Below are positions 1 to 64,000 of a stretch of 64,000 nt of DNA, one piece after another. The DNA comes from Bacteriovorax sp. BAL6_X. Lineage in GTDB: Bacteria > Bdellovibrionota > Bacteriovoracia > Bacteriovoracales > Bacteriovoracaceae. The position numbers and the translations under genes are program-made. Positions within the stretch are counted from its first letter, which is position 1. The number at the start of each line of letters is the position of its first letter. Under the pieces are notes generated by a model, which did not search any database, had not been told where the DNA came from, and saw only the letters and a program-made list of their open reading frames with translations. The stretch lies in NCBI RefSeq assembly GCF_000443995.1, contig NZ_AUMC01000010.1, positions 930,001 through 994,000 on the forward strand. Direction: 5' to 3'.

Positions 1-654
1 TTGTCTGATGACGTTACGGCCCGCGCTCTAAAAAAGAGAAGGGTTGAGGATATGCATATATATAAATCTTATGAAGAGTCCCTGTCGAAGCTTAAAGGTT
101 GTATGCGAAATATTTGTCAGGAGTATTTCACAAGTGAAGATGTTTCTGAAAATTATGATAAATATGGGGATTTTGTCACAGCTAAGATTAACGAAAATAT
201 TAATCAGCTATATAATTTCACGTTAAAAAGAGGCTTTCGTTCTCATTCAATTATTACAACAGCTCTAGACTTTATTGATCTTGGAAATGAAGATTTAAAG
301 AAGAACCTCGTTCTACTATTAAGTACACAAAAGAGTGATCTAAGATCTTTGAATGCTCTTATTCAGTTATCTCAAGGGGTGTATGGGAAAGATCTTCATT
401 CACTCATTATTTTAGAACTAGAAAAGTATGCAGGATCTAAAGATTTTAAAGATAAGGTAAGTGATCAAATTGTAATGGTTTTAGCTTCTAGTCGTAGTAA
501 CGAGAACTCTCTGATTACAAAAGAGCTTTACCGATTTATTAATAAAGATAATCTACAGAAGTTTAATCAACTTCTGACAAAGATTCCTAATGAGAGTCTT
601 GTTTATTCTCAGCTCTCTAATCATATTGAAAAGTTTGAATCCACTAATTTATAG
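1..654 (+). CDS. Unknown protein, 5' end cut by window
   Basis: The frame is open from the first base of the window to a TAG stop, giving 217 residues. The TTG at position 1 is probably an internal leucine codon, since no upstream ribosome site can be seen, so I treat the gene as partial. The product is polar and apparently all-helical, rich in Lys, Glu, Leu and Ser, with no signal peptide, membrane segment or recognisable motif. Its last Leu codon (TTA, 649-651) is read on the other strand as the stop of sfsA, so the two convergent genes share bases. I do not recognise the family. Confidence 0.6.
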   Translation: MSDDVTARALKKRRVEDMHIYKSYEESLSKLKGCMRNICQEYFTSEDVSENYDKYGDFVTAKINENINQLYNFTLKRGFRSHSIITTALDFIDLGNEDLKKNLVLLLSTQKSDLRSLNALIQLSQGVYGKDLHSLIILELEKYAGSKDFKDKVSDQIVMVLASSRSNENSLITKELYRFINKDNLQKFNQLLTKIPNESLVYSQLSNHIEKFESTNL

Positions 655-1401
655 GACAACTTTCAATTTCTTTGCAATTGCTATTTCTTTTTCATTTAAA
701 CTTAGTTGATAGGCGAGTATTTGTACCCCGACTTCTTTGGCCTTAATTAGCAATTTCTTGTATTCCATATCAACTTCACTAACATTAAAGCTTTTAACAT
801 CTTCACGTGAAATAATATAGAGCATTGTTGCCTCATGACCTTGTTCTTTTAATGCCATAAGTTCTTCAAGATGCTTTTGTCCACGAGTTGAAACTGCATC
901 TGGAAATTGAGCTTGTTCACCAACTTTTAATGTAACATTCTTTACTTCAACAAAATTATACTTAAAACTTGCGTCTTCAAGCTGTAGATCTTTCTTATCA
1001 ACCTCTTTATTGCTTAAGAGAAAGTCAATTCTACTTTTTCCTATTTTAACTTCACTCTTAAAGTATTTATAACCTTTAAGCTCTTTAAATTTTCCTAATT
1101 CAAGGCCCTCTTGAACAATTTTATTTGTCAGTCCAGTATTAACCATAATCCAAGTTTCATTATTAGATATCATTTGGGCAGAAAATTTTAGTTTTCTTTT
1201 TGGATCATCGGAATGAGTCATAAGAACTTTCCAGTCTGGCTCCCAACATGTCTTCATACTTCCAGTGTTAGCGAGATGGGCCGTTAAGACATCCGTAGTC
1301 TTGAACTCTTTAAAGTTTTTATCCAATTTAAAGTCTAATAAAAATCGTTTATAGCGTTCAATAATTGTTCCTAAAACCAATTCTTTCTCTTTAAATTGCA
1401 T
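649..1401 (-). CDS. sfsA: SfsA family protein (sugar fermentation stimulation)
   Basis: SfsA proteins are compact DNA-binding, nuclease-like proteins first linked to maltose metabolism in E. coli; their exact role is unsettled. Family signatures seen here are ANTGSMK near the N-terminus, a RIDFLL core strand, VEVKNVTL, and FPDAVSTRGQKHLEEL. The acidic and lysine residues of the RIDF and VEVKN blocks resemble a restriction-endonuclease-like active site. I start at the ATG at 1401, giving MQFKEKEL, because AAGGA lies just upstream; an in-frame ATG ten codons earlier (1431) has no ribosome site. The resulting 250 residues is close to normal for the family (about 230-240). The gene is convergent with the unknown gene at 1-654. 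Confidence 0.9.
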   Translation of the reverse strand: MQFKEKELVLGTIIERYKRFLLDFKLDKNFKEFKTTDVLTAHLANTGSMKTCWEPDWKVLMTHSDDPKRKLKFSAQMISNNETWIMVNTGLTNKIVQEGLELGKFKELKGYKYFKSEVKIGKSRIDFLLSNKEVDKKDLQLEDASFKYNFVEVKNVTLKVGEQAQFPDAVSTRGQKHLEELMALKEQGHEATMLYIISREDVKSFNVSEVDMEYKKLLIKAKEVGVQILAYQLSLNEKEIAIAKKLKVVL

Positions 1402-1482
1402 ATTTTTCCTTGTGTGTATGTTGCTAAGCATCTGTAATTATATGTTACAATTAGCAATACAATATCATTTTAAGAGGACTTT

Positions 1483-2835
1483 GTGAAAACCGCTTTAGTT
1501 ATTTGTGACAATGAAGTTTTAAATGCAATCTATAGTGTAAATCTCAAGACATATACTGAGTTGAATTTAATTTTTACGTCTTCATTAGATGAGGCCCTCA
1601 AGCACATCGAAAACACAGAGGTTTCAATTGATTTGCTCGTAACAATGGCATCCATTGGAGATGAGGATACCGCTCTTTTGGCCTTTCATAATCTAATCGA
1701 AAATGATCGTGATATCCCTTCAATTGTTATTGGAGAAGGGGATCTTATTCCAGATGAGAATTATGTCGTAAAAAATCAATTTGATATTCCAGGAATTTTA
1801 CAAAATATTTTTGAATGCTTGAAAATTACACCAAAAGAAGTTTTGGCCGTTGTAACTGAAGAGTTATATGAAATGCCAATTCGTCTTTTCTTTCCATTTA
1901 ATAAAGCCTTTTGTGACACATACTATATGCTGGAAAATGATGGTATTAAAACTCCAACTAAGATCTATGACACAGACAGTGATGTTTGGCCCAAGGTAAG
2001 AGAGTTTTTGGATCAGAATGTTTCACATCTTCTTATTCCTTCAAGAGAGCGTTTTGCGTTTACGAAAAGAGTTACTGAACTACTCATTGAAAGTATGAAA
2101 AAAGTAACACCAGAAACACCGCAACAAGAGTCTCTTCACTTTGTAGAGCAAAGTATTGATGCCATTGCTGAACAATTATTTGAAGATGAGGGAGTGACTA
2201 AAGAAGTTGTCCAATTATCTCAAATGTGTATGGACACAATGGAAGAAGTTATTGATAGTGTGCCAGATCTAAAGTCTATTTTAAAAGATCTAGCTGCTCT
2301 AAAGTCAGGCTTCCTTTATAGCCACTCGATTATTGCAGGTTATGTTTCTTCACATATCCTAGAGAATGTTGAATGGGGTGGCCCTGCTCATAAAGAAAAA
2401 TTAAAATTTGTTCTCTACTTTCATGATATGTACCTTGTTCAAGTCTATAAGAAATATCCTGATCTTATGTATGAAGATAAAATTATCTTCGATCCTCAAG
2501 TTTCTGAAGAGGATAAGGAGATTATTATTAACCATGCTGCTGAGGCAGCAGATGCTATTAGGCGCTATCCTTCCTGTCCACTAGGTGCTGATGTTATTAT
2601 TATGCAGCATCATGGAACTTCAAATGGCCTAGGTTTTGCCACAAGTTTTAAAGATGATATCTCTCCACTTGCTAAAGTTTTAATTATTGCCGAAGCATTC
2701 ACAGAAGAAATATATCAACGAATTGAGGACCGTCAGAAAATCAATGTTGAAGATGTGATCACTAAATTACGTGAGCGATTTACTAAGCATACGTATAAGA
2801 AAATTATTGAAACACTGGCAACGATTAAAATTTAA
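1483..2835 (+). CDS. Pseudo-receiver / HD-GYP-like protein
   Basis: This 450-residue protein starts at GTG behind AAGAGG. Residues 1-120 look like a response-regulator receiver fold, but the phospho-acceptor position reads LLVTMAS (Thr where Asp is expected), so ordinary phosphorylation is unlikely. The C-terminal third resembles an HD-GYP c-di-GMP phosphodiesterase. His281, His314-Asp315, His351 and His376-His377 sit where metal ligands are expected, but the GYP signature is replaced by SNGLGFA. It may still bind metal or c-di-GMP; catalysis is uncertain. The protein at 5339-6703 has the same layout and further losses. A signalling role is inferred from fold only. Confidence 0.65.
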   Translation: MKTALVICDNEVLNAIYSVNLKTYTELNLIFTSSLDEALKHIENTEVSIDLLVTMASIGDEDTALLAFHNLIENDRDIPSIVIGEGDLIPDENYVVKNQFDIPGILQNIFECLKITPKEVLAVVTEELYEMPIRLFFPFNKAFCDTYYMLENDGIKTPTKIYDTDSDVWPKVREFLDQNVSHLLIPSRERFAFTKRVTELLIESMKKVTPETPQQESLHFVEQSIDAIAEQLFEDEGVTKEVVQLSQMCMDTMEEVIDSVPDLKSILKDLAALKSGFLYSHSIIAGYVSSHILENVEWGGPAHKEKLKFVLYFHDMYLVQVYKKYPDLMYEDKIIFDPQVSEEDKEIIINHAAEAADAIRRYPSCPLGADVIIMQHHGTSNGLGFATSFKDDISPLAKVLIIAEAFTEEIYQRIEDRQKINVEDVITKLRERFTKHTYKKIIETLATIKI

Positions 2836-2845
2836 CTAGTATTGA

Positions 2846-4717
2846 TTAGTAAAAGTAATTTATTCCTGCCATCGCTCTGTGATAAATACTATCGTAGTAT
2901 TCATAAGAAATCTTTAAGCTAATATTTTTAGTGACATGAAACCTTGCCTCAGTATTCCATTCATGAAGCTTATTTAAGTTTAAATGATTTCTAAAGACGT
3001 ACTGGTAACTTCCTTGCCATGAAAAATACTTGCCTGAATAGATGAATCTTAGCTTTGGTCCATAACTTAGAGAGTAGTCATACTCTGACTCGTAGACATA
3101 AGAGTTTTGAGTAGCGATAAATGCGGCAATTGCAAATGTTTCAGTTCCAAAAGTGTAGCCAAGGTCAAAATCGAGATATGGATTTAGTGTGCGGCTTTGA
3201 TATGTAAAACTCTCTGCAAAACCAAATCCAAATTGCCAGCTAAGCTTCTTTGCAAAGACACTAACTGGCCTTAAGGCCTCAATGCGGGCAAGCTTTGCAT
3301 CTACTAATCTAAGACGGTTTTCTTGATAGCGATTGTAATCTAGCTTTAGATTAACGAGTTCTGTTGTAGACATTGGGAGATAGCCATCTTGCAGATCAAG
3401 TGTATTGTGAAGAGCACCACGAAATTCGAAGTTTAGGTATTCTCCATGTGTATCAAAACTAGAACCTAGAGTGATCTGATTTGTGTGGTGGCCCTTATCA
3501 GGGGACTTTGGCATAAGAAATTCATAGTTAATTTCTTGTGAGTTTGATGCAAGCTTTGCACGCTTACTATTGATACGAAACTTCTTATTACGATACTCTT
3601 GCTTTTCTTTGTTCTTTAAGGACTTTGTTGCATCAACATCAGCATTCTTAAAATCTATATAGAGATTGTAAGTGTCTAAGACAAAAAGCTCTTTTGGATT
3701 ATCATTGATACTGCTAATGTTTTTTGTATTCTTTACAAGCTTTTTAAAGAGTTCAACTTGTTCCGGAATCATCTCATTATATCTTGCTTTTAATTTTGTA
3801 TAAGAAGCAGGTCTAACTTTAATATTTTTTACGATATTGTCTTGTTCAAAGAGAGCATAGATCGTATCGACAGGTGGTACTGTGGTATCAAGATTATCGA
3901 TTAGTTTCCAGTCTGTTTTTATGGCATCTACAAATGCCAAGATATGATAAGAGCAGTTTTTCGTAAAGTAGAGGTAGTCAAAATAGGCCCTATTCATTTC
4001 AAAGAGGTGGGCCTGAAAATAAATGAGATCATTTTTGTCTAGGTTTAATTCATAATCCCAAAGGTCTCTCGATTCCATATTATTATATTCTTTAACCTTC
4101 ACATAATATGGCATCATTGCATACATGCCCTTAAACCCACCAAAAATTCCTTTGTAACCATAGACAAGAGGATTCACGGTATCAACCTTAGCGCTAAAAT
4201 CGACTCCGTAATCTAATAGGTCATTATCTTGCCCCTTCGAAGATTTTGATCGAACACGAAAGAAAGTGTGGCCAAAGGTTGAAGCTGGTTTCTCAATAAA
4301 GTATGAAGAAAAAATAATTGATACAGATGATATATCTATTTTCTTAATATATGCTTGATAAGCAGGACAGTCATTTAAATTGAGAGACTGTTTAATTAAT
4401 CGATGTTCTTTTAAAAGCAAAAATCTTGCAGGGAAGAGACATTTAGGGTGATTATTCATGTCTTCGACTTCAACAGATTGAATGCTTGAAATTGATTTTT
4501 TTAACTCTTGAAGAGGAGAAGTTTTTCCCTGTTTAGAGAGGAAGTACTCATCTGCCTTCACAAGGGATTTGTAACCTAGGAGTCCTTTTTCATATCGGAT
4601 AAGCTTCAACCACTTTTTCGATTTTGAAAAAGAGTCCAAGTGATGAGGCGCAAACTTTGCGTAAGATTTTTGTCCAAAGAGTAGGACGAGTAGTGTTGCA
4701 GTAATTATATATTTCAT
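2846..4717 (-). CDS. DUF4105 (Lnb N-terminal-type) envelope protein
   Basis: This 623-residue protein has a signal peptide (about residues 1-20, ending SYA). It belongs to the DUF4105 group, named after the periplasmic N-terminal region of the lipoprotein N-acyltransferase Lnb. Typical blocks seen are PASTFGHTFFR and LDYGVDFSA, followed by a conserved NCSYH segment. The N-terminal quarter matches the DUF7843-like extension, and the last 200 residues alternate aromatic and polar residues and end in Tyr-Phe-Tyr, suggesting a beta-barrel in the outer membrane. The Cys-His pair of NCSYH could be catalytic, but I cannot prove acyltransferase activity. It stands alone, convergent with the upstream receiver/HD gene (11 bp apart). 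Confidence 0.7.
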   Translation of the reverse strand: MKYIITATLLVLLFGQKSYAKFAPHHLDSFSKSKKWLKLIRYEKGLLGYKSLVKADEYFLSKQGKTSPLQELKKSISSIQSVEVEDMNNHPKCLFPARFLLLKEHRLIKQSLNLNDCPAYQAYIKKIDISSVSIIFSSYFIEKPASTFGHTFFRVRSKSSKGQDNDLLDYGVDFSAKVDTVNPLVYGYKGIFGGFKGMYAMMPYYVKVKEYNNMESRDLWDYELNLDKNDLIYFQAHLFEMNRAYFDYLYFTKNCSYHILAFVDAIKTDWKLIDNLDTTVPPVDTIYALFEQDNIVKNIKVRPASYTKLKARYNEMIPEQVELFKKLVKNTKNISSINDNPKELFVLDTYNLYIDFKNADVDATKSLKNKEKQEYRNKKFRINSKRAKLASNSQEINYEFLMPKSPDKGHHTNQITLGSSFDTHGEYLNFEFRGALHNTLDLQDGYLPMSTTELVNLKLDYNRYQENRLRLVDAKLARIEALRPVSVFAKKLSWQFGFGFAESFTYQSRTLNPYLDFDLGYTFGTETFAIAAFIATQNSYVYESEYDYSLSYGPKLRFIYSGKYFSWQGSYQYVFRNHLNLNKLHEWNTEARFHVTKNISLKISYEYYDSIYHRAMAGINYFY

Positions 4718-4746
4718 TCTAAATCAACTCTGGCGTACGAAATAAA

Positions 4747-4768
4747 GCCTACAGCCTAAGCTGTAGGC
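4747..4768 (-). terminator. Terminator of the DUF3015 gene
   Basis: GCCTACAG (4747-4754) pairs with CTGTAGGC (4761-4768) around a 6-base loop. On the minus strand it begins 7 bases after the DUF3015 stop codon and is followed by TTTATTT, a modest U-tract. Confidence 0.65.
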
Positions 4769-4775
4769 GATAAGA

Positions 4776-5207
4776 TTACATTGCTAATACAGATTGGATA
4801 TTATTGTGAATTGCTTGAGCGTCAGTATTTTGTGCAAAAATCATATCAAAGTTTTGCTTAAGGCTAGCTTTGTTCGCTGTTGGAGCATCTACTAGTGCGA
4901 GATATGCATCAAGGCTTTCTCCCTCTCCACGTGCAATATCGCTTGAAAGAGCAATCATATTGTTTTCAATAAAAGATATTGCAGATACTCGTGCTGATTT
5001 TGCATCTTCACAACCAAGAGTACCAGTTGACATTGCAAACGTCTGGTTACCAAAGATACCGTTTGTTGTTGCTGCTAGTACGTTAAGAGCTAGTCCTGAC
5101 TTACCTTCGAAAATTACGGCACCAAGACCACACCCCGCTGGTCCGTGAGCTGCAATTGCTGAAGAAGTAAGAACAGTAAAAAGTGCCGCGCATAATAGTT
5201 TTTTCAT
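4776..5207 (-). CDS. DUF3015 family secreted protein
   Basis: This 143-residue protein has a signal peptide ending SSAIA. It carries the DUF3015 signatures: GCGLGAVIF just after the cleavage site and LAATTNGIFGNQTFAMSTGTLGC. The two mature Cys residues may form a disulfide. DUF3015 proteins are small periplasmic or outer-membrane proteins of unknown function, common in proteobacteria. The start is the ATG at 5207 behind AAGGAG; the preceding in-frame TTG is too close to that site. It is followed by its own terminator, so it is probably monocistronic. Confidence 0.8.
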   Translation of the reverse strand: MKKLLCAALFTVLTSSAIAAHGPAGCGLGAVIFEGKSGLALNVLAATTNGIFGNQTFAMSTGTLGCEDAKSARVSAISFIENNMIALSSDIARGEGESLDAYLALVDAPTANKASLKQNFDMIFAQNTDAQAIHNNIQSVLAM

Positions 5208-5338
5208 CAATAAACTCCTTAATATTGAGATGTTTGTAAAACAATATAAAGAGTTTAGTTGACTAAGGATGAATGTAAATTAAAGTTAGCTCGTTTTTAA
5301 GTGAGTAAAACTTCTCCATTTTTTAAGAAATTTTTAAT

Positions 5339-6703
5339 TTACAGAATCGTCCTTTGTAGAGCATTAAGTGGATCTTTAAAGTTACCTTGATTATAAACTT
5401 CCTTAATCTCTCGAAATATATTTAATAAATTCTTTTTTCCACCAGTGCTCGTACATAACTTTAAAATATAGTTATTTGCTAAAATAAATGCACATGAGTG
5501 GGCCGTCAGTTTATTTGTACTTAACTTGTGAGGAAAGCCATCACCCTTAGGTCTTTCGTGGTGTTGGGCCACGACAAAGTCAGCTTCAGGATAGCCTGTG
5601 AAATGTTGTGCAATTTCAGCGGCCTTAATAGGGTGTATGCGATAATTTTCCTGCTCACTTTCTTTAAACATTTTAAGCTGTGGGTCCTCAAGGGATTGAA
5701 TTGAAGCAAGGTCTTCGTTATCCAGCATTGAGTCATACAGAAGAGAAGCAAGTCCAAGCTTCTTTTTAGAAGTTTCGGAGGCCCATCCAAGTGCTTGGAG
5801 TATAAAGTGAGATAAATAAAGTGTCATAATCGACTGGGTTGCAACATCGAATGGCCCTTTTGGAAATAATGAAAGAACATTACGATACTTCTTATTCTCA
5901 AGAATAATGTCGCGACTGCAAAGAATAACTTCATCACATAACTTGATGACATTCTCTGAGACACCAACTGTTTTTACATATTGATGAATAAGAAGAACCG
6001 CCTTAATTTGGTTCTCAATAACTTCTGAGTCCTGTAGTTTCTTTCTACTTTCAAATACTCTAAGAAGATTCTCGATTCCTTCTTCTAGAAATTTTAAATA
6101 ATCATTCTTCTTTAAATAGAGAACTTTAATATTCTTTCGTGCATAAGAGTGGATTGTTGAATGAGAATACTTCTTATTTGCTGAAATGATCTTCGTATAC
6201 TTTGTTTGTGTTAACTCTAAGTAGACATCATAGGCGATGGTATCAAATAGATAAAAACCACGAATTTTCATTGGAAGTAAGTCTTCATCCTCGAACTCTT
6301 CAATGCTTGAGCCAAAGTCTTCACTTTTTACCCAAGCTAGTGCCTTGTTCACCGCAGTCATAAAGTCTGCTTCTTCAATTGGGCGCAAAAGGGCCGAGCT
6401 TGATTCACTTCGTGCATATAGAGCATCAGGAATTCTTTGTTTGATCATTGCTTCCATGCCAATAAAAATAAATGGCCTTTGACCGGTAATAGAAAGTATT
6501 TTTCCTGCTAGCTGAGAAGGGTCTTCGTTTTTAAGAGAGACTTCTATAATGATCATGGCAAATGGACCTTCAAAACTTAAAAGGTCTATTGCGTCATCTC
6601 CACTTATTGCGCAATGAAGTTGGATATTTGGAAAGCAATTAGAGAACGAATCTCTAATATATCCCCATTCATCTTTCTCATCACAAATATATAATGCTTT
6701 CAA
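5339..6703 (-). CDS. Pseudo-receiver / degenerate HD-GYP-like protein
   Basis: This 454-residue protein starts at TTG behind AAGGAG. It has the same layout as the protein at 1483-2835: a receiver-like N-terminal 120 residues, a helical linker, and an HD-GYP-like C-terminus. The phospho-acceptor position reads MIIIEV, Glu in place of Asp, which can mimic the phosphorylated state. In the HD domain, His-Asp is reduced to Tyr-Asp (LLYDSML), while IHP, QHHER and the GDGFP equivalent of GYP remain. One metal ligand is therefore lost, and c-di-GMP hydrolysis is doubtful. It may be a c-di-GMP-binding or protein-interaction module. It is divergent from pyrE with a 179-bp gap. Confidence 0.65.
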   Translation of the reverse strand: MKALYICDEKDEWGYIRDSFSNCFPNIQLHCAISGDDAIDLLSFEGPFAMIIIEVSLKNEDPSQLAGKILSITGQRPFIFIGMEAMIKQRIPDALYARSESSSALLRPIEEADFMTAVNKALAWVKSEDFGSSIEEFEDEDLLPMKIRGFYLFDTIAYDVYLELTQTKYTKIISANKKYSHSTIHSYARKNIKVLYLKKNDYLKFLEEGIENLLRVFESRKKLQDSEVIENQIKAVLLIHQYVKTVGVSENVIKLCDEVILCSRDIILENKKYRNVLSLFPKGPFDVATQSIMTLYLSHFILQALGWASETSKKKLGLASLLYDSMLDNEDLASIQSLEDPQLKMFKESEQENYRIHPIKAAEIAQHFTGYPEADFVVAQHHERPKGDGFPHKLSTNKLTAHSCAFILANNYILKLCTSTGGKKNLLNIFREIKEVYNQGNFKDPLNALQRTIL

Positions 6704-6882
6704 AAACGTACTCCTTAAATCAACTAAATAATCAACTCTTTAAAATATACCCTCTACATCGGTAAGTTATTGAAATAATAAAATTTAGTTAGTAAAAAAA
6801 ATAAGCAAACAATTGGTAATTATACAAGAATTCGACTTTTTAAGATGGATAAATTTGTTTAAACTATTTTAAAGGGGTTAGC

Positions 6883-7515
6883 ATGACAGAAAAGACAGTC
6901 GCTCTTGTAAAAGAGATGATAAAATTTGGCTTAATTAAAATTTCTCCACAAAATCCATTTAAGTACGCTTCTGGTAAAACAGGGCCTATTTATTGCGACA
7001 ATCGTCTTATGTCTTCAGATCCAAAAATGTGGAAGCTTGCTATTGAATTAATGTGTGAGCAAATTGATGAAAATCAACTTTCTTATGACTTTATCACTGG
7101 TGTTGCAACTGCTGGAATATCTCACGCAGCAGCATTAGCATATCATCGAGGTGAGCCAATGAATTATGTTCGCTCAAAGCCGAAGGCCCATGGCACTGGT
7201 AAAGTAGTGGAAGGAAAAGTTGGCGAAAATAGTAAACTACTTTTAGTGGAAGACCTCGTTAATCAAGGCTCAAGTATTGAAAAAGTCATTAAGCTTATTC
7301 GCGAGCAGGGCCATGTGGTAGACTCTGTGCTGTGTTTGGTTGACTACCAAACTCCCAATGCCAAAAGAGTTGCCAAAGAGCTAGGAATTGAGATTTTTTC
7401 TTTAATAAATCTGAATCAATTAGCCGATATTTGTTTGTCGCAAAAATTGATCGAAGTAAGAGGCCACGCCCTTCTTATGAAATGGCAGCAAGACCCAGAT
7501 AATTGGGAAAATTAA
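6883..7515 (+). CDS. pyrE: Orotate phosphoribosyltransferase
   Basis: PyrE joins orotate to PRPP to form orotidine monophosphate, the fifth step of UMP synthesis, in the cytoplasm. The 210-residue length is normal. The PRPP-binding loop is LLLVEDLVNQGSS (about residues 119-131); the usual VEDVxTTGxS is changed to DLVNQGSS but keeps the acidic pair. FKYASGKTGPIYCDNR near residue 25 and the catalytic-loop segment RSKPKAHGTGK are typical. ATG at 6883 follows AAGGGG. It is a single gene; no other pyr gene is adjacent. Confidence 0.93.
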   Translation: MTEKTVALVKEMIKFGLIKISPQNPFKYASGKTGPIYCDNRLMSSDPKMWKLAIELMCEQIDENQLSYDFITGVATAGISHAAALAYHRGEPMNYVRSKPKAHGTGKVVEGKVGENSKLLLVEDLVNQGSSIEKVIKLIREQGHVVDSVLCLVDYQTPNAKRVAKELGIEIFSLINLNQLADICLSQKLIEVRGHALLMKWQQDPDNWEN

Positions 7516-7645
7516 TGGAATGCTGTGCATTTTAGACGCAAGACGTGTCGACAGATTTAGCAAAAAAAGATATGTATCTATTTAATTTAATTCGTATTTT
7601 TAAACGTATTTAAGTTATATCCAACTTAAATTTTGGAGGAATAAA

Positions 7646-8917
7646 ATGGCCGATAGTGCAAAAATTGAAATCAATGGTCAAACTATTGAAGTTCCTGTGA
7701 TTAAAGGAACTGAAAACGAAGTCGCTTTAGACATCTCAAAGCTAAGAGCACAAACAGGTGCAATTACTTTAGATATTGGTTTTGTTAACACAGGATCATG
7801 TACGTCGAAGATTACTTTCTTAGACGGAGAAAAGGGTATTCTAAGATACCGTGGTTACCCAATTGAACAACTTGCTGAATCTTCAAACTTTGCTGAAGTT
7901 TCATACCTTCTTTACAATGGAAAGCTTCCTACTGTTAAAGAACTAGATACGTTCAATAAAGAAATTTCTGCTAATAGCAAGCTGCCAGGTGGTGTTGAGA
8001 AAATCATTGACCAATTCCCTGGTTCTGCTCACCCTATGGGTGTTCTAGCTGCTGCGATCTCATCTCTAAGTGGTTTCTACCCAGAGTTCTTAGATCCAGA
8101 AGCAACAGAAGAAATCAAGAACAAAGCAATTGTTCAACTGATGGGACAAGTTAAAGTTATGATGGCGCAATTCTATCGCAAGACGATGGGAAAAAGCCCT
8201 CTAGCTTCAAACGCTAAGCTTGATTACTCATCAGACTTCTTAAATTTAATGTTTGATGGTGAAGTTGATAAAGATGTAGCAGATGCTCTTGATACTTTAT
8301 TAATTCTACACGCAGACCACGAACAAAACTGTTCAGCATCAACTGTAAGAGTTGTTGGTTCATCTCATGCTAACGTATTTGCTTCAATTGCAGCTGGTGT
8401 TACAGCTCTTTGGGGACAATTACACGGTGGAGCAAACCAAGCTGTACTTGAGATGCTTGAAGAAATTAGAAAAGATGGCGGTGATTACCAAAAATTCATC
8501 GAAAAAGCGAAAGACAAGGAAGATCCATTCCGTCTTATGGGATTTGGTCACCGTGTTTACAAGAATTTTGATCCACGTGCAAAAATCATTAAAAAAGCAT
8601 GTGACACAATTCTTGAAAAGCTTGATATTCAAGACCCTCTTCTTGACATTGCAAAAGGTCTTGAAGAAGTTGCTCTTAAAGATGAGTACTTTGTTAAACG
8701 TAACCTATATCCAAACGTAGACTTCTACTCAGGTATCATCTACAAGGCACTTGGTATTCCAACTAATATGTTTACAGCAATGTTCGTATTAGGACGTCTT
8801 CCAGGTTGGCTATCTCAGTGGAAAGAGCTTAGAGAAGATGGTGTACGTATTTCACGTCCACGTCAGGTTTACATGGGTGAGAATGAAAGAGATTACGTAG
8901 CGCCAGAAAAAAGATAG
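7646..8917 (+). CDS. gltA: Citrate synthase
   Basis: This enzyme condenses oxaloacetate and acetyl-CoA, the entry step of the TCA cycle. The 423-residue length fits the hexameric type I bacterial enzyme. The catalytic triad is visible: His260 in QLHGGAN, His302 in GFGHRVYKNFDPRA, and Asp359 in PNVDFYSG. The N-terminal part has the small domain of the Gram-negative type (DIGFVNTGSCTSKITFLDG). GGAGG six bases before ATG gives a strong ribosome site, and codons are strongly biased, as for a highly expressed gene. It is followed at once by a strong intrinsic terminator. Confidence 0.97.
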   Translation: MADSAKIEINGQTIEVPVIKGTENEVALDISKLRAQTGAITLDIGFVNTGSCTSKITFLDGEKGILRYRGYPIEQLAESSNFAEVSYLLYNGKLPTVKELDTFNKEISANSKLPGGVEKIIDQFPGSAHPMGVLAAAISSLSGFYPEFLDPEATEEIKNKAIVQLMGQVKVMMAQFYRKTMGKSPLASNAKLDYSSDFLNLMFDGEVDKDVADALDTLLILHADHEQNCSASTVRVVGSSHANVFASIAAGVTALWGQLHGGANQAVLEMLEEIRKDGGDYQKFIEKAKDKEDPFRLMGFGHRVYKNFDPRAKIIKKACDTILEKLDIQDPLLDIAKGLEEVALKDEYFVKRNLYPNVDFYSGIIYKALGIPTNMFTAMFVLGRLPGWLSQWKELREDGVRISRPRQVYMGENERDYVAPEKR

Positions 8918-8944
8918 TATAATCTTTTAAAGCATATTTAATTT

Positions 8945-8974
8945 AGGCCCAAGGACTTCTTGGGCCTTTTTTTT
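8945..8974 (+). terminator. Terminator of gltA
   Basis: AGGCCCAAG (8945-8953) pairs with CTTGGGCCT (8959-8967) around a 5-base loop, followed by eight T residues. It lies only 11 bases before the next start codon, so the methyltransferase downstream would need read-through or its own promoter overlapping this site. Confidence 0.93.
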
Positions 8975-8985
8975 AGGAAGTAGGA

Positions 8986-10017
8986 ATGTTTGAATACGAT
9001 AAAATTTTAAAGAGTCTTTTAAATCCAAATCTTAATAAGCAACAGCTTGCAAAACTTATTGGGACTCAATCAACTCAATTTACAAGTGAGCGTACTAAGC
9101 TTAAGAATAATTACTCAGATGAAGATTTAATCAGTGCTTATACATCATTTTACTTTCCTACAAATGCTCTGAAGCTTGAATTCCTAGTAGAGCATTTAAG
9201 TGAGCAGATGAAGACTGAAATCTCAAAAACTCATATCCTCGATATTGGAACAGGGCCAGGAACTTATGCCTTTGCGGCCAGTGAGTTATTTTCAGATGCT
9301 CTTTCATTTACGGGAGTCGATGAATCGAAGCTAATGATTGACCAAGCAAATAAGCTAAATGATGAGTATTTTCAAAACTCTAAAATTAGTTTTTCTCAGA
9401 CACTTCCAAATGTTGATGATGCGCCAAGGACTCTTATTTTTGGAAACTCGATTAATGAGATGGGAATGCCAGCTGCCTTTAAAATCATTAAACGTTATAA
9501 TCCTAAGTTCATTATCTGTATTGAGCCAGGAACAAAGGATGTTTTCAAAGACCTGCTTGCTCTTCGAAAGAAACTTCTTCTTATTGATTATAAAATTCAA
9601 TATCCTTGCATGGGACAGGGGACTTGTCCTCTTGTAGGCATTGATGATTGGTGCCACCAATCAATTAAAACATCACTAGATTTTGAACTTGAGTCTCTAT
9701 CCCAAGTTGCAAAGCTAGACCGTAAGGTCATGCCTGCAACAATCCACTTCTATGCACTTGAACATGTTGAGCAAAAGGCCGGAAAAGCTAGAATCATCCG
9801 TCTAAAAAAGAATATTAAGCATGCATTTCTTTGGGATGTCTGTGATGAAAATAATAAGTCACATACTTTGGAAGTACCAAAGAAGCTCTTTAAAAAGAAA
9901 GTTGTCAAACAACTAGAAGAAATCTCTTCTGGTATTTGCGTGCGTTATACAGTTGATAAAGAACTTGAAAACTCTACTGTTCGAGTTAAGACTATTGAAG
10001 TTGAAGGTTTCGAATAG
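8986..10017 (+). CDS. Rsm22-type SAM-dependent methyltransferase
   Basis: This 343-residue protein has a Rossmann methyltransferase core with DIGTGPGTYAFAASE as the SAM-binding glycine loop (about residue 85). It then has the Cys-rich block of the Rsm22/METTL17 family: Cys208, Cys214 and Cys223 in YPCMGQGTCPLVGIDDWC, with a possible fourth ligand at Cys286. In the mitochondrial relatives these cysteines bind an iron-sulfur cluster, and the protein assists small-subunit ribosome assembly. Bacterial members are uncharacterised, so rRNA methylation is inference. The start follows AGGAAG. It sits directly after the gltA terminator. Confidence 0.8.
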   Translation: MFEYDKILKSLLNPNLNKQQLAKLIGTQSTQFTSERTKLKNNYSDEDLISAYTSFYFPTNALKLEFLVEHLSEQMKTEISKTHILDIGTGPGTYAFAASELFSDALSFTGVDESKLMIDQANKLNDEYFQNSKISFSQTLPNVDDAPRTLIFGNSINEMGMPAAFKIIKRYNPKFIICIEPGTKDVFKDLLALRKKLLLIDYKIQYPCMGQGTCPLVGIDDWCHQSIKTSLDFELESLSQVAKLDRKVMPATIHFYALEHVEQKAGKARIIRLKKNIKHAFLWDVCDENNKSHTLEVPKKLFKKKVVKQLEEISSGICVRYTVDKELENSTVRVKTIEVEGFE

Positions 10018-10046
10018 GGGAGTTGAGACTTGGTTAGACTGCCCCA

Positions 10047-10472
10047 TTATTTATTTTTTAACTCTTTGACTTCGTAGATAATTTTTTCTTTATCCATTTT
10101 GAAGTGTGGCATCGTTAAAACTTTAGAGAGAACATCTTTAGCTAGTTTTCTCATCTCTTTCGTTTCGAGAATGGCCATAAGTCGATTAACTTCTTCTTCA
10201 GTGTAATTGGCCTTTATACGCTTTTTGATTTCTTCTTTGATATCAACGAAGCTTGTATTGTCATCAATAATTTTTTCGAGTTTCTTATTATCCAAACTCT
10301 TGGCAGACTTTTCTATCAATTGTCTTTTAACAAAATCAGCACGCTCTTTTGAATCGTTGATTAAGTATTGTTCTTTGATAAGAATGTCGGCGATATAATT
10401 GATCTTATTATCAAGGTTTGCCAATGCCGAATTTGATAGTAGAAAAATTAAGAGAAATAAAATCTTACGCAT
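10047..10472 (-). CDS. Small secreted helical protein, unknown
   Basis: I start at the ATG at 10472, giving MRKILFLLIFLLSNSALA, a clean signal peptide cleaved after about residue 18, with AGGAC upstream. The longer frame opening at 10583 would bury this signal inside the protein and is rejected. The mature part (about 123 residues) is helical and rich in Lys and Glu. Its segment YTEEEVNRLMAILETKEMRK vaguely resembles DUF2059 proteins, but I am not sure. It is probably periplasmic and stands alone on its strand. Confidence 0.65.
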   Translation of the reverse strand: MRKILFLLIFLLSNSALANLDNKINYIADILIKEQYLINDSKERADFVKRQLIEKSAKSLDNKKLEKIIDDNTSFVDIKEEIKKRIKANYTEEEVNRLMAILETKEMRKLAKDVLSKVLTMPHFKMDKEKIIYEVKELKNK

Positions 10473-10708
10473 AGAAGTCCTGTCTTTATATTTTAAAATT
10501 TTAACATGGAATAAGCTTATGAGCATGAATGAGCCAAATTTTTTTGTAGATAATTCCTTAAGCTTAGTTACATAATCATTCAATTTTATAATATCTCCAC
10601 TCTGGTATGTTTAATAATATCAGTATGTTATAAGTTTTTCTTCTCATCTTTTTATTTAGTTAAACCGAGTAGTATTCGAGTGATTGACTATGATAAAGGG
10701 GAGAGGTC

Positions 10709-11293
10709 TTGAAGAAAATTATCATACTATTATTTATTCTTACTACTATAACTAGTTGTGTGTCTGAGGACGATTTAGATACAGCACTAGCTTATTGTCC
10801 AACAGGTGAAGATATATCAGGTCCTGGCTCAACGATAAATATTACAGCTGGCCAGCGAGTTGCTCAGGAGTTATCGATGAACGGTATAATCGGGGCAACT
10901 GTTTATATGGATCGTATCAGGCTCTTTATGTCTTCAGAGAATCTATCTTCTGTTAGTGTTAAGGTTTATAAAGACATTGAAGAGTCACATTCACATACCC
11001 CTGATGATGGAACACTTGTAGGAGCAGCTACTTTGACTAGTGGCCTGGGGAGTGCTGACCCCGCGACTGAGCATGATCTTTACTTTTCTTCTCCTGTTCC
11101 GTTTCAGGTAGGGAAAACTTATTATCTTATTGTTGATGGGGTTGGTGGTGATTTTTCGATGTCTATAACGACTCCTGGTTACTTACCGACGAGTAGGATC
11201 AATATTTATAACGGATCAAATTGGACTTCACCATATGGTTATGATCCAAATATTTCATTTGATGTATACTACTCACACTGTACAGGTATCTAA
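10709..11293 (+). CDS. Secreted lipoprotein, unknown
   Basis: This gene uses a TTG start behind GGGGAGAGG. The N-terminus MKKIIILLFILTTITSC is a lipoprotein signal with Cys17 as the acylated residue. The mature 178 residues look like an all-beta domain with pieces such as VGKTYYLIVDG, typical of jelly-roll modules in choice-of-anchor or carbohydrate-binding-like surface proteins. Two Cys (YCPTG and the final HCTGI) may pair. No enzyme motif is visible. A bidirectional terminator follows immediately. Confidence 0.65.
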   Translation: MKKIIILLFILTTITSCVSEDDLDTALAYCPTGEDISGPGSTINITAGQRVAQELSMNGIIGATVYMDRIRLFMSSENLSSVSVKVYKDIEESHSHTPDDGTLVGAATLTSGLGSADPATEHDLYFSSPVPFQVGKTYYLIVDGVGGDFSMSITTPGYLPTSRINIYNGSNWTSPYGYDPNISFDVYYSHCTGI

Positions 11294-11325
11294 AAAAAAA
11301 GCCTCGCATTGCGAGGCTTCTTTTA
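11292..11325. terminator. Bidirectional terminator (lipoprotein / rpmE)
   Basis: GCCTCGC (11301-11307) and GCGAGGC (11311-11317) form a stem with an ATT loop, flanked by A9 and T-rich tracts, so it can work for the lipoprotein gene (+) and rpmE (-). Read in the rpmE direction, the hairpin is GCCTCGCAATGCGAGGC, identical to the rpmG terminator at 12363-12393. Confidence 0.93.
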
Positions 11326-11349
11326 TATTCGAAAAATTTAATTCGATAA

Positions 11350-11616
11350 TTACTTTTTCTTCCCAAGTGAAGCGTAAGAAGTACCAAATTTCTTTCTGAA
11401 CTTGTCAATACGACCTTCAGTATCAAGAACTTTAGTTTTCCCAGTATAGAATGGGTGAGAAAGGCTTGAGATATCAAGCTTTACGTATGGGTAAGTTTTC
11501 CCATCAAACTCTTCTTCTGAATCAGCTTTGATTGTTGATTTTACTACAAATTTAGTGTCTGCAGAGATGTCGTGGAAAAGAACGTCTCTGTACTCTGGGT
11601 GAATACCTTTTTTCAT
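11350..11616 (-). CDS. rpmE2: Ribosomal protein L31, type B
   Basis: This 88-residue large-subunit protein starts at ATG 11616 behind a GAGG site; the longer frame reaching 11712 lacks a ribosome site and family similarity. MKKGIHPEYRDVLFHD and the ending SHPFYTGKTKVLD plus RIDKFRKKFG are characteristic of L31. There is no Cys anywhere, so this is the type B form that lacks the zinc-binding CxxC pairs of the usual L31. In several bacteria this form is made under zinc limitation; here it may be the only copy, which cannot be told from the window. Confidence 0.93.
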   Translation of the reverse strand: MKKGIHPEYRDVLFHDISADTKFVVKSTIKADSEEEFDGKTYPYVKLDISSLSHPFYTGKTKVLDTEGRIDKFRKKFGTSYASLGKKK

Positions 11617-11739
11617 TTTAAACCTCGTTATCTTTTGCATTGCTTGGTACAATGCTGATTTAGTATTAATTAGAGATTTGAGCAATTTCGCCCATATAGG
11701 ACCATTTGTCAAGATCTAATGTAGTGCTTCCAGTACTTC

Positions 11740-12036
11740 CTAGTGAGCGCTACAAGAACCGCAACCTCCACCTGACTTGTCGGTTGGATCATTGAATTGC
11801 CAATGTCCATATTTTTCATTGATAAAGTCTATAGCGCTTTTTAAGGAGTTGAAATCTCGTTGGAATACCTCCATATCCTCACCGTCAACAACGGTAACTG
11901 AGTAGAGGATAAGCTCTTTCATTTGTCCGTCTACCTCCTGGATATCTCCAGTCATACCAATGAATGACTTAAAGTGCTCGCTATTAAAGTGAGCGAAGTT
12001 CCAGTTCTTTAGATTTACAAGATTTTGTGTTTCCAT
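11740..12036 (-). CDS. Small protein with C-terminal GGGCGSC motif, unknown
   Basis: This 98-residue protein is acidic, with no signal peptide or membrane segment. It is predicted mixed alpha/beta, with one notable feature: it ends in GGGCGSCSAH, a glycine-flexible CxxC followed by His that could bind a metal or iron-sulfur cluster. It sits between type B L31 and L33 genes, about 120 bp upstream of rpmE2 on the same strand. I do not recognise a characterised family; a conserved orphan is likely because the codon use and frame are clean. Confidence 0.65.
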   Translation of the reverse strand: METQNLVNLKNWNFAHFNSEHFKSFIGMTGDIQEVDGQMKELILYSVTVVDGEDMEVFQRDFNSLKSAIDFINEKYGHWQFNDPTDKSGGGCGSCSAH

Positions 12037-12162
12037 GCTGTATTTTTAGCAGTTGGCCCTTGCCATGACAATGTATTTCTAGTAAGTTTCTAACCTACGA
12101 ATTGTAATTTGTATCAATTAGAGAAAACAATTTTAAGGTTTTATATATTTTAGGAGGCAGTT

Positions 12163-12339
12163 ATGGCAAAGGGGCCAAGAGTTATCATTACACTTGAGTG
12201 TACAGAAGCGAGAAAGAATGGACAAACTCCATCTCGTTACACAACGACTAAAAACAAAAAGACTCACCCAGAGAGACTTGAAGTTAAGAAGTACAATCCT
12301 TTCTTAAGAAAGCATACACTTCACAAAGAAATTAAATAA
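12163..12339 (+). CDS. rpmG: Ribosomal protein L33
   Basis: This short gene encodes 58 residues, starting [16 protein letters not shown] and containing [19 protein letters not shown] and the end [12 protein letters not shown], all typical of L33. Of the four cysteines in the zinc-binding form, only Cys13 remains; the second pair is replaced by NPFL, so this is the zinc-independent type. TAGGAGG lies seven bases before ATG. It is divergent from the 98-residue gene and ends in its own terminator. Confidence 0.95.
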
Positions 12340-12362
12340 TTTGATTTATCAAATTTAAATAT

Positions 12363-12393
12363 AAAAAAAGCCTCGCAATGCGAGGCTTTTTTT
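12363..12393. terminator. Terminator of rpmG
   Basis: GCCTCGC (12370-12376), loop AAT, GCGAGGC (12380-12386), then seven T. The A-tract before it makes it bidirectional, so it can also serve the minus-strand gene ending at 12402. The stem-loop RNA equals that of the rpmE2 terminator. Confidence 0.95.
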
Positions 12394-12401
12394 ATGACTT
12401 A

Positions 12402-12905
12402 TTATTCAAAATCACATTCGTATTCAGCTGTTTCAACTGATTTTTTTGAAAAGAATTTCTTATTAAAGACATGGACTTTCATTGTTGATGGATTATCTAG
12501 GTTGAAGTCAACTTCAGTAGTATAACCACGACTTGGATCTCTAAAAGAGAGGTGTGTTTCTCCATTATCGTTTACTACAACCTTCGCTTTTTCAAACATT
12601 CTACCGTTTTCAAGAATTGTTGGGATAATATTTAATCCTTCGTAATTCTTTTCAGTATTCCAGAAAGATACTTTATAAGTTGTATTCTTATAGTCTGAGA
12701 ATTGATTCTTTATAATTCCAAAACAAGCGACTTCACCAAGTAGCATATTTTCTTCAAGAACATATGATTTGGCATTCACGCGATTACACTTAATAACATT
12801 TGAAATTATGTTCTTAGGCCAATTTGGGTTAAATATGGCCTCCTCTGCACAAAAATTTGCAAATACACTGGTTGTTAGTGTTAGAAGTACTATAACTTTG
12901 TACAT
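12402..12905 (-). CDS. Small secreted protein, unknown
   Basis: This 167-residue protein has a signal peptide MYKVIVLLTLTTSVFANF, cleaved around residue 16-18. The mature part is beta-rich with four Cys (FCAEE, IKCNR, VACFG, YECDF), which could form two disulfides in the periplasm. There is a strong TAAGGAGAG site before ATG. No known domain is recognised. It shares the bidirectional terminator with rpmG. Confidence 0.65.
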   Translation of the reverse strand: MYKVIVLLTLTTSVFANFCAEEAIFNPNWPKNIISNVIKCNRVNAKSYVLEENMLLGEVACFGIIKNQFSDYKNTTYKVSFWNTEKNYEGLNIIPTILENGRMFEKAKVVVNDNGETHLSFRDPSRGYTTEVDFNLDNPSTMKVHVFNKKFFSKKSVETAEYECDFE

Positions 12906-13025
12906 CTTCTCTCCTTAGATTTTTATGTTTATGGAGATTTAGCAGATTTTCTCGGCCAAGTAAAAACTATTGTAAAGGTTTCACAGTGAGTACCCCTGTG
13001 GCCCGTAAGTGGAGAGGCACTCGTT

Positions 13026-13967
13026 CTATTTTTCAATGACTTCGTGGCAAAAGACATCTCTGCAATCAATATGGCGACACTCAGGAGCTTTACTCTTACA
13101 GTGATCAACCGCAAGAGGGCAACGGGTATGGAAATTACATCCTGTTGGTGGATTAAGAGGTGAGGGAAGTTCCACATTCTTAAGCGGAGGAAATGCTTTT
13201 ATTATTTCACTTTCAACAGCATGGGCCGACTTTAAAAGTGTTTTTGTGTATGGGTGCTGAGGAGTATTAAAAATTACGTCACTCTTTCCATATTCACAAA
13301 CTTTTCCAAGATACATGACAAGAACTTTATCTGCGATATAACGAACAACAGATAGATCGTGTGAAATAAAAATATAAGTAAGATTAAACTCTTTTTGAAG
13401 TTCTCTTAATAGGTTTAGAACTTGTGCCTGAACTGAAACATCAAGAGCGGATACCGGCTCATCGAGAATTAAAACTTTTGGTTTTAAGATAAGTGCTCTG
13501 GCTATTCCAATTCTTTGGCGCTGTCCTCCACTAAACATATGAGGGTATTTGTGAGCATGAGCTCGACGAAGGCCTACTGTTTCCATTAGGTCACAGGCGC
13601 GCTCAAAAGCTTCTTTCTTAGTTACCTTTTCATTAATAAGAAGTGGGTCTGCAATAATCTCCCAGGCCTTCTTTCTTGGATTAAGTGATTCAAGAGGATT
13701 TTGAAAAACCATTTGGATGGACTTATATAATTCTTTTGATGAAAGAGTTGAGAAATCTTTTCCACCAATTGTAATACTCCCATCAGTTAATTGCTCAAGT
13801 GCCATAAGGCACTTAGCAAGAGTCGACTTTCCACAGCCGGATTCACCAACAATTCCAAGTGTCGTTCTTTCTTGTAGTGTGAAGCTAAGTCCATCAATGG
13901 CCTTGACGAATTTCGTCCCAACAGGATAGTGTTTCTTTAAATTATTTACTGTAATCGTATTGATCAT
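13026..13967 (-). CDS. dppF: Dipeptide ABC transporter ATPase DppF
   Basis: This is one of two ATPases driving peptide import at the inner membrane. The 313-residue protein has Walker [12 protein letters not shown], the signature LSGGQ (as FSGGQRQRIGIARAL), Walker B VLILDEPVSALDVSVQ, and switch His in FISHDL. The C-terminus carries the oligopeptide-transporter extension GCNFHTRCPLAVDHC with further Cys, the region that binds a [4Fe-4S] cluster in recently solved Dpp transporters. It is the last gene of dppABCDF, 16 bp after dppD. Confidence 0.93.
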   Translation of the reverse strand: MINTITVNNLKKHYPVGTKFVKAIDGLSFTLQERTTLGIVGESGCGKSTLAKCLMALEQLTDGSITIGGKDFSTLSSKELYKSIQMVFQNPLESLNPRKKAWEIIADPLLINEKVTKKEAFERACDLMETVGLRRAHAHKYPHMFSGGQRQRIGIARALILKPKVLILDEPVSALDVSVQAQVLNLLRELQKEFNLTYIFISHDLSVVRYIADKVLVMYLGKVCEYGKSDVIFNTPQHPYTKTLLKSAHAVESEIIKAFPPLKNVELPSPLNPPTGCNFHTRCPLAVDHCKSKAPECRHIDCRDVFCHEVIEK

Positions 13968-13983
13968 AATTTATACCTAATTC

Positions 13984-14946
13984 TTAATTTAATGGGTGAA
14001 TACAACGAAGGGAGCGATCGTCATGAATGACAAGTTTTGGCCTTGTTTCACATTGCTTAGTCGCATATTCACAACGCTTTCTAAATTGGCAACCAGTAGG
14101 GCGATTTCCTAAATCTGGTACTATTCCTTTTATTGAGTAAAGGGGAGCGTCTATATCATTCGAAAATGATGGAATTGATTTAAGAAGCCCTGATGTATAA
14201 GGATGTCGAGGAGAGTTAATCACGGCCATAGTTGGCCCTTTTTCAATTACTTCTCCTGCATACATTACCTGTAAGTTTTGTGTGAAGTCCTTAACAACCG
14301 CAAGGTCGTGAGAAATAAAAATAACTGCCATACCAGTTTCTTTTTGAATTTCATCTAAGAGTTCGAGGACTTGTTGTTGAACAGTAACATCAAGGGCCGT
14401 CGTTGGCTCATCCGCAATTAAAAGTTTTGGGCCAGAGGCGATGGCCATGGCAATCATTACTCTTTGGGCCATCCCTCCTGAGAGTTCATGTGGGTAGGCC
14501 TTCATACGCTCTTTTGGTGCAGGAATTCCAACTTGGACGAGTAGTCTTTCAACACGATCTTTTCGTTCTTGTTTTGAAAGCTTTGGTTCGTGAATCAGTA
14601 GAACTTCTTCAATTTGATTTTCAACTGTATAGCATGGGTTAAGACTACTCATGGCATCTTGGAAAATCATACTGATATCTCCACCGCGAATTTGTTGCCA
14701 TGATTTCTCGTTAAGCTTTTGCAGATCAACGCCATTAAAGCTTAACTCATCTGCTGTTACAACGGCGTTGTCATCAAGAAGACCCATGATCGCCATATTC
14801 GTGATACTCTTTCCACAGCCCGATTCTCCAACAATTCCTAGTGTCTCACTTGCTTCAACTTCAAATGAAACATTTCGGACAGCATGAATGAGTCCTTTTT
14901 TGGTTTTAAATTGTATATTTAGATTTTTTACTTTTAATAAGCTCAT
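13984..14946 (-). CDS. dppD: Dipeptide ABC transporter ATPase DppD
   Basis: This partner ATPase of DppF has 320 residues: Walker [12 protein letters not shown], signature [16 protein letters not shown], Walker [17 protein letters not shown], and switch FISHDLAVV. The C-terminal [15 protein letters not shown] and a last Cys near the end form a four-Cys set typical of DppD/OppD. ATP hydrolysis by the DppD-DppF pair powers DppB-DppC. Eleven bases separate it from dppC, consistent with a single transcript. A weak ribosome site suggests translational coupling. Confidence 0.93.
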
Positions 14947-14957
14947 ATTTTATTTCT

Positions 14958-15854
14958 TTATCGTTTAAGTTTAGGGTCGAGTGCATCTCTAAGACCGTCA
15001 CCAAAAAGGTTTAGTCCCAATACAACTGCCAGAATACAAAGACCAGGTAGTGTCACAAGCCAAGGAGCACTTTGAATATAAGGCCTTGCATCACTTAGCA
15101 TAATTCCCCATTCTGGTGTAGGAGCCTGGACTCCAAGTCCTAGGAAACCTAGTGCCGCAGTAGAGAGAATCCCTTCTGATAGGCCAAGAGTTACTTGAAC
15201 AATTAATGTGGCCATGCAGTTTGGTAAAATTTCTTTAAGCATGATGCGAATAGGAGAGGCTCCAAATGTTTTTGCTGCTTGTACGTACTGAAGGTTTTTA
15301 ATCTCTAAAACATTTGCACGAATAAGACGTGTAAATGATGGGATGCTCACAAGAGCAACAGCAAAAACTGCATTCATAAGGCCAGGTCCAATAACTGAAA
15401 CAACAATGATGGCAAGCAAAATACTTGGATAGGCCATTAGGATGTCAATAAATCGCATAATAACGGCATCCGTTTTACCGCCAAAATATCCGGCTATAAG
15501 GCCTAGCATTGTTCCTACTAGTGTTGAGATTAGAACAATTGAAATACCAACAAAGAGTGAAACTTGAGCACCGTAGATCAGACGACTGAAGACATCTCGA
15601 CCTAGGTCATCTGTTCCTAAGATGAATTGGAATGAGCCATCATTTGCCCAAAAGGGAGGAAGACGTAATTGACCAGGGAAGATCTCACTTGCTCCGTGTG
15701 GGGCAATTAAAGGAGCAAGAAGTGCGATAATAATAAAGCCTAAAACAAGAGCGAGCCCAAAGACCGCACCTTTATTATCGCTGAAGTGATCAATAAATTC
15801 TTTTAAAATTTGAATATTTGTTACATTTGAATTTTGAGTGTTTTGCACTTCCAT
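14958..15854 (-). CDS. dppC: Dipeptide ABC transporter permease DppC
   Basis: This inner-membrane permease has 298 residues with about six membrane helices and the binding-protein-dependent transport signature, including the EAA loop region VQAAKTFGASPIRIMLKEILPNC. The N-terminal first helix followed by a periplasmic loop (RLPPFWANDGSFQFILGTDDLGRDVFSRLIYG, cited in part) fits the OppC/DppC N-terminal domain. Its ATG overlaps the dppB stop by one base (TAATG), indicating coupled translation. Confidence 0.93.
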   Translation of the reverse strand: MEVQNTQNSNVTNIQILKEFIDHFSDNKGAVFGLALVLGFIIIALLAPLIAPHGASEIFPGQLRLPPFWANDGSFQFILGTDDLGRDVFSRLIYGAQVSLFVGISIVLISTLVGTMLGLIAGYFGGKTDAVIMRFIDILMAYPSILLAIIVVSVIGPGLMNAVFAVALVSIPSFTRLIRANVLEIKNLQYVQAAKTFGASPIRIMLKEILPNCMATLIVQVTLGLSEGILSTAALGFLGLGVQAPTPEWGIMLSDARPYIQSAPWLVTLPGLCILAVVLGLNLFGDGLRDALDPKLKR

Positions 15855-16879
15855 TATTTAGAACCTGAGATTTTTGGATTAACAATTGAGTAGATAATAT
15901 CCACACACATATTTATGAAAATAACCATCAGAGCAATAAAGAGAATTCCGCCTTGGATAACTGGGTAGTCGCGGGCGTGAATACTTGCCACAAGCCAGCG
16001 TCCAATTCCTGGCCAAGAAAAGATTGTCTCCGTTAGGATAGCGCCAGTGATGATACTTCCAAAAAGAAGGCCAATTACCGTTACAATAGGAATCAGAGCA
16101 TTGCGTACAGCGTGCTTCCAAACGATTTTTTGATAGCTTTGTCCCTTGGCCTTGGCCGTTTGAATATAAGGTGCTTTTAATACTTCAAGGACACTTGATC
16201 TCGTCATTCGAGATATAACGGCAAGAGGAATTGTCCCCATGGCAATTGTTGGAAGAATGAGGTGTTTTAGTGCAGAGCTAAAAGGTGCAAATCCATCAAA
16301 AGAAATTACCTCTGGATTTAGTGTATCGATTAACATCAAACCTGTAACTCTAGGTACGTCAAAGAGAACATCCATTCTACCAGATACTGGTGTGATTCCC
16401 ATATTAACTGAAAAGATAATGATAAGAATTAATCCCCACCAAAAAATAGGCATTGAATAGCCAACGAGTGAAGTACCCATTAGGAGGTAATCCATGAAAG
16501 AGTTGCGTTTTAAGGCAGCATAAACACCGGCCGGTATTCCTATTAAGATAGCAAAGATCATGGCACAAATTCCAAGCTCCAAGGTTGCAGGAAATCGTGA
16601 AAAGAATTCATTGGTAACAGTTTGTTTTGTTACAATGGAGATTCCAAAATCACCAGTGAAAATATTTTTCATATAAATGAAGTACTGTTCTAAGATTGGA
16701 CGATCAAGACCTAAGGTTTTTTGCATGGCCGCATAGACTTTTGGATCAGCTCCGCGTTCACCTAGTAAAAGTAGAACTGGGTCACCTGGAACTAAGCGCA
16801 CGACAATAAAAGAAAATAAGCTAATCCCAATGAGTGTAGGGATTAGCTGTAGAAAGCGTTTTTTTAAGAATTTTTTCAT
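15854..16879 (-). CDS. dppB: Dipeptide ABC transporter permease DppB
   Basis: This is the first permease of the transporter, 341 residues, starting MKKFLKKRFLQLIPTLIGIS, the usual first helix of DppB/OppB. VVRLVPGDPV and LGLDRPILEQYFIYMKN are family hallmarks, and the cytoplasmic EAA loop (YIQTAKAKGQSYQKIVWKHA) contacts the ATPases. It starts 13 bp after dppA. Length matches E. coli DppB (339). Confidence 0.94.
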   Translation of the reverse strand: MKKFLKKRFLQLIPTLIGISLFSFIVVRLVPGDPVLLLLGERGADPKVYAAMQKTLGLDRPILEQYFIYMKNIFTGDFGISIVTKQTVTNEFFSRFPATLELGICAMIFAILIGIPAGVYAALKRNSFMDYLLMGTSLVGYSMPIFWWGLILIIIFSVNMGITPVSGRMDVLFDVPRVTGLMLIDTLNPEVISFDGFAPFSSALKHLILPTIAMGTIPLAVISRMTRSSVLEVLKAPYIQTAKAKGQSYQKIVWKHAVRNALIPIVTVIGLLFGSIITGAILTETIFSWPGIGRWLVASIHARDYPVIQGGILFIALMVIFINMCVDIIYSIVNPKISGSK

Positions 16880-16892
16880 ATATTAATCTAAA

Positions 16893-18494
16893 TTACTCTA
16901 GTGAAACTTTATCAAAGATATCATTTCCTAGTGGGTGAATCTTATATCCCTTCACATTACTTCTCATTGCACGGTGTACAGTTGAGTGGAATAAAGTGAT
17001 CCAAGGAACTTGTTTTTTGAATACTTCTTGCGCCTTCATGTAGTGGGCCGCACGTTCTTTCTTACCGCTTAGACGCTTGGCCGCAATAACTTCGCGGTCA
17101 TAATCTTTATTACACCAGTTAGCATAATTTGATCCGGCCTTCGCACCTTCACAACTTAGAAGCATATAGAGAAAATTATCAGGGTCACCATTATCACCAG
17201 TCCAACCCATTTGTAGCATTGCGTGTTCGCCTGCATGGGCCTTCTTAAGGTAAGTTGGCCAGTCGTAAGTGACTAGCTCAACCTTAATACCAATCTTTGC
17301 AAGGTCTTCTTGCATAAGTTCACCCATCTTTTTTCCATTTGGATTATAGGGACGAGAAACAGGAAGGGTCCAAAGAGTTGTACTGAAGCCATCGGCGAGT
17401 CCTGCTTTTTTTAACTCTTCTTTGGCCATCTCAATATTGTAATCATAATCTCTAATGTCGCTATTATATCCCCAAATAGTTGGTGGCATTGGGTTCTTAG
17501 CAACTGTTGCATATCCAAGATATATTGGTTCAATATATGTTTTGCGATTAAGTGCATAGTTAATGGCACGTCTTACATGAATATTATCAAATGGCTTTTT
17601 CTGTGTATTAAGAGCAAGATAGCCAACATTTAGCCCTGGGCCAGAAAGAACATTAATGTCTTTATTAGCATCAAGTGCAGCAATATCAGTTGGTGCAGGT
17701 TGAGTTGCTAGGTGACATTCACCGGCGACAAGTTTTTGCGTTCTAACAGAGGCATCTGGTGTGATAGAAAAAACCATACGCTTAATTTTTGGAACACCGT
17801 TAAAGTATTGCTCATTTGCAATATAGCGGATCATTGTATCTTTTTGGTAAGACTTAAAAATAAATGGTCCTGTACCAACTGGCTTTCGATCCAGAACCTC
17901 CGGAGTTTGTGCGGCCAACATTTTTTCACCATATTCGCGAGATAGAACGCTAGTGAAGGCCATGGCAAAATTTGCAAGTAGGGGAGCTTCTGGGTGGTGT
18001 AATGAAATTTGGAGTTGATGCTTATCTGTTTGCTCAATACTCTTAATAATATTACTCATTCCCATTCCATCCCAATACTCATAGATTCCTCCACTTACTT
18101 TATGGTATGGGTGATCTTTTTTGAACATTCGATTGAATGACCAGACGACATCACTGGCATCAAGATTACGAGTTGGCTTAAATTCTTTTGTTGTATGAAA
18201 CTTGATATCTTTACGAATGTTGAAAGTATAAGTTAGCTGATCATCAGAGATCGTCCAGCTCTCAGCAATTGAAGGTATGATATTGGTCGATCCCGTTTCA
18301 AATTTAACAAGTCGATTATAAAGAGGGTAGACTGCAGCATTATGTGAAGGCCCATCTGTTAAGAATTGTGGATTAAAACCAGAAGGAGAGCCCTCTGAAC
18401 AATAGACAAAAGTTGATTTATTGGCGCCGCTCTTTCCTGAACATGAGACAACTAGTGTGGCCATCATTAGTACGGCCATTAAGCTTTTAAGCAT
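16893..18494 (-). CDS. dppA: Dipeptide-binding lipoprotein DppA
   Basis: This substrate-binding protein feeds di- and tripeptides (and in some bacteria haem) to the permease. It has 533 residues and aligns by eye with E. coli DppA throughout: FVYCSEGSPSGFNPQF, HKVSGG.YEY, VFSITPDASVR, GLNVGYLALNTQKKP and GWTGDNGDPDNF. Four mature Cys at conserved places fit two disulfides. Unlike E. coli DppA, it has a lipobox (LVVSC, Cys18), so it should be membrane-anchored. GGGAGAG precedes the start. It leads the operon after a 244-bp structured leader. Confidence 0.95.
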   Translation of the reverse strand: MLKSLMAVLMMATLVVSCSGKSGANKSTFVYCSEGSPSGFNPQFLTDGPSHNAAVYPLYNRLVKFETGSTNIIPSIAESWTISDDQLTYTFNIRKDIKFHTTKEFKPTRNLDASDVVWSFNRMFKKDHPYHKVSGGIYEYWDGMGMSNIIKSIEQTDKHQLQISLHHPEAPLLANFAMAFTSVLSREYGEKMLAAQTPEVLDRKPVGTGPFIFKSYQKDTMIRYIANEQYFNGVPKIKRMVFSITPDASVRTQKLVAGECHLATQPAPTDIAALDANKDINVLSGPGLNVGYLALNTQKKPFDNIHVRRAINYALNRKTYIEPIYLGYATVAKNPMPPTIWGYNSDIRDYDYNIEMAKEELKKAGLADGFSTTLWTLPVSRPYNPNGKKMGELMQEDLAKIGIKVELVTYDWPTYLKKAHAGEHAMLQMGWTGDNGDPDNFLYMLLSCEGAKAGSNYANWCNKDYDREVIAAKRLSGKKERAAHYMKAQEVFKKQVPWITLFHSTVHRAMRSNVKGYKIHPLGNDIFDKVSLE

Positions 18495-18637
18495 TCTTCT
18501 CTCCCTTACTTAAAATAAATTAAATTTTGTTTAATCAAAATGATACGTAGCATTTAAGGTCCCGTAAACAATGCCTAGCGGCAATTCGATTAAATATAAC
18601 TTCTTTTTACTAGATAATTGTGAGGAGAAAATAATAG

Positions 18638-18669
18638 AAGAACCCTCTATACGAAAATAGAGGGTTCTT
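18638..18669. terminator. Strong hairpin in the dppA leader
   Basis: AAGAACCCTCTAT (18638-18650) pairs perfectly with 18657-18669 around a six-base loop. On the plus strand it is followed by TATTAT; on the minus strand by CTATTATTTT. It lies 144 bases upstream of dppA, so it could be a terminator, an attenuator, or an RNA-stabilising structure. Confidence 0.6.
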
Positions 18670-18709
18670 TATTATAAGTGGCCTTCATCAATTCCCTAAT
18701 ATTGAAGAA

Positions 18710-18732
18710 GGCCCTTATTTTAAATAAGGGCC
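18710..18732 (-). terminator. Terminator of the Cys-rich protein gene
   Basis: Near-perfect 11-bp inverted repeat (GGCCCTTATTT and its complement) with one central base, beginning 7 bases after the stop codon at 18739. TTCTTC follows on the minus strand. A second, overlapping pairing (GGCCTTC at 18680-18686 with GAAGGCC at 18707-18713) would exclude it. Confidence 0.6.
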
Positions 18733-18738
18733 AATTTA

Positions 18739-19980
18739 TTAAAACTTAGCTTTTGTATTTAATGTGTACGTTACTGACTTTAGCTCTTGCCCTGGTACTT
18801 TTGATACTAGTGGGAAGAATGTAAGCGTAACCTTAAGCTCTCGTGCCTTTTCAAAAGGTCCGAGAGGAAATTTCTTAATCTTTTCAAACCCATGTTTCTT
18901 TAGCTCTTCTTTGAATAGAATATTTCCATTCTCAAGTAGAGACTTATTGAAAGTTAAGAGATCAATTATTTTCTTAAAGTGAATCTTCTTCTTTTCTTTA
19001 TCGTAAACTACAATTTCTGCTCTAAGTTGCTCCATGCCTTCTGTATAGTTAGAAAGCTCTAGTTCGAATTGACCTTTAATGCCAACTTTTACTTTTTCTG
19101 GATTAACTAGAATTGGAGCTTTTGCTTCATCTAGATCGAAGAACTCTACCTTAAGAGTTGACTCATAGCTGTAGTCAGAAGTTCTTGTGAAGTCTGATAC
19201 TTGGAAGTTCACTTGAGTCGCTTCCTTATTTAAGTTTTGTACGAGAGTATCAAAGCTCTTTAGTTCATCACTGAATTTAAGTGTGAAGTTAGCATCGGCC
19301 TTATCAATTGCACCAAGATATTGTACTTTCACTTTGTGAGTTACGTTTTCCATCTCTTTGTATGCAACTGTACGAGTCTTTGTACAAGAGTACGGCTCTG
19401 AACGGTACTTCGTAACATCACGACATACATATTTTTGGTAAGGAACATTGTCGCATATATTTCGCCCTGGACGAGTGTGACATCTTCTAATTGGAACATT
19501 ACGACAAACACGATCTTGATATGGTACTGAACGACAAATTTCGCGACCTGGTTTTGTTTCACACACGCGACGGCTATCACGCTGACGACACTCTTGTCTT
19601 CCATTTACTGTGCGACAAACTCTTTGACCTGGAACGGTACGACATTCTTGTCTCGAAGGCCCACGTGTACATTCACGACGATATTTTGTTTCATAACGAC
19701 ATTGGTAATCGTAATCTGTTTCACAGACTTGACGACTTGGCTCCCAACGACATTCTCTACGATAGTCTGTTTCATATCCACATTCTGTTTCTTGGTATGG
19801 AATTTGGCGGTAGCATGTCCCTTCGTATGGCTCTTCTTTGTACTTAGTAACTTCAACTTCTTTAGCTAGTACTTGTACATCATTATCACCACCGTTGAAT
19901 GAGAAGTTTAATTGATGATCGCTTGCATTCGCAGCGAGAGTGTAACATACGAGCATAAGCCCGATTAGAATTTTTGACAT
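18739..19980 (-). CDS. Secreted protein with periodic Cys/Arg-rich array, unknown
   Basis: This 413-residue protein has a signal peptide ending ANAS (about residue 20). Residues 56-199 hold 16 cysteines (for example 56, 67, 77, 86, 94, 104, 113, 122, 131, 140, 149, 159, 167, 176, 186, 199) spaced mostly 8-11 apart, each unit like RxVPxQxxxC or YxTxYRREC, very rich in Arg, Tyr and Gln. An even number suits eight disulfides. Residues 200-413 have no Cys and look like beta-rich domains. A GGGGGAG site precedes ATG. It is a single gene between two terminators. Nothing links it to a known enzyme; a rigid extracellular rod, adhesin or lattice element is only a guess. Confidence 0.75.
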   Translation of the reverse strand: MSKILIGLMLVCYTLAANASDHQLNFSFNGGDNDVQVLAKEVEVTKYKEEPYEGTCYRQIPYQETECGYETDYRRECRWEPSRQVCETDYDYQCRYETKYRRECTRGPSRQECRTVPGQRVCRTVNGRQECRQRDSRRVCETKPGREICRSVPYQDRVCRNVPIRRCHTRPGRNICDNVPYQKYVCRDVTKYRSEPYSCTKTRTVAYKEMENVTHKVKVQYLGAIDKADANFTLKFSDELKSFDTLVQNLNKEATQVNFQVSDFTRTSDYSYESTLKVEFFDLDEAKAPILVNPEKVKVGIKGQFELELSNYTEGMEQLRAEIVVYDKEKKKIHFKKIIDLLTFNKSLLENGNILFKEELKKHGFEKIKKFPLGPFEKARELKVTLTFFPLVSKVPGQELKSVTYTLNTKAKF

Positions 19981-20046
19981 TTCTCCCCCTTAAAAAATAA
20001 CAGTTGAGAGTTTTTATCGAGAATTAAGTGAAATTGAAAAAAATAC

Positions 20047-20070
20047 GAAGGTTAATTTTAAATTAACTTC
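20047..20070. promoter_or_regulatory. Palindrome upstream of the Cys-rich gene
   Basis: GTTAATTT and AAATTAAC (20051-20067) form a 17-base palindrome with one central T, extended imperfectly by GAA and TTC. It lies about 70 bases upstream of the Cys-rich gene start and could be an operator; no regulator gene is adjacent. Confidence 0.3.
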
Positions 20071-20148
20071 ACAATGTAAGATATTTTAAGAAAAATGACA
20101 GTTATTTAGTGTGGATATTTAGGGAGTAAGCTCTTTTTGGTAAGAAAA

Positions 20149-20167
20149 TGGCCCCAGCTTGGGGCCA
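20149..20167 (-). terminator. Terminator of ald
   Basis: TGGCCCC (20149-20155) pairs with GGGGCCA (20161-20167) around a 5-base loop, 12 bases after the ald stop on the minus strand, followed by TTTTCTT. Confidence 0.85.
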
Positions 20168-20179
20168 ATATTTTAAGTC

Positions 20180-21289
20180 TTAGTTTAGGTTAAGTGGAGT
20201 GTACTCAAGGTTTAGATCTTCAGCAACTTGCTTGTACACAAGTTTACCTTTGTAGATATTGATCCCTTTCTTGAATGCGTCGTCCATCATTGCAGACTCT
20301 TCAACCCCGTATTTTGCAATCATGCGAGCATATTTAAGAGTTACGTTTGTCAGTGCATAAGTAGAAGTTTGAGCTACAGCACCTGGCATATTTGCAACAC
20401 AGTAGTGAACAACTCCATCAACTAGGAAAGTTGGATTTTGGTGAGTCGTTGGCTTACAAGTCTCAATACATCCACCTTGGTCGACAGCGATATCAACTAC
20501 AACTGAACCTTTTTCCATTTTAGAAATCATTTCTCTTGTTACAAGTTTTGGTGCCTTTGCTCCTGGAACAAGAACTGCACCAATAACAAGATCTGACTCT
20601 TGTACTGTTTTTTCAATATTGTCGATATTTGAAAATAGAGTCGTGATTCTGTTATCAAATAGGTCATCAAGCTCAGCAAGGCGTTTAGTCGAAAGGTCGA
20701 TTGCTGTAACATCAGCACCCATTCCCATTGCCATCTTAATTGCGTTAGTCCCCGCAACACCACAGCCGATAACAGTTACTTTTGCTCTTCTTGTACCTGG
20801 TACACCACCAAGAAGTACACCTTTTCCACCGTGGTCAATTTGTAGGTAAGAAGCACCAATTTGCGTTGCCATTCTTCCTGCTACTTCTGACATTGGAGTT
20901 AGAAGTGGAAGTGAGCCATCTGCTGGTTGGATCGTTTCGTATGCAATACAAGTTGATCCTGACTCCATAAGACCCTTTGTTTGTGGCTCATCCGCCGCAA
21001 GGTGAAGGTATGTGTAAAGAATATGGTGTGGTTTTAAAAGAGCGATCTCTCTTGCTTGAGGCTCTTTAACCTTAATGATCATTGTTGATTTTTCAAATAC
21101 TTCTTCAAGAGATGGAAGAATCTTTGCACCAGCTTGAATATATGCTTCGTCAGAAATACCAATTCCAATACCTGCATTAGTTTCCACGTAAACTTCGTGA
21201 CCATCGTGGATAAGCTGTCTTACACCACCTGGAACTAGACCTACGCGATTTTCGTTATTTTTAATTTCCTTAGGAACACCAATAATCAT
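20180..21289 (-). CDS. ald: Alanine dehydrogenase
   Basis: Ald reversibly converts L-alanine and NAD+ to pyruvate, ammonia and NADH, letting cells burn alanine from protein. The 369-residue length is normal. MIIGVPKEIKNNENRVG, the catalytic Lys in IIKVKEP, the catalytic His in LYTYLHLAAD, the NAD-binding GCGVAG with AIDLS after it, and SDLVIGAVLVPGAKAPKLV are all in place. GGAG precedes ATG. It is a single gene with its own terminator. In this organism it pairs naturally with Dpp peptide import and aminopeptidases. Confidence 0.97.
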   Translation of the reverse strand: MIIGVPKEIKNNENRVGLVPGGVRQLIHDGHEVYVETNAGIGIGISDEAYIQAGAKILPSLEEVFEKSTMIIKVKEPQAREIALLKPHHILYTYLHLAADEPQTKGLMESGSTCIAYETIQPADGSLPLLTPMSEVAGRMATQIGASYLQIDHGGKGVLLGGVPGTRRAKVTVIGCGVAGTNAIKMAMGMGADVTAIDLSTKRLAELDDLFDNRITTLFSNIDNIEKTVQESDLVIGAVLVPGAKAPKLVTREMISKMEKGSVVVDIAVDQGGCIETCKPTTHQNPTFLVDGVVHYCVANMPGAVAQTSTYALTNVTLKYARMIAKYGVEESAMMDDAFKKGINIYKGKLVYKQVAEDLNLEYTPLNLN

Positions 21290-21374
21290 AAAAACTCCAT
21301 TAAATTGAAGGCGTTAAAATACTCATAAAATATATGAGGCAAATATAATTGTTTTCATTTGCTATTACAATATA

Positions 21375-22163
21375 TTAAACCTCGAATTTTAGCCCGTCAT
21401 AGGCAACTTTGACACTTCCATCTGGAAAGTGATGGTCACACTCTTTTTGCAAGCTGCTGTGATCAAGCTCATGGCCCATATGAGTCAGGTAATTATGCTT
21501 AGCACCTATTTTTCTGATGTATTCAAAGCTGCGCTTTACGTAGAGATGGGCCGGGTGTGGCTTATGTCGCACGCAGTCAATAATGAGTGAGTCTAAATCA
21601 TATGAGCGCAACTTATCGATCTCTCTTTGTGGGATTTCATGACAGTCTGATATGATCGCCAGCTTTCCAATAATAAGGCCAAGTGATATACCATTACCAT
21701 GGGGCAGTTCAATAAATTCACATCTTAAATCACAAATCCTAGTTATTGCATTTAGTTCAATTTCGTTGAGCAAAAGCCTCGGACTTGAGCCAATGTGACC
21801 AGGGTTATTTCCAAAAATATAACCAAATCTATTTTTGATAATATGGGCACTGCTTTGATCTGTGTAGAGGTTGATAGGATGTTTAAAAGTGAATGGCCTT
21901 ATGTCATCAATACCGTTCAAGTGGTCTGCATGAGCATGTGAAATAATCACCGCACTGATATCTTGAACTCCTTCACGCAATAATTGCGTGCGAAGATCTG
22001 GCCCCGTATCAAAGAGAATTGTGGTATCATCATGTTGGATTAAAAATGATGTTCGCAAACGTTTATTGTGTTTATTAGAGCTCGTGCAAACTGGACAGCT
22101 GCAGCCTAACATTGGAATACCTGTACTTGTTCCGGTACCTAGGAACGTAACTAATAAATTCAT
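21375..22163 (-). CDS. PhnP-like metallo-beta-lactamase phosphodiesterase
   Basis: This 262-residue MBL-fold hydrolase opens with TFLGTGTSTGIPMLGC and has the two-metal motif SHAHADH (His76, His78, Asp80, His81). The second metal site uses later His residues. Cys21, Cys23 and Cys26 match the structural zinc ligands of E. coli PhnP, which opens 1,2-cyclic ribose phosphates in phosphonate breakdown; THMGHELDH supplies the late His ligands. No phn genes are nearby, so a different cyclic phosphodiester substrate is likely. It is divergent from the M16 operon (66 bp). Confidence 0.8.
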   Translation of the reverse strand: MNLLVTFLGTGTSTGIPMLGCSCPVCTSSNKHNKRLRTSFLIQHDDTTILFDTGPDLRTQLLREGVQDISAVIISHAHADHLNGIDDIRPFTFKHPINLYTDQSSAHIIKNRFGYIFGNNPGHIGSSPRLLLNEIELNAITRICDLRCEFIELPHGNGISLGLIIGKLAIISDCHEIPQREIDKLRSYDLDSLIIDCVRHKPHPAHLYVKRSFEYIRKIGAKHNYLTHMGHELDHSSLQKECDHHFPDGSVKVAYDGLKFEV

Positions 22164-22229
22164 AACTTTATATTGCCAAGAAAATCATAAGTTTTTAAGC
22201 TATTTATATTAACTTTTATTGGAGATTTG

Positions 22230-23618
22230 ATGTTTAAAGCAATTAATTTATTTGCCTTTATTACTGCAGCTCTTTTTCTAAACTCATCATGTTCATCAAC
22301 AAATGAAGCAAAACACTCTGGCAACACAGATCTAGGGTCTCTTGAGCTTAATATTGATGTGCAAAAGTATACTTTAGATAATGGCCTGCGCTTACTACTT
22401 GTTCGAGACTCGAAATTACCGATTGCCTCAATTTACACATTTTATGATGTCGGTGGCCGCTACGAAAGAAAGGGCACGACTGGAGCAACTCACTTTCTTG
22501 AGCATATGATGTTTAAGAAGACAAAGAATTTTCCAGCAGAGTACTTCTCAGACTATATTGAAACATATGGTGGGAACTCAAATGCATACACGACATTTGA
22601 TAACACGGTTTACTACGAAAATATTGCAGCTCCTACTGTTGAAAAAATGATTGAACTTGAAGCTGAAAGAATGGCAAATTTAATGCTTGAAGAAGTGCCT
22701 TTTGAAAAAGAAAGACAAGTTGTTCTTGAAGAAAGAAAGATGCGCTATGAAAATAGGCCAAGTGGAAAGATTCACCTTGCTATGATGAAAGCAATGTTTA
22801 AAGGAACTCCATATGGAGGCTCTGTCATTGGTGATGCTAAAGACGTAAAGGATTTAGATCGTAAGCAAATGCTTGAGTTTTATCATGATTTCTATGCTCC
22901 AAATAATGCTATTATGGTAATTGTTGGAGATATCAATCCTTCTTCAATACTTTCTAAAGTGAAAAAAACAATTGGAAAAATTCCAATGAATAAGAATCTT
23001 GAAGCAAAAAAGTCAAAGCTTGATGATGCTGGAAGATATAAGAGACAAGCAAAGCTTCCTTACGTTAGAAGCCTTAAGGGGCAATCTAAGAACCCAATGT
23101 TTAGACTAGCTTTTCCTGCAGTTTCAGTTACTCATGAAGACTCATATGCCCTAGATTTCTTATCTGATATTTTAGGAACTGGAACAAGCTCTTATCTTGT
23201 TAAAAATTATGTTGTTTCTAAGTCGCCAAGACTTTCAAAAGTTTATTCATATAATTATGGCCTAAAAAATGGCGGAATTTTTGTTATTGGAGGAGAGCTG
23301 CTTCCAAAGAAAGGGATCAAAGATACTCGCCGTCGATTACTACGAACATTAAAGAAATCTTGCTCTAAAGCAATCACTCCACGTGCTGTTCAAAAAACTA
23401 AGAATATGCTGCTTAAGCAGTACTATGAAGCGATCTCTACAAATGATGGTTTAGCAAGCTTTTTAGGGTCATCAGAGTTTTTTAATGGTGACTATAAAGA
23501 ATATAAGAAACAGCTAAAGAGCTACAGTGAAATGACTGTTGATCAGGTACGTGATGTTTGTCGTCGTTATATCTCTGGTAACGAATATGTATTCTTATCA
23601 ATTTGGGATCGTAACTAG
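22230..23618 (+). CDS. M16 zinc protease, catalytic subunit (lipoprotein)
   Basis: This 462-residue pitrilysin/processing-peptidase-type protease has the inverted zinc motif HFLEH (His88, Glu91, His92) and the downstream Glu in VVLEERK (about residue 167-168). The N-terminus is a lipoprotein signal with LNSSC (Cys21), so it is anchored in the envelope facing the periplasm or outside. ATG at 22230 follows GGAG. The next gene encodes a related subunit without the zinc motif, 19 bp downstream, so the pair probably forms one enzyme that degrades peptides. Confidence 0.88.
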   Translation: MFKAINLFAFITAALFLNSSCSSTNEAKHSGNTDLGSLELNIDVQKYTLDNGLRLLLVRDSKLPIASIYTFYDVGGRYERKGTTGATHFLEHMMFKKTKNFPAEYFSDYIETYGGNSNAYTTFDNTVYYENIAAPTVEKMIELEAERMANLMLEEVPFEKERQVVLEERKMRYENRPSGKIHLAMMKAMFKGTPYGGSVIGDAKDVKDLDRKQMLEFYHDFYAPNNAIMVIVGDINPSSILSKVKKTIGKIPMNKNLEAKKSKLDDAGRYKRQAKLPYVRSLKGQSKNPMFRLAFPAVSVTHEDSYALDFLSDILGTGTSSYLVKNYVVSKSPRLSKVYSYNYGLKNGGIFVIGGELLPKKGIKDTRRRLLRTLKKSCSKAITPRAVQKTKNMLLKQYYEAISTNDGLASFLGSSEFFNGDYKEYKKQLKSYSEMTVDQVRDVCRRYISGNEYVFLSIWDRN

Positions 23619-23637
23619 AATGAAAGGGTTAGTAGCT

Positions 23638-25017
23638 ATGAATAAAATTTTAAAATCATTAATCATTGCATCTACATTCGTAAGTGTTGGTGCCAATGAA
23701 CTTGTCGATAAAATTGAAAAGTTTAAGTGGGACAATATTGATGTCACTTATATTCAAGATGATAAATTTCCAACTTACAATGTTACGATCTTCTTTGCAG
23801 ATGGTGCAATTAAAGACGGACGTACTAAAGGTGTAACTAAGATGATGTTTGACCTACTAGAGAGTGGGACAAATCGTTTTAGCTTAAATGAAATTGCGGA
23901 CAATTTAGAATTCTATGGTGTTTCAACTACTTCAAATGTAACACATGAATTCTCAAGCTATTCTTATAGTGGACTTGCAAAAGATGTGATTCCAACAACA
24001 AAGAAAATTTGTCATATATTTAGGGATGCAGTTTATCCAAACCAAGAGTTATCTAAGGCAAAGAAGTCTCTCATCGCTCAAAGGCAAAACCTAGTATCTA
24101 ATCACGGTGAGCTAGCTTCTATTGCCTTTCGTTCAATAAGCCTTAAGGGAACTCCATACGTTTCAGATGTTAGAGGTAGGCTTGCAGATATTAAGCGTAT
24201 TAAGAGGGCCTATCTTCAAAGTCGCCTGAAGTATTTTAGAGATGATGTGAAAAAGAAAGTTTATATCACTGGGCCACGTTCACTTCTTAAAGTCAAAAAT
24301 ATTATTACAGACGAATGTGGCTTCAATGCTAAAGCAAGCTTCATCAGAAGATTGGATACTGAGGTTAAAGAGATAAAGAAATTTAATCCTGAGAAACCTC
24401 TTATACACTTTGTTGAAGTCCCTAAGGCAAATCAAGCACAAGTTAGAGCAGGGGTTTATATTGCAAAAAAAGAGGATCCTGGTTTTGAAAATCTAGAATT
24501 TATGTCTCAATACTTAGGTGGTGGATTCACATCGATTCTTGTTAAAGAACTAAGAACAAAAAGAGGGCTAACATATTCGGCCTGGGCTACAGCTGGTATG
24601 CAAAAAGATTATGGCCGCTCGATTCTTTCTACTTTTACAAAGGAAGAAACAGTAGGGCAGATGGTTCAAGAAGTCGTGAAGATATTAAAAGACAATTCTG
24701 TGCCAACAAATATATCGATGGAAGAAATTGAAAAAGTTAGAAAGGCCGTTAAGGGTGGATTTGCTTTTCAATTTCAAAAGCCTTCAAGCTTTATGAGACA
24801 ACTTGTAAGTCTTGATAATTCTCAAGTTGATATCAAACGATTCCTTGAGTACACGGAGTCTGTTGATAAGATCTCGCAGGAGGATGTCGCAAAGACAATC
24901 TATGCGGCCTTCCCATATGATAAGGTACAAATTGTAGTTCTTGGTGATAAGTCTATGAAGAAGGCCTTAAGCAAAATAGGAAAGATTAAAACTTATTCTT
25001 ATAAGAATTTTCTCTAA
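23638..25017 (+). CDS. M16 protease-like, non-catalytic subunit
   Basis: This 459-residue protein has a signal peptide (MNKILKSLIIASTFVSVGA). It has the M16 fold, but at the HxxEH position it reads VTKMMFDLLES, so it cannot bind zinc there. The C-terminal half keeps the LRTKRGLTYSAWA segment, the Arg/Tyr pair that M16B non-catalytic subunits contribute to the partner's active site. It follows the catalytic subunit closely, the usual layout of the paired bacterial M16B proteases. An earlier ATG at 23620 is possible; 23638 is chosen because AAGGG lies upstream and the signal peptide is cleaner. Confidence 0.85.
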   Translation: MNKILKSLIIASTFVSVGANELVDKIEKFKWDNIDVTYIQDDKFPTYNVTIFFADGAIKDGRTKGVTKMMFDLLESGTNRFSLNEIADNLEFYGVSTTSNVTHEFSSYSYSGLAKDVIPTTKKICHIFRDAVYPNQELSKAKKSLIAQRQNLVSNHGELASIAFRSISLKGTPYVSDVRGRLADIKRIKRAYLQSRLKYFRDDVKKKVYITGPRSLLKVKNIITDECGFNAKASFIRRLDTEVKEIKKFNPEKPLIHFVEVPKANQAQVRAGVYIAKKEDPGFENLEFMSQYLGGGFTSILVKELRTKRGLTYSAWATAGMQKDYGRSILSTFTKEETVGQMVQEVVKILKDNSVPTNISMEEIEKVRKAVKGGFAFQFQKPSSFMRQLVSLDNSQVDIKRFLEYTESVDKISQEDVAKTIYAAFPYDKVQIVVLGDKSMKKALSKIGKIKTYSYKNFL

Positions 25018-25947
25018 TCAATAATCTGGTACAACCAGAACATGGGTAGGGCCTGAAAGGCCTTGCCCAATTGTTCTAACTAAAGAGTAATCACTAATAT
25101 CAATTTCCACTAAGTGATTATATGAATAATCAGAAACAATAATATTACCACTATGTAGTTGTGCGACACCTCTTGGATTTGTAAGGTATGTTGTATTACT
25201 ATAGCTCGCTCCTGTTGCGCTTAGAGAACTGTCATATTCAACTACTTGGTCTGTCGTTCCATTCCATATACCGACAATATCTCCATTATCTAACTCGATA
25301 GCAAAGTAGCCATCATTTGCGCCGGCAGGACTTCCAACACTATTTTGTTGTACACCATCTTCATCATAAGTTCTTATCTGATCAGAGCCACGAGAGCTTA
25401 TTAAAAATCCACCATCTGCTAGTGGTGCCATTCCTTGTCCAGTACTAATAATATTTGTAATTGGAAAACCAGAAGTCTCTCTTTGATGGCCATCTCCTAG
25501 AGGTGTAAATAGTTCGAGATTATTTGACTCAAGAACAGCAATATTTCCATTTACTAATTCTGTCACACCCCTAAGGCTACCATTAAGACCTGAGTGAACA
25601 ATCACATCAGAAACTTTTCCTGTATAAGCATTTACTCCTAAAACTCGGTCATTACCATCAGTTGTAAATAGAAGTTGGTTTTTCTCATTTGACCAACCTA
25701 GTGCCAAAAGCAAAACACTATTGCCTGTCACTTGATAGATTGTTCTTTTAAAAACTCCATTACTATCAAGTTGGACAATCGAATCGGCAGTGTAATTCAT
25801 TACAATGATATCTCCTGGCTCTAGATAGTTACCACTAGGTGCTGGCAGGGGCTCTGCTTTAATAACTGATTCAACCTCCTCACAAGAAGTTAGGCCATGG
25901 ATTAAGGTGATAAAAAATATTAGCTGTATAATTTTAAACTTTCTCAT
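25018..25947 (-). CDS. Lipoprotein, NHL-like beta-propeller
   Basis: This 309-residue protein has lipobox LTSC (Cys22). Repeated units such as DGNDRVLGVNAYTGKV, LVNGNIAVLES, LADGGFLISSRGSDQIRTYDEDG and LHSGNIIVSDYSYNHLVEID recur about every 40 residues, giving roughly six blades of an NHL/SMP-30-like propeller. No active-site residues stand out, so binding rather than catalysis is more likely. It is convergent with the M16 operon with no gap. Confidence 0.7.
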   Translation of the reverse strand: MRKFKIIQLIFFITLIHGLTSCEEVESVIKAEPLPAPSGNYLEPGDIIVMNYTADSIVQLDSNGVFKRTIYQVTGNSVLLLALGWSNEKNQLLFTTDGNDRVLGVNAYTGKVSDVIVHSGLNGSLRGVTELVNGNIAVLESNNLELFTPLGDGHQRETSGFPITNIISTGQGMAPLADGGFLISSRGSDQIRTYDEDGVQQNSVGSPAGANDGYFAIELDNGDIVGIWNGTTDQVVEYDSSLSATGASYSNTTYLTNPRGVAQLHSGNIIVSDYSYNHLVEIDISDYSLVRTIGQGLSGPTHVLVVPDY

Positions 25948-26081
25948 GCCTAAAGAATCGGGGTGGGCCGAAAATAAAGTTAATTCTAGTTTTAAATAGA
26001 TTAAATTGAGAAAAATCTTCCGGTTATCTCATTTCAGGAAATTTTATTTTCTTTTTGTTACAATAACTTAGAGGTGTTTAA

Positions 26082-26693
26082 TTGAGCTTAGCTAAATATT
26101 TAAAACTATTCACACTACTCATTCTGTGCTTTCTTGGCCAAGCTGCCAGCGCCGAATTTTCATACCTGAAAATAGATGGAATCTTTGGAATTGGAACAAA
26201 TGATAAAATGGACCAATATGATACGGCAACCACTGGTATCGGTTACAATATTTCTTATGGGGTAAGAAATCGAGTCATTGGAATTGAGGCATTTTATACA
26301 AGTATAGATTTAAGTGGCGATATCAGTCATGGGGGAGTTAATCGTGTGGCCGTACAATCTCTCAATATTTATGGTGTTGAACTTCACTTTTATCCGACCC
26401 TGAGGCTTGCCATAAAGTTAGGTTACGCATTTTCGTCATTTAATGATTACCTTGAAAACAACACGGATGACAATATTTTTGCAGGGGCCGCAAGTACTTA
26501 CGGGCTGAAAAGAAATACGACATTAGGTGGCCTAAGACTAGGCGTAGCATATGATTTTTTTCATATTGGAAGAAAGCTACACTTTCAATCAGGTTATACT
26601 TACCAAGAAAATGGTAATGGACACGAGAATCTAATTTCGTTAGGGATTGTCTTTAAGTTTAATCGCGGAATTCTTGATCGTTTAATTCGTTAA
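26082..26693 (+). CDS. Small outer-membrane beta-barrel protein
   Basis: This 203-residue protein starts at TTG behind GAGG. It has a signal peptide ending SAE (residues 1-25 approx.). The mature part has alternating hydrophobic/polar strands with Gly/Tyr turns (IGIEAFYTSIDLSG, LAIKLGYAFSSF, LHFQSGYTYQENG), about eight strands, like OmpA/OmpW-type small barrels. Function cannot be told. It is convergent with the bactofilin gene (12 bp). Confidence 0.7.
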   Translation: MSLAKYLKLFTLLILCFLGQAASAEFSYLKIDGIFGIGTNDKMDQYDTATTGIGYNISYGVRNRVIGIEAFYTSIDLSGDISHGGVNRVAVQSLNIYGVELHFYPTLRLAIKLGYAFSSFNDYLENNTDDNIFAGAASTYGLKRNTTLGGLRLGVAYDFFHIGRKLHFQSGYTYQENGNGHENLISLGIVFKFNRGILDRLIR

Positions 26694-26705
26694 AAAAAAA
26701 ATAAA

Positions 26706-27044
26706 TTACGACTCTAGAGTATGCCCTTGCATATTAACCTTTGCTCCTGGAGCAATATTAATATTCTTAGCAACAATTTGACCTTTAACTGTTCCTGTAG
26801 GGAAGACCTTTACCTTTCCCTGTGCGGTAATATCACCACAAACAACGCCATAGATATTTAGGTCTCCACAGCGAATTCGTCCTTTTACATTACCTTGAGG
26901 CTCAATTGTCAGTTGATGTTTCTCATCGATTTGAATATCACCTTCGATCGTTGAACAAATATGTGAAGGCCCTGCTAGAACGATATCACCTTTTATAACC
27001 GAGCCAATACCGACAAAAGTAAAATTTTGATCTCTTAAATCCAT
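26706..27044 (-). CDS. Bactofilin
   Basis: This 112-residue polymer-forming cytoskeletal protein is built of short beta-helix turns (GSVIKGDIVLAG, GDIQIDE, GDLNIYGVVCGDITAQG, GTVKGQIVAKNI), each about 17-20 residues. Bactofilins assemble without nucleotide and scaffold peptidoglycan enzymes; CcmA of Helicobacter controls cell curvature. AAGGGC precedes ATG. It follows the membrane protein and YkuD gene on the same strand, 9 bp apart, so it is co-transcribed with them. Confidence 0.9.
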   Translation of the reverse strand: MDLRDQNFTFVGIGSVIKGDIVLAGPSHICSTIEGDIQIDEKHQLTIEPQGNVKGRIRCGDLNIYGVVCGDITAQGKVKVFPTGTVKGQIVAKNINIAPGAKVNMQGHTLES

Positions 27045-27053
27045 AATATGCCC

Positions 27054-27791
27054 TTATTTAATCTCTTCTCTGAAAAGTTGTTGATGAACAATATCACCAA
27101 GGCGGTTAAAGATTAGAATTTTAAACATTACAGTTTTATTCTTAGGCATATCGAACTTCGCTGTTACAGGACGAAAGCGTGATGTCGCAAATGATTCACC
27201 TTTTGTGTAGTTAAGAGAGAAGTTTCTAATTGAGTCTCCACCTTCTGGATAGTGAAAGTAGTTATTTCCATCAAATAAGAAGATATGAATATAGCCGGAA
27301 ACCTTATTATTATCTTTAGTTATATTGATAATATTGAAGTTTAGTTCTGCCTTATCATCCTTTTTAGTAACCTTAAGATCTTCAATATTAATACTTGAAG
27401 GACTAGTTAGATCTTTTTGACCTTTTACAGGAGCAATAATATTAAGTGAACTTGCACTCACTGCACTAATTGTTTCATTTGCAAGACGGTTTGTTAAATC
27501 AAGGTTAAGAGTTGTTAGTTCAGTATTCTTCTGGGCCAGAGTAGAGTTCTCATCTCTTAGGTTTTTTATAATAAGAGGTTCTTTGGCCTTAATAAGCTTT
27601 TCGATATTCTTCGTATAGAAATATGACCCAGCTAGGGCAAAGATGGAAAAGACTGTTAGCACAACTGGTACATAAAGAATTGCTTTATACTCACGTGGAG
27701 AAAGCTGTAAGTACCTTGGCACTTTATTATTTTCATAAAGAATAAAAGACAAATTATTTTTTGCCTTCGAATTACTTGATGGTGTGGACAT
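27054..27791 (-). CDS. Single-pass membrane protein linked to bactofilin, unknown
   Basis: This 245-residue protein has a cytoplasmic N-terminus (about 35 residues), one membrane helix (YVPVVLTVFSIFALAGSYF, near residue 40-60), a short coiled coil (residues 65-105) and a periplasmic beta domain. It lies between the YkuD enzyme and bactofilin genes in one operon. By analogy with Csd5/Csd7 of Helicobacter, it may link the cytoplasmic bactofilin to the periplasmic peptidoglycan enzyme. This is inferred from topology and position; I see no sequence similarity to those proteins. Confidence 0.7.
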   Translation of the reverse strand: MSTPSSNSKAKNNLSFILYENNKVPRYLQLSPREYKAILYVPVVLTVFSIFALAGSYFYTKNIEKLIKAKEPLIIKNLRDENSTLAQKNTELTTLNLDLTNRLANETISAVSASSLNIIAPVKGQKDLTSPSSINIEDLKVTKKDDKAELNFNIINITKDNNKVSGYIHIFLFDGNNYFHYPEGGDSIRNFSLNYTKGESFATSRFRPVTAKFDMPKNKTVMFKILIFNRLGDIVHQQLFREEIK

Positions 27792-27802
27792 CCCGTTCCC
27801 TT

Positions 27803-28864
27803 TTAATTTTCGCTATATGGTCTCGTTAAAGTGAGATTCAATGTGAAAATTTGTTTTGGGTCTTGCGAAGTAAAGAACCTTTGTGATGGTTCAAAACTTA
27901 AGTGCTCCCTCTCGTTTGTAATATCCATTGGAATACGCTGCCATCGCTCTGCTACAATCTTCCACTTGTAGTAAGCGTCACGTTTTAAATAGAGTGTTTT
28001 CTTTCCAATATCGTTAATTGTATTACTAGTGTAATCTTGCTTAAACGTTACGACAACATAGTCATCAGCTTTTAAGACGGTAAGATTCTTAAGTTGAATT
28101 GATGGTGTGCCAGGGTTTGCAAATACGGCCCTTTTGTATTGTGCAAAAGAGTTATAGTTCCCACGGCTTGGATCAACAAATTCTGTACGTGAATAGAAGC
28201 TTAGGTAGTCTTTAATATTCTCCGTTGACCAAGCTGTTAGCCAACCGTTAACTGTATCTAATATTTCATTTTTTTCTTTTAACCATGTTTCTTTGTTGAA
28301 AAATTTCAGGTTGTGAACAACAACAATATTAGTCTTATTAATTTCAATAAACTTTGAAATATCAATTAAGTTGATATTGTGAGCAACTAGACATCCTTTT
28401 GAATCAAGACCTTTGTCAATTCTTGGTTCGTTGTCTGTTGAGTGAAGCCAGATTCCGCCACCTGTTTTTCCTTGGGCCTTATCAATTGGGTTAGGGTAGT
28501 TAAGAACAAATGCTCCAACCCCGTATTGCGCACCAAGTTCTCCATGTCTCTTGATGAGGTCTTTGTGCTCAATAAATTGATTGAAATGATAAACACCTTC
28601 TGGTGTTCTACGATCACCTTGGTAAGACTTATTTCCAACCTTTTGACCTGTGGCCATCTGATAAGTTTTAATTAATCGTGGTAGGCCATTGTTATTTTCA
28701 TATAGATAGAGTGTATGAGTTGATTTCTCTGCAACGATCACATGGTGTGCGAAGTAATCATTTAATAAAAGCAGATTTGATGGATAGAATTCCTGAGCGA
28801 CACTACTCATAGAAAAAATAGTCGATGTAATAATAGTCGATAAAAATAATAGTTTTTTAATCAT
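27803..28864 (-). CDS. YkuD-NTF2 peptidoglycan enzyme (LD-carboxypeptidase or transpeptidase)
   Basis: This 353-residue protein has a signal peptide ending SSVAQ. Residues about 40-185 are a YkuD domain with His141 and the nucleophile motif SKGC (Cys158). Residues about 195-310 are NTF2-like (WLTAWSTENIKDYLSFYS, ending YYKWKIVAERW). This YkuD+NTF2 layout is that of Csd6/Pgp2 of Helicobacter/Campylobacter and Bd1075 of Bdellovibrio, LD-carboxypeptidases that trim tetrapeptides and bend the cell. Catalysis of 3-3 cross-links (transpeptidation) remains possible. It is first in the operon with the membrane protein and bactofilin. Confidence 0.82.
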   Translation of the reverse strand: MIKKLLFLSTIITSTIFSMSSVAQEFYPSNLLLLNDYFAHHVIVAEKSTHTLYLYENNNGLPRLIKTYQMATGQKVGNKSYQGDRRTPEGVYHFNQFIEHKDLIKRHGELGAQYGVGAFVLNYPNPIDKAQGKTGGGIWLHSTDNEPRIDKGLDSKGCLVAHNINLIDISKFIEINKTNIVVVHNLKFFNKETWLKEKNEILDTVNGWLTAWSTENIKDYLSFYSRTEFVDPSRGNYNSFAQYKRAVFANPGTPSIQLKNLTVLKADDYVVVTFKQDYTSNTINDIGKKTLYLKRDAYYKWKIVAERWQRIPMDITNEREHLSFEPSQRFFTSQDPKQIFTLNLTLTRPYSEN

Positions 28865-29090
28865 GAAAAGCCTTTATATTTGATAACTACCTAATATTGT
28901 AGAACATTTTTTTACCACTACTCAAGTATTTATCCCCTAAAAAGCAAAATAACTTTCGATAAAATATCTTTACTAGTCGTAAATACTTAACTTTTTTCAA
29001 AAAAAGGCGAAAAGCAGAGGGTAAGGATTTAAGAATAGGCCATATTTAAATAAATTTCATACGTTTTGCATGGCCGCGATGGGGAAAAAT

Positions 29091-30749
29091 ATGTCAGCAG
29101 AAAAGAAGCAACAAGAAGATTTACTTGCTGAAAGTGAGAAAATTCAAAATGCAGTTGATGAAGTTCTTGGAAGCGATACTGAGACAATTAGTGACGCACA
29201 GGAGAAAACTTCCTTAACGCTCGTTGACACAAATATTGACTTTTCTCAACTAAATAATGAAGCTAGCTCTCCACTAGACGAAGGAATCGAGCTTAACTTT
29301 GATGATGTAAGTGCCATTGATCTTTGTGCTGAAGGGGATATTGTTGAGAATGCTCCAGCAAATTCAGATTCTCCAAACGATCTAGATATGGACTTTTCAT
29401 CAAGCATTAAGATTAATTTAACTCAAGAAGGCGATACTATTCCTAATGCATCAATTGATGCTGCTCGTGAGGATGATCTCGACCTGGATAATAATCCCAT
29501 TATTGTTGAAGATAAAGTTGCGGATACACCAGAGGCCCAAGTAGAAGAAGTTGAAGAACTTGAAGAAGATATCTCTGAAGATGACATTGAGATGAGCCTA
29601 GGCGAAATGGACAATGCAGACGATTTGAATGACTTGGATAATCTGGATGATGAACTCAGTGAAATTGAAATGTCACTAGGTGATGATCTTGATGATGAAC
29701 TCGATGATGACCTTGGAGACTTGAGCGACCTAGATAGTCTAGGGGAGCTTGATGATTTAGGAGACTTCGAGGATGTTGATGCAGACTTAGATTCAGACCT
29801 TGATATGTCTTTTGATACATTTGAGCAAGATGACATCACAGACGAAGTTGAAAGTCTTATGGTGCAAGACTCAATTGAAGCTGAAGATACAATGGCACAG
29901 CTTGATGGTATGGTTGAGGCAAACCAAGAACACCACGAGATACCTTCTGTCTCATCAGAAGAAACACTAACAGTGACAGCTGTATCGCCAACAGATGAAA
30001 CTTCTAATTTTGATATGAATGGCCATGGAGCAGTTGAGACTCCTGTAGCAGAAGCTCCACAAGACTTTGCTTCATCTGAACATGGGACTTCTCGAACTTA
30101 TGCCAGTGCAAATATTAATTTTCATCCTGGGCACATTTTAAGCTCACTGAGTGAAGACCAGCTTCTAGATCTGAGAGTTACTGTAACTGAATTGAAGGAA
30201 GATCGAATCAATCTACTATCTGAGTTAAACGAACTTAAGGCCATGATTGAAATTTTAAAAAGAGAATCACTTAACTTAAGAACAGAAGTTGATGAAAAAA
30301 ATATTGAGCTATCAATAGCCAAAAAACGTCATGCTATCGAATTTGAAGAGACTAAGTCGATGCTTGACAAGTATAAGCATGGCCTAGAATTAAGTGAGGC
30401 GAAAAATAAGGCCATGAAAGAAGAGATGGCGGAGATTGGCACGCGCCTAAAGATTGATCATACAAGTATTAGAGCACGTGAACAGGAGTTGGAAAGTCAA
30501 TTAGAGCTAATGGCCATTGACAGTGATAACAAGATTAAAGCAAGAGATGAAAAGATCTTGGAGCTTAAGCGTAAAATAGATACTCTTGAGTTTAATATGG
30601 AAAATACTACAATCAACGAGAGACAAGCGAAGAAAGAGAGAATGCTAGCGCAGCAAAAACTTGAACGTCTTATAACAAACTTAAGGGGATCTTTGAATGT
30701 GGTTGCTGATACATTAGAATTAGATGATGAATTAGGATTGGATGATTAA
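29091..30749 (+). CDS. Asp-rich coiled-coil protein
   Basis: This protein is about 552 residues, soluble, no signal. Residues about 170-250 are extremely acidic with DDLDDELDDDLGDLSDLD-like runs; residues about 350-540 form a long coiled coil; it ends in LDDELGLDD. I start at ATG 29091 because GGGGAA is five bases upstream; ATGs at 29070 and 29079 lack a site. It is followed by a diguanylate cyclase 8 bp later and a phosphoesterase, so it likely belongs to a c-di-GMP unit. Function unknown; a polar scaffold or filament-like protein is plausible. The complementary strand's long Ser-rich frame is an artefact of the GAT/GAC-rich codons. Confidence 0.75.
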   Translation: MSAEKKQQEDLLAESEKIQNAVDEVLGSDTETISDAQEKTSLTLVDTNIDFSQLNNEASSPLDEGIELNFDDVSAIDLCAEGDIVENAPANSDSPNDLDMDFSSSIKINLTQEGDTIPNASIDAAREDDLDLDNNPIIVEDKVADTPEAQVEEVEELEEDISEDDIEMSLGEMDNADDLNDLDNLDDELSEIEMSLGDDLDDELDDDLGDLSDLDSLGELDDLGDFEDVDADLDSDLDMSFDTFEQDDITDEVESLMVQDSIEAEDTMAQLDGMVEANQEHHEIPSVSSEETLTVTAVSPTDETSNFDMNGHGAVETPVAEAPQDFASSEHGTSRTYASANINFHPGHILSSLSEDQLLDLRVTVTELKEDRINLLSELNELKAMIEILKRESLNLRTEVDEKNIELSIAKKRHAIEFEETKSMLDKYKHGLELSEAKNKAMKEEMAEIGTRLKIDHTSIRAREQELESQLELMAIDSDNKIKARDEKILELKRKIDTLEFNMENTTINERQAKKERMLAQQKLERLITNLRGSLNVVADTLELDDELGLDD

Positions 30750-30757
30750 TAATTAAT

Positions 30758-31720
30758 ATGCTGGAAAAACAATATAAAGCACTTTTAGATTTTATCTGTC
30801 AAAATGTTGAAGAGCATAACTTCAATATCATTTTGAAGTCCTTTCGTGATTTTATTAGGACAGAGTTTGATTCAAAAACGCCACTTGTTTTTGCAACACT
30901 TGATAATGATTCGGCAAATCCCATCATTCGAGATTTCTATAATAATAAAGTTATTGAAGAGTACCCAAGTAAGGTCTATCAAGAACTTATGGGGGCCTTA
31001 AAGACGCAGAAGCTGCACGTTGATATCGAAGGTGATAAGTACCGCTTCGTGGAAGTCGGCTTTAATGGTAGCCAAAGCTTATACCTAGTTCTTAATGGAG
31101 AGTATTCAACAGAAATCTTTAATCAAATAGAAAATTATATTCAATCGAAATTTAGAAGCCTTTTACGAGTCAAAGAACTACAACGTCTTCAGGCCTTAGC
31201 ACATGTTGATGATGTCACAGGACTGTATAATCAAAGAAAGTTTAAAAGTGATATTGATGCTGCTATTAGAGAGTTTGAAGCATTAGAGCGCTCATTCTCT
31301 TTGATTTTCATTGATATTGATTATTTTAAAAGTATCAATGATGGCCATGGCCACTTAATTGGAACGAGTTTACTTCAGCAGGTTGCTGAAACTATTCGTG
31401 CAACAGTTAGAGAAGATGATCTTTGTTATCGTTATGGGGGAGACGAATTTGTTGTTCTTGCCCCATATTCTTCTCTAAAAGACGCTAAGATGATTGGTCA
31501 ACGAATTCTTAACCGAGTTAAGTCGACTGTTTATAAGATCGAAGCTGATCTTGAAATCAATACTCATGAGGATGAAGACGTCCAACTGAGTGTCTCAATT
31601 GGTGTTGCCAATTACCCAACTAACGCTTCTGGACGTAATGAAATCATCGGAATGGCAGATAGAATGATGTATGAAGCAAAAAAGTCTGGACGTGGCAAAG
31701 TCTGTGTAGCAGACTCATAA
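30758..31720 (+). CDS. Diguanylate cyclase (GGDEF)
   Basis: This enzyme makes c-di-GMP from two GTP. The 320-residue protein has an N-terminal GAF/sensor-like region (residues 1-130), a short helix linker, and a GGDEF domain: DDVTGLYNQRKF, FIDIDYFKSINDGHGH, and RYGGDEF (Gly227-Phe231). The product-inhibition site RxxD (Arg218-Asp221) lies exactly five residues before GGDEF, so feedback inhibition is expected. It has no membrane segment. It follows the Asp-rich protein and overlaps nearly with the next gene (2-bp gap). Confidence 0.92.
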   Translation: MLEKQYKALLDFICQNVEEHNFNIILKSFRDFIRTEFDSKTPLVFATLDNDSANPIIRDFYNNKVIEEYPSKVYQELMGALKTQKLHVDIEGDKYRFVEVGFNGSQSLYLVLNGEYSTEIFNQIENYIQSKFRSLLRVKELQRLQALAHVDDVTGLYNQRKFKSDIDAAIREFEALERSFSLIFIDIDYFKSINDGHGHLIGTSLLQQVAETIRATVREDDLCYRYGGDEFVVLAPYSSLKDAKMIGQRILNRVKSTVYKIEADLEINTHEDEDVQLSVSIGVANYPTNASGRNEIIGMADRMMYEAKKSGRGKVCVADS

Positions 31721-31722
31721 AT

Positions 31723-32802
31723 ATGAAGTATCTAATTTTATCTGATCTCCATTTAGGCAAAGGTAGTTACCTGCAAAACGGTGAATTTAATATCTTAGAA
31801 GATTTCTTCGAAGATAATCGTTTCTATGAATTCTGTGACTACTTCTCAACGAATGAGTATTATTCAAAACCTGTCACAATCATTATGAATGGAGATATTC
31901 TAAATCTTATTCAAATTGATTCAGACGGTGTCTTTACTCATGTTGTAGATGAGCAAATGACAATCAAGCAAATTGAAGATATTGCAAAAGGACACCCTCG
32001 CTTTTTTGCTGGACTTAAAAAGTTTCTAAGGGCACCTCATAAGAGGGTCGTCTATGTTGTTGGAAATCATGATGTAGGGATGCTTTTTAAGGGAGCTCAA
32101 GAGAAGTTTTCTAAAATTTGTGGTGATAATATCTTCTTTACTGAAACTTTCTTAGAAAATGGCCTTCATGTAGAGCACGGACATCGTTTCGAGGCAGTCA
32201 ACACTGTTCCAAAGGCCAAGCAATTCATTCGTGGACCTGGAGGAAAAGAAATTCTTAACTTTCCATGGGGCTCTCTATTTTGCATCAATGTCCTTCCAAA
32301 GCTTAAAAAAGAGCGACCTTATATTGATAAGGTTAGGCCAATGTCTTCATACGTGAAGTGGTGTCTTTTTAATGATACGAGATTCTTTTGGCGGCTTTTT
32401 ATGACTTGTATAAATTATGTTATCAAGACTCATTCAAATTATTACACACGTCAAAATTCAAATTTTAAAACTAATATAAAAATCCTACAACAAATCACAA
32501 TCTATCCACGCTATGAGCGTATGGCCAGACGAATCCTGGATCGCGACAGCTCAATCCATACAGTTGTTATGGGACATACCCACCTACAAGAGTGGAGACG
32601 ATTTCCAGAAGGACGCTATTACTTTAATACCGGAACTTGGAATAATATCCCTTCTATTGATGCAGGAAAGCACCAAGATACGTTAAGTCTTACTTATTGT
32701 AGTGTTACTGTACATCCCGAGAGCAAATCATTAGTTAATGCGTCAATGAATCAGTGGATGGGACAGTGGAAGCCCTATATCGAAGAAATTAGAACTAGTT
32801 AA
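31723..32802 (+). CDS. Calcineurin-like metallophosphoesterase
   Basis: This 359-residue protein has the full set of metallophosphoesterase motifs: SDLHLG at the N-terminus, MNGDILN, VVGNHD (about residue 115), HGHRF, and MGHTH plus a late GTWN. It resembles LpxH/YfcE-type hydrolases but is longer, with a basic insert (residues about 190-260). Substrate unknown; phosphodiester or phosphomonoester. It is cotranscribed after the diguanylate cyclase, with only two bases between stop and ATG. Confidence 0.85.
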   Translation: MKYLILSDLHLGKGSYLQNGEFNILEDFFEDNRFYEFCDYFSTNEYYSKPVTIIMNGDILNLIQIDSDGVFTHVVDEQMTIKQIEDIAKGHPRFFAGLKKFLRAPHKRVVYVVGNHDVGMLFKGAQEKFSKICGDNIFFTETFLENGLHVEHGHRFEAVNTVPKAKQFIRGPGGKEILNFPWGSLFCINVLPKLKKERPYIDKVRPMSSYVKWCLFNDTRFFWRLFMTCINYVIKTHSNYYTRQNSNFKTNIKILQQITIYPRYERMARRILDRDSSIHTVVMGHTHLQEWRRFPEGRYYFNTGTWNNIPSIDAGKHQDTLSLTYCSVTVHPESKSLVNASMNQWMGQWKPYIEEIRTS

Positions 32803-33192
32803 AAGGGGATTGAAGGTATTTTGAAGTGAGTTGAGGTAAAAAAAACGACGTTCCTAAAAAGTCCTTTCCCGAAACGCCGAAGTGTCTTTAATTTTTTGTC
32901 TCTGCTTATTAATAAGTTTATTCTATTTTACAGAAACCACAAGAGATTTTTTCTTACAGTAGCTCGCACTAGAGATTAACTTAGTCCATTATTCTTATGC
33001 ACTTACTATAGGGTATTTACACACTCTATAAAATATGTTTCTCTGTTTTCTGACATTATAAAATATTACTATTTTTGATTTAATATTTTGATGACTTAGT
33101 GAAACGAATTTTACATGCTCAAATAGCTGGCCTGTGCTGACTTTAAAGAAAAATTTTGATAGAAATATGTGATATTTAATTAGGTAGAAGAA
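32803..33192. other. 390-bp gap with no gene seen
   Basis: The stretch is A+T-rich, with no frame supported by a ribosome site and no clear terminator hairpin. It holds the leader of the fatty acid hydroxylase gene; AGGTAG lies before its GTG. I could not pick a promoter with confidence. Confidence 0.4.
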
Positions 33193-33801
33193 GTGAAAAA
33201 ATACGAATCAATTAGAATATTTAAAAATCCTATTCTTGAGTCATTTACGCATGTCCATCCAATTGTACCTTTGGTTCTTTGGACACCATTTATAGGATTT
33301 CTAATTTATCGTTCATATTTTGAACTTGGTTATACTCATTTACAGATGCTTCTATGTGCTGTGAGTGGTCTTATTATTTGGACTCTTACAGAGTACCTTC
33401 TACACCGCTTTGTTTTCCATTTAAGGCCGATTGGTCCTCTTTCTGAGCGATTTGTCTTCCTTTTTCATGGACTTCATCACGATGACCCAAATGACCCGAC
33501 AAGACTGGTTATGCCTCCTGTACCGGCCATTCTTATTATGGCCTTGATTTGGTTATTCTTTTCATTATTTATTCCTGCTTTTTACATGCCAGGATTTATG
33601 GCCTTTTTCACAGTAGGCTATCTTTGCTACGATTATATTCACTATGCGACTCATCATTTTAAGATGAGTGGAAAAGTAGGGCGCTACTTAAAAAAGTTTC
33701 ACCTACAACACCACTTTAGACATGAGAAAGCGAAGTACGGTGTAAGTTCACCGCTATGGGACTATGTGTTTAGAACAGTGACGGGGCCTAAGGAAGATTA
33801 A
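33193..33801 (+). CDS. Fatty acid 2-hydroxylase-like membrane enzyme
   Basis: This 202-residue integral-membrane di-iron oxygenase has His clusters HRFVFH (71-76), HGLHH (92-96), HYATHH (150-155) and FHLQHHFRH (170-177), as in yeast Scs7 and human FA2H, which hydroxylate the N-acyl chain of ceramide at C2. It has four hydrophobic helices. GTG start. It is convergent (6 bp) with the ceramide genes on the other strand, so it should act on the same lipids. It lacks the cytochrome b5 domain of the eukaryotic enzymes, so electrons come from elsewhere. Oxygen is required. Confidence 0.82.
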   Translation: MKKYESIRIFKNPILESFTHVHPIVPLVLWTPFIGFLIYRSYFELGYTHLQMLLCAVSGLIIWTLTEYLLHRFVFHLRPIGPLSERFVFLFHGLHHDDPNDPTRLVMPPVPAILIMALIWLFFSLFIPAFYMPGFMAFFTVGYLCYDYIHYATHHFKMSGKVGRYLKKFHLQHHFRHEKAKYGVSSPLWDYVFRTVTGPKED

Positions 33802-33807
33802 ATTAGA

Positions 33808-34788
33808 TTAGAGCCAATTGCGCTCTTGGTAATCCTTAGCTGTCATTTCAATGGTATCCTTCAAGTTGTAATTTGGAATAAAGCCTAGGCCCTTAATCTT
33901 TGAGTTGCTACAAAGCCAGGCGTCTTGTTCTAGTTCATTAATCTTATCCCCTGTAAGAGGTAAGTGAATTGGAAGAGTATAGATAATCCCTGCTACAATC
34001 CTTAGAAACCAAATAGGTAGGGCCATAAACATGACCTTCTTAATACCAAGTGCAGCTGAAATTTCATTGATTAGCTCTTCAAACGTTACTTCATCAATAG
34101 ATGTCACAAAGTATGTTTCTTTATAAACTTCTGTCTTTGTTTGCGAGGCACAAAGTATAATCGCATCCACTAGATCAAAGACATTAACGACGCTATATTT
34201 CTTCTTTTTAAAATTAAGTCCAGGGCCAGTAACAATTCGACCTTTTACCATTTTAAAGACATCAAGAACAGCACTGTCACGAGGGCCGATAACCATAGGT
34301 GGACGAATTATTGTCGTATTCCAACTCTTTGGTGAAAGCTTGTTAACAGCGTTTTCGGCGGCCAGCTTAGAGTGGCCATAGGCAGAGACTGGTAAACAAT
34401 CGATGCTTTCGTCTATTAGTTGTGCAGAAGGGCCAGCGGCAGCTTGAGAAGAGATAAGCATAAAGTGAAGATTTTCATATTTATCTTTTAAGGCCTTAAT
34501 TAAAATTTCAGTTGCGAGATGATTAGTTTTTGCAAAGGTAAGTGAATGTTTTGCAGATACAACACCGGCCGTATGGATTATACAGTCGATATCTTGTGGA
34601 AGTCTCTTTACCCAAGATTTAATTGATTCTTCTTCAAGGTTGCCTTTGATATATTCACCAGGTAGTTCTAGTCTCTCTGCCTTTTGAGGACTTCTTACAA
34701 GGGCAAAAACCTCATGACCTTGTTGAGTTAACTTTTCACATAGATGTGAGCCGACAAAACCTGTTGCACCAGTAACTAAAACTTTCAT
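33808..34788 (-). CDS. cerR: NAD-dependent epimerase/reductase, CerR-like
   Basis: This 326-residue extended short-chain dehydrogenase has the NAD(P)-binding GATGFVGSH (Gly7-Gly13) and catalytic YGHSK (Tyr137, Lys141). Its place after spt and the acyltransferase matches Caulobacter CerR, which reduces 3-oxo-ceramide to ceramide in bacteria. The start codon overlaps the stop of the upstream gene by one base (TAATG). Assignment rests mainly on gene neighbours; a sugar epimerase is the alternative. Confidence 0.72.
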   Translation of the reverse strand: MKVLVTGATGFVGSHLCEKLTQQGHEVFALVRSPQKAERLELPGEYIKGNLEEESIKSWVKRLPQDIDCIIHTAGVVSAKHSLTFAKTNHLATEILIKALKDKYENLHFMLISSQAAAGPSAQLIDESIDCLPVSAYGHSKLAAENAVNKLSPKSWNTTIIRPPMVIGPRDSAVLDVFKMVKGRIVTGPGLNFKKKKYSVVNVFDLVDAIILCASQTKTEVYKETYFVTSIDEVTFEELINEISAALGIKKVMFMALPIWFLRIVAGIIYTLPIHLPLTGDKINELEQDAWLCSNSKIKGLGFIPNYNLKDTIEMTAKDYQERNWL

Positions 34789-35915
34789 TATAACTCTTTT
34801 TGAAAAATTCGATATGTGCGATATGGAACCGCGTTCATGCGAATGAGTGGTTTATTCATATTAAGATTATCTTCTAATATCCAACTCATCTCTACATTCT
34901 TATATTTTTTATATTGCTTAATATTCTCATGGCATCTGTAATACAGAATTGATTCAAGTCCATATAAACGGTACTTCTTTTTCACACCCATTGTAATGAC
35001 GCGAACACCGTCGATAAGTTTTGGCGCGCGAAGGACTTGAAAGATTCCTTTTGGAAATAGCTTTCCATCTGGAATTTTGTGTAGCACTTGATTGAAGTCG
35101 GGGAGACAAACAATAAAACCGGCCACTTCTCCATTAACTAAAGCAAAGAGAATCAGTTTTTCATCTGCAACAGTTTTTAGATCTGCGGCCATGGCATAGA
35201 ACTCATCTTTTGTCATTGGAACAAAGCCCCAGTTCTGCTCCCACGCATCGTTATAGATGCTGTACATTAAATCAATTTCTTTCGTCCAGTTCTTCTTTGA
35301 AACTGTTCGATAAGTAATATTGGCCTTCTCTTCGGCCCTAAGTGCTACTTTCTTGATCACCTCTGGCATCTCGAAGTCACTTTTCATATGATACGCCAAA
35401 AGATCCTTTGCTTTTGTGAAGCCAAGCTCATTTAAGTATTGGTGATAGTACTCATAATTGTACATCATCATAAGTACAGGTATCTCGCTATGTCCCTTAA
35501 TCAGTGTTCCACACTCATAGTTTGTCGAAGGGTTAAATGGCCCTACAAACTTTTTTAGGCCTAATGACTTGGTCCATTCCATTGCCGAATTAAAGAGTGC
35601 TTTAAAAACTTCAATATCTTCGATGGCCTCAAAAAAGCCCCAATGGCCTTCTTGCGTATGGTGGAATTGATTATAGTTGTGATTATTGATGGCCATGATT
35701 CGGCCAACATCTTTTCCATCTTTAATTGCAATATAGAAAGCACATTGTGCAGTTTGATAGAATGGATGTTTTTGACTAAAGAGCTTATTGAGTTCCATAC
35801 GAAGTTGTGGAACCCAATATTTATCTTCTTTGTAGACATTAAATTGGACATCTATAAATCTTTTGCGGGCCTTTTTATCGTTTAAAATATCAACTTTCTC
35901 GATATAAATGGCCAT
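34788..35915 (-). CDS. bcerS: GNAT-fold acyltransferase, bacterial ceramide synthase-like
   Basis: This 375-residue protein has the layout of bCerS of Caulobacter: an N-terminal domain (VDILNDKKARKRFIDVQFNVYKED and WVPQLRMELNKLF) and a GNAT-like domain with VGRIMAINNHNYN, FVGPFNPSTNYECG and TMGVKKKYRLYG. bCerS transfers a fatty acyl group to the sphingoid base, a role done by membrane ceramide synthases in eukaryotes. It has no membrane helix. AGGAGAT precedes ATG. It lies 23 bp after spt and overlaps cerR. Acyl donor (acyl-CoA or acyl-ACP) cannot be seen; no acp gene is present. Confidence 0.78.
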   Translation of the reverse strand: MAIYIEKVDILNDKKARKRFIDVQFNVYKEDKYWVPQLRMELNKLFSQKHPFYQTAQCAFYIAIKDGKDVGRIMAINNHNYNQFHHTQEGHWGFFEAIEDIEVFKALFNSAMEWTKSLGLKKFVGPFNPSTNYECGTLIKGHSEIPVLMMMYNYEYYHQYLNELGFTKAKDLLAYHMKSDFEMPEVIKKVALRAEEKANITYRTVSKKNWTKEIDLMYSIYNDAWEQNWGFVPMTKDEFYAMAADLKTVADEKLILFALVNGEVAGFIVCLPDFNQVLHKIPDGKLFPKGIFQVLRAPKLIDGVRVITMGVKKKYRLYGLESILYYRCHENIKQYKKYKNVEMSWILEDNLNMNKPLIRMNAVPYRTYRIFQKEL

Positions 35916-35938
35916 AGATTTATCTCCTTAAAATTTAA

Positions 35939-37147
35939 CTATTGTCCCATTGTTGAAGGGATATCAAACTCTTTCTTCGCTCTTGCAAATACTTCTAGAA
36001 CTTTTGATAATTCACTCTTGTTATGAGTGGCCATATAGCTAGTTCTAATTAACGCTTCACCTTTAGGTACTGCTGGTGGCACAACTGGAGTTGCGAAAAC
36101 ACCATTTTCACTTAGGAATTTTGTCACAAGCATTGATTTAACATCATCACCTATGAAAATAGGGATAATTGGAGTTTGAGAATTATAAGTATAGAAACCA
36201 ATTTCTTGAAAACCGTTTCTCATAAATTTAACATTATCCCAAAGACGCTCATGGATTGTGTCATCAGAGTTGATCACGTCAATACAGGCCGACACTGTTG
36301 CAACTGCAGAAGGCGCCATTGAAGCTGAGAACATAAATGATCTTGCTAGGTGCTTCACATAGTTGATAGTTTCAGCATCACCTGAAAGTACACCACCAAT
36401 CGATGCGAATGACTTCGAGAAAGTTCCCATATTCAAATGAACCTTATCTGTTACTCCAAAGTGGTTCATTGTTCCAGCGCCCTTATCTCCCATAACACCG
36501 ATACCGTGGGCATCGTCTACGTAAATATAAGCACCATATTTTTCGGCAAGCCTAACCATTTCCGGAAGGTTTGCAATATCACCAGTCATCGAGAAGACAC
36601 CGTCAGCTACGATAATAACTTTTTGAAAGCGGTCAATATTTGCTTCTAGCTGTTCTTCGAGGGACTCCATATCATTGTGACGATATTTGAAAGTCGTTCC
36701 CATTGCTAAGCGAGAAGCATCAATGATAGATGCATGATTTTCTGAATCAAAGAGCATACAGTCTCTTGGCCCACATACTGCTGAAAGAGCACCAAGGTTT
36801 GTTTGCATACCTGTAGAGAAAATAAGGGCCTTCTCATGTCCTAAATAGCGAGCAAGCTTCTCTTCAAGTTCTTCGTGTATGGTTAAGTTACCATTTAGGA
36901 AACGCGAGCCTGTACATCCTGTTCCATATTTTTCGATGGCCTTGATGGCCGCTTCTTTTACATGTGGGTGATGTGTAAGGCCTAGGTAGTTATTTGAGCC
37001 GATCATGATTTGATCTTTTCCATCAATTTTAACTATTGTTCCTTCTGAATCACCAATTTGGCGGAAAAAAGGGTAAAGATCTTTTGACTTTAGCATTGCT
37101 GCTTTGTCCATTAGACGGTCAGCTGCGCTAGAGAATTTAAGGGCCAT
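35939..37147 (-). CDS. spt: Serine palmitoyltransferase
   Basis: This PLP enzyme condenses L-serine with palmitoyl-CoA into 3-ketodihydrosphingosine, the first step of sphingolipid synthesis. The 402-residue soluble form fits bacterial SPT. Visible: stacking His near residue 138 (SENHAS), Asp211 and His214 in VDDAHGIGV, and PLP-Lys245 in TFSKSFASIGG. Related alpha-oxoamine synthases (KBL, BioF) share these motifs, but linkage to acyltransferase, reductase and lipid hydroxylase supports SPT, and SPT is known from Bacteriovorax stolpii. It is the first gene of the three-gene operon. Confidence 0.87.
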   Translation of the reverse strand: MALKFSSAADRLMDKAAMLKSKDLYPFFRQIGDSEGTIVKIDGKDQIMIGSNNYLGLTHHPHVKEAAIKAIEKYGTGCTGSRFLNGNLTIHEELEEKLARYLGHEKALIFSTGMQTNLGALSAVCGPRDCMLFDSENHASIIDASRLAMGTTFKYRHNDMESLEEQLEANIDRFQKVIIVADGVFSMTGDIANLPEMVRLAEKYGAYIYVDDAHGIGVMGDKGAGTMNHFGVTDKVHLNMGTFSKSFASIGGVLSGDAETINYVKHLARSFMFSASMAPSAVATVSACIDVINSDDTIHERLWDNVKFMRNGFQEIGFYTYNSQTPIIPIFIGDDVKSMLVTKFLSENGVFATPVVPPAVPKGEALIRTSYMATHNKSELSKVLEVFARAKKEFDIPSTMGQ

Positions 37148-37248
37148 ATTTCACATCTCATTCGATTAGTATTAATAATAGAGGTAGGTTTGAATTTAGC
37201 CAGTATACATTGACAAGTCAACAAATTATGCGCACAGTGACAGTAGCT

Positions 37249-38223
37249 ATGGTATTTAAATTATTCACTTTGAAAACATGCATCATATTCATTCTATTAA
37301 CTATTGGTGTCTCGTGTCAGAGCAGGACTAATCAGGATGAAACAACTCAAGTCGAAGTTTCTGACTGGGAGCCTCCATGTGATTTAAATTCACTCTGTGG
37401 ACGAAAAGAAATTTTAAGCTCTTTAAATGGGCCTATTGAATATCGACAATCCCTTGTAAGTATTTTAAATCTTTCAAAAGAGAGCTTTCAAAAATATCAG
37501 CTACACTACGCAGATTATATATACTACATCTGTGGAAAGCTTATTTCTGTAGGAGGATGCTCTTATTTGTCATTAGAACAAGCCGATTTGTCCCCTGAGC
37601 AAATTGAGCTATACTTCATCGCCATGGCCAATTGTCATCATTATAAATGCTATGATTATTTTCAAGGCTCACGACATAAGTTTTTAAAGCTGGCCAATTC
37701 TTCACAGTCGCTTAAGGCCAAGAAGTCTTTTTACTTAATGGCCATTAAACTCCCTAGACCTTGGTTTGAAAAATCTGGTGACTTAAGAATGTATATTCAT
37801 TTACTTGAGAAGAATGGAGAAAAAATTGAATATAAAGATCTTGGAGCGTTAATCAGTGCGATTCCAAACCATGAAGTCCTTAAGGATTTTGTTGCAAGGA
37901 ACTTCTTTAAGATAGACTCTCACAAGTCCGGTGTCTCTGTTTATCTCGCCCGCTACCAAGAAGGATGGCATGATCGTAATTACAAACGGTTTTTAAATAA
38001 GAATGTGAAAGATGAAGACATTAGTGCTTTTCTTCTTAGTATGCCTATTGGCTGTCCAAAGCTTAAAACGATTCTAGCTTTTAAGGATCACTTCTCGCAG
38101 GGGAATGAGAGGGTGCTAAAAGATATTCTTAAGCAAGACGAGCTTAATACTTATTTTAAGGAATTAAAGCTTAAAGAGAATGTAGACTCTAAGTGCCTTT
38201 CTTCATTGCCGCCTGCTTCCTAA
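37249..38223 (+). CDS. Lipoprotein-like Cys-containing protein, unknown
   Basis: About 324 residues if the start is ATG 37249 (MVFKLFTLKTCIIFILL), which makes a compact signal ending TIGVSC (probable lipid Cys). The frame extends upstream to 37210 through a TTG and another ATG (37228), but no start has a good ribosome site, so the start is uncertain. The mature region is helical with Cys pairs (CDLNSLC, ICGKLISVGGC, NCHHYKC) spaced as in Sel1-like helical repeats. Its last 35 bases overlap the 3' end of the PilZ gene on the other strand. Divergent from spt. Confidence 0.6.
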   Translation: MVFKLFTLKTCIIFILLTIGVSCQSRTNQDETTQVEVSDWEPPCDLNSLCGRKEILSSLNGPIEYRQSLVSILNLSKESFQKYQLHYADYIYYICGKLISVGGCSYLSLEQADLSPEQIELYFIAMANCHHYKCYDYFQGSRHKFLKLANSSQSLKAKKSFYLMAIKLPRPWFEKSGDLRMYIHLLEKNGEKIEYKDLGALISAIPNHEVLKDFVARNFFKIDSHKSGVSVYLARYQEGWHDRNYKRFLNKNVKDEDISAFLLSMPIGCPKLKTILAFKDHFSQGNERVLKDILKQDELNTYFKELKLKENVDSKCLSSLPPAS

Positions 38224-38920
38224 GCTCTTCACCGCGGGCCTCTGAATTAATTGAAAGAACGAGATCTTCTTCAACTTCCTTATCCATATTCATAAATGCA
38301 ATACCAATACCCATTGGTGTCTCTTCATTATTTTCAATAGGCCAAGTAGCTGCAACTTTAGCTTGAGGTATTTCAAATCTTTTTGATGCAAGTCTTACGG
38401 TTGCATTATCAAAGATTGATTCTTTCTTGAATTTATCAACGAAATCTTTTGGACAATTAAAGCTGATACCACCAGCTGAAATATCGTTGCAATCAAAGAC
38501 ATTATCTTCGATTTTTATCTGAATAGGGATGTAAGCATTTGCATGTAAACGGTAGTTAGACCTTTGCTGACTCTTGTAGACTGGACGGTCAACTTTTAAC
38601 TTATAGACTTCTTCTGCTGGAAGAAAGCTTAAGAATGAACTTGAAAACAAAATAACTGATTTAAACTTAATTTTTAGAAGAACTTCGCTATCCTTGTTTT
38701 TTGAACCGGCGAGTTTCGCAATGAGGCTTGCGTCAAAATCAAGAGTGAATTCGAGATCATTTTCATTAAATGACTTAATTTTGAAGCTTTCCACTTTATC
38801 TTTTTCTTGTCCCTTACGCCAGATTTCAATGATTAATCCATCGCTTAGGGCCCTTTTTAAAAAACTTATCTTCTCTTCAAAGGGTATTTCTGAGAAATAA
38901 AATTTCTTATTCGCATCCAT
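38189..38920 (-). CDS. PilZ domain protein (c-di-GMP receptor), YcgR-like
   Basis: This 243-residue protein has a C-terminal PilZ domain with the c-di-GMP-binding RxxxR (Arg120-Arg124 in QQRSNYR) and DISAGG (Asp146-Gly151). The first 100 residues resemble the YcgR N-terminal domain (LKRALSDGLIIEIWRKG), which in E. coli brakes flagella; that role here is inference. No membrane segment. I start at ATG 38920; the in-frame TTG just upstream is less likely. It overlaps the end of the unknown gene on the plus strand by 35 bp. Confidence 0.85.
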   Translation of the reverse strand: MDANKKFYFSEIPFEEKISFLKRALSDGLIIEIWRKGQEKDKVESFKIKSFNENDLEFTLDFDASLIAKLAGSKNKDSEVLLKIKFKSVILFSSSFLSFLPAEEVYKLKVDRPVYKSQQRSNYRLHANAYIPIQIKIEDNVFDCNDISAGGISFNCPKDFVDKFKKESIFDNATVRLASKRFEIPQAKVAATWPIENNEETPMGIGIAFMNMDKEVEEDLVLSINSEARGEELRKQAAMKKGT

Positions 38921-39059
38921 CAAGTTCTCACTTTAATAATATCTAAATTAATTTAAGTGTTTAATATTAAATATATTCTAATCAAAGTTTTCATTCAGTT
39001 CAAATTGTGGCAAATTCTACAAATAAATACTCAAAATTATAGGAAATAACGAGGTATAT

Positions 39060-41675
39060 ATGAAAAGCGAAACTCCTGTGGTCAAGTATTTGGCGGACTA
39101 TAAAGCGCCAACTCACAAAATCGAAACTGTGGAATTAGAATTTCACTTAGACGATACAAAAACTCAAGTATATTCAAAGATGGAAGTCGTGCCGGTAAAT
39201 GGCCAAACTCTTGAACTTAATGGTGAAGAGTTAATTCTGAAGTCTGTTAAAGTTAACGGTGAAGAGTTTAAAATCTTCAACGAGGAAAAAGAGATTCTAA
39301 CTCTTTCAGCTCTTCCAACAGAAAAGTTTACTTTAGAAATTCACAATGAAATTAATCCAAAGGCCAACACTGCACTTGATGGTTTATATAAATCAGGTGG
39401 AATGTTTTGTACGCAAAACGAGCCAGAAGGTTTTAGAAGAATTACTTACTTTATCGATCGCCCAGATAACTTAAGTATTTTTACAACGAAGATTGTTGCA
39501 GATAAGAAAGACTACCCATTCCTACTTTCAAACGGAAACCTAATTGAAAAAGGTGAGCTTGATGATGGAAAGCATTTTGCCATTTGGAATGATCCATTTG
39601 CAAAACCTGCATACCTTTATGCTCTAGTGGCAGGGGATCTTGCACTAATCGAAGATACATTTACAACGAAGTCAGGACGCGATGTTAAGCTTCAGGTATT
39701 TGTTGATAAAGGAAACGAAGATAAGTCTCACCACGCAATGGAGTCTCTTAAGAAGTCAATGAAATGGGATGAAGACAGATTTAGACTTGAGTATGATCTT
39801 GATATCTACATGATCGTAGCAGTTGACTCATTTAATATGGGGGCCATGGAAAACAAAGGTTTAAATATCTTTAACTCTGCTTATGTCCTGGCTTCAAAAG
39901 AGACAGCAGAAGATCATAACTTCTTCGGTATTGAATCTGTAGTAGGACACGAGTACTTTCACAACTGGACAGGAAACCGTGTTACTTGTCGCGACTGGTT
40001 TCAACTTACTCTTAAAGAAGGTCTTACGGTATTTAGAGATCAAGAGTTCTCTGCGGACTTAAACTCAAGATCAGTGTGTCGTATCAATGACGTTATTAAC
40101 CTTAGAGCGGCTCAATTTCCAGAAGATGCAGGGCCTCAGTCACACCCAATTCAACCAAAGTCGTATATTGAAATGAATAACTTCTATACAATGACAATTT
40201 ATGAAAAAGGCTCTGAAGTTATTCGTATGTATCACACTCTTCTAGGAGAGGAAGGTTTTCAACGTGGTATGGATAAGTACTTTGAGCTTTATGATGGTCA
40301 GGCCGTAACAACAGCAGACTTCACAAATGCAATGAGTGTTGCAAACGACAATTATGACTTTTCACAATTTAGAAGATGGTACGATCAAGCAGGGACTCCT
40401 GTTCTTGATGTAACAACTAGCTATGACGAAGCAGCTAAAGAGTTTACTTTAACAGTAAACCAATCGACTCCTGCTACACCTGGACAGCCAACAAAAGAGC
40501 CATTCCATATGCCATTTGTTATCGGACTTCTTGATAGCAAAGGTGCTGATATGAAGCTTACTCTTAAAAATAGAGACGATCAAACTGATCTTGATAGAGG
40601 ACTTTTACATATCAAAGCTGATTCAGAAATTTTTGTTTTTGAAGGTGTTTCAGAGAGACCTGTTGCTTCACTAAATAGAAACTTTAGTGCTCCAGTTGTT
40701 CTACGATCAGACCTAACTGACAATGATTTCATTTTCCTAATGGCCAATGATAATGATGACTTTAATCGCTATGAAGCTGGACAAACTCTGGCCCTTAAAA
40801 ATATCCACGCACTTCTTAAAGATGAGAATTTCCAAATTGACGATAAGTTTGTTCAGGCCTGGGGAGCTATCCTTAAGGATCAAAATATTGATGAAGAGTT
40901 TAAGGCAGTATGTCTTGGACTTCCATCGATGACGGATGTTGCTTCAACTATTGATATTCCAAATTACCGTGCAATTGATGAAGTAAAAGAGCAGCTATAT
41001 AAACTTCTTGCAAGTACTTTTGAACAAGAGCTTGTCACAATTTATAATGATCTAAGCACTGAAAGAGATTTTAAAGTTGATGCAAAGGCAATGGGAGAGA
41101 GAAGACTTAGAGGCTTTACCCTTAGTTGTCTTGCAAAAATTGATGGCCATAAAGAACTTGCTCGCAAGTGCTATAAGTCTGCGACAAATATGACAGATAT
41201 GATGAACTCTCTATCAGTTATGGTACATGAAATGCTTCCTGGTGCTGATGAGTCTCTTAAAGAATTCTACGAACGTTTTAAAGATCAAACTCTTGTTATG
41301 CAAAAGTGGCTAAGTGTTCAAGCAAGTTCATGTGATGATTCTACTTTTGATCGTGTTGGGGAGCTTATGAAAGATGAAGTCTTTGATATGAATGTTCCTA
41401 ATCTTGTGTCTTCACTAATTGGAACTTTTGCACGCAATAAAGTTCAGTTTAATCACGAAAGTGGACGTGGCCTTAAGTTCATCGCTGAAATGATTAGAAA
41501 GGTTGACGCAATTAATCCTCAGTCTGGATCAAGACTTGCTGGTGCATTCAATGACTATCGTAAGATGCCGCCAGACTTAAAAGAAATTGCTCGTGTTGAG
41601 CTAGAGGCAATTGTAAACGACGAGAAGACGTCAAAGAACGTTTTTGAAAAACTTTCTAAAACATTAGATTCATAA
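39060..41675 (+). CDS. pepN: Aminopeptidase N
   Basis: This cytoplasmic M1 zinc aminopeptidase removes N-terminal residues from peptides. It has 871 residues (E. coli PepN 870). The exopeptidase motif GAMEN precedes HEYFH (His297, Glu298, His301) and the third ligand Glu320 in LKEGLTVFRDQEFS; numbers match E. coli PepN exactly. The C-terminal helical domain is complete. GAGG lies before ATG. Codon use suggests good expression. It fits downstream use of peptides imported by Dpp. The nitroreductase gene follows 15 bp later. Confidence 0.97.
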   Translation: MKSETPVVKYLADYKAPTHKIETVELEFHLDDTKTQVYSKMEVVPVNGQTLELNGEELILKSVKVNGEEFKIFNEEKEILTLSALPTEKFTLEIHNEINPKANTALDGLYKSGGMFCTQNEPEGFRRITYFIDRPDNLSIFTTKIVADKKDYPFLLSNGNLIEKGELDDGKHFAIWNDPFAKPAYLYALVAGDLALIEDTFTTKSGRDVKLQVFVDKGNEDKSHHAMESLKKSMKWDEDRFRLEYDLDIYMIVAVDSFNMGAMENKGLNIFNSAYVLASKETAEDHNFFGIESVVGHEYFHNWTGNRVTCRDWFQLTLKEGLTVFRDQEFSADLNSRSVCRINDVINLRAAQFPEDAGPQSHPIQPKSYIEMNNFYTMTIYEKGSEVIRMYHTLLGEEGFQRGMDKYFELYDGQAVTTADFTNAMSVANDNYDFSQFRRWYDQAGTPVLDVTTSYDEAAKEFTLTVNQSTPATPGQPTKEPFHMPFVIGLLDSKGADMKLTLKNRDDQTDLDRGLLHIKADSEIFVFEGVSERPVASLNRNFSAPVVLRSDLTDNDFIFLMANDNDDFNRYEAGQTLALKNIHALLKDENFQIDDKFVQAWGAILKDQNIDEEFKAVCLGLPSMTDVASTIDIPNYRAIDEVKEQLYKLLASTFEQELVTIYNDLSTERDFKVDAKAMGERRLRGFTLSCLAKIDGHKELARKCYKSATNMTDMMNSLSVMVHEMLPGADESLKEFYERFKDQTLVMQKWLSVQASSCDDSTFDRVGELMKDEVFDMNVPNLVSSLIGTFARNKVQFNHESGRGLKFIAEMIRKVDAINPQSGSRLAGAFNDYRKMPPDLKEIARVELEAIVNDEKTSKNVFEKLSKTLDS

Positions 41676-41690
41676 AATACGGAGACTGGC

Positions 41691-42476
41691 GTGAGTGATA
41701 ATATTTTTACAGAAGAGCTTGAATTAAATTATACGGAAGTTGCTCCGGAAATTGATTTTGTAGAGTTTGAAAAGGTTATCACTTCACGTCGTTCTGTTCG
41801 TGTCTTTGGAGATGAGGAAGTACCAGAAGAAGTTGTCCAAAAAGCAATCGAACACGGACTTTTAGCTCCTAATTCTTCAAATCTTCAGCCATGGGAGTTT
41901 CATTGGGTAAGGTCTGAGGATAAAAGAAGTGCTCTTTCTAAAATGTGTTTTGGCCAAAATGGCGCAAAGACTGCAAAGCACTTAATTGTTTGTGTGGCAA
42001 AGACTGGAACTTGGAAGAATAATTGCCAACGCATGCTTGCTTCCCTAGAGGCCACTTCAAAGAAAGATGGTATTGAAGTACCAAATGCCGTAAAAGCCTA
42101 TTATAGTAAAATCGCTCCGATGGCCTATGGTTATATGGGTCCATTTGGAATTTTTTCTCCTCTAAAGTGGGCCTTCTATAATACTATTGGCCTCTTCCAA
42201 GTGATCTTTCGTGAACCTATGTTTCCATCTGATTTAAGAACTTGGGCCCATAAGACAACCGCTCTTGCATGTGAAAATATTATGCTCTCTATTCGTGCTC
42301 AGGGTTATGACACTCTTCCTATGGAAGGCTTTGATGCTAAGAGAGTTAAGAAGCTCTTAGGGCTTGGATGTAAGGATCACGTAACAATGATTCTTGGAGT
42401 TGGAAAGAGATCTGCTAAGGGCGTGTATGGCCCTCAGTTTCGTTTTCCAAAAGAAGACTTTATAATTAAACACTAA
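41691..42476 (+). CDS. Nitroreductase family FMN protein
   Basis: This 261-residue flavoprotein has the FMN-binding RRSVRVFGDEEVPEE and SNLQPWEFHWV segments of the nitroreductase superfamily. It uses FMN and NAD(P)H to reduce quinones, nitro compounds or similar; the natural substrate is unknown. GTG start behind GGAG. A hydrophobic stretch around residues 140-165 is unusual and suggests a dimer arm or membrane contact. It is probably co-transcribed with pepN (15-bp gap). Confidence 0.82.
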   Translation: MSDNIFTEELELNYTEVAPEIDFVEFEKVITSRRSVRVFGDEEVPEEVVQKAIEHGLLAPNSSNLQPWEFHWVRSEDKRSALSKMCFGQNGAKTAKHLIVCVAKTGTWKNNCQRMLASLEATSKKDGIEVPNAVKAYYSKIAPMAYGYMGPFGIFSPLKWAFYNTIGLFQVIFREPMFPSDLRTWAHKTTALACENIMLSIRAQGYDTLPMEGFDAKRVKKLLGLGCKDHVTMILGVGKRSAKGVYGPQFRFPKEDFIIKH

Positions 42477-42816
42477 GAAGCTCTTTTTACTTTATACCTA
42501 ATTACTTGGAGTCAGCTTTGTCTCAATACTAGAATTAAATGAGTTTTGAGATCAGTTGTTGAATGAACTAAATTAAACTTTAGTGATACTTGATTCTTAT
42601 CCATGAATGCACCCAATTAACAGTAGCGAAGATTATCGATATCAAGTTGTAAGTGGCCTTATCCTGCATTTCCATATGATGCCATAACGAATGAGCAGCG
42701 TATGGATTATAATTAATTCTTAATTTAAAATGCTAATGTAAGTTTTCATCATTTGCTCATAATTTAATTGTCACTTAAAATAGTAACTTAGAATTAATTA
42801 CGAAAAGGATTCCCTC
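42477..42816. other. 340-bp gap with no gene seen
   Basis: A+T-rich, with only very short frames (for example ATG AAT GCA CCC AAT TAA), no hairpin followed by a T-tract, and no conserved RNA recognised. It carries the leader of the following secreted-protein gene; AAGGA precedes its ATG. Confidence 0.4.
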
Positions 42817-43329
42817 ATGAAGTACATACTAAGTTTACTTATAACTGCAAATCTATTTGCTATAACACCACAGGACCTTTACGGGTGTTTTGAAACAATT
42901 GAACATAATCAGCAGTCGGTTCCTCATGGGCCAGATTACGAGAGAAATCTTTCGACATATGAAGATTATAGCTTCTCTCGAACATATAAGAATGTAGAGA
43001 CAAATCTCGTAGAGCCAATAAATGTTTTCAATTTCTTTACAGGTGTTAGAGATGATGTTTACTACTCATATTCACCAATAATTCTTTTCCAAAACCTAGG
43101 TGAATATAAGTGGGACGAAAATACCCTGAGCTATGAAGTCGACGAAGATATTTATATGTACCGATCTCAAAAAGAGATGTATGAAAAAGTCGATCATCGT
43201 TTAAAACTATTAGTTGAAAAAGTTGGTCTATACTTTGAGGGCAGTGTTGAACTTAAGTCATATGCTCGACGTATCAATCGCTCGTTTACTTTCAAGCTTA
43301 AGAAAGTTTCTTGTCCTACATCGTACTAA
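42817..43329 (+). CDS. Small secreted protein, unknown
   Basis: This 170-residue protein has a short signal peptide (MKYILSLLITANLFA) and a mature part rich in Tyr, Asp and Lys with two Cys near the ends (LYGCF and VSCPTSY), likely a disulfide. Beta-rich; no known domain. Strong ribosome site AAGGA. Its 3' end overlaps the TSUP gene by 14 bp on the other strand. Confidence 0.6.
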   Translation: MKYILSLLITANLFAITPQDLYGCFETIEHNQQSVPHGPDYERNLSTYEDYSFSRTYKNVETNLVEPINVFNFFTGVRDDVYYSYSPIILFQNLGEYKWDENTLSYEVDEDIYMYRSQKEMYEKVDHRLKLLVEKVGLYFEGSVELKSYARRINRSFTFKLKKVSCPTSY

Positions 43330-44086
43330 TATCGTAAATAGACTTAAATAAAAGGCCCACAAGAACAACATTAAATGCTGTTGTGACTGTGGCCTTATTC
43401 CCATTGATAACCTGATTCGATCCAAGATAATTTCCGAGAAGTCCCGCAGGTAGCGCAATCGCAACAATCTTCCACATGATGGCACCCTTTATTAGGAATG
43501 TAATAAAGGCGGCAATATTACTCACGTAATTCATAAATGCCGCATGAGGTGAGGCATCAAGAATATCAAAATGCAGAAAGAACATCATTGAGATGATAAG
43601 AAATGTTCCCGTTCCTGGACCGAAGAAACCATCGTATCCACCAATAACAAGCCCAATAAGAACTGAGCGAAAGAGAACTTGTATTTTTTCAAGAGGTGCG
43701 TGATCCACTAATTCTCTTTTCTTCTTTAGGTGATTCATAAAGAAAATTATTGGAATGATGAGAATAAGAATATAGACCATATGCTTTGATTCAAGAATTG
43801 TACTAAGTTGAGCACCAATTAATGAAGCGCTAAATGTCGCGATCGTTGGTGGCAGGATAAATTTAAAGTCAATCTTGCCGCGTTTTATATAGCGAATAAT
43901 TGAAAGAGATTTAGAGATACAAGAAACACACTTATTTGTTCCAAGAAGTAGGTGAGCTGGAACTCCCGTTGCAATATATGTAGGAATTGTAATTAATCCG
44001 CCACCTCCGGCCATGGAGTCAATAAAACCTGCAAATGTAATGAGTATGAATATTGTAACCGCTTGAACTAATGTGAAATCTTCCAT
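43316..44086 (-). CDS. TSUP family (TauE/SafE) membrane exporter
   Basis: This 256-residue membrane protein has about eight helices and the two TSUP repeats (AGFIDSMAGGGGLITIPTYI near the N-terminus; GGYDGFFGPGTGTFL in the middle). TSUP proteins carry sulfite, thiosulfate, sulfoacetate or other organic anions, usually outward; substrate cannot be told here. No sulfur genes are adjacent. Convergent overlap with the secreted protein gene. Confidence 0.87.
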   Translation of the reverse strand: MEDFTLVQAVTIFILITFAGFIDSMAGGGGLITIPTYIATGVPAHLLLGTNKCVSCISKSLSIIRYIKRGKIDFKFILPPTIATFSASLIGAQLSTILESKHMVYILILIIPIIFFMNHLKKKRELVDHAPLEKIQVLFRSVLIGLVIGGYDGFFGPGTGTFLIISMMFFLHFDILDASPHAAFMNYVSNIAAFITFLIKGAIMWKIVAIALPAGLLGNYLGSNQVINGNKATVTTAFNVVLVGLLFKSIYDISTM

Positions 44087-44135
44087 AAGTTGATTATGAC
44101 TCTTTTTGAGATAGAAAGATAGTGGAGGATAAATT

Positions 44136-45068
44136 TTATTCGCTATGGTTTTTTAAAGTATCTCTAAGGGCGGCCTCAAGAAAATTGAATGAGTATTCAA
44201 ATCCACATGCTTTAGTCTCTTCACAAGAGACTTTCTGGCTTCCTAGCATAATTTGAGACATCTCACCAAAAATTGTTTTTGCTGCAAATTCAGGTAATGG
44301 AATAAGTGTTGGGCGATGAAGAACTCTTCCTAGAGTTTGTGTGAAATCAATATTTTCAATTGGGTTAGGAGCAACTCCATTGATGATTTGTTTTTCGGTA
44401 TCGTGTTCAATAAGAAAGCGGTAGAGATCACAGAGGTCTCTAATGTGAATCCAGCTCATGTATTGATGTCCATCACCAATGCGTCCTGCAAGTCCAAGGT
44501 TAAAGGCAGGAAGCATTTTTGCCAGTGCACCGCCTTCACTTGAGAGCACTATCCCGACACGAATAATCTTCACATCAACATCTAAATTTTGAATTCTTAG
44601 AGCACTTGATTCCCAGTGTTGGCACACTTCTGCCAAGAAGTCGCTACTTATACTACTATCACTTGTAAGTTCTTCATCTGAGCGGTCACCATAAATACCA
44701 ATGGCAGAAGTACTAACAAACTTTTTGGGAAGAGGAAGCCCTCTTGTTTTAAGCTGTTTTAATTTATCGTGTAGTAAGTTGGTTGCATTTATTCGAGAAT
44801 TATATATTTTATCTTTTTTTTCTTCGCTCCAACGAGAGTCTGCGATATTCTCTCCCGCAAGGTTAATAACGGCGTCCACGCCCATTAGAGCGGCCATATC
44901 CATTTCACCATTTTCTACATCCCACTTGAAGTACTTGACTTGCTCATTGCCTTGTTTATTAGCTGTATTACGAGTGAGAATACGTACTTCCTCGTGGCCG
45001 TGATCAAGCAAAGATTGCGTTATATTTGTTCCAATAAAGCCTGAACCACCACTAATTAATACTTTCAT
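44136..45068 (-). CDS. TIGR01777 family NAD(P)-binding epimerase-like protein
   Basis: This 310-residue protein starts MKVLISGGSGFIGTNI, the Rossmann loop of this family (GGSGFIG), with AVINLAGENIADSRWSEEKK and STSAIGIYGDRSDEELTSDS typical of TIGR01777 (E. coli YfcH, cyanobacterial and plant SulA). The Tyr-Lys catalytic pair of true epimerases is changed, as in family members; biological role is poorly known and linked to cell division or chloroplast division in plants. Monocistronic. Confidence 0.87.
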   Translation of the reverse strand: MKVLISGGSGFIGTNITQSLLDHGHEEVRILTRNTANKQGNEQVKYFKWDVENGEMDMAALMGVDAVINLAGENIADSRWSEEKKDKIYNSRINATNLLHDKLKQLKTRGLPLPKKFVSTSAIGIYGDRSDEELTSDSSISSDFLAEVCQHWESSALRIQNLDVDVKIIRVGIVLSSEGGALAKMLPAFNLGLAGRIGDGHQYMSWIHIRDLCDLYRFLIEHDTEKQIINGVAPNPIENIDFTQTLGRVLHRPTLIPLPEFAAKTIFGEMSQIMLGSQKVSCEETKACGFEYSFNFLEAALRDTLKNHSE

Positions 45069-45114
45069 GTTTTTAGTATATGGATGAAATGTGAAGAATT
45101 TATATGCGAAGTAT

Positions 45115-45147
45115 GAGTAGGTATCACGAATTTCGTAATACCCACTC
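45115..45147 (-). terminator. Hairpin downstream of fba
   Basis: Inverted repeat with GAGT/ACTC base and GGTAT/ATACC middle closing on an ACGAA/TTCGT top, 16 bases after the aldolase stop on the minus strand. The U-tract is weak, so it could stabilise the message rather than terminate. Confidence 0.4.
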
Positions 45148-45162
45148 TTTAGAATAGTTTAA

Positions 45163-46188
45163 TTAAAGATTGATCGATTTCCCATCAGACTTAAGGTCAC
45201 GACAAGCTTGTGCAATACGTTCAGTCATTGCGGCTTCCGCTTTCTTCATCCAAGCTCTTGGGTCGTATTGCTTCTTATTTCCAACTTCGCCTTCGATTTT
45301 TAGCATTTCATCGTAGTGCTTGAACATGTGGTCAACCACTGGGCGAGAGTAAGCATATTGAGTATCAGTATCGATATTCATTTTCACAACACCGTATCCA
45401 AGTGTTTCGTGAATTTCTGATAGCTCACTACCAGAACCGCCATGGAATACAAGCCAATTTTCAGCGTCGGCTCCAAGCTCTGCTGTTACGGCCGCTTGTC
45501 CGTCTTTTAGTACTTGTGGACGAAGTTTAACGTTACCTGGCTTATAGACTCCATGAACATTACCAAAAGTTGCTGCGTACATGAATTTTCCAAGAGGGCG
45601 AAGTGCTTTTGTTACTTCAACCATTTCCTCTGGAGTTGTATATAGTTTATCTGCTGGTGTATCTTCATTATTAACACCATCTTCTTCACCACCAACAACA
45701 CCAGTTTCAATCTCAAGAATAATTTCACTCTTAGCACATCTTTCTAAAAGCTTTTTGCTCATTTCAATATTTTCTTTCGTCGGTAAAACTGAACCATCAA
45801 ACATATGTGAGTGGAAAAGGTTAGGCTGGCCAGCAGCACGTCTCTTCTCAGTTTCTTCAATTAGAGGAATAAGGAAGCTATCAACTTTTTCAGGATGACA
45901 GTGGTCTGTGTGAAGCGCAATAAGAATATCATACTTAGCTGCTACAAGGTGAACGTGTTGAGCAAGTGAGATTGCTCCTAAGACTTCATCCTTTAGGGCC
46001 TGTCCTGAAGCAAATGAACCACCACCAGTTGAAACTTGGATAATTCCATCAGACTTCATATCAGCGAAGGCCTTAATGGCAGCATTTGCTGTTGAAGTAG
46101 AAGTTACGTTAATGGCCGGATAAGCATATCCACCTTTCTTTGCGCTGTCTAACATATCGCAGTATTGTTCATAAGTAGCTATTGGCAT
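45163..46188 (-). CDS. fba: Fructose-bisphosphate aldolase, class II
   Basis: This zinc enzyme splits fructose-1,6-bisphosphate to DHAP and glyceraldehyde-3-phosphate. It has 341 residues of the longer class IIA type. Zinc ligand region ALHTDHCHPEKVD and ETGVVGGEEDGVNNEDTP, the phosphate-binding VFHGGSGS, and SRPVVDHMF are characteristic. AAGGAG precedes ATG. No other glycolytic gene is adjacent. Divergent from ade (58 bp). Confidence 0.95.
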   Translation of the reverse strand: MPIATYEQYCDMLDSAKKGGYAYPAINVTSTSTANAAIKAFADMKSDGIIQVSTGGGSFASGQALKDEVLGAISLAQHVHLVAAKYDILIALHTDHCHPEKVDSFLIPLIEETEKRRAAGQPNLFHSHMFDGSVLPTKENIEMSKKLLERCAKSEIILEIETGVVGGEEDGVNNEDTPADKLYTTPEEMVEVTKALRPLGKFMYAATFGNVHGVYKPGNVKLRPQVLKDGQAAVTAELGADAENWLVFHGGSGSELSEIHETLGYGVVKMNIDTDTQYAYSRPVVDHMFKHYDEMLKIEGEVGNKKQYDPRAWMKKAEAAMTERIAQACRDLKSDGKSINL

Positions 46189-46246
46189 CCAGTGCTCCTT
46201 TTAGTTATAGTAAGATTAAGATTCCACAATATTATAGAGGTCAAAG

Positions 46247-48010
46247 ATGTCACTTGCAAATAAGGAAACACAAAAATTATCACCTGAGGAACTAAGAGAA
46301 GTTTTGAAAACGGCTCGCGGTGATGGTGAGATTGATTTACTTATTAAGAATGTAAAGATTCTCGACCTTGTTAACGGGGAAGTTGTTGAGAGCTCAATTG
46401 CCATTTCAGGTAAAACCATTGCAGGAATTGGAAAAGAATACGATGAACAACCTGCTAAACGTATTTACGATGCGCAGGGGGCAACTGCTGTACCGGGCTT
46501 CATCGACGGTCACTTACATATTGAATCTTCAATGATGCATCCATTTGAGTTTGAAAGACTGACTCTACCTCTTGGGACAACTACGGCCATTTGTGACCCG
46601 CATGAGATTACAAATGTTATGGGAGACCGAGGTTTTTCTTGGTTTCTAAGATGTAGTGAGCTTATGGATCAAAATCTCTTTGTTCAGGTGAGCTCTTGTA
46701 TCCCGGCCCTTCCTGGTTTTGAAACAAATGGCGGGCAATTCGATATTATCGACATGAAGAAATATAAAGAACACCCACGTGTTCTTGGGCTTGCTGAAAT
46801 GATGAATTTTCCAGGCGTCATAAATGGTGTAGAAGGAGTTCTTGAAAAAGTTGAAGAATTTGCAGAGCTTAATCTTGATGGCCACTCACCAATGCTTCGT
46901 GGAAAGCAGTTAAATGCTTATATCGCGGCAGGAATTCAAAATTGTCACGAGACAATTTTTGCAGATGAAGCAAAGGAGAAACTTCAAAAGGGAATGGGAC
47001 TTATCATTCGTGAAGGCTCTGTTGCTAAGAATTTAAAGACTCTTGCTCCTGTTGTTAATGAATTTAATTCTTGTCAGTGCCTCTTATGTACAGACGATAG
47101 AAACCCATATGAAATTTTTAATGAAGGTCATATTAATTATATGATTAGAAAAATGATCAATGAGCTAGGGACTCCAGCCCACATCGCCTATAGGCTTTCA
47201 AGCTTCTCAGCGGCCAAGCACTTTGGTCTAAAGAAGTTAGGGTTAATCGCCCCAGGTAAACAAGCTGATATCGTGCTTGTTGGAAAGCTTGAAGATGTTG
47301 ATGTGAAAGAAGTTTTCAAGAAAGGAAAGCTTGTAAGTGAATTAGATCTTCCATCAAAAGTTTCTGAGAAACTAGATGAGTCTCGACCTCCAAAAGAAAA
47401 TACAATCAAGAGAAATTTCTTAGCACCAACTGATTTTAATTATGATCTGAGCGTTGGGACTTATAATGTGATGGAAATTGTAAAAGATGAAATCATCACA
47501 AATCACCTTAAAGTAAAGTTTGATGGTGAAGATTTTGAACAAGACGATATTTCATATATCACTGTTATTGAAAGATACGGCCAAAATAGAAAGCCTAGCC
47601 TAGGTCTTGTTAAAGGGATGGGCCTTACTCGTGGTGCGATTGCTTCGAGTGTTGCTCACGATTCTCACAATATTGTTGTCATCGGAAAAACTCCACAGGA
47701 TATCGCAACTGCCGCAAATGAGGTCATTGAAAATGCAGGTGGTTTCTGTGTTGTTGATAAGGGGAGAGTAACAGCTTCTCTGTCTCTTCCGATTGCTGGT
47801 CTTTTGAGCCTAGAATCTGCTGAGACAATCAATGAAGGAATCATTCAGTTAAAAGCTGCCTGTAAAGAAATTGAAGTGGCCGTAAGTGAGCCTTTCATTC
47901 AGATGGCATTCTTAGCTCTTCCTGTAATCCCTACCCTTAAGATTACAGATATGGGACTTGTGGATGTGACAAAATTCGAATTTATTGATCTAAAATGTGA
48001 AGAAGCTTAA
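46247..48010 (+). CDS. ade: Adenine deaminase
   Basis: This amidohydrolase converts adenine to hypoxanthine and ammonia. The 587-residue length is normal. DGHLHIESSMM (two metal His), CDPHEITNVMG and VAHDSHNIVVIG are typical, and the second-half domain is complete. It allows salvage of adenine, plausible for a predator using prey nucleic acids. AGAGG precedes ATG. The next gene overlaps its 3' end by 14 bp. Confidence 0.95.
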   Translation: MSLANKETQKLSPEELREVLKTARGDGEIDLLIKNVKILDLVNGEVVESSIAISGKTIAGIGKEYDEQPAKRIYDAQGATAVPGFIDGHLHIESSMMHPFEFERLTLPLGTTTAICDPHEITNVMGDRGFSWFLRCSELMDQNLFVQVSSCIPALPGFETNGGQFDIIDMKKYKEHPRVLGLAEMMNFPGVINGVEGVLEKVEEFAELNLDGHSPMLRGKQLNAYIAAGIQNCHETIFADEAKEKLQKGMGLIIREGSVAKNLKTLAPVVNEFNSCQCLLCTDDRNPYEIFNEGHINYMIRKMINELGTPAHIAYRLSSFSAAKHFGLKKLGLIAPGKQADIVLVGKLEDVDVKEVFKKGKLVSELDLPSKVSEKLDESRPPKENTIKRNFLAPTDFNYDLSVGTYNVMEIVKDEIITNHLKVKFDGEDFEQDDISYITVIERYGQNRKPSLGLVKGMGLTRGAIASSVAHDSHNIVVIGKTPQDIATAANEVIENAGGFCVVDKGRVTASLSLPIAGLLSLESAETINEGIIQLKAACKEIEVAVSEPFIQMAFLALPVIPTLKITDMGLVDVTKFEFIDLKCEEA

Positions 48011-48503
48011 TAAAATTTGGGAATTAATTCCTGGTTGGTTATTTCTTACAATCATAGTGGGAGTCGCAGTTATATTCTTAAACCCAATAATGGAGATATT
48101 GCAAAAAAGAGTCGTTCAAGTAGAACAAGATAAGCTGAGAAACGATGCGGATAAGATATGTTTTAGTGACAATTTTTCTCGTGGACGTCAACTTCAGGGG
48201 TGTCTTGACGGCAGAAAACTTGCCAAGTTAGACAATAAAAAACAGCTAGAGTTAAAGTATATTGAACACCTATGCGCCATCGATGATGCTTCTTCATGCT
48301 ATGAGTTAAGCCAGATCAAAAAAAAATTATTATCGCTAAGCGATTACAAAAGCCTATTAAATAGGGCCTGTCGGCAAGGTCGCGGTGGAGATATGCTGGC
48401 GTGTGGAAAGCTTGGGAAGTTGATTAAGTCTGAATCCCCTGTACTTTCAAAAAAATACCAAGACTACGCTTGCGCAACTGGTCATAAAAAGTATTGTCTT
48501 TAG
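47997..48503 (+). CDS. Membrane-anchored Cys-rich Sel1-like protein
   Basis: This 168-residue protein starts at GTG inside the end of ade. It has one N-terminal membrane helix (LIPGWLFLTIIVGVAVIFL) and then Cys pairs CAIDDASSC, CRQGRGGDMLAC and CATGHKKYC, recurring about every 35-40 residues, like disulfide-bonded Sel1-like (Hcp-type) helical repeats. Periplasmic side expected for the repeats. Translation is likely coupled to ade; the link may be only positional. Function unknown. Confidence 0.65.
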   Translation: MKKLNKIWELIPGWLFLTIIVGVAVIFLNPIMEILQKRVVQVEQDKLRNDADKICFSDNFSRGRQLQGCLDGRKLAKLDNKKQLELKYIEHLCAIDDASSCYELSQIKKKLLSLSDYKSLLNRACRQGRGGDMLACGKLGKLIKSESPVLSKKYQDYACATGHKKYCL

Positions 48504-48529
48504 TTACGACAGCGCCACTATTTCTTTCC

Positions 48530-48559
48530 AATTCCGTTAAATTATGGTTAAATTCCGTT
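48530..48559 (+). promoter_or_regulatory. Direct repeat AATTCCGTT upstream of the E1 gene
   Basis: AATTCCGTT occurs at 48530-48538 and again at 48551-48559, start to start 21 bp, two helical turns. It lies about 45-70 bases upstream of the E1 start. It could be a pair of regulator sites; no -35/-10 pair was identified with certainty. Confidence 0.35.
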
Positions 48560-48600
48560 TCACTTAAGATTTATAACTAGATGAAAATACGAGGTTGATA

Positions 48601-50652
48601 ATGGCAACTGTTCTTAAGCCTAAGAAAAAGTACACTTGGAAAAACACAGATAAAGCAACACTTAAGCAGTGGTATGAACTACTGAGCCTTGGACGTATGT
48701 TAGATGATCGTGCGCCAAACTATCTTAAGCAAGCAATTGGTTGGTCTTACCACGCTCCATATGCTGGACACGATGGAATCCAACTAGCAATCGGTCAAAC
48801 TTTCGAACTTGGAAAGGATCACTTATTTCCATACTACCGTGATATGTTAACGGCATTCTCAGCGGGACTTTCTGCAGAAGAGATCCTATTAAATGGTATC
48901 TCTAAAGCAACTGACCTTGCTTCTGGCGGACGTCACATGTCTAACCACTTTGCAAAGCCGGAGTGGAATATTCATAACGTATCTTCTTGTACTGGTAACC
49001 ACACGCTACACGCTGTAGGGACTGCTAGAGCATTTAATCGTTATAAGCACGATGGTGTTGTTTACTCTTCACAAGGTGAGTCTTCAGTTTCTGAAGGTTA
49101 CTGTTATGAAGCAATTAACGGAGCTTCTCGTGAGAAACTTCCAGTTGTATTCGTATTCCAAGATAATGGTTACGGAATTTCTGTTCCTAAATGTGATCAA
49201 ACAGCTAACGAGTACGTTGCTGATAACTTCACAGGTTTCCTAAACCTTCACATCATTCATTGTGATGGTAAAGATATCTTTGATTCAATGAATGCTATGG
49301 CAACAGCTAGAGAGATTGCGGCAACTCAACAAGAGCCTGTAATCGTTCACGCTCGTTGTGTACGTATTCACTCTCACTCTAACTCTGATAAGCATGAGCT
49401 TTATCGTTCAGAAGAAGAAAGAGCAGAAGCGGCAGCACAGGACCCATTGGTAGCGTTTAGAAAAGATCTTGTTAAGAATAAGATCTTCACTGAAGCAGAG
49501 CTTGATGAAATGGATGCAGTTGCTAAAGCTGAGCTTCTAGAAGCTCACAAGAAAGCGATGAAAGCTCCAAATCCAACTCCTGAGTCAATCTTTGACTTCG
49601 TACTTCCTGAGCCACATAAGCCGGAGAAGTATGTTGATGGGACTCACAACGAGTCTGGTGAAGAGATGAAATTCATCGATGCAATCAATGGACAACTTAA
49701 GAAAGAATTCAGACATAACCCAAATACTTTCATTTGGGGACAAGATATGGCCAATAAAGACAAGGGTGGTATCTTTAACGTTTCTAAAGGTATGCAACAA
49801 GAATTCGGAAAAGATCGTGTATTTAACGGTCCAATCGCTGAAGACTATATCCTTGGTACGGCAAATGGTTTTTCACGTTTCAATAAAGACATCAGAGTTG
49901 TTGTTGAAGGTGCAGAATTCGCTGACTACTTCTGGCCAGCAATGGAGCAATACGTAGAGTGTTCTCACGATTACTGGAGATCAAATGGTGCATTCGCTCC
50001 AAATATCCTAATCAGACTTGCTTCTGGTGGATATATTGGTGGAGGTCTTTACCACTCTCAAAACCTTGAAGGTAACCTTGCTGGTATCCCTGGTGTACGT
50101 ATTGTATGCCCAGCTTTCGCTGACGATGCTGCTGGTCTTCTAAGAACGGCAATGAGAAGTGAAGGGCCAACTCTATACTTAGAGCCAAAATCGCTATACA
50201 ACGCTAAACAAGCAATGACTGTTGTACCAGAGGATTTTGAGGTACCATTTGGTAAGTGTCGTGTAAGAAGAGAAGGAACTGATCTTTCTATCATTACTTA
50301 CGGAAATACTGTTCACCACTCACTTGAAGCAGCTGAAAAGCTTGCGGCACAAGGTTATAGTGTAGAGGTTGTTGACCTAAGATCAATTGCTCCTCTGGAT
50401 GAAGAAGGTGTTCTTGCTTCAATTAAGAAAACAAATAGAGCACTAGTTGTTCACGAAGATAAGGTATTTGGTGGATTCGGTGGTGAAGTAGCTGCCATGA
50501 TCAATGATAAAGGATTTGAGCTTCTAGATGCTCCAGTTCAACGTGTTGGTTCGACTTTCACTCCTGTTGGTTTCAACAGAATCCTTGAAAAAGCTGTTCT
50601 TCCTAACACTGAGCGTGTTGTAGAAGCTGCTCTTAAAGTTCTTAATTATTAA
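48601..50652 (+). CDS. 2-oxoacid dehydrogenase E1, fused alpha-beta subunits
   Basis: This 683-residue TPP-dependent E1 decarboxylates a 2-oxoacid and passes the acyl group to E2 lipoate. Residues 1-340 are the alpha type: GRMLDDR, the TPP motif GESSVSEG (about 158-165) followed by QDNGYGIS. Residues about 355-683 are the beta/transketolase C-terminal type: GPIAEDYILG, VVVEGAEFADYFWPA, and LRSIAPLDEEG. Branched-chain and pyruvate E1 both look like this, so the substrate is open. No E2 or E3 gene is nearby. Start at ATG 48601 with GAGG upstream; strong codon bias and a strong terminator follow. Confidence 0.9.
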   Translation: MATVLKPKKKYTWKNTDKATLKQWYELLSLGRMLDDRAPNYLKQAIGWSYHAPYAGHDGIQLAIGQTFELGKDHLFPYYRDMLTAFSAGLSAEEILLNGISKATDLASGGRHMSNHFAKPEWNIHNVSSCTGNHTLHAVGTARAFNRYKHDGVVYSSQGESSVSEGYCYEAINGASREKLPVVFVFQDNGYGISVPKCDQTANEYVADNFTGFLNLHIIHCDGKDIFDSMNAMATAREIAATQQEPVIVHARCVRIHSHSNSDKHELYRSEEERAEAAAQDPLVAFRKDLVKNKIFTEAELDEMDAVAKAELLEAHKKAMKAPNPTPESIFDFVLPEPHKPEKYVDGTHNESGEEMKFIDAINGQLKKEFRHNPNTFIWGQDMANKDKGGIFNVSKGMQQEFGKDRVFNGPIAEDYILGTANGFSRFNKDIRVVVEGAEFADYFWPAMEQYVECSHDYWRSNGAFAPNILIRLASGGYIGGGLYHSQNLEGNLAGIPGVRIVCPAFADDAAGLLRTAMRSEGPTLYLEPKSLYNAKQAMTVVPEDFEVPFGKCRVRREGTDLSIITYGNTVHHSLEAAEKLAAQGYSVEVVDLRSIAPLDEEGVLASIKKTNRALVVHEDKVFGGFGGEVAAMINDKGFELLDAPVQRVGSTFTPVGFNRILEKAVLPNTERVVEAALKVLNY

Positions 50653-50676
50653 TTACTTTTTAAATTTATAGAGGAA

Positions 50677-50702
50677 AGGCCTGCACTATGCAGGCCTTTT
50701 TT
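50677..50702 (+). terminator. Terminator of the E1 gene
   Basis: AGGCCTGCA (50677-50685) and TGCAGGCCT (50689-50697) with a CTA loop, followed by six T. It lies 24 bases after the stop. Confidence 0.95.
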
Positions 50703-50834
50703 GTAAGAAATACATACCTTCTATTTCAATAATGAAATTTCACCATCTCATTCTGGGATAAAATTCAAAATTCTCCATATCTATTAGAAAAAGCCACATC
50801 ACAAAATATCAGAACTTTTGACATGGAGATATAT

Positions 50835-53800
50835 ATGAAAAAGATTTTTGCTTTAACAATTTATTCATTACTTGTTTCTTGTGGTGGCCAAGGAGGAGCA
50901 GAAGTAGCTTCACAAGTTATAAAGGGAACTAAAAAAGACACAACTGAGCAAGTAAGTAATAATTATTCAGAGTCCCTTACTCAAACTTCACCATTCACTT
51001 ATAATATGAATACAAGTGAATTATTTGTTCGTCGTACAAATGTTGATGACATAACGAATGAAAAATATATCAATATCTCAATTCGTCGCAACGGAAATGA
51101 GACAAGACTGAATCACAGAAACTTTGAAAAAGGCCTTCGCCATATAAAGATTTCTGGAATTAAGCTAGTCATCACCCGTGATTCTCGAATTGGTAAACTG
51201 TTACAAAATTCTTATGATCTTAAGTCTCTCGAACTTAATGCTCAAGAAGTTGTTGTCGATATGAGTTTAGATTTACCTTCAACAAATGTCGTTATTAATG
51301 CAAAAAAGTTAAAATTCAATAATCTAAGTAGCATAATAACAACTCCTAGTTTTGTGACGGATAGTGCTCCTCAGTTTGGTGATGGCCAGCACGGGGCCAG
51401 CGCAGGCTCTATTTATTTAAATATCGAAGAGTTTGAATATGAAAAGAGCTATATAAAACCATTTATTTTGATAGGTGGAAGAGGTCAGGCCGCGGGGGTT
51501 GGACAAGATGGTGTTGATGGCCTTAAAGTTGATGATCTTGGTAACGGTGTAATTTATCTTGAAAAAGGAATCAATATTCCTCTTATGCGATCATCGCCAT
51601 CTCAAGCAGGACCTTCTACATTTGGGTCAGTATATAAAAAACAAAGTTCAAGTGGAACTAAGGTTTGGCCAACTAATGGTGGTGATGCGAAAGCAGGTGG
51701 AAAACCTGGAGAAGGTGGACGAGGTGGAGATCTTATTTCTACAATTGATATTTCTGAAGAACTTATTAAAAACAGAGGTGGGCAAACTGGAAAGCCTGCT
51801 GGTAAATATAGGGGCGGTAGAGCGGGATCACCAAGTCCAGCTTTTCAGCACTTATATGTTCATAATAAACTTAAGAGTAATACGAGAAAAGATTTTGTAG
51901 CAGGGAGGGATGTAAAGTCACCTGTGGCCATCAATGAAGTAGGGGAAACTGGTGAAATCCTATCAATGGAATATAAGACATGGCTTTCTGGAGAATTTTT
52001 AGAACAATCTCTTAAATATGGAAATGACCTTTTTATTGGAAATCATTTCAAAAAAGCCTATTCTCATTTTTCTAACCTTGAAGAACTCTGTCAAAATTCA
52101 TCTGTTCTAGATTCTCTCGCTAATTTAAAATGCCTTAAAGTTAGAACTCAATTTCAAAAATTAAGCTCAAACCTTAATTTTTTTGGTGAAACAATAAATC
52201 AGCTGCCACTTTTTTCTTTAGAAACAAACTCGAAACTGTATCGTAAAGATATCGAAAGTTCACTTAAACTAATCTTTCTTTCAAAGATGAATTCTCTGAA
52301 TAAATTTTCTCTTGAAGACAAATTAAATCTAATGGGTGTGACTCAAGATGAGTTATATACAAAGGCTTCAAATGATAATTTTACATTAACGCTACTTAAT
52401 CGTGATATCTCTAAAGCAAATAAAGTCGTTGCGGAATTAAATCATTACGAGGATGAGTTTAAAGCCGAACTTGCTAATGTCGAGGCCGAAATTAGAAAAC
52501 AGGCCCAAAGAAATATTATTGCAAAGGAAAAAAAGGCTAAGTTATTTAAAGTTTTAAGCTCTGTTGCTGCTGTAGGTAGCGTTATTCCAATTGGTCAGCC
52601 TGCTATTGGTATCGCTACTCAATCTCTTGCTTCCTTTATGCAAGTTTCACATGATGGAAATTTTAGGGATAAAATTAGTGGATTTAGAAAACTATATAAG
52701 AGTGTGAAAAAGATTGACTTGGATAAGTCGTCGAAGAATTGGAACGAAGGCTTTTCAAAAATTAAATATAGTTCTCTTAGGGATGATCTTGAAGATGCAA
52801 AGAATGCTAAAGAAAGAGATGAGGTATATGATAGATACCTTAATGATGTCGAAGAAGTTGTCTCTCCAATCGTAAAATCTCTTACTAAAGAAATTAATTC
52901 TTATAAGAGAATTAGTTTTCCGAGAAATGCTGTTGAAAAGGAAATTGCTCGTCTTAAAAATAGTGATGCTATGTTTAAGATACTAACAAATAAGTTATCT
53001 AAACTTGTAAGTAAGAGAAAAGAAGCAGTTGATGCGCTCTCAGCAATCCAAACGACTATTCTTAGTACTGTTCTTGGAATTCAAGATAGTTTTGATCAGA
53101 TTGCAAGAATATCTTACGCTAAACAAAATCTTCTTTTGAATGAAAAATATATTCTAACAACTGACTTCGATTCTATTGTTGATAATGCTGTGAACCGACT
53201 ATTGTCATATAATTATGACCTTTATAATTCTATTCAGTATACTTATTTAGGGGAGGCAAATGAGTATAATTTTTATGAGTCCCTAGATCAGATTTTAAAT
53301 AGAATGGATATTGATCTTAGACTAAGAGACGAGCGTGATTTAGATCATGATATTTCAAACTATATTGCTATGTTTGAAGATAACTTTAGGCATGTAGCAT
53401 ATCGTATTGTTAAAAGGCTTGAAAAGAACAACTTAAAATATGAAAAAGACTTTATCCTACATCTCAATAAAGCAGAAATTGATCGATTAAATACTGGAAA
53501 TGATCTCTATATTGACATGTTTAAGTATCAAGATATCTTAAATAATGAAAAAGGATTAAAAGTTAAGAATATTAAAGTTGTTGCAGATTATGATGCATAT
53601 GTTGATAGAAGTGGAATTAATATGATTGAAGTTCTTGTAACTCATGGAGACTCACACTTTATTAGATCAAATGAAAACTTATTTGAATTAACTTCACCAG
53701 TTGAGCACAAGTGGGGAGCTTCAATTGATATTATAAGTGGAAGACAAGCAGATATTGCTCCTTCTAAGGTCAACTTTAGTTCATTTGGTGCAATTGCTGA

Positions 53801-53936
53801 TATCGATATAGAGGGGCTTGATGTATTTAATAGGGCCTCGCTATTAGGGCAGTATAAAGTTGAATTTATTAATAAAACTGGAAAAGATGTAAAGTTAACA
53901 AGCCTCTCTCTAGTTGTAGAATATGAATATCAGTAA
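50835..53936 (+). CDS. Large Gly-rich, coiled-coil lipoprotein, unknown
   Basis: This 1033-residue protein starts at ATG 50835 (GGAG upstream) with a lipoprotein signal MKKIFALTIYSLLVSC (Cys16). Residues about 180-335 are Gly-rich with collagen-like pieces (GGRGQAAGVGQDGVDG, GGDAKAGGKPGEGGRGGD). Residues about 390-900 are mostly helical; a hydrophobic strip at about 569-602 (VAAVGSVIPIGQPAIGIA) sits between two long amphipathic helices, the pattern of helical pore-forming proteins. The C-terminal about 120 residues look like a beta-sandwich. No match to a known family. Single gene between two terminators. Confidence 0.75.
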   Translation: MKKIFALTIYSLLVSCGGQGGAEVASQVIKGTKKDTTEQVSNNYSESLTQTSPFTYNMNTSELFVRRTNVDDITNEKYINISIRRNGNETRLNHRNFEKGLRHIKISGIKLVITRDSRIGKLLQNSYDLKSLELNAQEVVVDMSLDLPSTNVVINAKKLKFNNLSSIITTPSFVTDSAPQFGDGQHGASAGSIYLNIEEFEYEKSYIKPFILIGGRGQAAGVGQDGVDGLKVDDLGNGVIYLEKGINIPLMRSSPSQAGPSTFGSVYKKQSSSGTKVWPTNGGDAKAGGKPGEGGRGGDLISTIDISEELIKNRGGQTGKPAGKYRGGRAGSPSPAFQHLYVHNKLKSNTRKDFVAGRDVKSPVAINEVGETGEILSMEYKTWLSGEFLEQSLKYGNDLFIGNHFKKAYSHFSNLEELCQNSSVLDSLANLKCLKVRTQFQKLSSNLNFFGETINQLPLFSLETNSKLYRKDIESSLKLIFLSKMNSLNKFSLEDKLNLMGVTQDELYTKASNDNFTLTLLNRDISKANKVVAELNHYEDEFKAELANVEAEIRKQAQRNIIAKEKKAKLFKVLSSVAAVGSVIPIGQPAIGIATQSLASFMQVSHDGNFRDKISGFRKLYKSVKKIDLDKSSKNWNEGFSKIKYSSLRDDLEDAKNAKERDEVYDRYLNDVEEVVSPIVKSLTKEINSYKRISFPRNAVEKEIARLKNSDAMFKILTNKLSKLVSKRKEAVDALSAIQTTILSTVLGIQDSFDQIARISYAKQNLLLNEKYILTTDFDSIVDNAVNRLLSYNYDLYNSIQYTYLGEANEYNFYESLDQILNRMDIDLRLRDERDLDHDISNYIAMFEDNFRHVAYRIVKRLEKNNLKYEKDFILHLNKAEIDRLNTGNDLYIDMFKYQDILNNEKGLKVKNIKVVADYDAYVDRSGINMIEVLVTHGDSHFIRSNENLFELTSPVEHKWGASIDIISGRQADIAPSKVNFSSFGAIADIDIEGLDVFNRASLLGQYKVEFINKTGKDVKLTSLSLVVEYEYQ

Positions 53937-53950
53937 TATTGACTCAATAA

Positions 53951-53980
53951 ATAAAGGCCTGCTTAGTTGCAGGCCTTTAT
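53951..53980. terminator. Bidirectional terminator
   Basis: ATAAAGGCCTGC (53951-53962) pairs with 53969-53980 around TTAGTT, with AT-rich flanks; it serves the large lipoprotein (+) and the adenylate cyclase (-). Confidence 0.9.
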
Positions 53981-53986
53981 TTATTT

Positions 53987-56260
53987 TTACTTACTTGTTA
54001 ATGTATAAACACCATCCCACTCTGGTGGAGGAGGAAGTTCCTTATAATCTACACAACGCTTAATATAGATTTCTGATGGATTTGTTTTGATACCTTTTAA
54101 ATCTGGGTAGCGCATATATTCAAGCTCTAGTGTTTGCTTAAATAACTCAATGGCCTCATCCCATTTCTGGTTCTTATATAAAAGAATCGCCTTAGAGAAT
54201 TTATCTGCAAGCTCTTTTAAATAATCAGGTGCTGTCGCCTTTAGTCCTAATAGGTCGTAACTTGTTACTGGTATTGACTTTCCAACAACACGAATAGTAT
54301 CAAGCTCACGCCATAAGAATTCTTCTCCTGCAAGATCAACTGTTTCCTTTGCCACTTGAGTGAAAATCCCATATTGCTTTGCCGATTCTTCAAGACGAGC
54401 TGCCAGGTTTACAGAGTCTCCCATCATTGTATAGTTCATACGAGATGCAGAACCCATATTTCCTGTTACGATGTCTCCTGAATTGATACCAATTCTCATT
54501 CTCATATCGTGAACGATCTTTGGCCATTTATCACCCTCAGAAACCCATTTTTTTCGAAGCTCTAATAGTGCCTCTTGCATCTTGTGGGCTACCATGCAAG
54601 CTCGTTGGGCATGATCTTTAAGTTCCATTGGTGCGCCAAAGAAGGCGATAATAGCATCTCCTTCATACTTGTCGAGTGTACCTTTTTCTTCAAGTAGAAT
54701 ATCTGTCATGGCCGTTAAATACTCATTTAAAAGTTCAACTAGTTGAGTGGCCGATAACTTTTCCGAGAAGCTTGAGAAACCTTGGATATCTGTAAAAAAT
54801 GCTGTTCTTATTCCTGAGGTACCACCAAGAGTAGGTGCTGATCCTGCCTCATACATTTCGTCAATAAGCTCTGGGGAGATATAACTTCCAAAGGCACTCT
54901 TTAGAAAGGCCTTGTCTTGATTGGCCATATAAAAGTTTACAATTGTATTCCATGAGTAGCATAGGACTAAGGCAAAGAAGCACCAGAATAATTTCGTTTC
55001 AAAACCCTGTGGAATAAAATAGTAAGTATCGGTGTAGTAAAGACCTGAAACTAATAGAACAAGTGTAAAGAGGTCAAAAATCGGATTTTCTTTTAATTGT
55101 ATTAAGAGAAGTAGAATGACTGATCCAACAAGTAGTGCCCAAGATAGTTTTGCTGAATCAATGAATTTCTTAAAGAAGTGGCCATCAATAAGCATTTGAA
55201 CGAAGTTCATGTGAAAGAGAACTCCTGGTAGCATTGAATCAACGGGAGTATTTCTTAAGTCGTGTGCTCCAAAAGCTGTCGCACCAACAAAGACAAGGGA
55301 GCCATCGAATAATTTCTTAAACTCAGGGTCATTTGGATCTTTTTCAATGATTTGATAGATAGGAATGCGAGTGTATGCATCTGCACCACCTATCCAACGA
55401 ACTTTTGTTTCACCTTTTAGATTTAGCTCAATATCTCCTTTTTTTGTCATTAAGATTGGAACTCCACCTTGAGTTCTTAGATCGAGTTGAGTTTTGAAAA
55501 TATCCTTATTTTCACCTTTTTCATTTTCATCAAACTCACCAATCCAGTGCATATAAGAAGTTAGCCCGTATGAAGGGACATGAACTTCTTGATAAGGAAA
55601 TGCAAGGGCCTTGTAGTGTCTAATAACGCCATCATTATCAGCTCTGGCCTCAATGAAACCTAGTGATACCTCAGCATCAATAATTCCTTGGAGGGGATAA
55701 ACAGAGTTAGAAATAATTGTGGGTTCCATATTATATTTTACACCACCTACTTTTGTATTAAGGGCAAAGAGGTATAAATCATCTGGCATAGCAGGGTAGT
55801 GATCAGTACCATATACTTCTAAGTTGTAAGGCATAATGACCCGATTATTTGGTATTTCTTGAAAGTATTCAATGGCCGAAATTAAATCATTATCCGGATT
55901 AACACCATTACAAGTCATGGACTCCTCTGAAAAGAAAACATCAAAGGCCACTACTTTTGCACCATAACCACGAAGCTTTCTTATCATCGTTCCCCAATGA
56001 GAACGAGAAATTGGCCAAGATCCCAGTCTTCTAATTGAGTCATCATCAATATCGGCAAGAATTAGCTTTGGGTTTGGTTTGTTCTCATCCATTGTTTGCA
56101 TCATTCTTAAATCATAGAAACGATTTTCAAAAAATGAAGCATAACCTGTAAGGTCTTTAAAGTTCTGATCGTATGTTCTTGAGTATAGAGAGAAGAACAC
56201 ACTGGCACATGAAAATAATATGATAAAAAATAGTCCTGTGTATTTAATAATATTTTTCAT
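53987..56260 (-). CDS. CHASE2-domain adenylate cyclase
   Basis: This 757-residue class III cyclase has a short N-terminal membrane helix, a periplasmic CHASE2 domain (residues about 30-345, with ILADIDDDSIRRLGSWPISR and VVAFDVFFSE), about three membrane helices (about 365-450), and a cytoplasmic cyclase domain: FFTDIQGFSSFS (metal Asp), KYEGDAIIAFFG and NYTMMGDSVNLAARLE. The Lys and Asp at purine-recognition positions favour ATP. A short C-terminal helical tail (residues about 690-757) follows. It is last in the operon FecR, TPR-barrel, cyclase. Confidence 0.88.
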   Translation of the reverse strand: MKNIIKYTGLFFIILFSCASVFFSLYSRTYDQNFKDLTGYASFFENRFYDLRMMQTMDENKPNPKLILADIDDDSIRRLGSWPISRSHWGTMIRKLRGYGAKVVAFDVFFSEESMTCNGVNPDNDLISAIEYFQEIPNNRVIMPYNLEVYGTDHYPAMPDDLYLFALNTKVGGVKYNMEPTIISNSVYPLQGIIDAEVSLGFIEARADNDGVIRHYKALAFPYQEVHVPSYGLTSYMHWIGEFDENEKGENKDIFKTQLDLRTQGGVPILMTKKGDIELNLKGETKVRWIGGADAYTRIPIYQIIEKDPNDPEFKKLFDGSLVFVGATAFGAHDLRNTPVDSMLPGVLFHMNFVQMLIDGHFFKKFIDSAKLSWALLVGSVILLLLIQLKENPIFDLFTLVLLVSGLYYTDTYYFIPQGFETKLFWCFFALVLCYSWNTIVNFYMANQDKAFLKSAFGSYISPELIDEMYEAGSAPTLGGTSGIRTAFFTDIQGFSSFSEKLSATQLVELLNEYLTAMTDILLEEKGTLDKYEGDAIIAFFGAPMELKDHAQRACMVAHKMQEALLELRKKWVSEGDKWPKIVHDMRMRIGINSGDIVTGNMGSASRMNYTMMGDSVNLAARLEESAKQYGIFTQVAKETVDLAGEEFLWRELDTIRVVGKSIPVTSYDLLGLKATAPDYLKELADKFSKAILLYKNQKWDEAIELFKQTLELEYMRYPDLKGIKTNPSEIYIKRCVDYKELPPPPEWDGVYTLTSK

Positions 56261-56282
56261 AGTAATCCGTAGTTTTTAGCTT

Positions 56283-57863
56283 TTAATAGTAATAAGAGAA
56301 ATCAATGGCCGTTTGATGGGCCGTGTAATTACTCGTATCTTCGTCAGAACTGTTGTTTGTATAAATATACTCTACCCCAAATGAAAAGTTACGATTGATA
56401 ATTCGCGTAAGCTTTGAATTGAATGAAGTTGTCATTTCAAGCCCACGGTTTGCATCTGTCGTAGCGTCTTCATAGCTTATGAAGTTTGTTGAAAGACCTG
56501 CATTCAAACTTGTATTTGGGAGAAGGCCTGGAATAATATAGTCAACACGAAGTAGGTGCGATGTCGAGTTTAAGTTTGGAGAGTTTGCATATTCACTACT
56601 ATTAAACTGATAGAGTAGAACAAATATTCCATAAGTCTTCTTAATAATTTGATCAGCAGAAACTATCATCGAAGACCTATCAAGACTTTCTGTATAATAT
56701 GAATACGTTTGATACTTAAAGGTTAAAGTCGTGTTACCAACTTCATAAAAAGGCATTTCACTACCTAATTCAAATTGTTGAGAACGGTAATTAAATTGCT
56801 TACTTTTTTGTGCATTCACATCCTTGGCCTGGTAGTCATAAACTAAGTTTGCAAATAAGCGAGCAGGTTTTTTATTTAATCGATAAGCGAAGTCGATATC
56901 TAGTTCAGGTGTAATATTATAGCTATCATTAGAGTAGATTTCAGAATCAATACGATCAGTATAGATAGTGTTCTTAAGCTCTAGAGAAGGCGTGATGGTG
57001 TATCTTCTCTTAAAGTTAAAGGCCTTTTCAATATTAAGGCGAGTTTGAGAAAAGAATGAGTCCTTATTCGTTCCAGTTGAGCTCGGTAGGTCATCTGAAA
57101 GAGTAACGTTATTATCATATGTGACTTTTTCTTCAAGGCTTAGGCTTAGTCTTTCGCTAGGTAAGGGGGCGCCATTTATTAGCTTATCTTCTTCTAAGAA
57201 AAATTCTTTTTTTATTTCTTTTATTCGATTATCGATATCATCTGCTGTTGAACTATTAGGGTCAATATCAATGGCCTTGTAATAATCAGGAAGGATATAC
57301 TTTTGGACAATTTCTCTTGTGCGACTCGTTTCTCTTGCAATCTCTAAATTCATATTTGCAATTTGAAAGTAAGAGATTTGCTTCATCTCTTTTGAAGTGT
57401 TTTTGTCTTTTAAGAGTTTTCCAAAATAAACCTTCGCATTCTTCGGTTCTTCCTTTAGCTGATATATATAGGCAATATAGTAATTTGATTGCTCTACTTT
57501 ATATTTCGCTTTTTCAGATTTTTTAAAATTCTCAATTGCATCATCTAGGTTGTTGATAGCAAAATTGGCTTGGCCCAATTCATAATTAAGCTCATTGGCC
57601 TTACTTCCTTTCTTAATGGCCGAACTAAAGGCATCAATTGCTTTGATATACTCTTGAATACGAGAGTAGGAAATACCAAGTAGATAATCCTTTACTCCCG
57701 GGGATTTGGAGCTTTTAAAATTCTTATAATTTGGTGAATTCAGTAATTCTATAACTTTCTCGTAATCTGAGTTTTCAAATGCACGGTAAACAGGAGTCAT
57801 GCTTTGGGCAAGTCCCATAGAGGTGATGCTAGCAAATGCCAGTGCGATAAATATCTTTTTCAA
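56283..57863 (-). CDS. TPR plus outer-membrane beta-barrel protein
   Basis: This 526-residue protein starts at TTG behind AAGGAC and has a signal peptide ending GLAQ. Residues about 25-200 are TPR-like helix pairs (YEKVIELLNSPNYKNF, AIDAFSSAIKKGSKANELNYELGQ). Residues about 230-526 alternate polar/aromatic residues in 16-20 strands and end FSYYY, a typical outer-membrane C-terminus. It likely puts a periplasmic TPR domain under an outer-membrane barrel. It lies between FecR and CHASE2 cyclase genes, 22 bp from the latter. Confidence 0.8.
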   Translation of the reverse strand: MKKIFIALAFASITSMGLAQSMTPVYRAFENSDYEKVIELLNSPNYKNFKSSKSPGVKDYLLGISYSRIQEYIKAIDAFSSAIKKGSKANELNYELGQANFAINNLDDAIENFKKSEKAKYKVEQSNYYIAYIYQLKEEPKNAKVYFGKLLKDKNTSKEMKQISYFQIANMNLEIARETSRTREIVQKYILPDYYKAIDIDPNSSTADDIDNRIKEIKKEFFLEEDKLINGAPLPSERLSLSLEEKVTYDNNVTLSDDLPSSTGTNKDSFFSQTRLNIEKAFNFKRRYTITPSLELKNTIYTDRIDSEIYSNDSYNITPELDIDFAYRLNKKPARLFANLVYDYQAKDVNAQKSKQFNYRSQQFELGSEMPFYEVGNTTLTFKYQTYSYYTESLDRSSMIVSADQIIKKTYGIFVLLYQFNSSEYANSPNLNSTSHLLRVDYIIPGLLPNTSLNAGLSTNFISYEDATTDANRGLEMTTSFNSKLTRIINRNFSFGVEYIYTNNSSDEDTSNYTAHQTAIDFSYYY

Positions 57864-57946
57864 AGTCAGTCCTTTAACTTTTTATTTAAATTTAGGTATT
57901 TATAAATAATTTTACTGATAAATCGAATGATTGAATAGGGGAAATT

Positions 57947-57974
57947 TGGCCACAGAGCTTTTAAACTGTGGCCA
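57947..57974 (-). terminator. Hairpin after the fecR-like gene
   Basis: TGGCCACAG (57947-57955) pairs with CTGTGGCCA (57966-57974). On the minus strand it follows the FecR stop by 24 bases and precedes the TPR-barrel gene; the U-tract is poor, so partial attenuation within the operon is possible. Confidence 0.55.
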
Positions 57975-57998
57975 TACTTGAGTGCCGAGTTCGGTTTA

Positions 57999-59342
57999 TT
58001 ATTGACGATCGAGGATGACTTTTACACGTGTTCGGTTTGTTGATGTCGTATTAGTCTGATCAAGCATTTGGTCGCGATCATCCATCGTATTTTTTAGAAT
58101 ATCTGGGCCGTCATTAACCGGTCTTGAATCATCAGTAATCACTGGAGGTAACATTGGATTGCCAAGTGGTTTTTCTCCATCAGGGTTAAAGATATTCATT
58201 GGTTCTTCTGGCATTATATTTGGTTTTGTTCCACCTGAAGCTGGATTACGATTTACAGTAATTTGAGGCTTGTTCTTTGGAATCATGTCACCATTTTCAT
58301 TTACAACATAGAAGTCATTCTTGTACTCACCAGTTTCCTTGTCGAAACTACCCATTTGAACCGGTACAATTACTTCGTTAGTCATTGGATCAACTGGAGC
58401 ATTCTTCGGAGGTGGAATATAAAGAGCATTATTTGTGTCTACAAAGCCACCTTCTTTCATCGTTCCCTTAGGATCGGCCTTTGTAACGGTAAGAGTTGGT
58501 GCTTGAGATGTTGGTACTTTAAGATTAGAGTCGGCCTTGGCCATTTGTCCCATAATCTCTGTTCCACCAGCTCCACTAAACTTTGAACTATCCATACCTG
58601 GAGGGATGATATTTCGACTCATTTGTTTCTTTTCTGATTTATTCTTATCACCATTTGATGATGTCTTTGAACCATCATTTGCTTCAAGGGCCTTTAACTG
58701 CTGTTTATTGATTTTTACTGGTTCAATTGGTTTTGAATCAACATTTGGCATAACTCCTGAAAGTTGTCCTTGGCGAACCATAACTGAAGTAGGTGATGAA
58801 ACAACTTTCTCTAGTCGATCTTGTAGAAAACGAGTCTTTTTAAAACTAGAAAGAGATCCCATGGCAACAGCACCTTCAAATGTAATAAGTGTCGTATTAT
58901 TATTGGCCGGGTTATAGTTAACTTGGAAGTCTGTTCCACGAACTCCCATGGCCGCTGTCTTCGTCTTAATAAAGAGTTTCGATTTCTTCTTATCAATTTG
59001 TAGGTAGTTCTTAGATACTTTTGAGCGAAGCTGACCATTAATAAGATTGATAATTCCTGCCTTCTTTTTAGGAAATTGCTCAACTTCAACTTCTGAATTT
59101 GCACCTAGAGTTAGATTCGATTTATCGATAAAGAGAAGCTTTACAAAGCTTCTGGCCTTTGTTGTGATCTTGGCCCCTTCTGGAACCCAGTCTCCTTTGG
59201 CCAGTGGTTTCTTTGTTTGGGAGTAAAAGACTTTTCCTCTTACTTTCATAACCTTAGCAACACCATTTTCAGAATTTGCATTTAAAGTCGAAAGATTGGC
59301 CAAAATTGCTATAGATAATATAATTAGTTTTAGTACCTTCAT
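57999..59342 (-). CDS. FecR-domain secreted protein
   Basis: About 447 residues starting at ATG 59342 (GGGGACTC upstream), with a signal peptide (MKVLKLIILSIAILANLSTLNA). A FecR domain occupies residues about 30-160: VMKVRGKVFYSQ, WVPEGAKITTKARSFVKLLF, LGANSEVEVEQF, and TAAMGVRGTDFQVNYNP. The remaining 280 residues are Pro/Asn-rich and disordered-looking. FecR domains in non-iron contexts are periplasmic sensors or cell-surface scaffolds. It precedes the TPR-barrel and CHASE2 cyclase genes, a combination common in other proteobacteria. Confidence 0.85.
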   Translation of the reverse strand: MKVLKLIILSIAILANLSTLNANSENGVAKVMKVRGKVFYSQTKKPLAKGDWVPEGAKITTKARSFVKLLFIDKSNLTLGANSEVEVEQFPKKKAGIINLINGQLRSKVSKNYLQIDKKKSKLFIKTKTAAMGVRGTDFQVNYNPANNNTTLITFEGAVAMGSLSSFKKTRFLQDRLEKVVSSPTSVMVRQGQLSGVMPNVDSKPIEPVKINKQQLKALEANDGSKTSSNGDKNKSEKKQMSRNIIPPGMDSSKFSGAGGTEIMGQMAKADSNLKVPTSQAPTLTVTKADPKGTMKEGGFVDTNNALYIPPPKNAPVDPMTNEVIVPVQMGSFDKETGEYKNDFYVVNENGDMIPKNKPQITVNRNPASGGTKPNIMPEEPMNIFNPDGEKPLGNPMLPPVITDDSRPVNDGPDILKNTMDDRDQMLDQTNTTSTNRTRVKVILDRQ

Positions 59343-59474
59343 AATGAGTCCCCACAAAATCAATCTCATTTATACTTATCGTAGATCAAAGTAATTTCTT
59401 AAGCTGAAACTTGTGTAAATGGCTAAAAATAAAGGGAGTTTGAATTCGGGTAACTTTCTGATATGACAAGAACT

Positions 59475-59496
59475 TGTGGCAGGTGGAACTGCCACA
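59475..59496 (-). terminator. Hairpin after arsC
   Basis: TGTGGCAG (59475-59482) pairs with CTGCCACA (59489-59496) with a six-base loop, 18 bases after the arsC stop; followed on the minus strand by AAGTTCTTG, a weak U-tract. Confidence 0.55.
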
Positions 59497-59514
59497 GTAC
59501 GTAATTTTGGTAAG

Positions 59515-59874
59515 TTAGAGGATTGTATCAAAATTCTCAGTTGGCCTACCAATGGCCGCTTTTTTATCGTCATTAACTAGAATTGGTCGTTCTAGTAATT
59601 TTGGGTTTTCGTGAACGATCTTGGCCCATTCAATATTTGATAACTCTTTTCCCGCAAGAGCTAAGTCTTTAAATAGTGCCTCTTTCGTACGAATTAAGCC
59701 TTCAAGAGGAGCTAGTCCCGTGTACTTTATTAGATCGATAAATTCTTTTTCTTCAATGCCATCTTTCAGATATTCTTTAACTCTAAAGCCAATACCTTCT
59801 TGAATACCCTTGTGTTCTAAATATTCTAGACCTTGGCGACTCTTAGAGCATCTTGGATTGTGATAATAAAGCAT
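59515..59874 (-). CDS. ArsC-family thioredoxin-fold reductase
   Basis: This 119-residue protein starts MLYYHNPRCSKSRQ with the ArsC active Cys (Cys9), and has the LLERPILVND and IGRP segments that hold the arsenate-binding Arg. The glutaredoxin-dependent arsenate reductase class matches; E. coli YfgD-like and Spx relatives are possible. No arsenite pump or arsR is nearby, so arsenic resistance is unproven. CAGGAG precedes ATG. Divergent from hemF (82 bp). Confidence 0.82.
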   Translation of the reverse strand: MLYYHNPRCSKSRQGLEYLEHKGIQEGIGFRVKEYLKDGIEEKEFIDLIKYTGLAPLEGLIRTKEALFKDLALAGKELSNIEWAKIVHENPKLLERPILVNDDKKAAIGRPTENFDTIL

Positions 59875-59956
59875 TTATTCTACTCCTGATAATTATCATA
59901 TCAGTTCTTTTCTGATATATTTGGTTTTTAAAAAATAACTACCTAGGATTTTAGCC

Positions 59957-60856
59957 ATGTCTTACGATATTGAAAATATCAAATCAGAATTTGCCGAACA
60001 TGTTAAAACTTTACAGAATCTGATTAGTGACGAACTTAAGAGAATTGATACAAAAATTAACTTGAATGAAGATATATGGGAAAGAAATGATCATGCCGGA
60101 AACCCTGGGGGTGGTGGAATTACTCGTGCTTTTGAAGGTGAGATCATTGAGAATGCCGGTGTAAACACATCTCTTGTATTTGGAGAAGTTGATCCTAAGT
60201 TTGCAGCAAATATTGGTGGTGATAATAACCAGATGTGGGCAACTGGAATTTCTCTTATTATTCATCCGACAAACCCAAGAGTTCCAACGACTCATGCGAA
60301 TTTTCGTATGATTCAGGCCGGATCAAAAATTTGGTTTGGTGGTGGTGCCGACCTTACTCCTTATTTTCCTCATGAAGAAGACTTTGAGTACTTTCATAAG
60401 GTTTGGAAAGATGCTTGTGAACCATATGGATATTGGGACGATTGGAAAAACCGTTGTGATAAATACTTTGTTAATAAGCACCGTGCAGATGAAATGCGCG
60501 GAGTAGGTGGTTTCTTCTATGATCATTTCTTTTCAGGTGATCCAGAAAAAGACCTCGCTATGTTCAAAGAGATTTCTTCTAACTTTATCAAGTCTTATTT
60601 CCCACTAGTTGAGAAGAGAATGAATGAGGCCTTTGATGACGAAGATGTGGACTTTCAACTTCATCGCCGCGGGCGCTACGTCGAATTTAATCTACTTCAC
60701 GATAGAGGAACTCACTTTGGACTTAAGTCTAATGGCCGTACCGATTCAATACTAATCTCACTTCCAAAGAGAGTGAAGTTCACTTATCGTTATGAGCCGA
60801 CAAAGCCAGAGCACAAGAAGATGATGGCATATTATTATCCAAAGGACTGGGTCTAG
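59957..60856 (+). CDS. hemF: Coproporphyrinogen III oxidase, aerobic
   Basis: HemF uses O2 to decarboxylate coproporphyrinogen III to protoporphyrinogen IX in haem synthesis. The 299-residue length is normal. NPGGGGITRAFEGEIIENAGVN, THANFRMI, WFGGGADLTPYFPHEEDFEYFH and RRGRYVEFNLLHDRGTHFGL, each cited in part, are classic. The organism must have oxygen for this step. The AGGA site precedes ATG. Alone, with a small gene convergent downstream. Confidence 0.97.
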   Translation: MSYDIENIKSEFAEHVKTLQNLISDELKRIDTKINLNEDIWERNDHAGNPGGGGITRAFEGEIIENAGVNTSLVFGEVDPKFAANIGGDNNQMWATGISLIIHPTNPRVPTTHANFRMIQAGSKIWFGGGADLTPYFPHEEDFEYFHKVWKDACEPYGYWDDWKNRCDKYFVNKHRADEMRGVGGFFYDHFFSGDPEKDLAMFKEISSNFIKSYFPLVEKRMNEAFDDEDVDFQLHRRGRYVEFNLLHDRGTHFGLKSNGRTDSILISLPKRVKFTYRYEPTKPEHKKMMAYYYPKDWV

Positions 60857-60859
60857 CGA

Positions 60860-61009
60860 TTAGCTGGCCTGGGCCTTAATAAGATCTTCTAAGATCTCAT
60901 TGGCATCAATTTCAACTCCATGGGACTTGGCCACAGCTTGAATCTCTTCAAGTTTTTTCTCTAGTTTCGTGATTTCACAAAGTAGACGGTAGCAGTTGTT
61001 AATCATCAT
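60860..61009 (-). CDS. Small protein, 49 residues, unknown
   Basis: A short frame with a very strong site (AAAGGGG about six bases before ATG ATG). The product begins MMINNCYRLLCEITKLEKK and ends KAQAS; it is acidic and amphipathic, likely a short coiled coil with two Cys. It is convergent with hemF three bases away. The ribosome site and clean frame support a real gene, but no family is known. Confidence 0.55.
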   Translation of the reverse strand: MMINNCYRLLCEITKLEKKLEEIQAVAKSHGVEIDANEILEDLIKAQAS

Positions 61010-61206
61010 TAATTACCCCTTTGTTAGAGTTGTTAAATATAAGTTTGGCACATCAAACTATCGGTGTCCATAGGAAAATACTTAATAGTCATAGTTTTAT
61101 TTGATTTGATCAATATAATTTATTTTGATTTTACACAGTTTAGGAATTTATGTAATGTGCCAGAGTCCTAATTCGGATGCATTGCAAGAATAGTAAGAGG
61201 TAGAAA

Positions 61207-61440
61207 ATGTCTAAGAGGCTACAAGAATTATTTGAAGAAATAAAAGAGTATTCACCAAAACAATTGAGAACTCTAAGAAATAATCTTAATAACAGATTAC
61301 AAAGTTATAAGAACGACTTTAAAGAACCTAAAGATCTTCAACCTTCACATAAGTTATATGGCCTTGAAGAAGGTGAGTGTCGTGAGCTTCTCGGAGTTGT
61401 TAAAAAAGAATTAATCAAAATGAAATTCTCTGATTTATAG
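61207..61440 (+). CDS. Small helical protein, 77 residues, unknown
   Basis: AGAGG precedes ATG. The product is helical and charged (MSKRLQELFEEIKEYSPKQ) with a single Cys (GECRELLGVV), no signal or membrane segment. It could be a small DNA- or protein-binding factor; no similarity is recognised. It is separated by about 200 bp from the previous gene, with no clear promoter. Confidence 0.6.
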   Translation: MSKRLQELFEEIKEYSPKQLRTLRNNLNNRLQSYKNDFKEPKDLQPSHKLYGLEEGECRELLGVVKKELIKMKFSDL

Positions 61441-61536
61441 AACATGCTCCACAATGAGTGTCCTAACATTGTAATATAAATGTAAAAACTCGGGCCTTGG
61501 CTTTTATTGAACGTCTATGGGAGGTATGCTCCCTAT

Positions 61537-62175
61537 ATGCAAAAAGCCAAGCAAAAGCCCATTCTAAGAGGTTGGTCACATCAGGCCATGTTCTTTATCT
61601 CACTCGGAGCCTGTTCACTTCTCATTGCCAAAAGTGCTAATACCACTCAGTATATCTCGACTATTATCTATTCTCTAGGACTTCTCATGATGCTTGGAGT
61701 AAGTGCTTTCTATCACAGGATTCACTGGGAGCCTAGGGCACGTGATCTTCTAGGAAGACTTGATCATAGCGCCATATACGTGATGATTGCTGGAACTTGT
61801 ACTCCGATAACTCTACTTGTTTTAAATGGGGAGTCTGGTTCAACCTTTCTTATTAGTATTTGGAGTGTTGCGGCCATTGGTATATTAAAATCAATTTTTT
61901 TTCCAAATCTTCCTGAAAAACTTAGTGCAGTCATTTATCTGATTCCGGGGTATATGGTACTTCCTTATGTTTCAGAACTTATTCCAAAACTTGGAATGAC
62001 AAATATTTCGCTTCTAATTGCAGGTGGGATTCTCTATACAATTGGTGCTATCTTTTACGGATTAAAGAAGCCTGGAAGATATGCAAAGTGGTTTGGCTAT
62101 CATGAATTATTTCATCTATTCGTTTGTGTGGCAGCGACCTTGCACTTTATGATTATCTATTCGATTGTTGGTTAA
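61537..62175 (+). CDS. Hemolysin III / PAQR family membrane protein
   Basis: About 212 residues with seven membrane helices and the PAQR metal motif: SAFYHRIHW, LDHSAIYVMIAGTCTP (HxxD-like), and HELFHLFV near the end. These His/Asp/Ser residues bind zinc in adiponectin receptors, which are ceramidases; bacterial homologues (YqfA/YplQ) are linked to lipid homeostasis and membrane fluidity. The start is uncertain: ATG 61537 has GGGAGG twelve bases upstream, while TTG 61507 has no site. Confidence 0.82.
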   Translation: MQKAKQKPILRGWSHQAMFFISLGACSLLIAKSANTTQYISTIIYSLGLLMMLGVSAFYHRIHWEPRARDLLGRLDHSAIYVMIAGTCTPITLLVLNGESGSTFLISIWSVAAIGILKSIFFPNLPEKLSAVIYLIPGYMVLPYVSELIPKLGMTNISLLIAGGILYTIGAIFYGLKKPGRYAKWFGYHELFHLFVCVAATLHFMIIYSIVG

Positions 62176-62194
62176 AGGGTGCCATGCACCTTTG
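62174..62194 (+). terminator. Weak hairpin after the hemolysin III gene
   Basis: AAAGGGTGC and GCACCTTT pair with one bulged G around CAT, overlapping the stop codon region. There is no good U-tract; confidence is low. Confidence 0.3.
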
Positions 62195-62264
62195 GTTTCG
62201 CATGTGCACATATAGCGATCAATGGCCCTCGTACGATTCGCTAACTTTCCCAATGGCCCTTAGG

Positions 62265-62295
62265 CAACAAAGCCTGCATTTATGCAGGCTTGTTG
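62265..62295. terminator. Terminator-like hairpin
   Basis: GCCTGCAT (62272-62279) pairs with ATGCAGGC (62282-62289), extended by CAACA and TTGTTG with one bulged A. It lies between the hemolysin III gene and nfu; the plus strand has only TTGTTGAATAT after it. Confidence 0.6.
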
Positions 62296-62332
62296 AATAT
62301 AGATTTCATTTTTAAAGTTTGGGGGCCTAGCA

Positions 62333-62372
62333 CCGCGAACAATAGTTTGCCTTTGGGCAAACAATTTCGCGG
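62333..62372 (-). ncRNA. Two-step stem-loop just after nfu
   Basis: CCGCGAA (62333-62339) pairs with TTCGCGG (62366-62372); inside, GTTTGCC (62345-62351) pairs with GGCAAAC (62356-62362), with an asymmetric internal loop and a 4-base tip. It starts 4 bases after the nfu stop on the minus strand. No U-run follows, so it may be a mRNA-stabilising element rather than a terminator. Confidence 0.5.
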
Positions 62373-62376
62373 ATGC

Positions 62377-62940
62377 TTACCAATCAGGGGCAATATAAAC
62401 ATCTATCGCTGGATTGTACTCTGCTCTTAGAGTTGACTTGATGGCCTCAAGTGTTCCTGTCGTTGAAGATGGGCAAGTTCCACATGCACCTTGATAGCGT
62501 ACAAGTAGAATATTATCTTCGTAAGAAACAGTTTGAATATCTCCACCATCAGCTTGAAGATATTGTCTAACCGTGCGATCAAGAACGGCCTCAATATCTT
62601 TTAGATCTTGAGGTAAGTTCTCACGACGCTCTTTTTCTGGATCAAACTCTTCGTATTCTGGGTTATGGTTTGGTAGGTCGTGCTTAATCGTTTCAATGAT
62701 TTTTGGCTCAATATCATCCCAGTCTTCGTAATTGAATTTGGTAACTGTAATAACATTTTCAAAAAAGTGTAGTTGGTCAATTCCACGTATTGTAAAAAGG
62801 TTTACGCCAAGGTTTACCTCTCCACATTCCATAGGAGTTCTAAAAGTTGAAGAACCAGATGCTTTTACATTTTTATTTAAAATGAATTTCAGTGCATTTG
62901 GATTTGGTGTTGGTTGAATGTCGATTGTTACTTCACTCAT
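62377..62940 (-). CDS. nfu: Nfu-type iron-sulfur carrier protein
   Basis: This 187-residue protein has an N-terminal Nfu_N domain (IQPTPNPNALKFILNK) and a C-terminal NifU domain with CGTC in YQGACGTCPSSTTGTLEAI, the cluster-binding CxxC. It passes [4Fe-4S] clusters to target enzymes. It lies 27 bp after sufS, so cluster assembly and delivery are coupled. AAAGGT precedes ATG. Confidence 0.93.
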   Translation of the reverse strand: MSEVTIDIQPTPNPNALKFILNKNVKASGSSTFRTPMECGEVNLGVNLFTIRGIDQLHFFENVITVTKFNYEDWDDIEPKIIETIKHDLPNHNPEYEEFDPEKERRENLPQDLKDIEAVLDRTVRQYLQADGGDIQTVSYEDNILLVRYQGACGTCPSSTTGTLEAIKSTLRAEYNPAIDVYIAPDW

Positions 62941-62967
62941 ATTCTTTACCTTTGTTACCTTAACTTC

Positions 62968-64000
62968 TTATAGGAAGTTAATGGCCTTATGTAGTGCTTT
63001 TATAAAATTATCAATTTCTTCTTTTGTATTATACAACGAGAATGAGGCCCTTGCAGTAGCAGAAATCTCGAACCTTTTCATTAAAGGTTGTGTACAGTGG
63101 TGGCCTGTTCTAATTGCAACACCTTGACGATCTAAAAGTGTTCCAAGATCGTGCGGGTGGGCTCCTTCAATAACAAAGGATAATACCGAAGCTTTTTCTT
63201 TTGCTGTTCCAATTAAGCGAACTTTTTCTACTTCTAAAATTTGCTCAGTAGCATAATCAAGAAGCTCTTTCTCGTAGTTTTTAATTACATCGAGATCACA
63301 ATTTACAATGAAGTCAATTGCCGGCTTGAGTCCGATACCTCCTGCTATATGAGGAGTACCAGCTTCAAATTTGTGTGGGAGATCGTTGTACGTAGTCTTT
63401 TCAATTGTTACAACATCGATCATGTCACCTCCTCCTTGATATGGAGGCATTGATTCAAGAAGCTTCTCTTTTCCATAAAGAGCACCGATCCCTGTTGGCC
63501 CAAACATCTTGTGAGAAGAGAAGGCAAGGAAATCACAATTTAGGTCTTGAACATCAATTTTTTCATGAGCAATTGACTGAGCAGCATCAACGCAGAAGTA
63601 AGCTCCTTTATCGTGTGCTAACTTGATATACTTTTTGATATTGTTAACAGTTCCAAGGCTGTTTGAAATATGGGCCATTGAAACAAGCTTTACATTACCT
63701 TCTTCCAGAAGCTTAATATAGGCTTCTTCATTAATATCACCTTCATCCGTAATAGGAATCTCTCTTACTTTTGCACCAATTTTCTCGGCCTGGATTTGCC
63801 AAGGAACAATATTCGAGTGGTGCTCCATTGTAGAGATTAGGATGACATCATCCTTCTTCAAGTAGTGAGGAACGAAAGAACTTGCAACTAAGTTTAAGCT
63901 GTCTGTTGTTCCTTTTGTGAAGATGATCTCACATCTCGAATTCGCGTTAATTAGAGACTGTATTGCATCACGAGTTTCTTCATACTTAATTGTTCCAAAT
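62968..64000 (-). CDS. sufS: Cysteine desulfurase SufS, 5' end cut by window
   Basis: This PLP enzyme removes sulfur from cysteine for iron-sulfur cluster assembly. The frame stays open from the stop at 62968 to the window end, about 344 residues; the start lies outside. Upstream of the apparent internal start it reads FTKGTTDSLNLVASSF, typical of SufS. Motifs: EHHSN, DAAQSIAHEKIDV, PLP-Lys in SSHKMFGPTGIG and active Cys in RTGHHCTQPLM, the short SufS/CsdA-type loop. With nfu it forms an operon; other suf genes may lie beyond the window. Confidence 0.93.
   Translation of the reverse strand, partial: FGTIKYEETRDAIQSLINANSRCEIIFTKGTTDSLNLVASSFVPHYLKKDDVILISTMEHHSNIVPWQIQAEKIGAKVREIPITDEGDINEEAYIKLLEEGNVKLVSMAHISNSLGTVNNIKKYIKLAHDKGAYFCVDAAQSIAHEKIDVQDLNCDFLAFSSHKMFGPTGIGALYGKEKLLESMPPYQGGGDMIDVVTIEKTTYNDLPHKFEAGTPHIAGGIGLKPAIDFIVNCDLDVIKNYEKELLDYATEQILEVEKVRLIGTAKEKASVLSFVIEGAHPHDLGTLLDRQGVAIRTGHHCTQPLMKRFEISATARASFSLYNTKEEIDNFIKALHKAINFL

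Follow-up and report, generated by a model that had tools for sequence, protein, structure and literature searches.

Organisation of the locus

Within the window, the 64,000-nucleotide stretch of Bacteriovorax sp. BAL6_X DNA analysed here, the open reading frame (ORF) list and Pfam comparison distinguish a set of three genes, all on the minus strand and in the order YkuD-NTF2 enzyme, middle protein and bactofilin (Table 1). The middle protein of this trio is named MID here. Bacteriovorax sp. BAL6_X is a relative of predatory bacteria. The initial annotation placed the enzyme, a membrane protein and the bactofilin 9-11 bp apart in one operon. Both the spacing and the common strand were confirmed, with the MID and bactofilin ORFs also sharing one reading frame, and the operon is borne out as a conserved unit by the adjacency of the same trio in 57/58 loci holding a MID gene in the family to which the strain belongs (f1), the 58th being interrupted by the end of a contig. 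As the same three genes occur in the same order in these loci, the trio is not a chance arrangement. Upstream of the enzyme gene, and divergent from it, an acidic coiled-coil protein (559 aa, no Pfam match) and then a GGDEF protein are encoded at positions 29070-31720, and relatives of these flanking genes remain beside the MID and bactofilin genes in many other families.

Table 1. Features of the enzyme-MID-bactofilin locus, in positions of the window
Feature	Position	Strand	Basis
YkuD-NTF2 enzyme, predicted periplasmic LD-carboxypeptidase, 353 aa	27803..28864	-	Pfam YkuD + Cds6_C
Enzyme, putative signal peptide, approximately residues 1-23 (MIKKLLFLSTIITSTIFSMSSVA)	28796..28864	-	Sequence composition
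Enzyme, YkuD catalytic domain, residues 41-181	28322..28744	-	Pfam
Enzyme, His141 codon, catalytic His, aligned with H141 of Bd1075	28442..28444	-	Alignment
Enzyme, Cys158 codon, catalytic Cys, aligned with C156 of Bd1075	28391..28393	-	Alignment
Enzyme, NTF2-like (Cds6_C) domain, residues 201-306	27947..28264	-	Pfam
Enzyme, Trp308 codon, aligned with Bd1075 targeting residue W303	27941..27943	-	Alignment
Enzyme/MID gap, 11 bp	27792..27802	-	ORF coordinates
MID, 245 aa, proposed bactofilin/LD-carboxypeptidase adaptor	27054..27791	-	Family alignment + AlphaFold model
MID, predicted cytosolic tail, residues 1-31, beta-hairpin 14-18/26-30	27699..27791	-	AlphaFold model
MID, predicted transmembrane and coiled-coil helix, residues 32-104	27480..27698	-	AlphaFold model
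MID, predicted periplasmic Ig-like beta-sandwich, about residues 119-243, ~125 residues	27063..27437	-	AlphaFold model + structure comparison
MID/bactofilin gap, 9 bp	27045..27053	-	ORF coordinates
Bactofilin, 112 aa	26706..27044	-	Pfam PF04519

The enzyme is related to Bd1075, Csd6 and Pgp2

The enzyme, whose gene is single-copy in the genome, matches the Pfam families YkuD (1.8e-14) and Cds6_C, the NTF2 domain of Csd6 (4.2e-21). Among proteins of solved structure, Bd1075 (7o21, 5.3e-36) is the nearest relative, with Pgp2 and Csd6 behind it, and the closest named match is encoded by Bacteriovorax sp. DB6_IX (62 % identical), followed by Halobacteriovorax and Bacteriovoracaceae records. The catalytic His141 and Cys158 are invariant in the alignment of 30 family members (30/30), and the position of Trp308 is occupied by Trp in 28/30 and by Phe in 2/30. 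The YkuD-NTF2 layout of these three enzymes, as initially annotated, is upheld by comparison. With a putative signal peptide, a YkuD domain followed by Cds6_C, the catalytic His and Cys, and an extended NTF2 end of the Bd1075 type carrying the equivalent of W303, the enzyme is, on sequence grounds, a member of the Bd1075/Csd6/Pgp2 kind. It is further predicted to act as an LD-carboxypeptidase, removing D-Ala from tetrapeptides. It differs from Bd1075 in its placement on another branch of the enzyme tree, where the f1 enzymes stand apart from most others of the phylum, with low deep supports. Bd1075 is monocistronic and is targeted to the convex face of the cell (PMC8938487), whereas the BAL6_X enzyme is encoded in an operon with MID and bactofilin. 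Since bd1075 is monocistronic and the Bdellovibrionaceae loci have no MID gene beside the enzyme, a linker would not be needed for every enzyme of this kind.

Predicted structure of MID

No Pfam or NCBIfam family was matched by MID, and 27 relatives likewise matched none in Pfam. The Pfam family DUF6776, a possible lead with a similar bitopic layout, was not among the families listed in the Pfam scan of these 28 MID proteins. The AlphaFold model (60 sequences; mean pLDDT 89.5, pTM 0.64) comprises a short N-terminal tail, one long helix and a C-terminal sandwich domain whose modelled beta-sandwich spans residues 134-243. The single-pass membrane protein that had been annotated accords with this model, where the helix starting at residue 32 is predicted to include the membrane segment. 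Lys and Arg residues are nearly evenly distributed on either side of the membrane helix (3.6 vs 3.2) and the positive-inside rule gives no orientation; the probable location of the N-terminus in the cytosol is drawn from LmdC and the fusion protein described below, rather than from charge. For the Ig-like domain, Foldseek ranks BsuPI, a proteinase inhibitor of Bacillus, first (3isy, E 1.6e-4), and the VIA best match for the sandwich has a Z of 10.4, with an rmsd of 2.3 over 96 residues. As many unrelated sandwich domains match equally well, the fold gives no function.

The hairpin, transmembrane and coiled-coil arrangement of MID resembles that of the LmdC-type M23 peptidases, with a similarity that is slight between single sequences but significant between profiles. 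Tail-to-tail HHalign comparison of MID and LmdC-type M23 peptidases gave a score of 16.1, which was reached by none of 200 column shuffles (mean 6.9, sd 1.6, maximum 13.0). Eight of the top ten matches of the M23-tail profile among 1036 distinct N-termini were MID proteins (hypergeometric 1.7e-8, with sequences treated as independent). Furthermore, in most of the genomes searched from family f6, which the enzyme tree places with named Bdellovibrionaceae, MID is lacking and the best match of the MID profile is the M23 peptidase, over the tail, transmembrane and coil regions only. The LmdC tail (residues 1-38) binds the bactofilin BacA directly, with a KD of about 15 uM (PMC10945521). MID shares with LmdC of Hyphomonas neptunium and Rhodospirillum rubrum the bitopic layout of cytosolic tail, transmembrane segment and coiled coil, and a gene beside that of a bactofilin. 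It differs in carrying an Ig-like domain in place of the M23 domain, with the enzyme encoded as a separate protein of another family, and on this basis is not classed as LmdC, the M23 domain being absent from its sequence. The possibility that MID is a degenerate M23 peptidase was rejected as regards its periplasmic half, for which the model gives an Ig-like sandwich and in which none of 28 members matched Pfam M23 at E up to 1; the likeness of the tail was retained. The genome's own LmdC-type M23 peptidase (L164:1480-2604) adjoins secA and not a bactofilin gene, yet retains the tail motif.

The bactofilin partner

The bactofilin matches PF04519 above the cut-off (1.1e-20). Its N-terminus, MDLRDQNF, has no membrane-targeting start of the MFSKKKK type, as is also the case for the aligned N-termini of its relatives in the family; such a start is common but not universal in bactofilins and is not needed for membership. 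The missing start fits an anchor provided from outside. In Caulobacter, PbpC is recruited by BacA via a cytosolic tail, and overproduced PbpC can replace the membrane-targeting start (PMC12448750). PbpC is similarly a bitopic client drawn to bactofilin by its tail, but is itself a wall synthase. A second bactofilin of the BAL6_X genome (L159:5484-7753) is encoded directly behind parA-parB and ahead of the ATP synthase genes, an order kept in four relatives.

Distribution and co-loss of MID, enzyme and bactofilin

MID was found in 35/58 related genomes by single-sequence search, and by profile search in 164/291 genomes of the phylum, the weakest of these matches, with E near 0.01, being doubtful. 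Many of the genome records are metagenome assemblies, and counts over related genomes are not independent. Within f1, MID is present in 90/97 genomes: 89 encode both MID and the enzyme domain, one (82 % complete) encodes MID only, none encodes the enzyme only and seven encode neither. This co-occurrence corresponds to a Fisher p of about 6e-10, worked by hand with genomes treated as independent, where at most four lineages of loss are represented. Four of the seven genomes without MID (G094, G120, G165 and G240), which belong to one genus (g54) and are up to 99 % complete, also have no bactofilin, while the other three retain a single bactofilin scoring like the parAB-linked paralogue.

In all 27 loci from the phylum's other families, the MID and bactofilin genes are adjacent or overlap, usually by a few bases. 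The enzyme is missing from the site in 26/27 of these; L072 in family f2 is the exception. Most of the genomes concerned encode the enzyme at another site. Commonly, these pairs have M16 peptidases to one side of them and, to the other, divergent genes for coiled-coil, GGDEF and phosphoesterase proteins. As the pair is constant in the other families, the enzyme is nearly absent from it there and the f1 enzymes stand apart in the tree, the MID-bactofilin pair looks to be older at the locus, with the enzyme having apparently joined it in the f1 lineage.

Outside the family, a scan with the enzyme profile recovered 11 loci where the gene of a Csd6-like enzyme has that of MID immediately downstream. 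They come from Desulfobacterota and other deltaproteobacteria, from Latescibacterota and KSB1, from Silvanigrella, which belongs to another class of the same phylum, and from other bacteria. Ten of these were detected with a profile built from Bdellovibrionota sequences only, and the eleventh (L242) with an enlarged profile. In all six loci checked, the pair is followed by an M99 peptidase of the Csd4/Pgp1 family (E 1e-30 to 1e-41), and for most of the pairs no bactofilin occurs within 5 kb. A scan of the BAL6_X genome for the Csd4 family (M99) yielded none, with the same scan also giving no match in control genomes. One Desulfobacterales locus (L239:4857-10184) encodes, one after another, a Csd6-like enzyme, MID, an M99 peptidase, an M23 peptidase and a bactofilin, and thereby holds an almost complete shape set of the Helicobacter type. 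In a deltaproteobacterium (L241:4386-8297), a bactofilin is followed by a fused protein of 542 aa, with YkuD-NTF2 at residues 95-356 and the MID Ig-like domain at residues 427-541, and then by an M99 peptidase. Gene fusion is classic evidence of joint function; this fusion rests on a single metagenome-assembled record. In the open-licence literature, no paper was found joining Csd6, Csd4, operon and Desulf-, nor one on Halobacteriovorax with bactofilin, and the only bactofilin-YkuD paper found concerns Caulobacter stalks.

A putative membrane-spanning shape module

The conservation of the trio, the joint loss of MID and enzyme, the LmdC-like tail, the fusion of the Ig-like domain to the enzyme and the pairing of MID with either partner elsewhere together suggest that MID is probably, if by no wide measure, an adaptor which holds the LD-carboxypeptidase to a bactofilin scaffold, making the operon a membrane-spanning shape module. 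Bactofilin would polymerise beneath the inner membrane, where MID would dock on the polymer by its cytosolic beta-hairpin tail and in doing so would anchor a bactofilin that has no membrane-targeting start of its own. The coiled coil and Ig-like domain would extend into the periplasm, there holding or positioning the secreted YkuD-NTF2 enzyme, which would trim tetrapeptides to tripeptides in one wall zone, with uneven wall growth and bending of the cell as the result. The contacts of MID with bactofilin and with the enzyme, its orientation, the enzymatic activity and the effect on curvature are inferred. The middle protein had initially been annotated as a possible undescribed linker; it is undescribed insofar as it belongs to no Pfam or NCBIfam family, while its role as a linker is supported by comparison, through its make-up, its gene partners and the one fusion.

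Published shape systems offer only an inexact parallel. The annotation had pointed to Helicobacter as a case in which a bactofilin and membrane proteins direct such enzymes. There, the bactofilin CcmA is tied to the M23 enzyme Csd1 via Csd7, while Csd6 reportedly interacts with none of CcmA, Csd5 and Csd7 (PMC9507126), and in Campylobacter Pgp2 is assigned to a different pathway from bactofilin 1104 (PMC10151779). It counts against an adaptor that the homologous enzyme works in both genera with no known bactofilin link, that Bd1075 is targeted to the convex face although its own gene adjoins none for MID, and that outside the family a bactofilin is missing near most of the MID-enzyme pairs, while nearly all MID-bactofilin pairs of other families have no enzyme beside them. 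Like MID, Csd5 and Csd7 of Helicobacter pylori are non-enzymatic single-pass proteins, connecting CcmA with the wall or with an enzyme acting on it. Csd7, compared with MID by description, serves Csd1, and neither protein is reported to bind Csd6. Csd5, also compared by description only, carries an SH3 domain; for MID no Pfam SH3 match was listed (28 members), and its periplasmic domain is modelled as the Ig-like sandwich. The simplest account is an adaptor between the LD-carboxypeptidase and a bactofilin, which would work like LmdC-BacA and Csd7-CcmA and is filed under neither.

The enzyme-less MID-bactofilin loci of other families would be expected if MID were a membrane anchor for bactofilin and nothing else; its Ig-like domain would then bind peptidoglycan or some other protein of the envelope, and the enzyme would merely be co-transcribed because both are required at one stage of growth. 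Csd5, which binds peptidoglycan with its SH3 domain and CcmA in the cytosol, is such an anchor (PMC9507126). In other phyla, however, MID pairs with the enzyme where no bactofilin is present, and this, with the L241 fusion, suggests a link to the enzyme itself; the anchor-only explanation is unlikely, if still the strongest of the alternatives. Non-enzymatic proteins such as EnvC or Csd2 regulate their partners, and MID could in the same way activate or inhibit the enzyme rather than position it. The match of its Ig-like domain to a proteinase inhibitor and the fusion of this domain to the enzyme agree with a regulator, but the fold is a common one matched equally by unrelated sandwiches, and regulation alone would not require a bactofilin partner; such a role is considered improbable. 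It is very improbable that, instead of curvature, the module has its role in remodelling the wall at the septum, in zones or at the predatory stage (e.g. growth inside prey). Bactofilin-client pairs do govern further zones of growth, among them the buds of Hyphomonas (PMC10945521), but Bd1075, the closest enzyme to have been characterised, gives cells their vibrioid shape (PMC8938487), and the M99 peptidase that accompanies the pair in other phyla is of the helical-shape carboxypeptidase family.

Implications for cell shape

More tentatively than the adaptor function at this locus, and with something less than an even chance, MID may represent a widespread, undescribed adaptor family, composed of the bactofilin-docking half of LmdC and an enzyme-holding Ig-like domain, and serving in several phyla to carry LD-carboxypeptidases of the Csd6 type on bactofilin scaffolds. 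According to the authors of the Bd1075 study, the targeting of a protein to one side wall had no known mechanistic basis (PMC8938487). An adaptor family would, if true, explain in physical terms how a soluble enzyme of the periplasm comes to be placed there. In two well-studied helical genera the LD-carboxypeptidase appears to be separate from the bactofilin, while MID seems to join both. Genus g54 represents a natural loss of MID, the Cds6_C enzyme and all detected bactofilins, which is relevant to cell shape. The MID-enzyme gene pair marks candidate shape operons in phyla that have so far had no genetics, and as the tail and periplasmic domain of MID can be tested, the bending of cells would become directly approachable.
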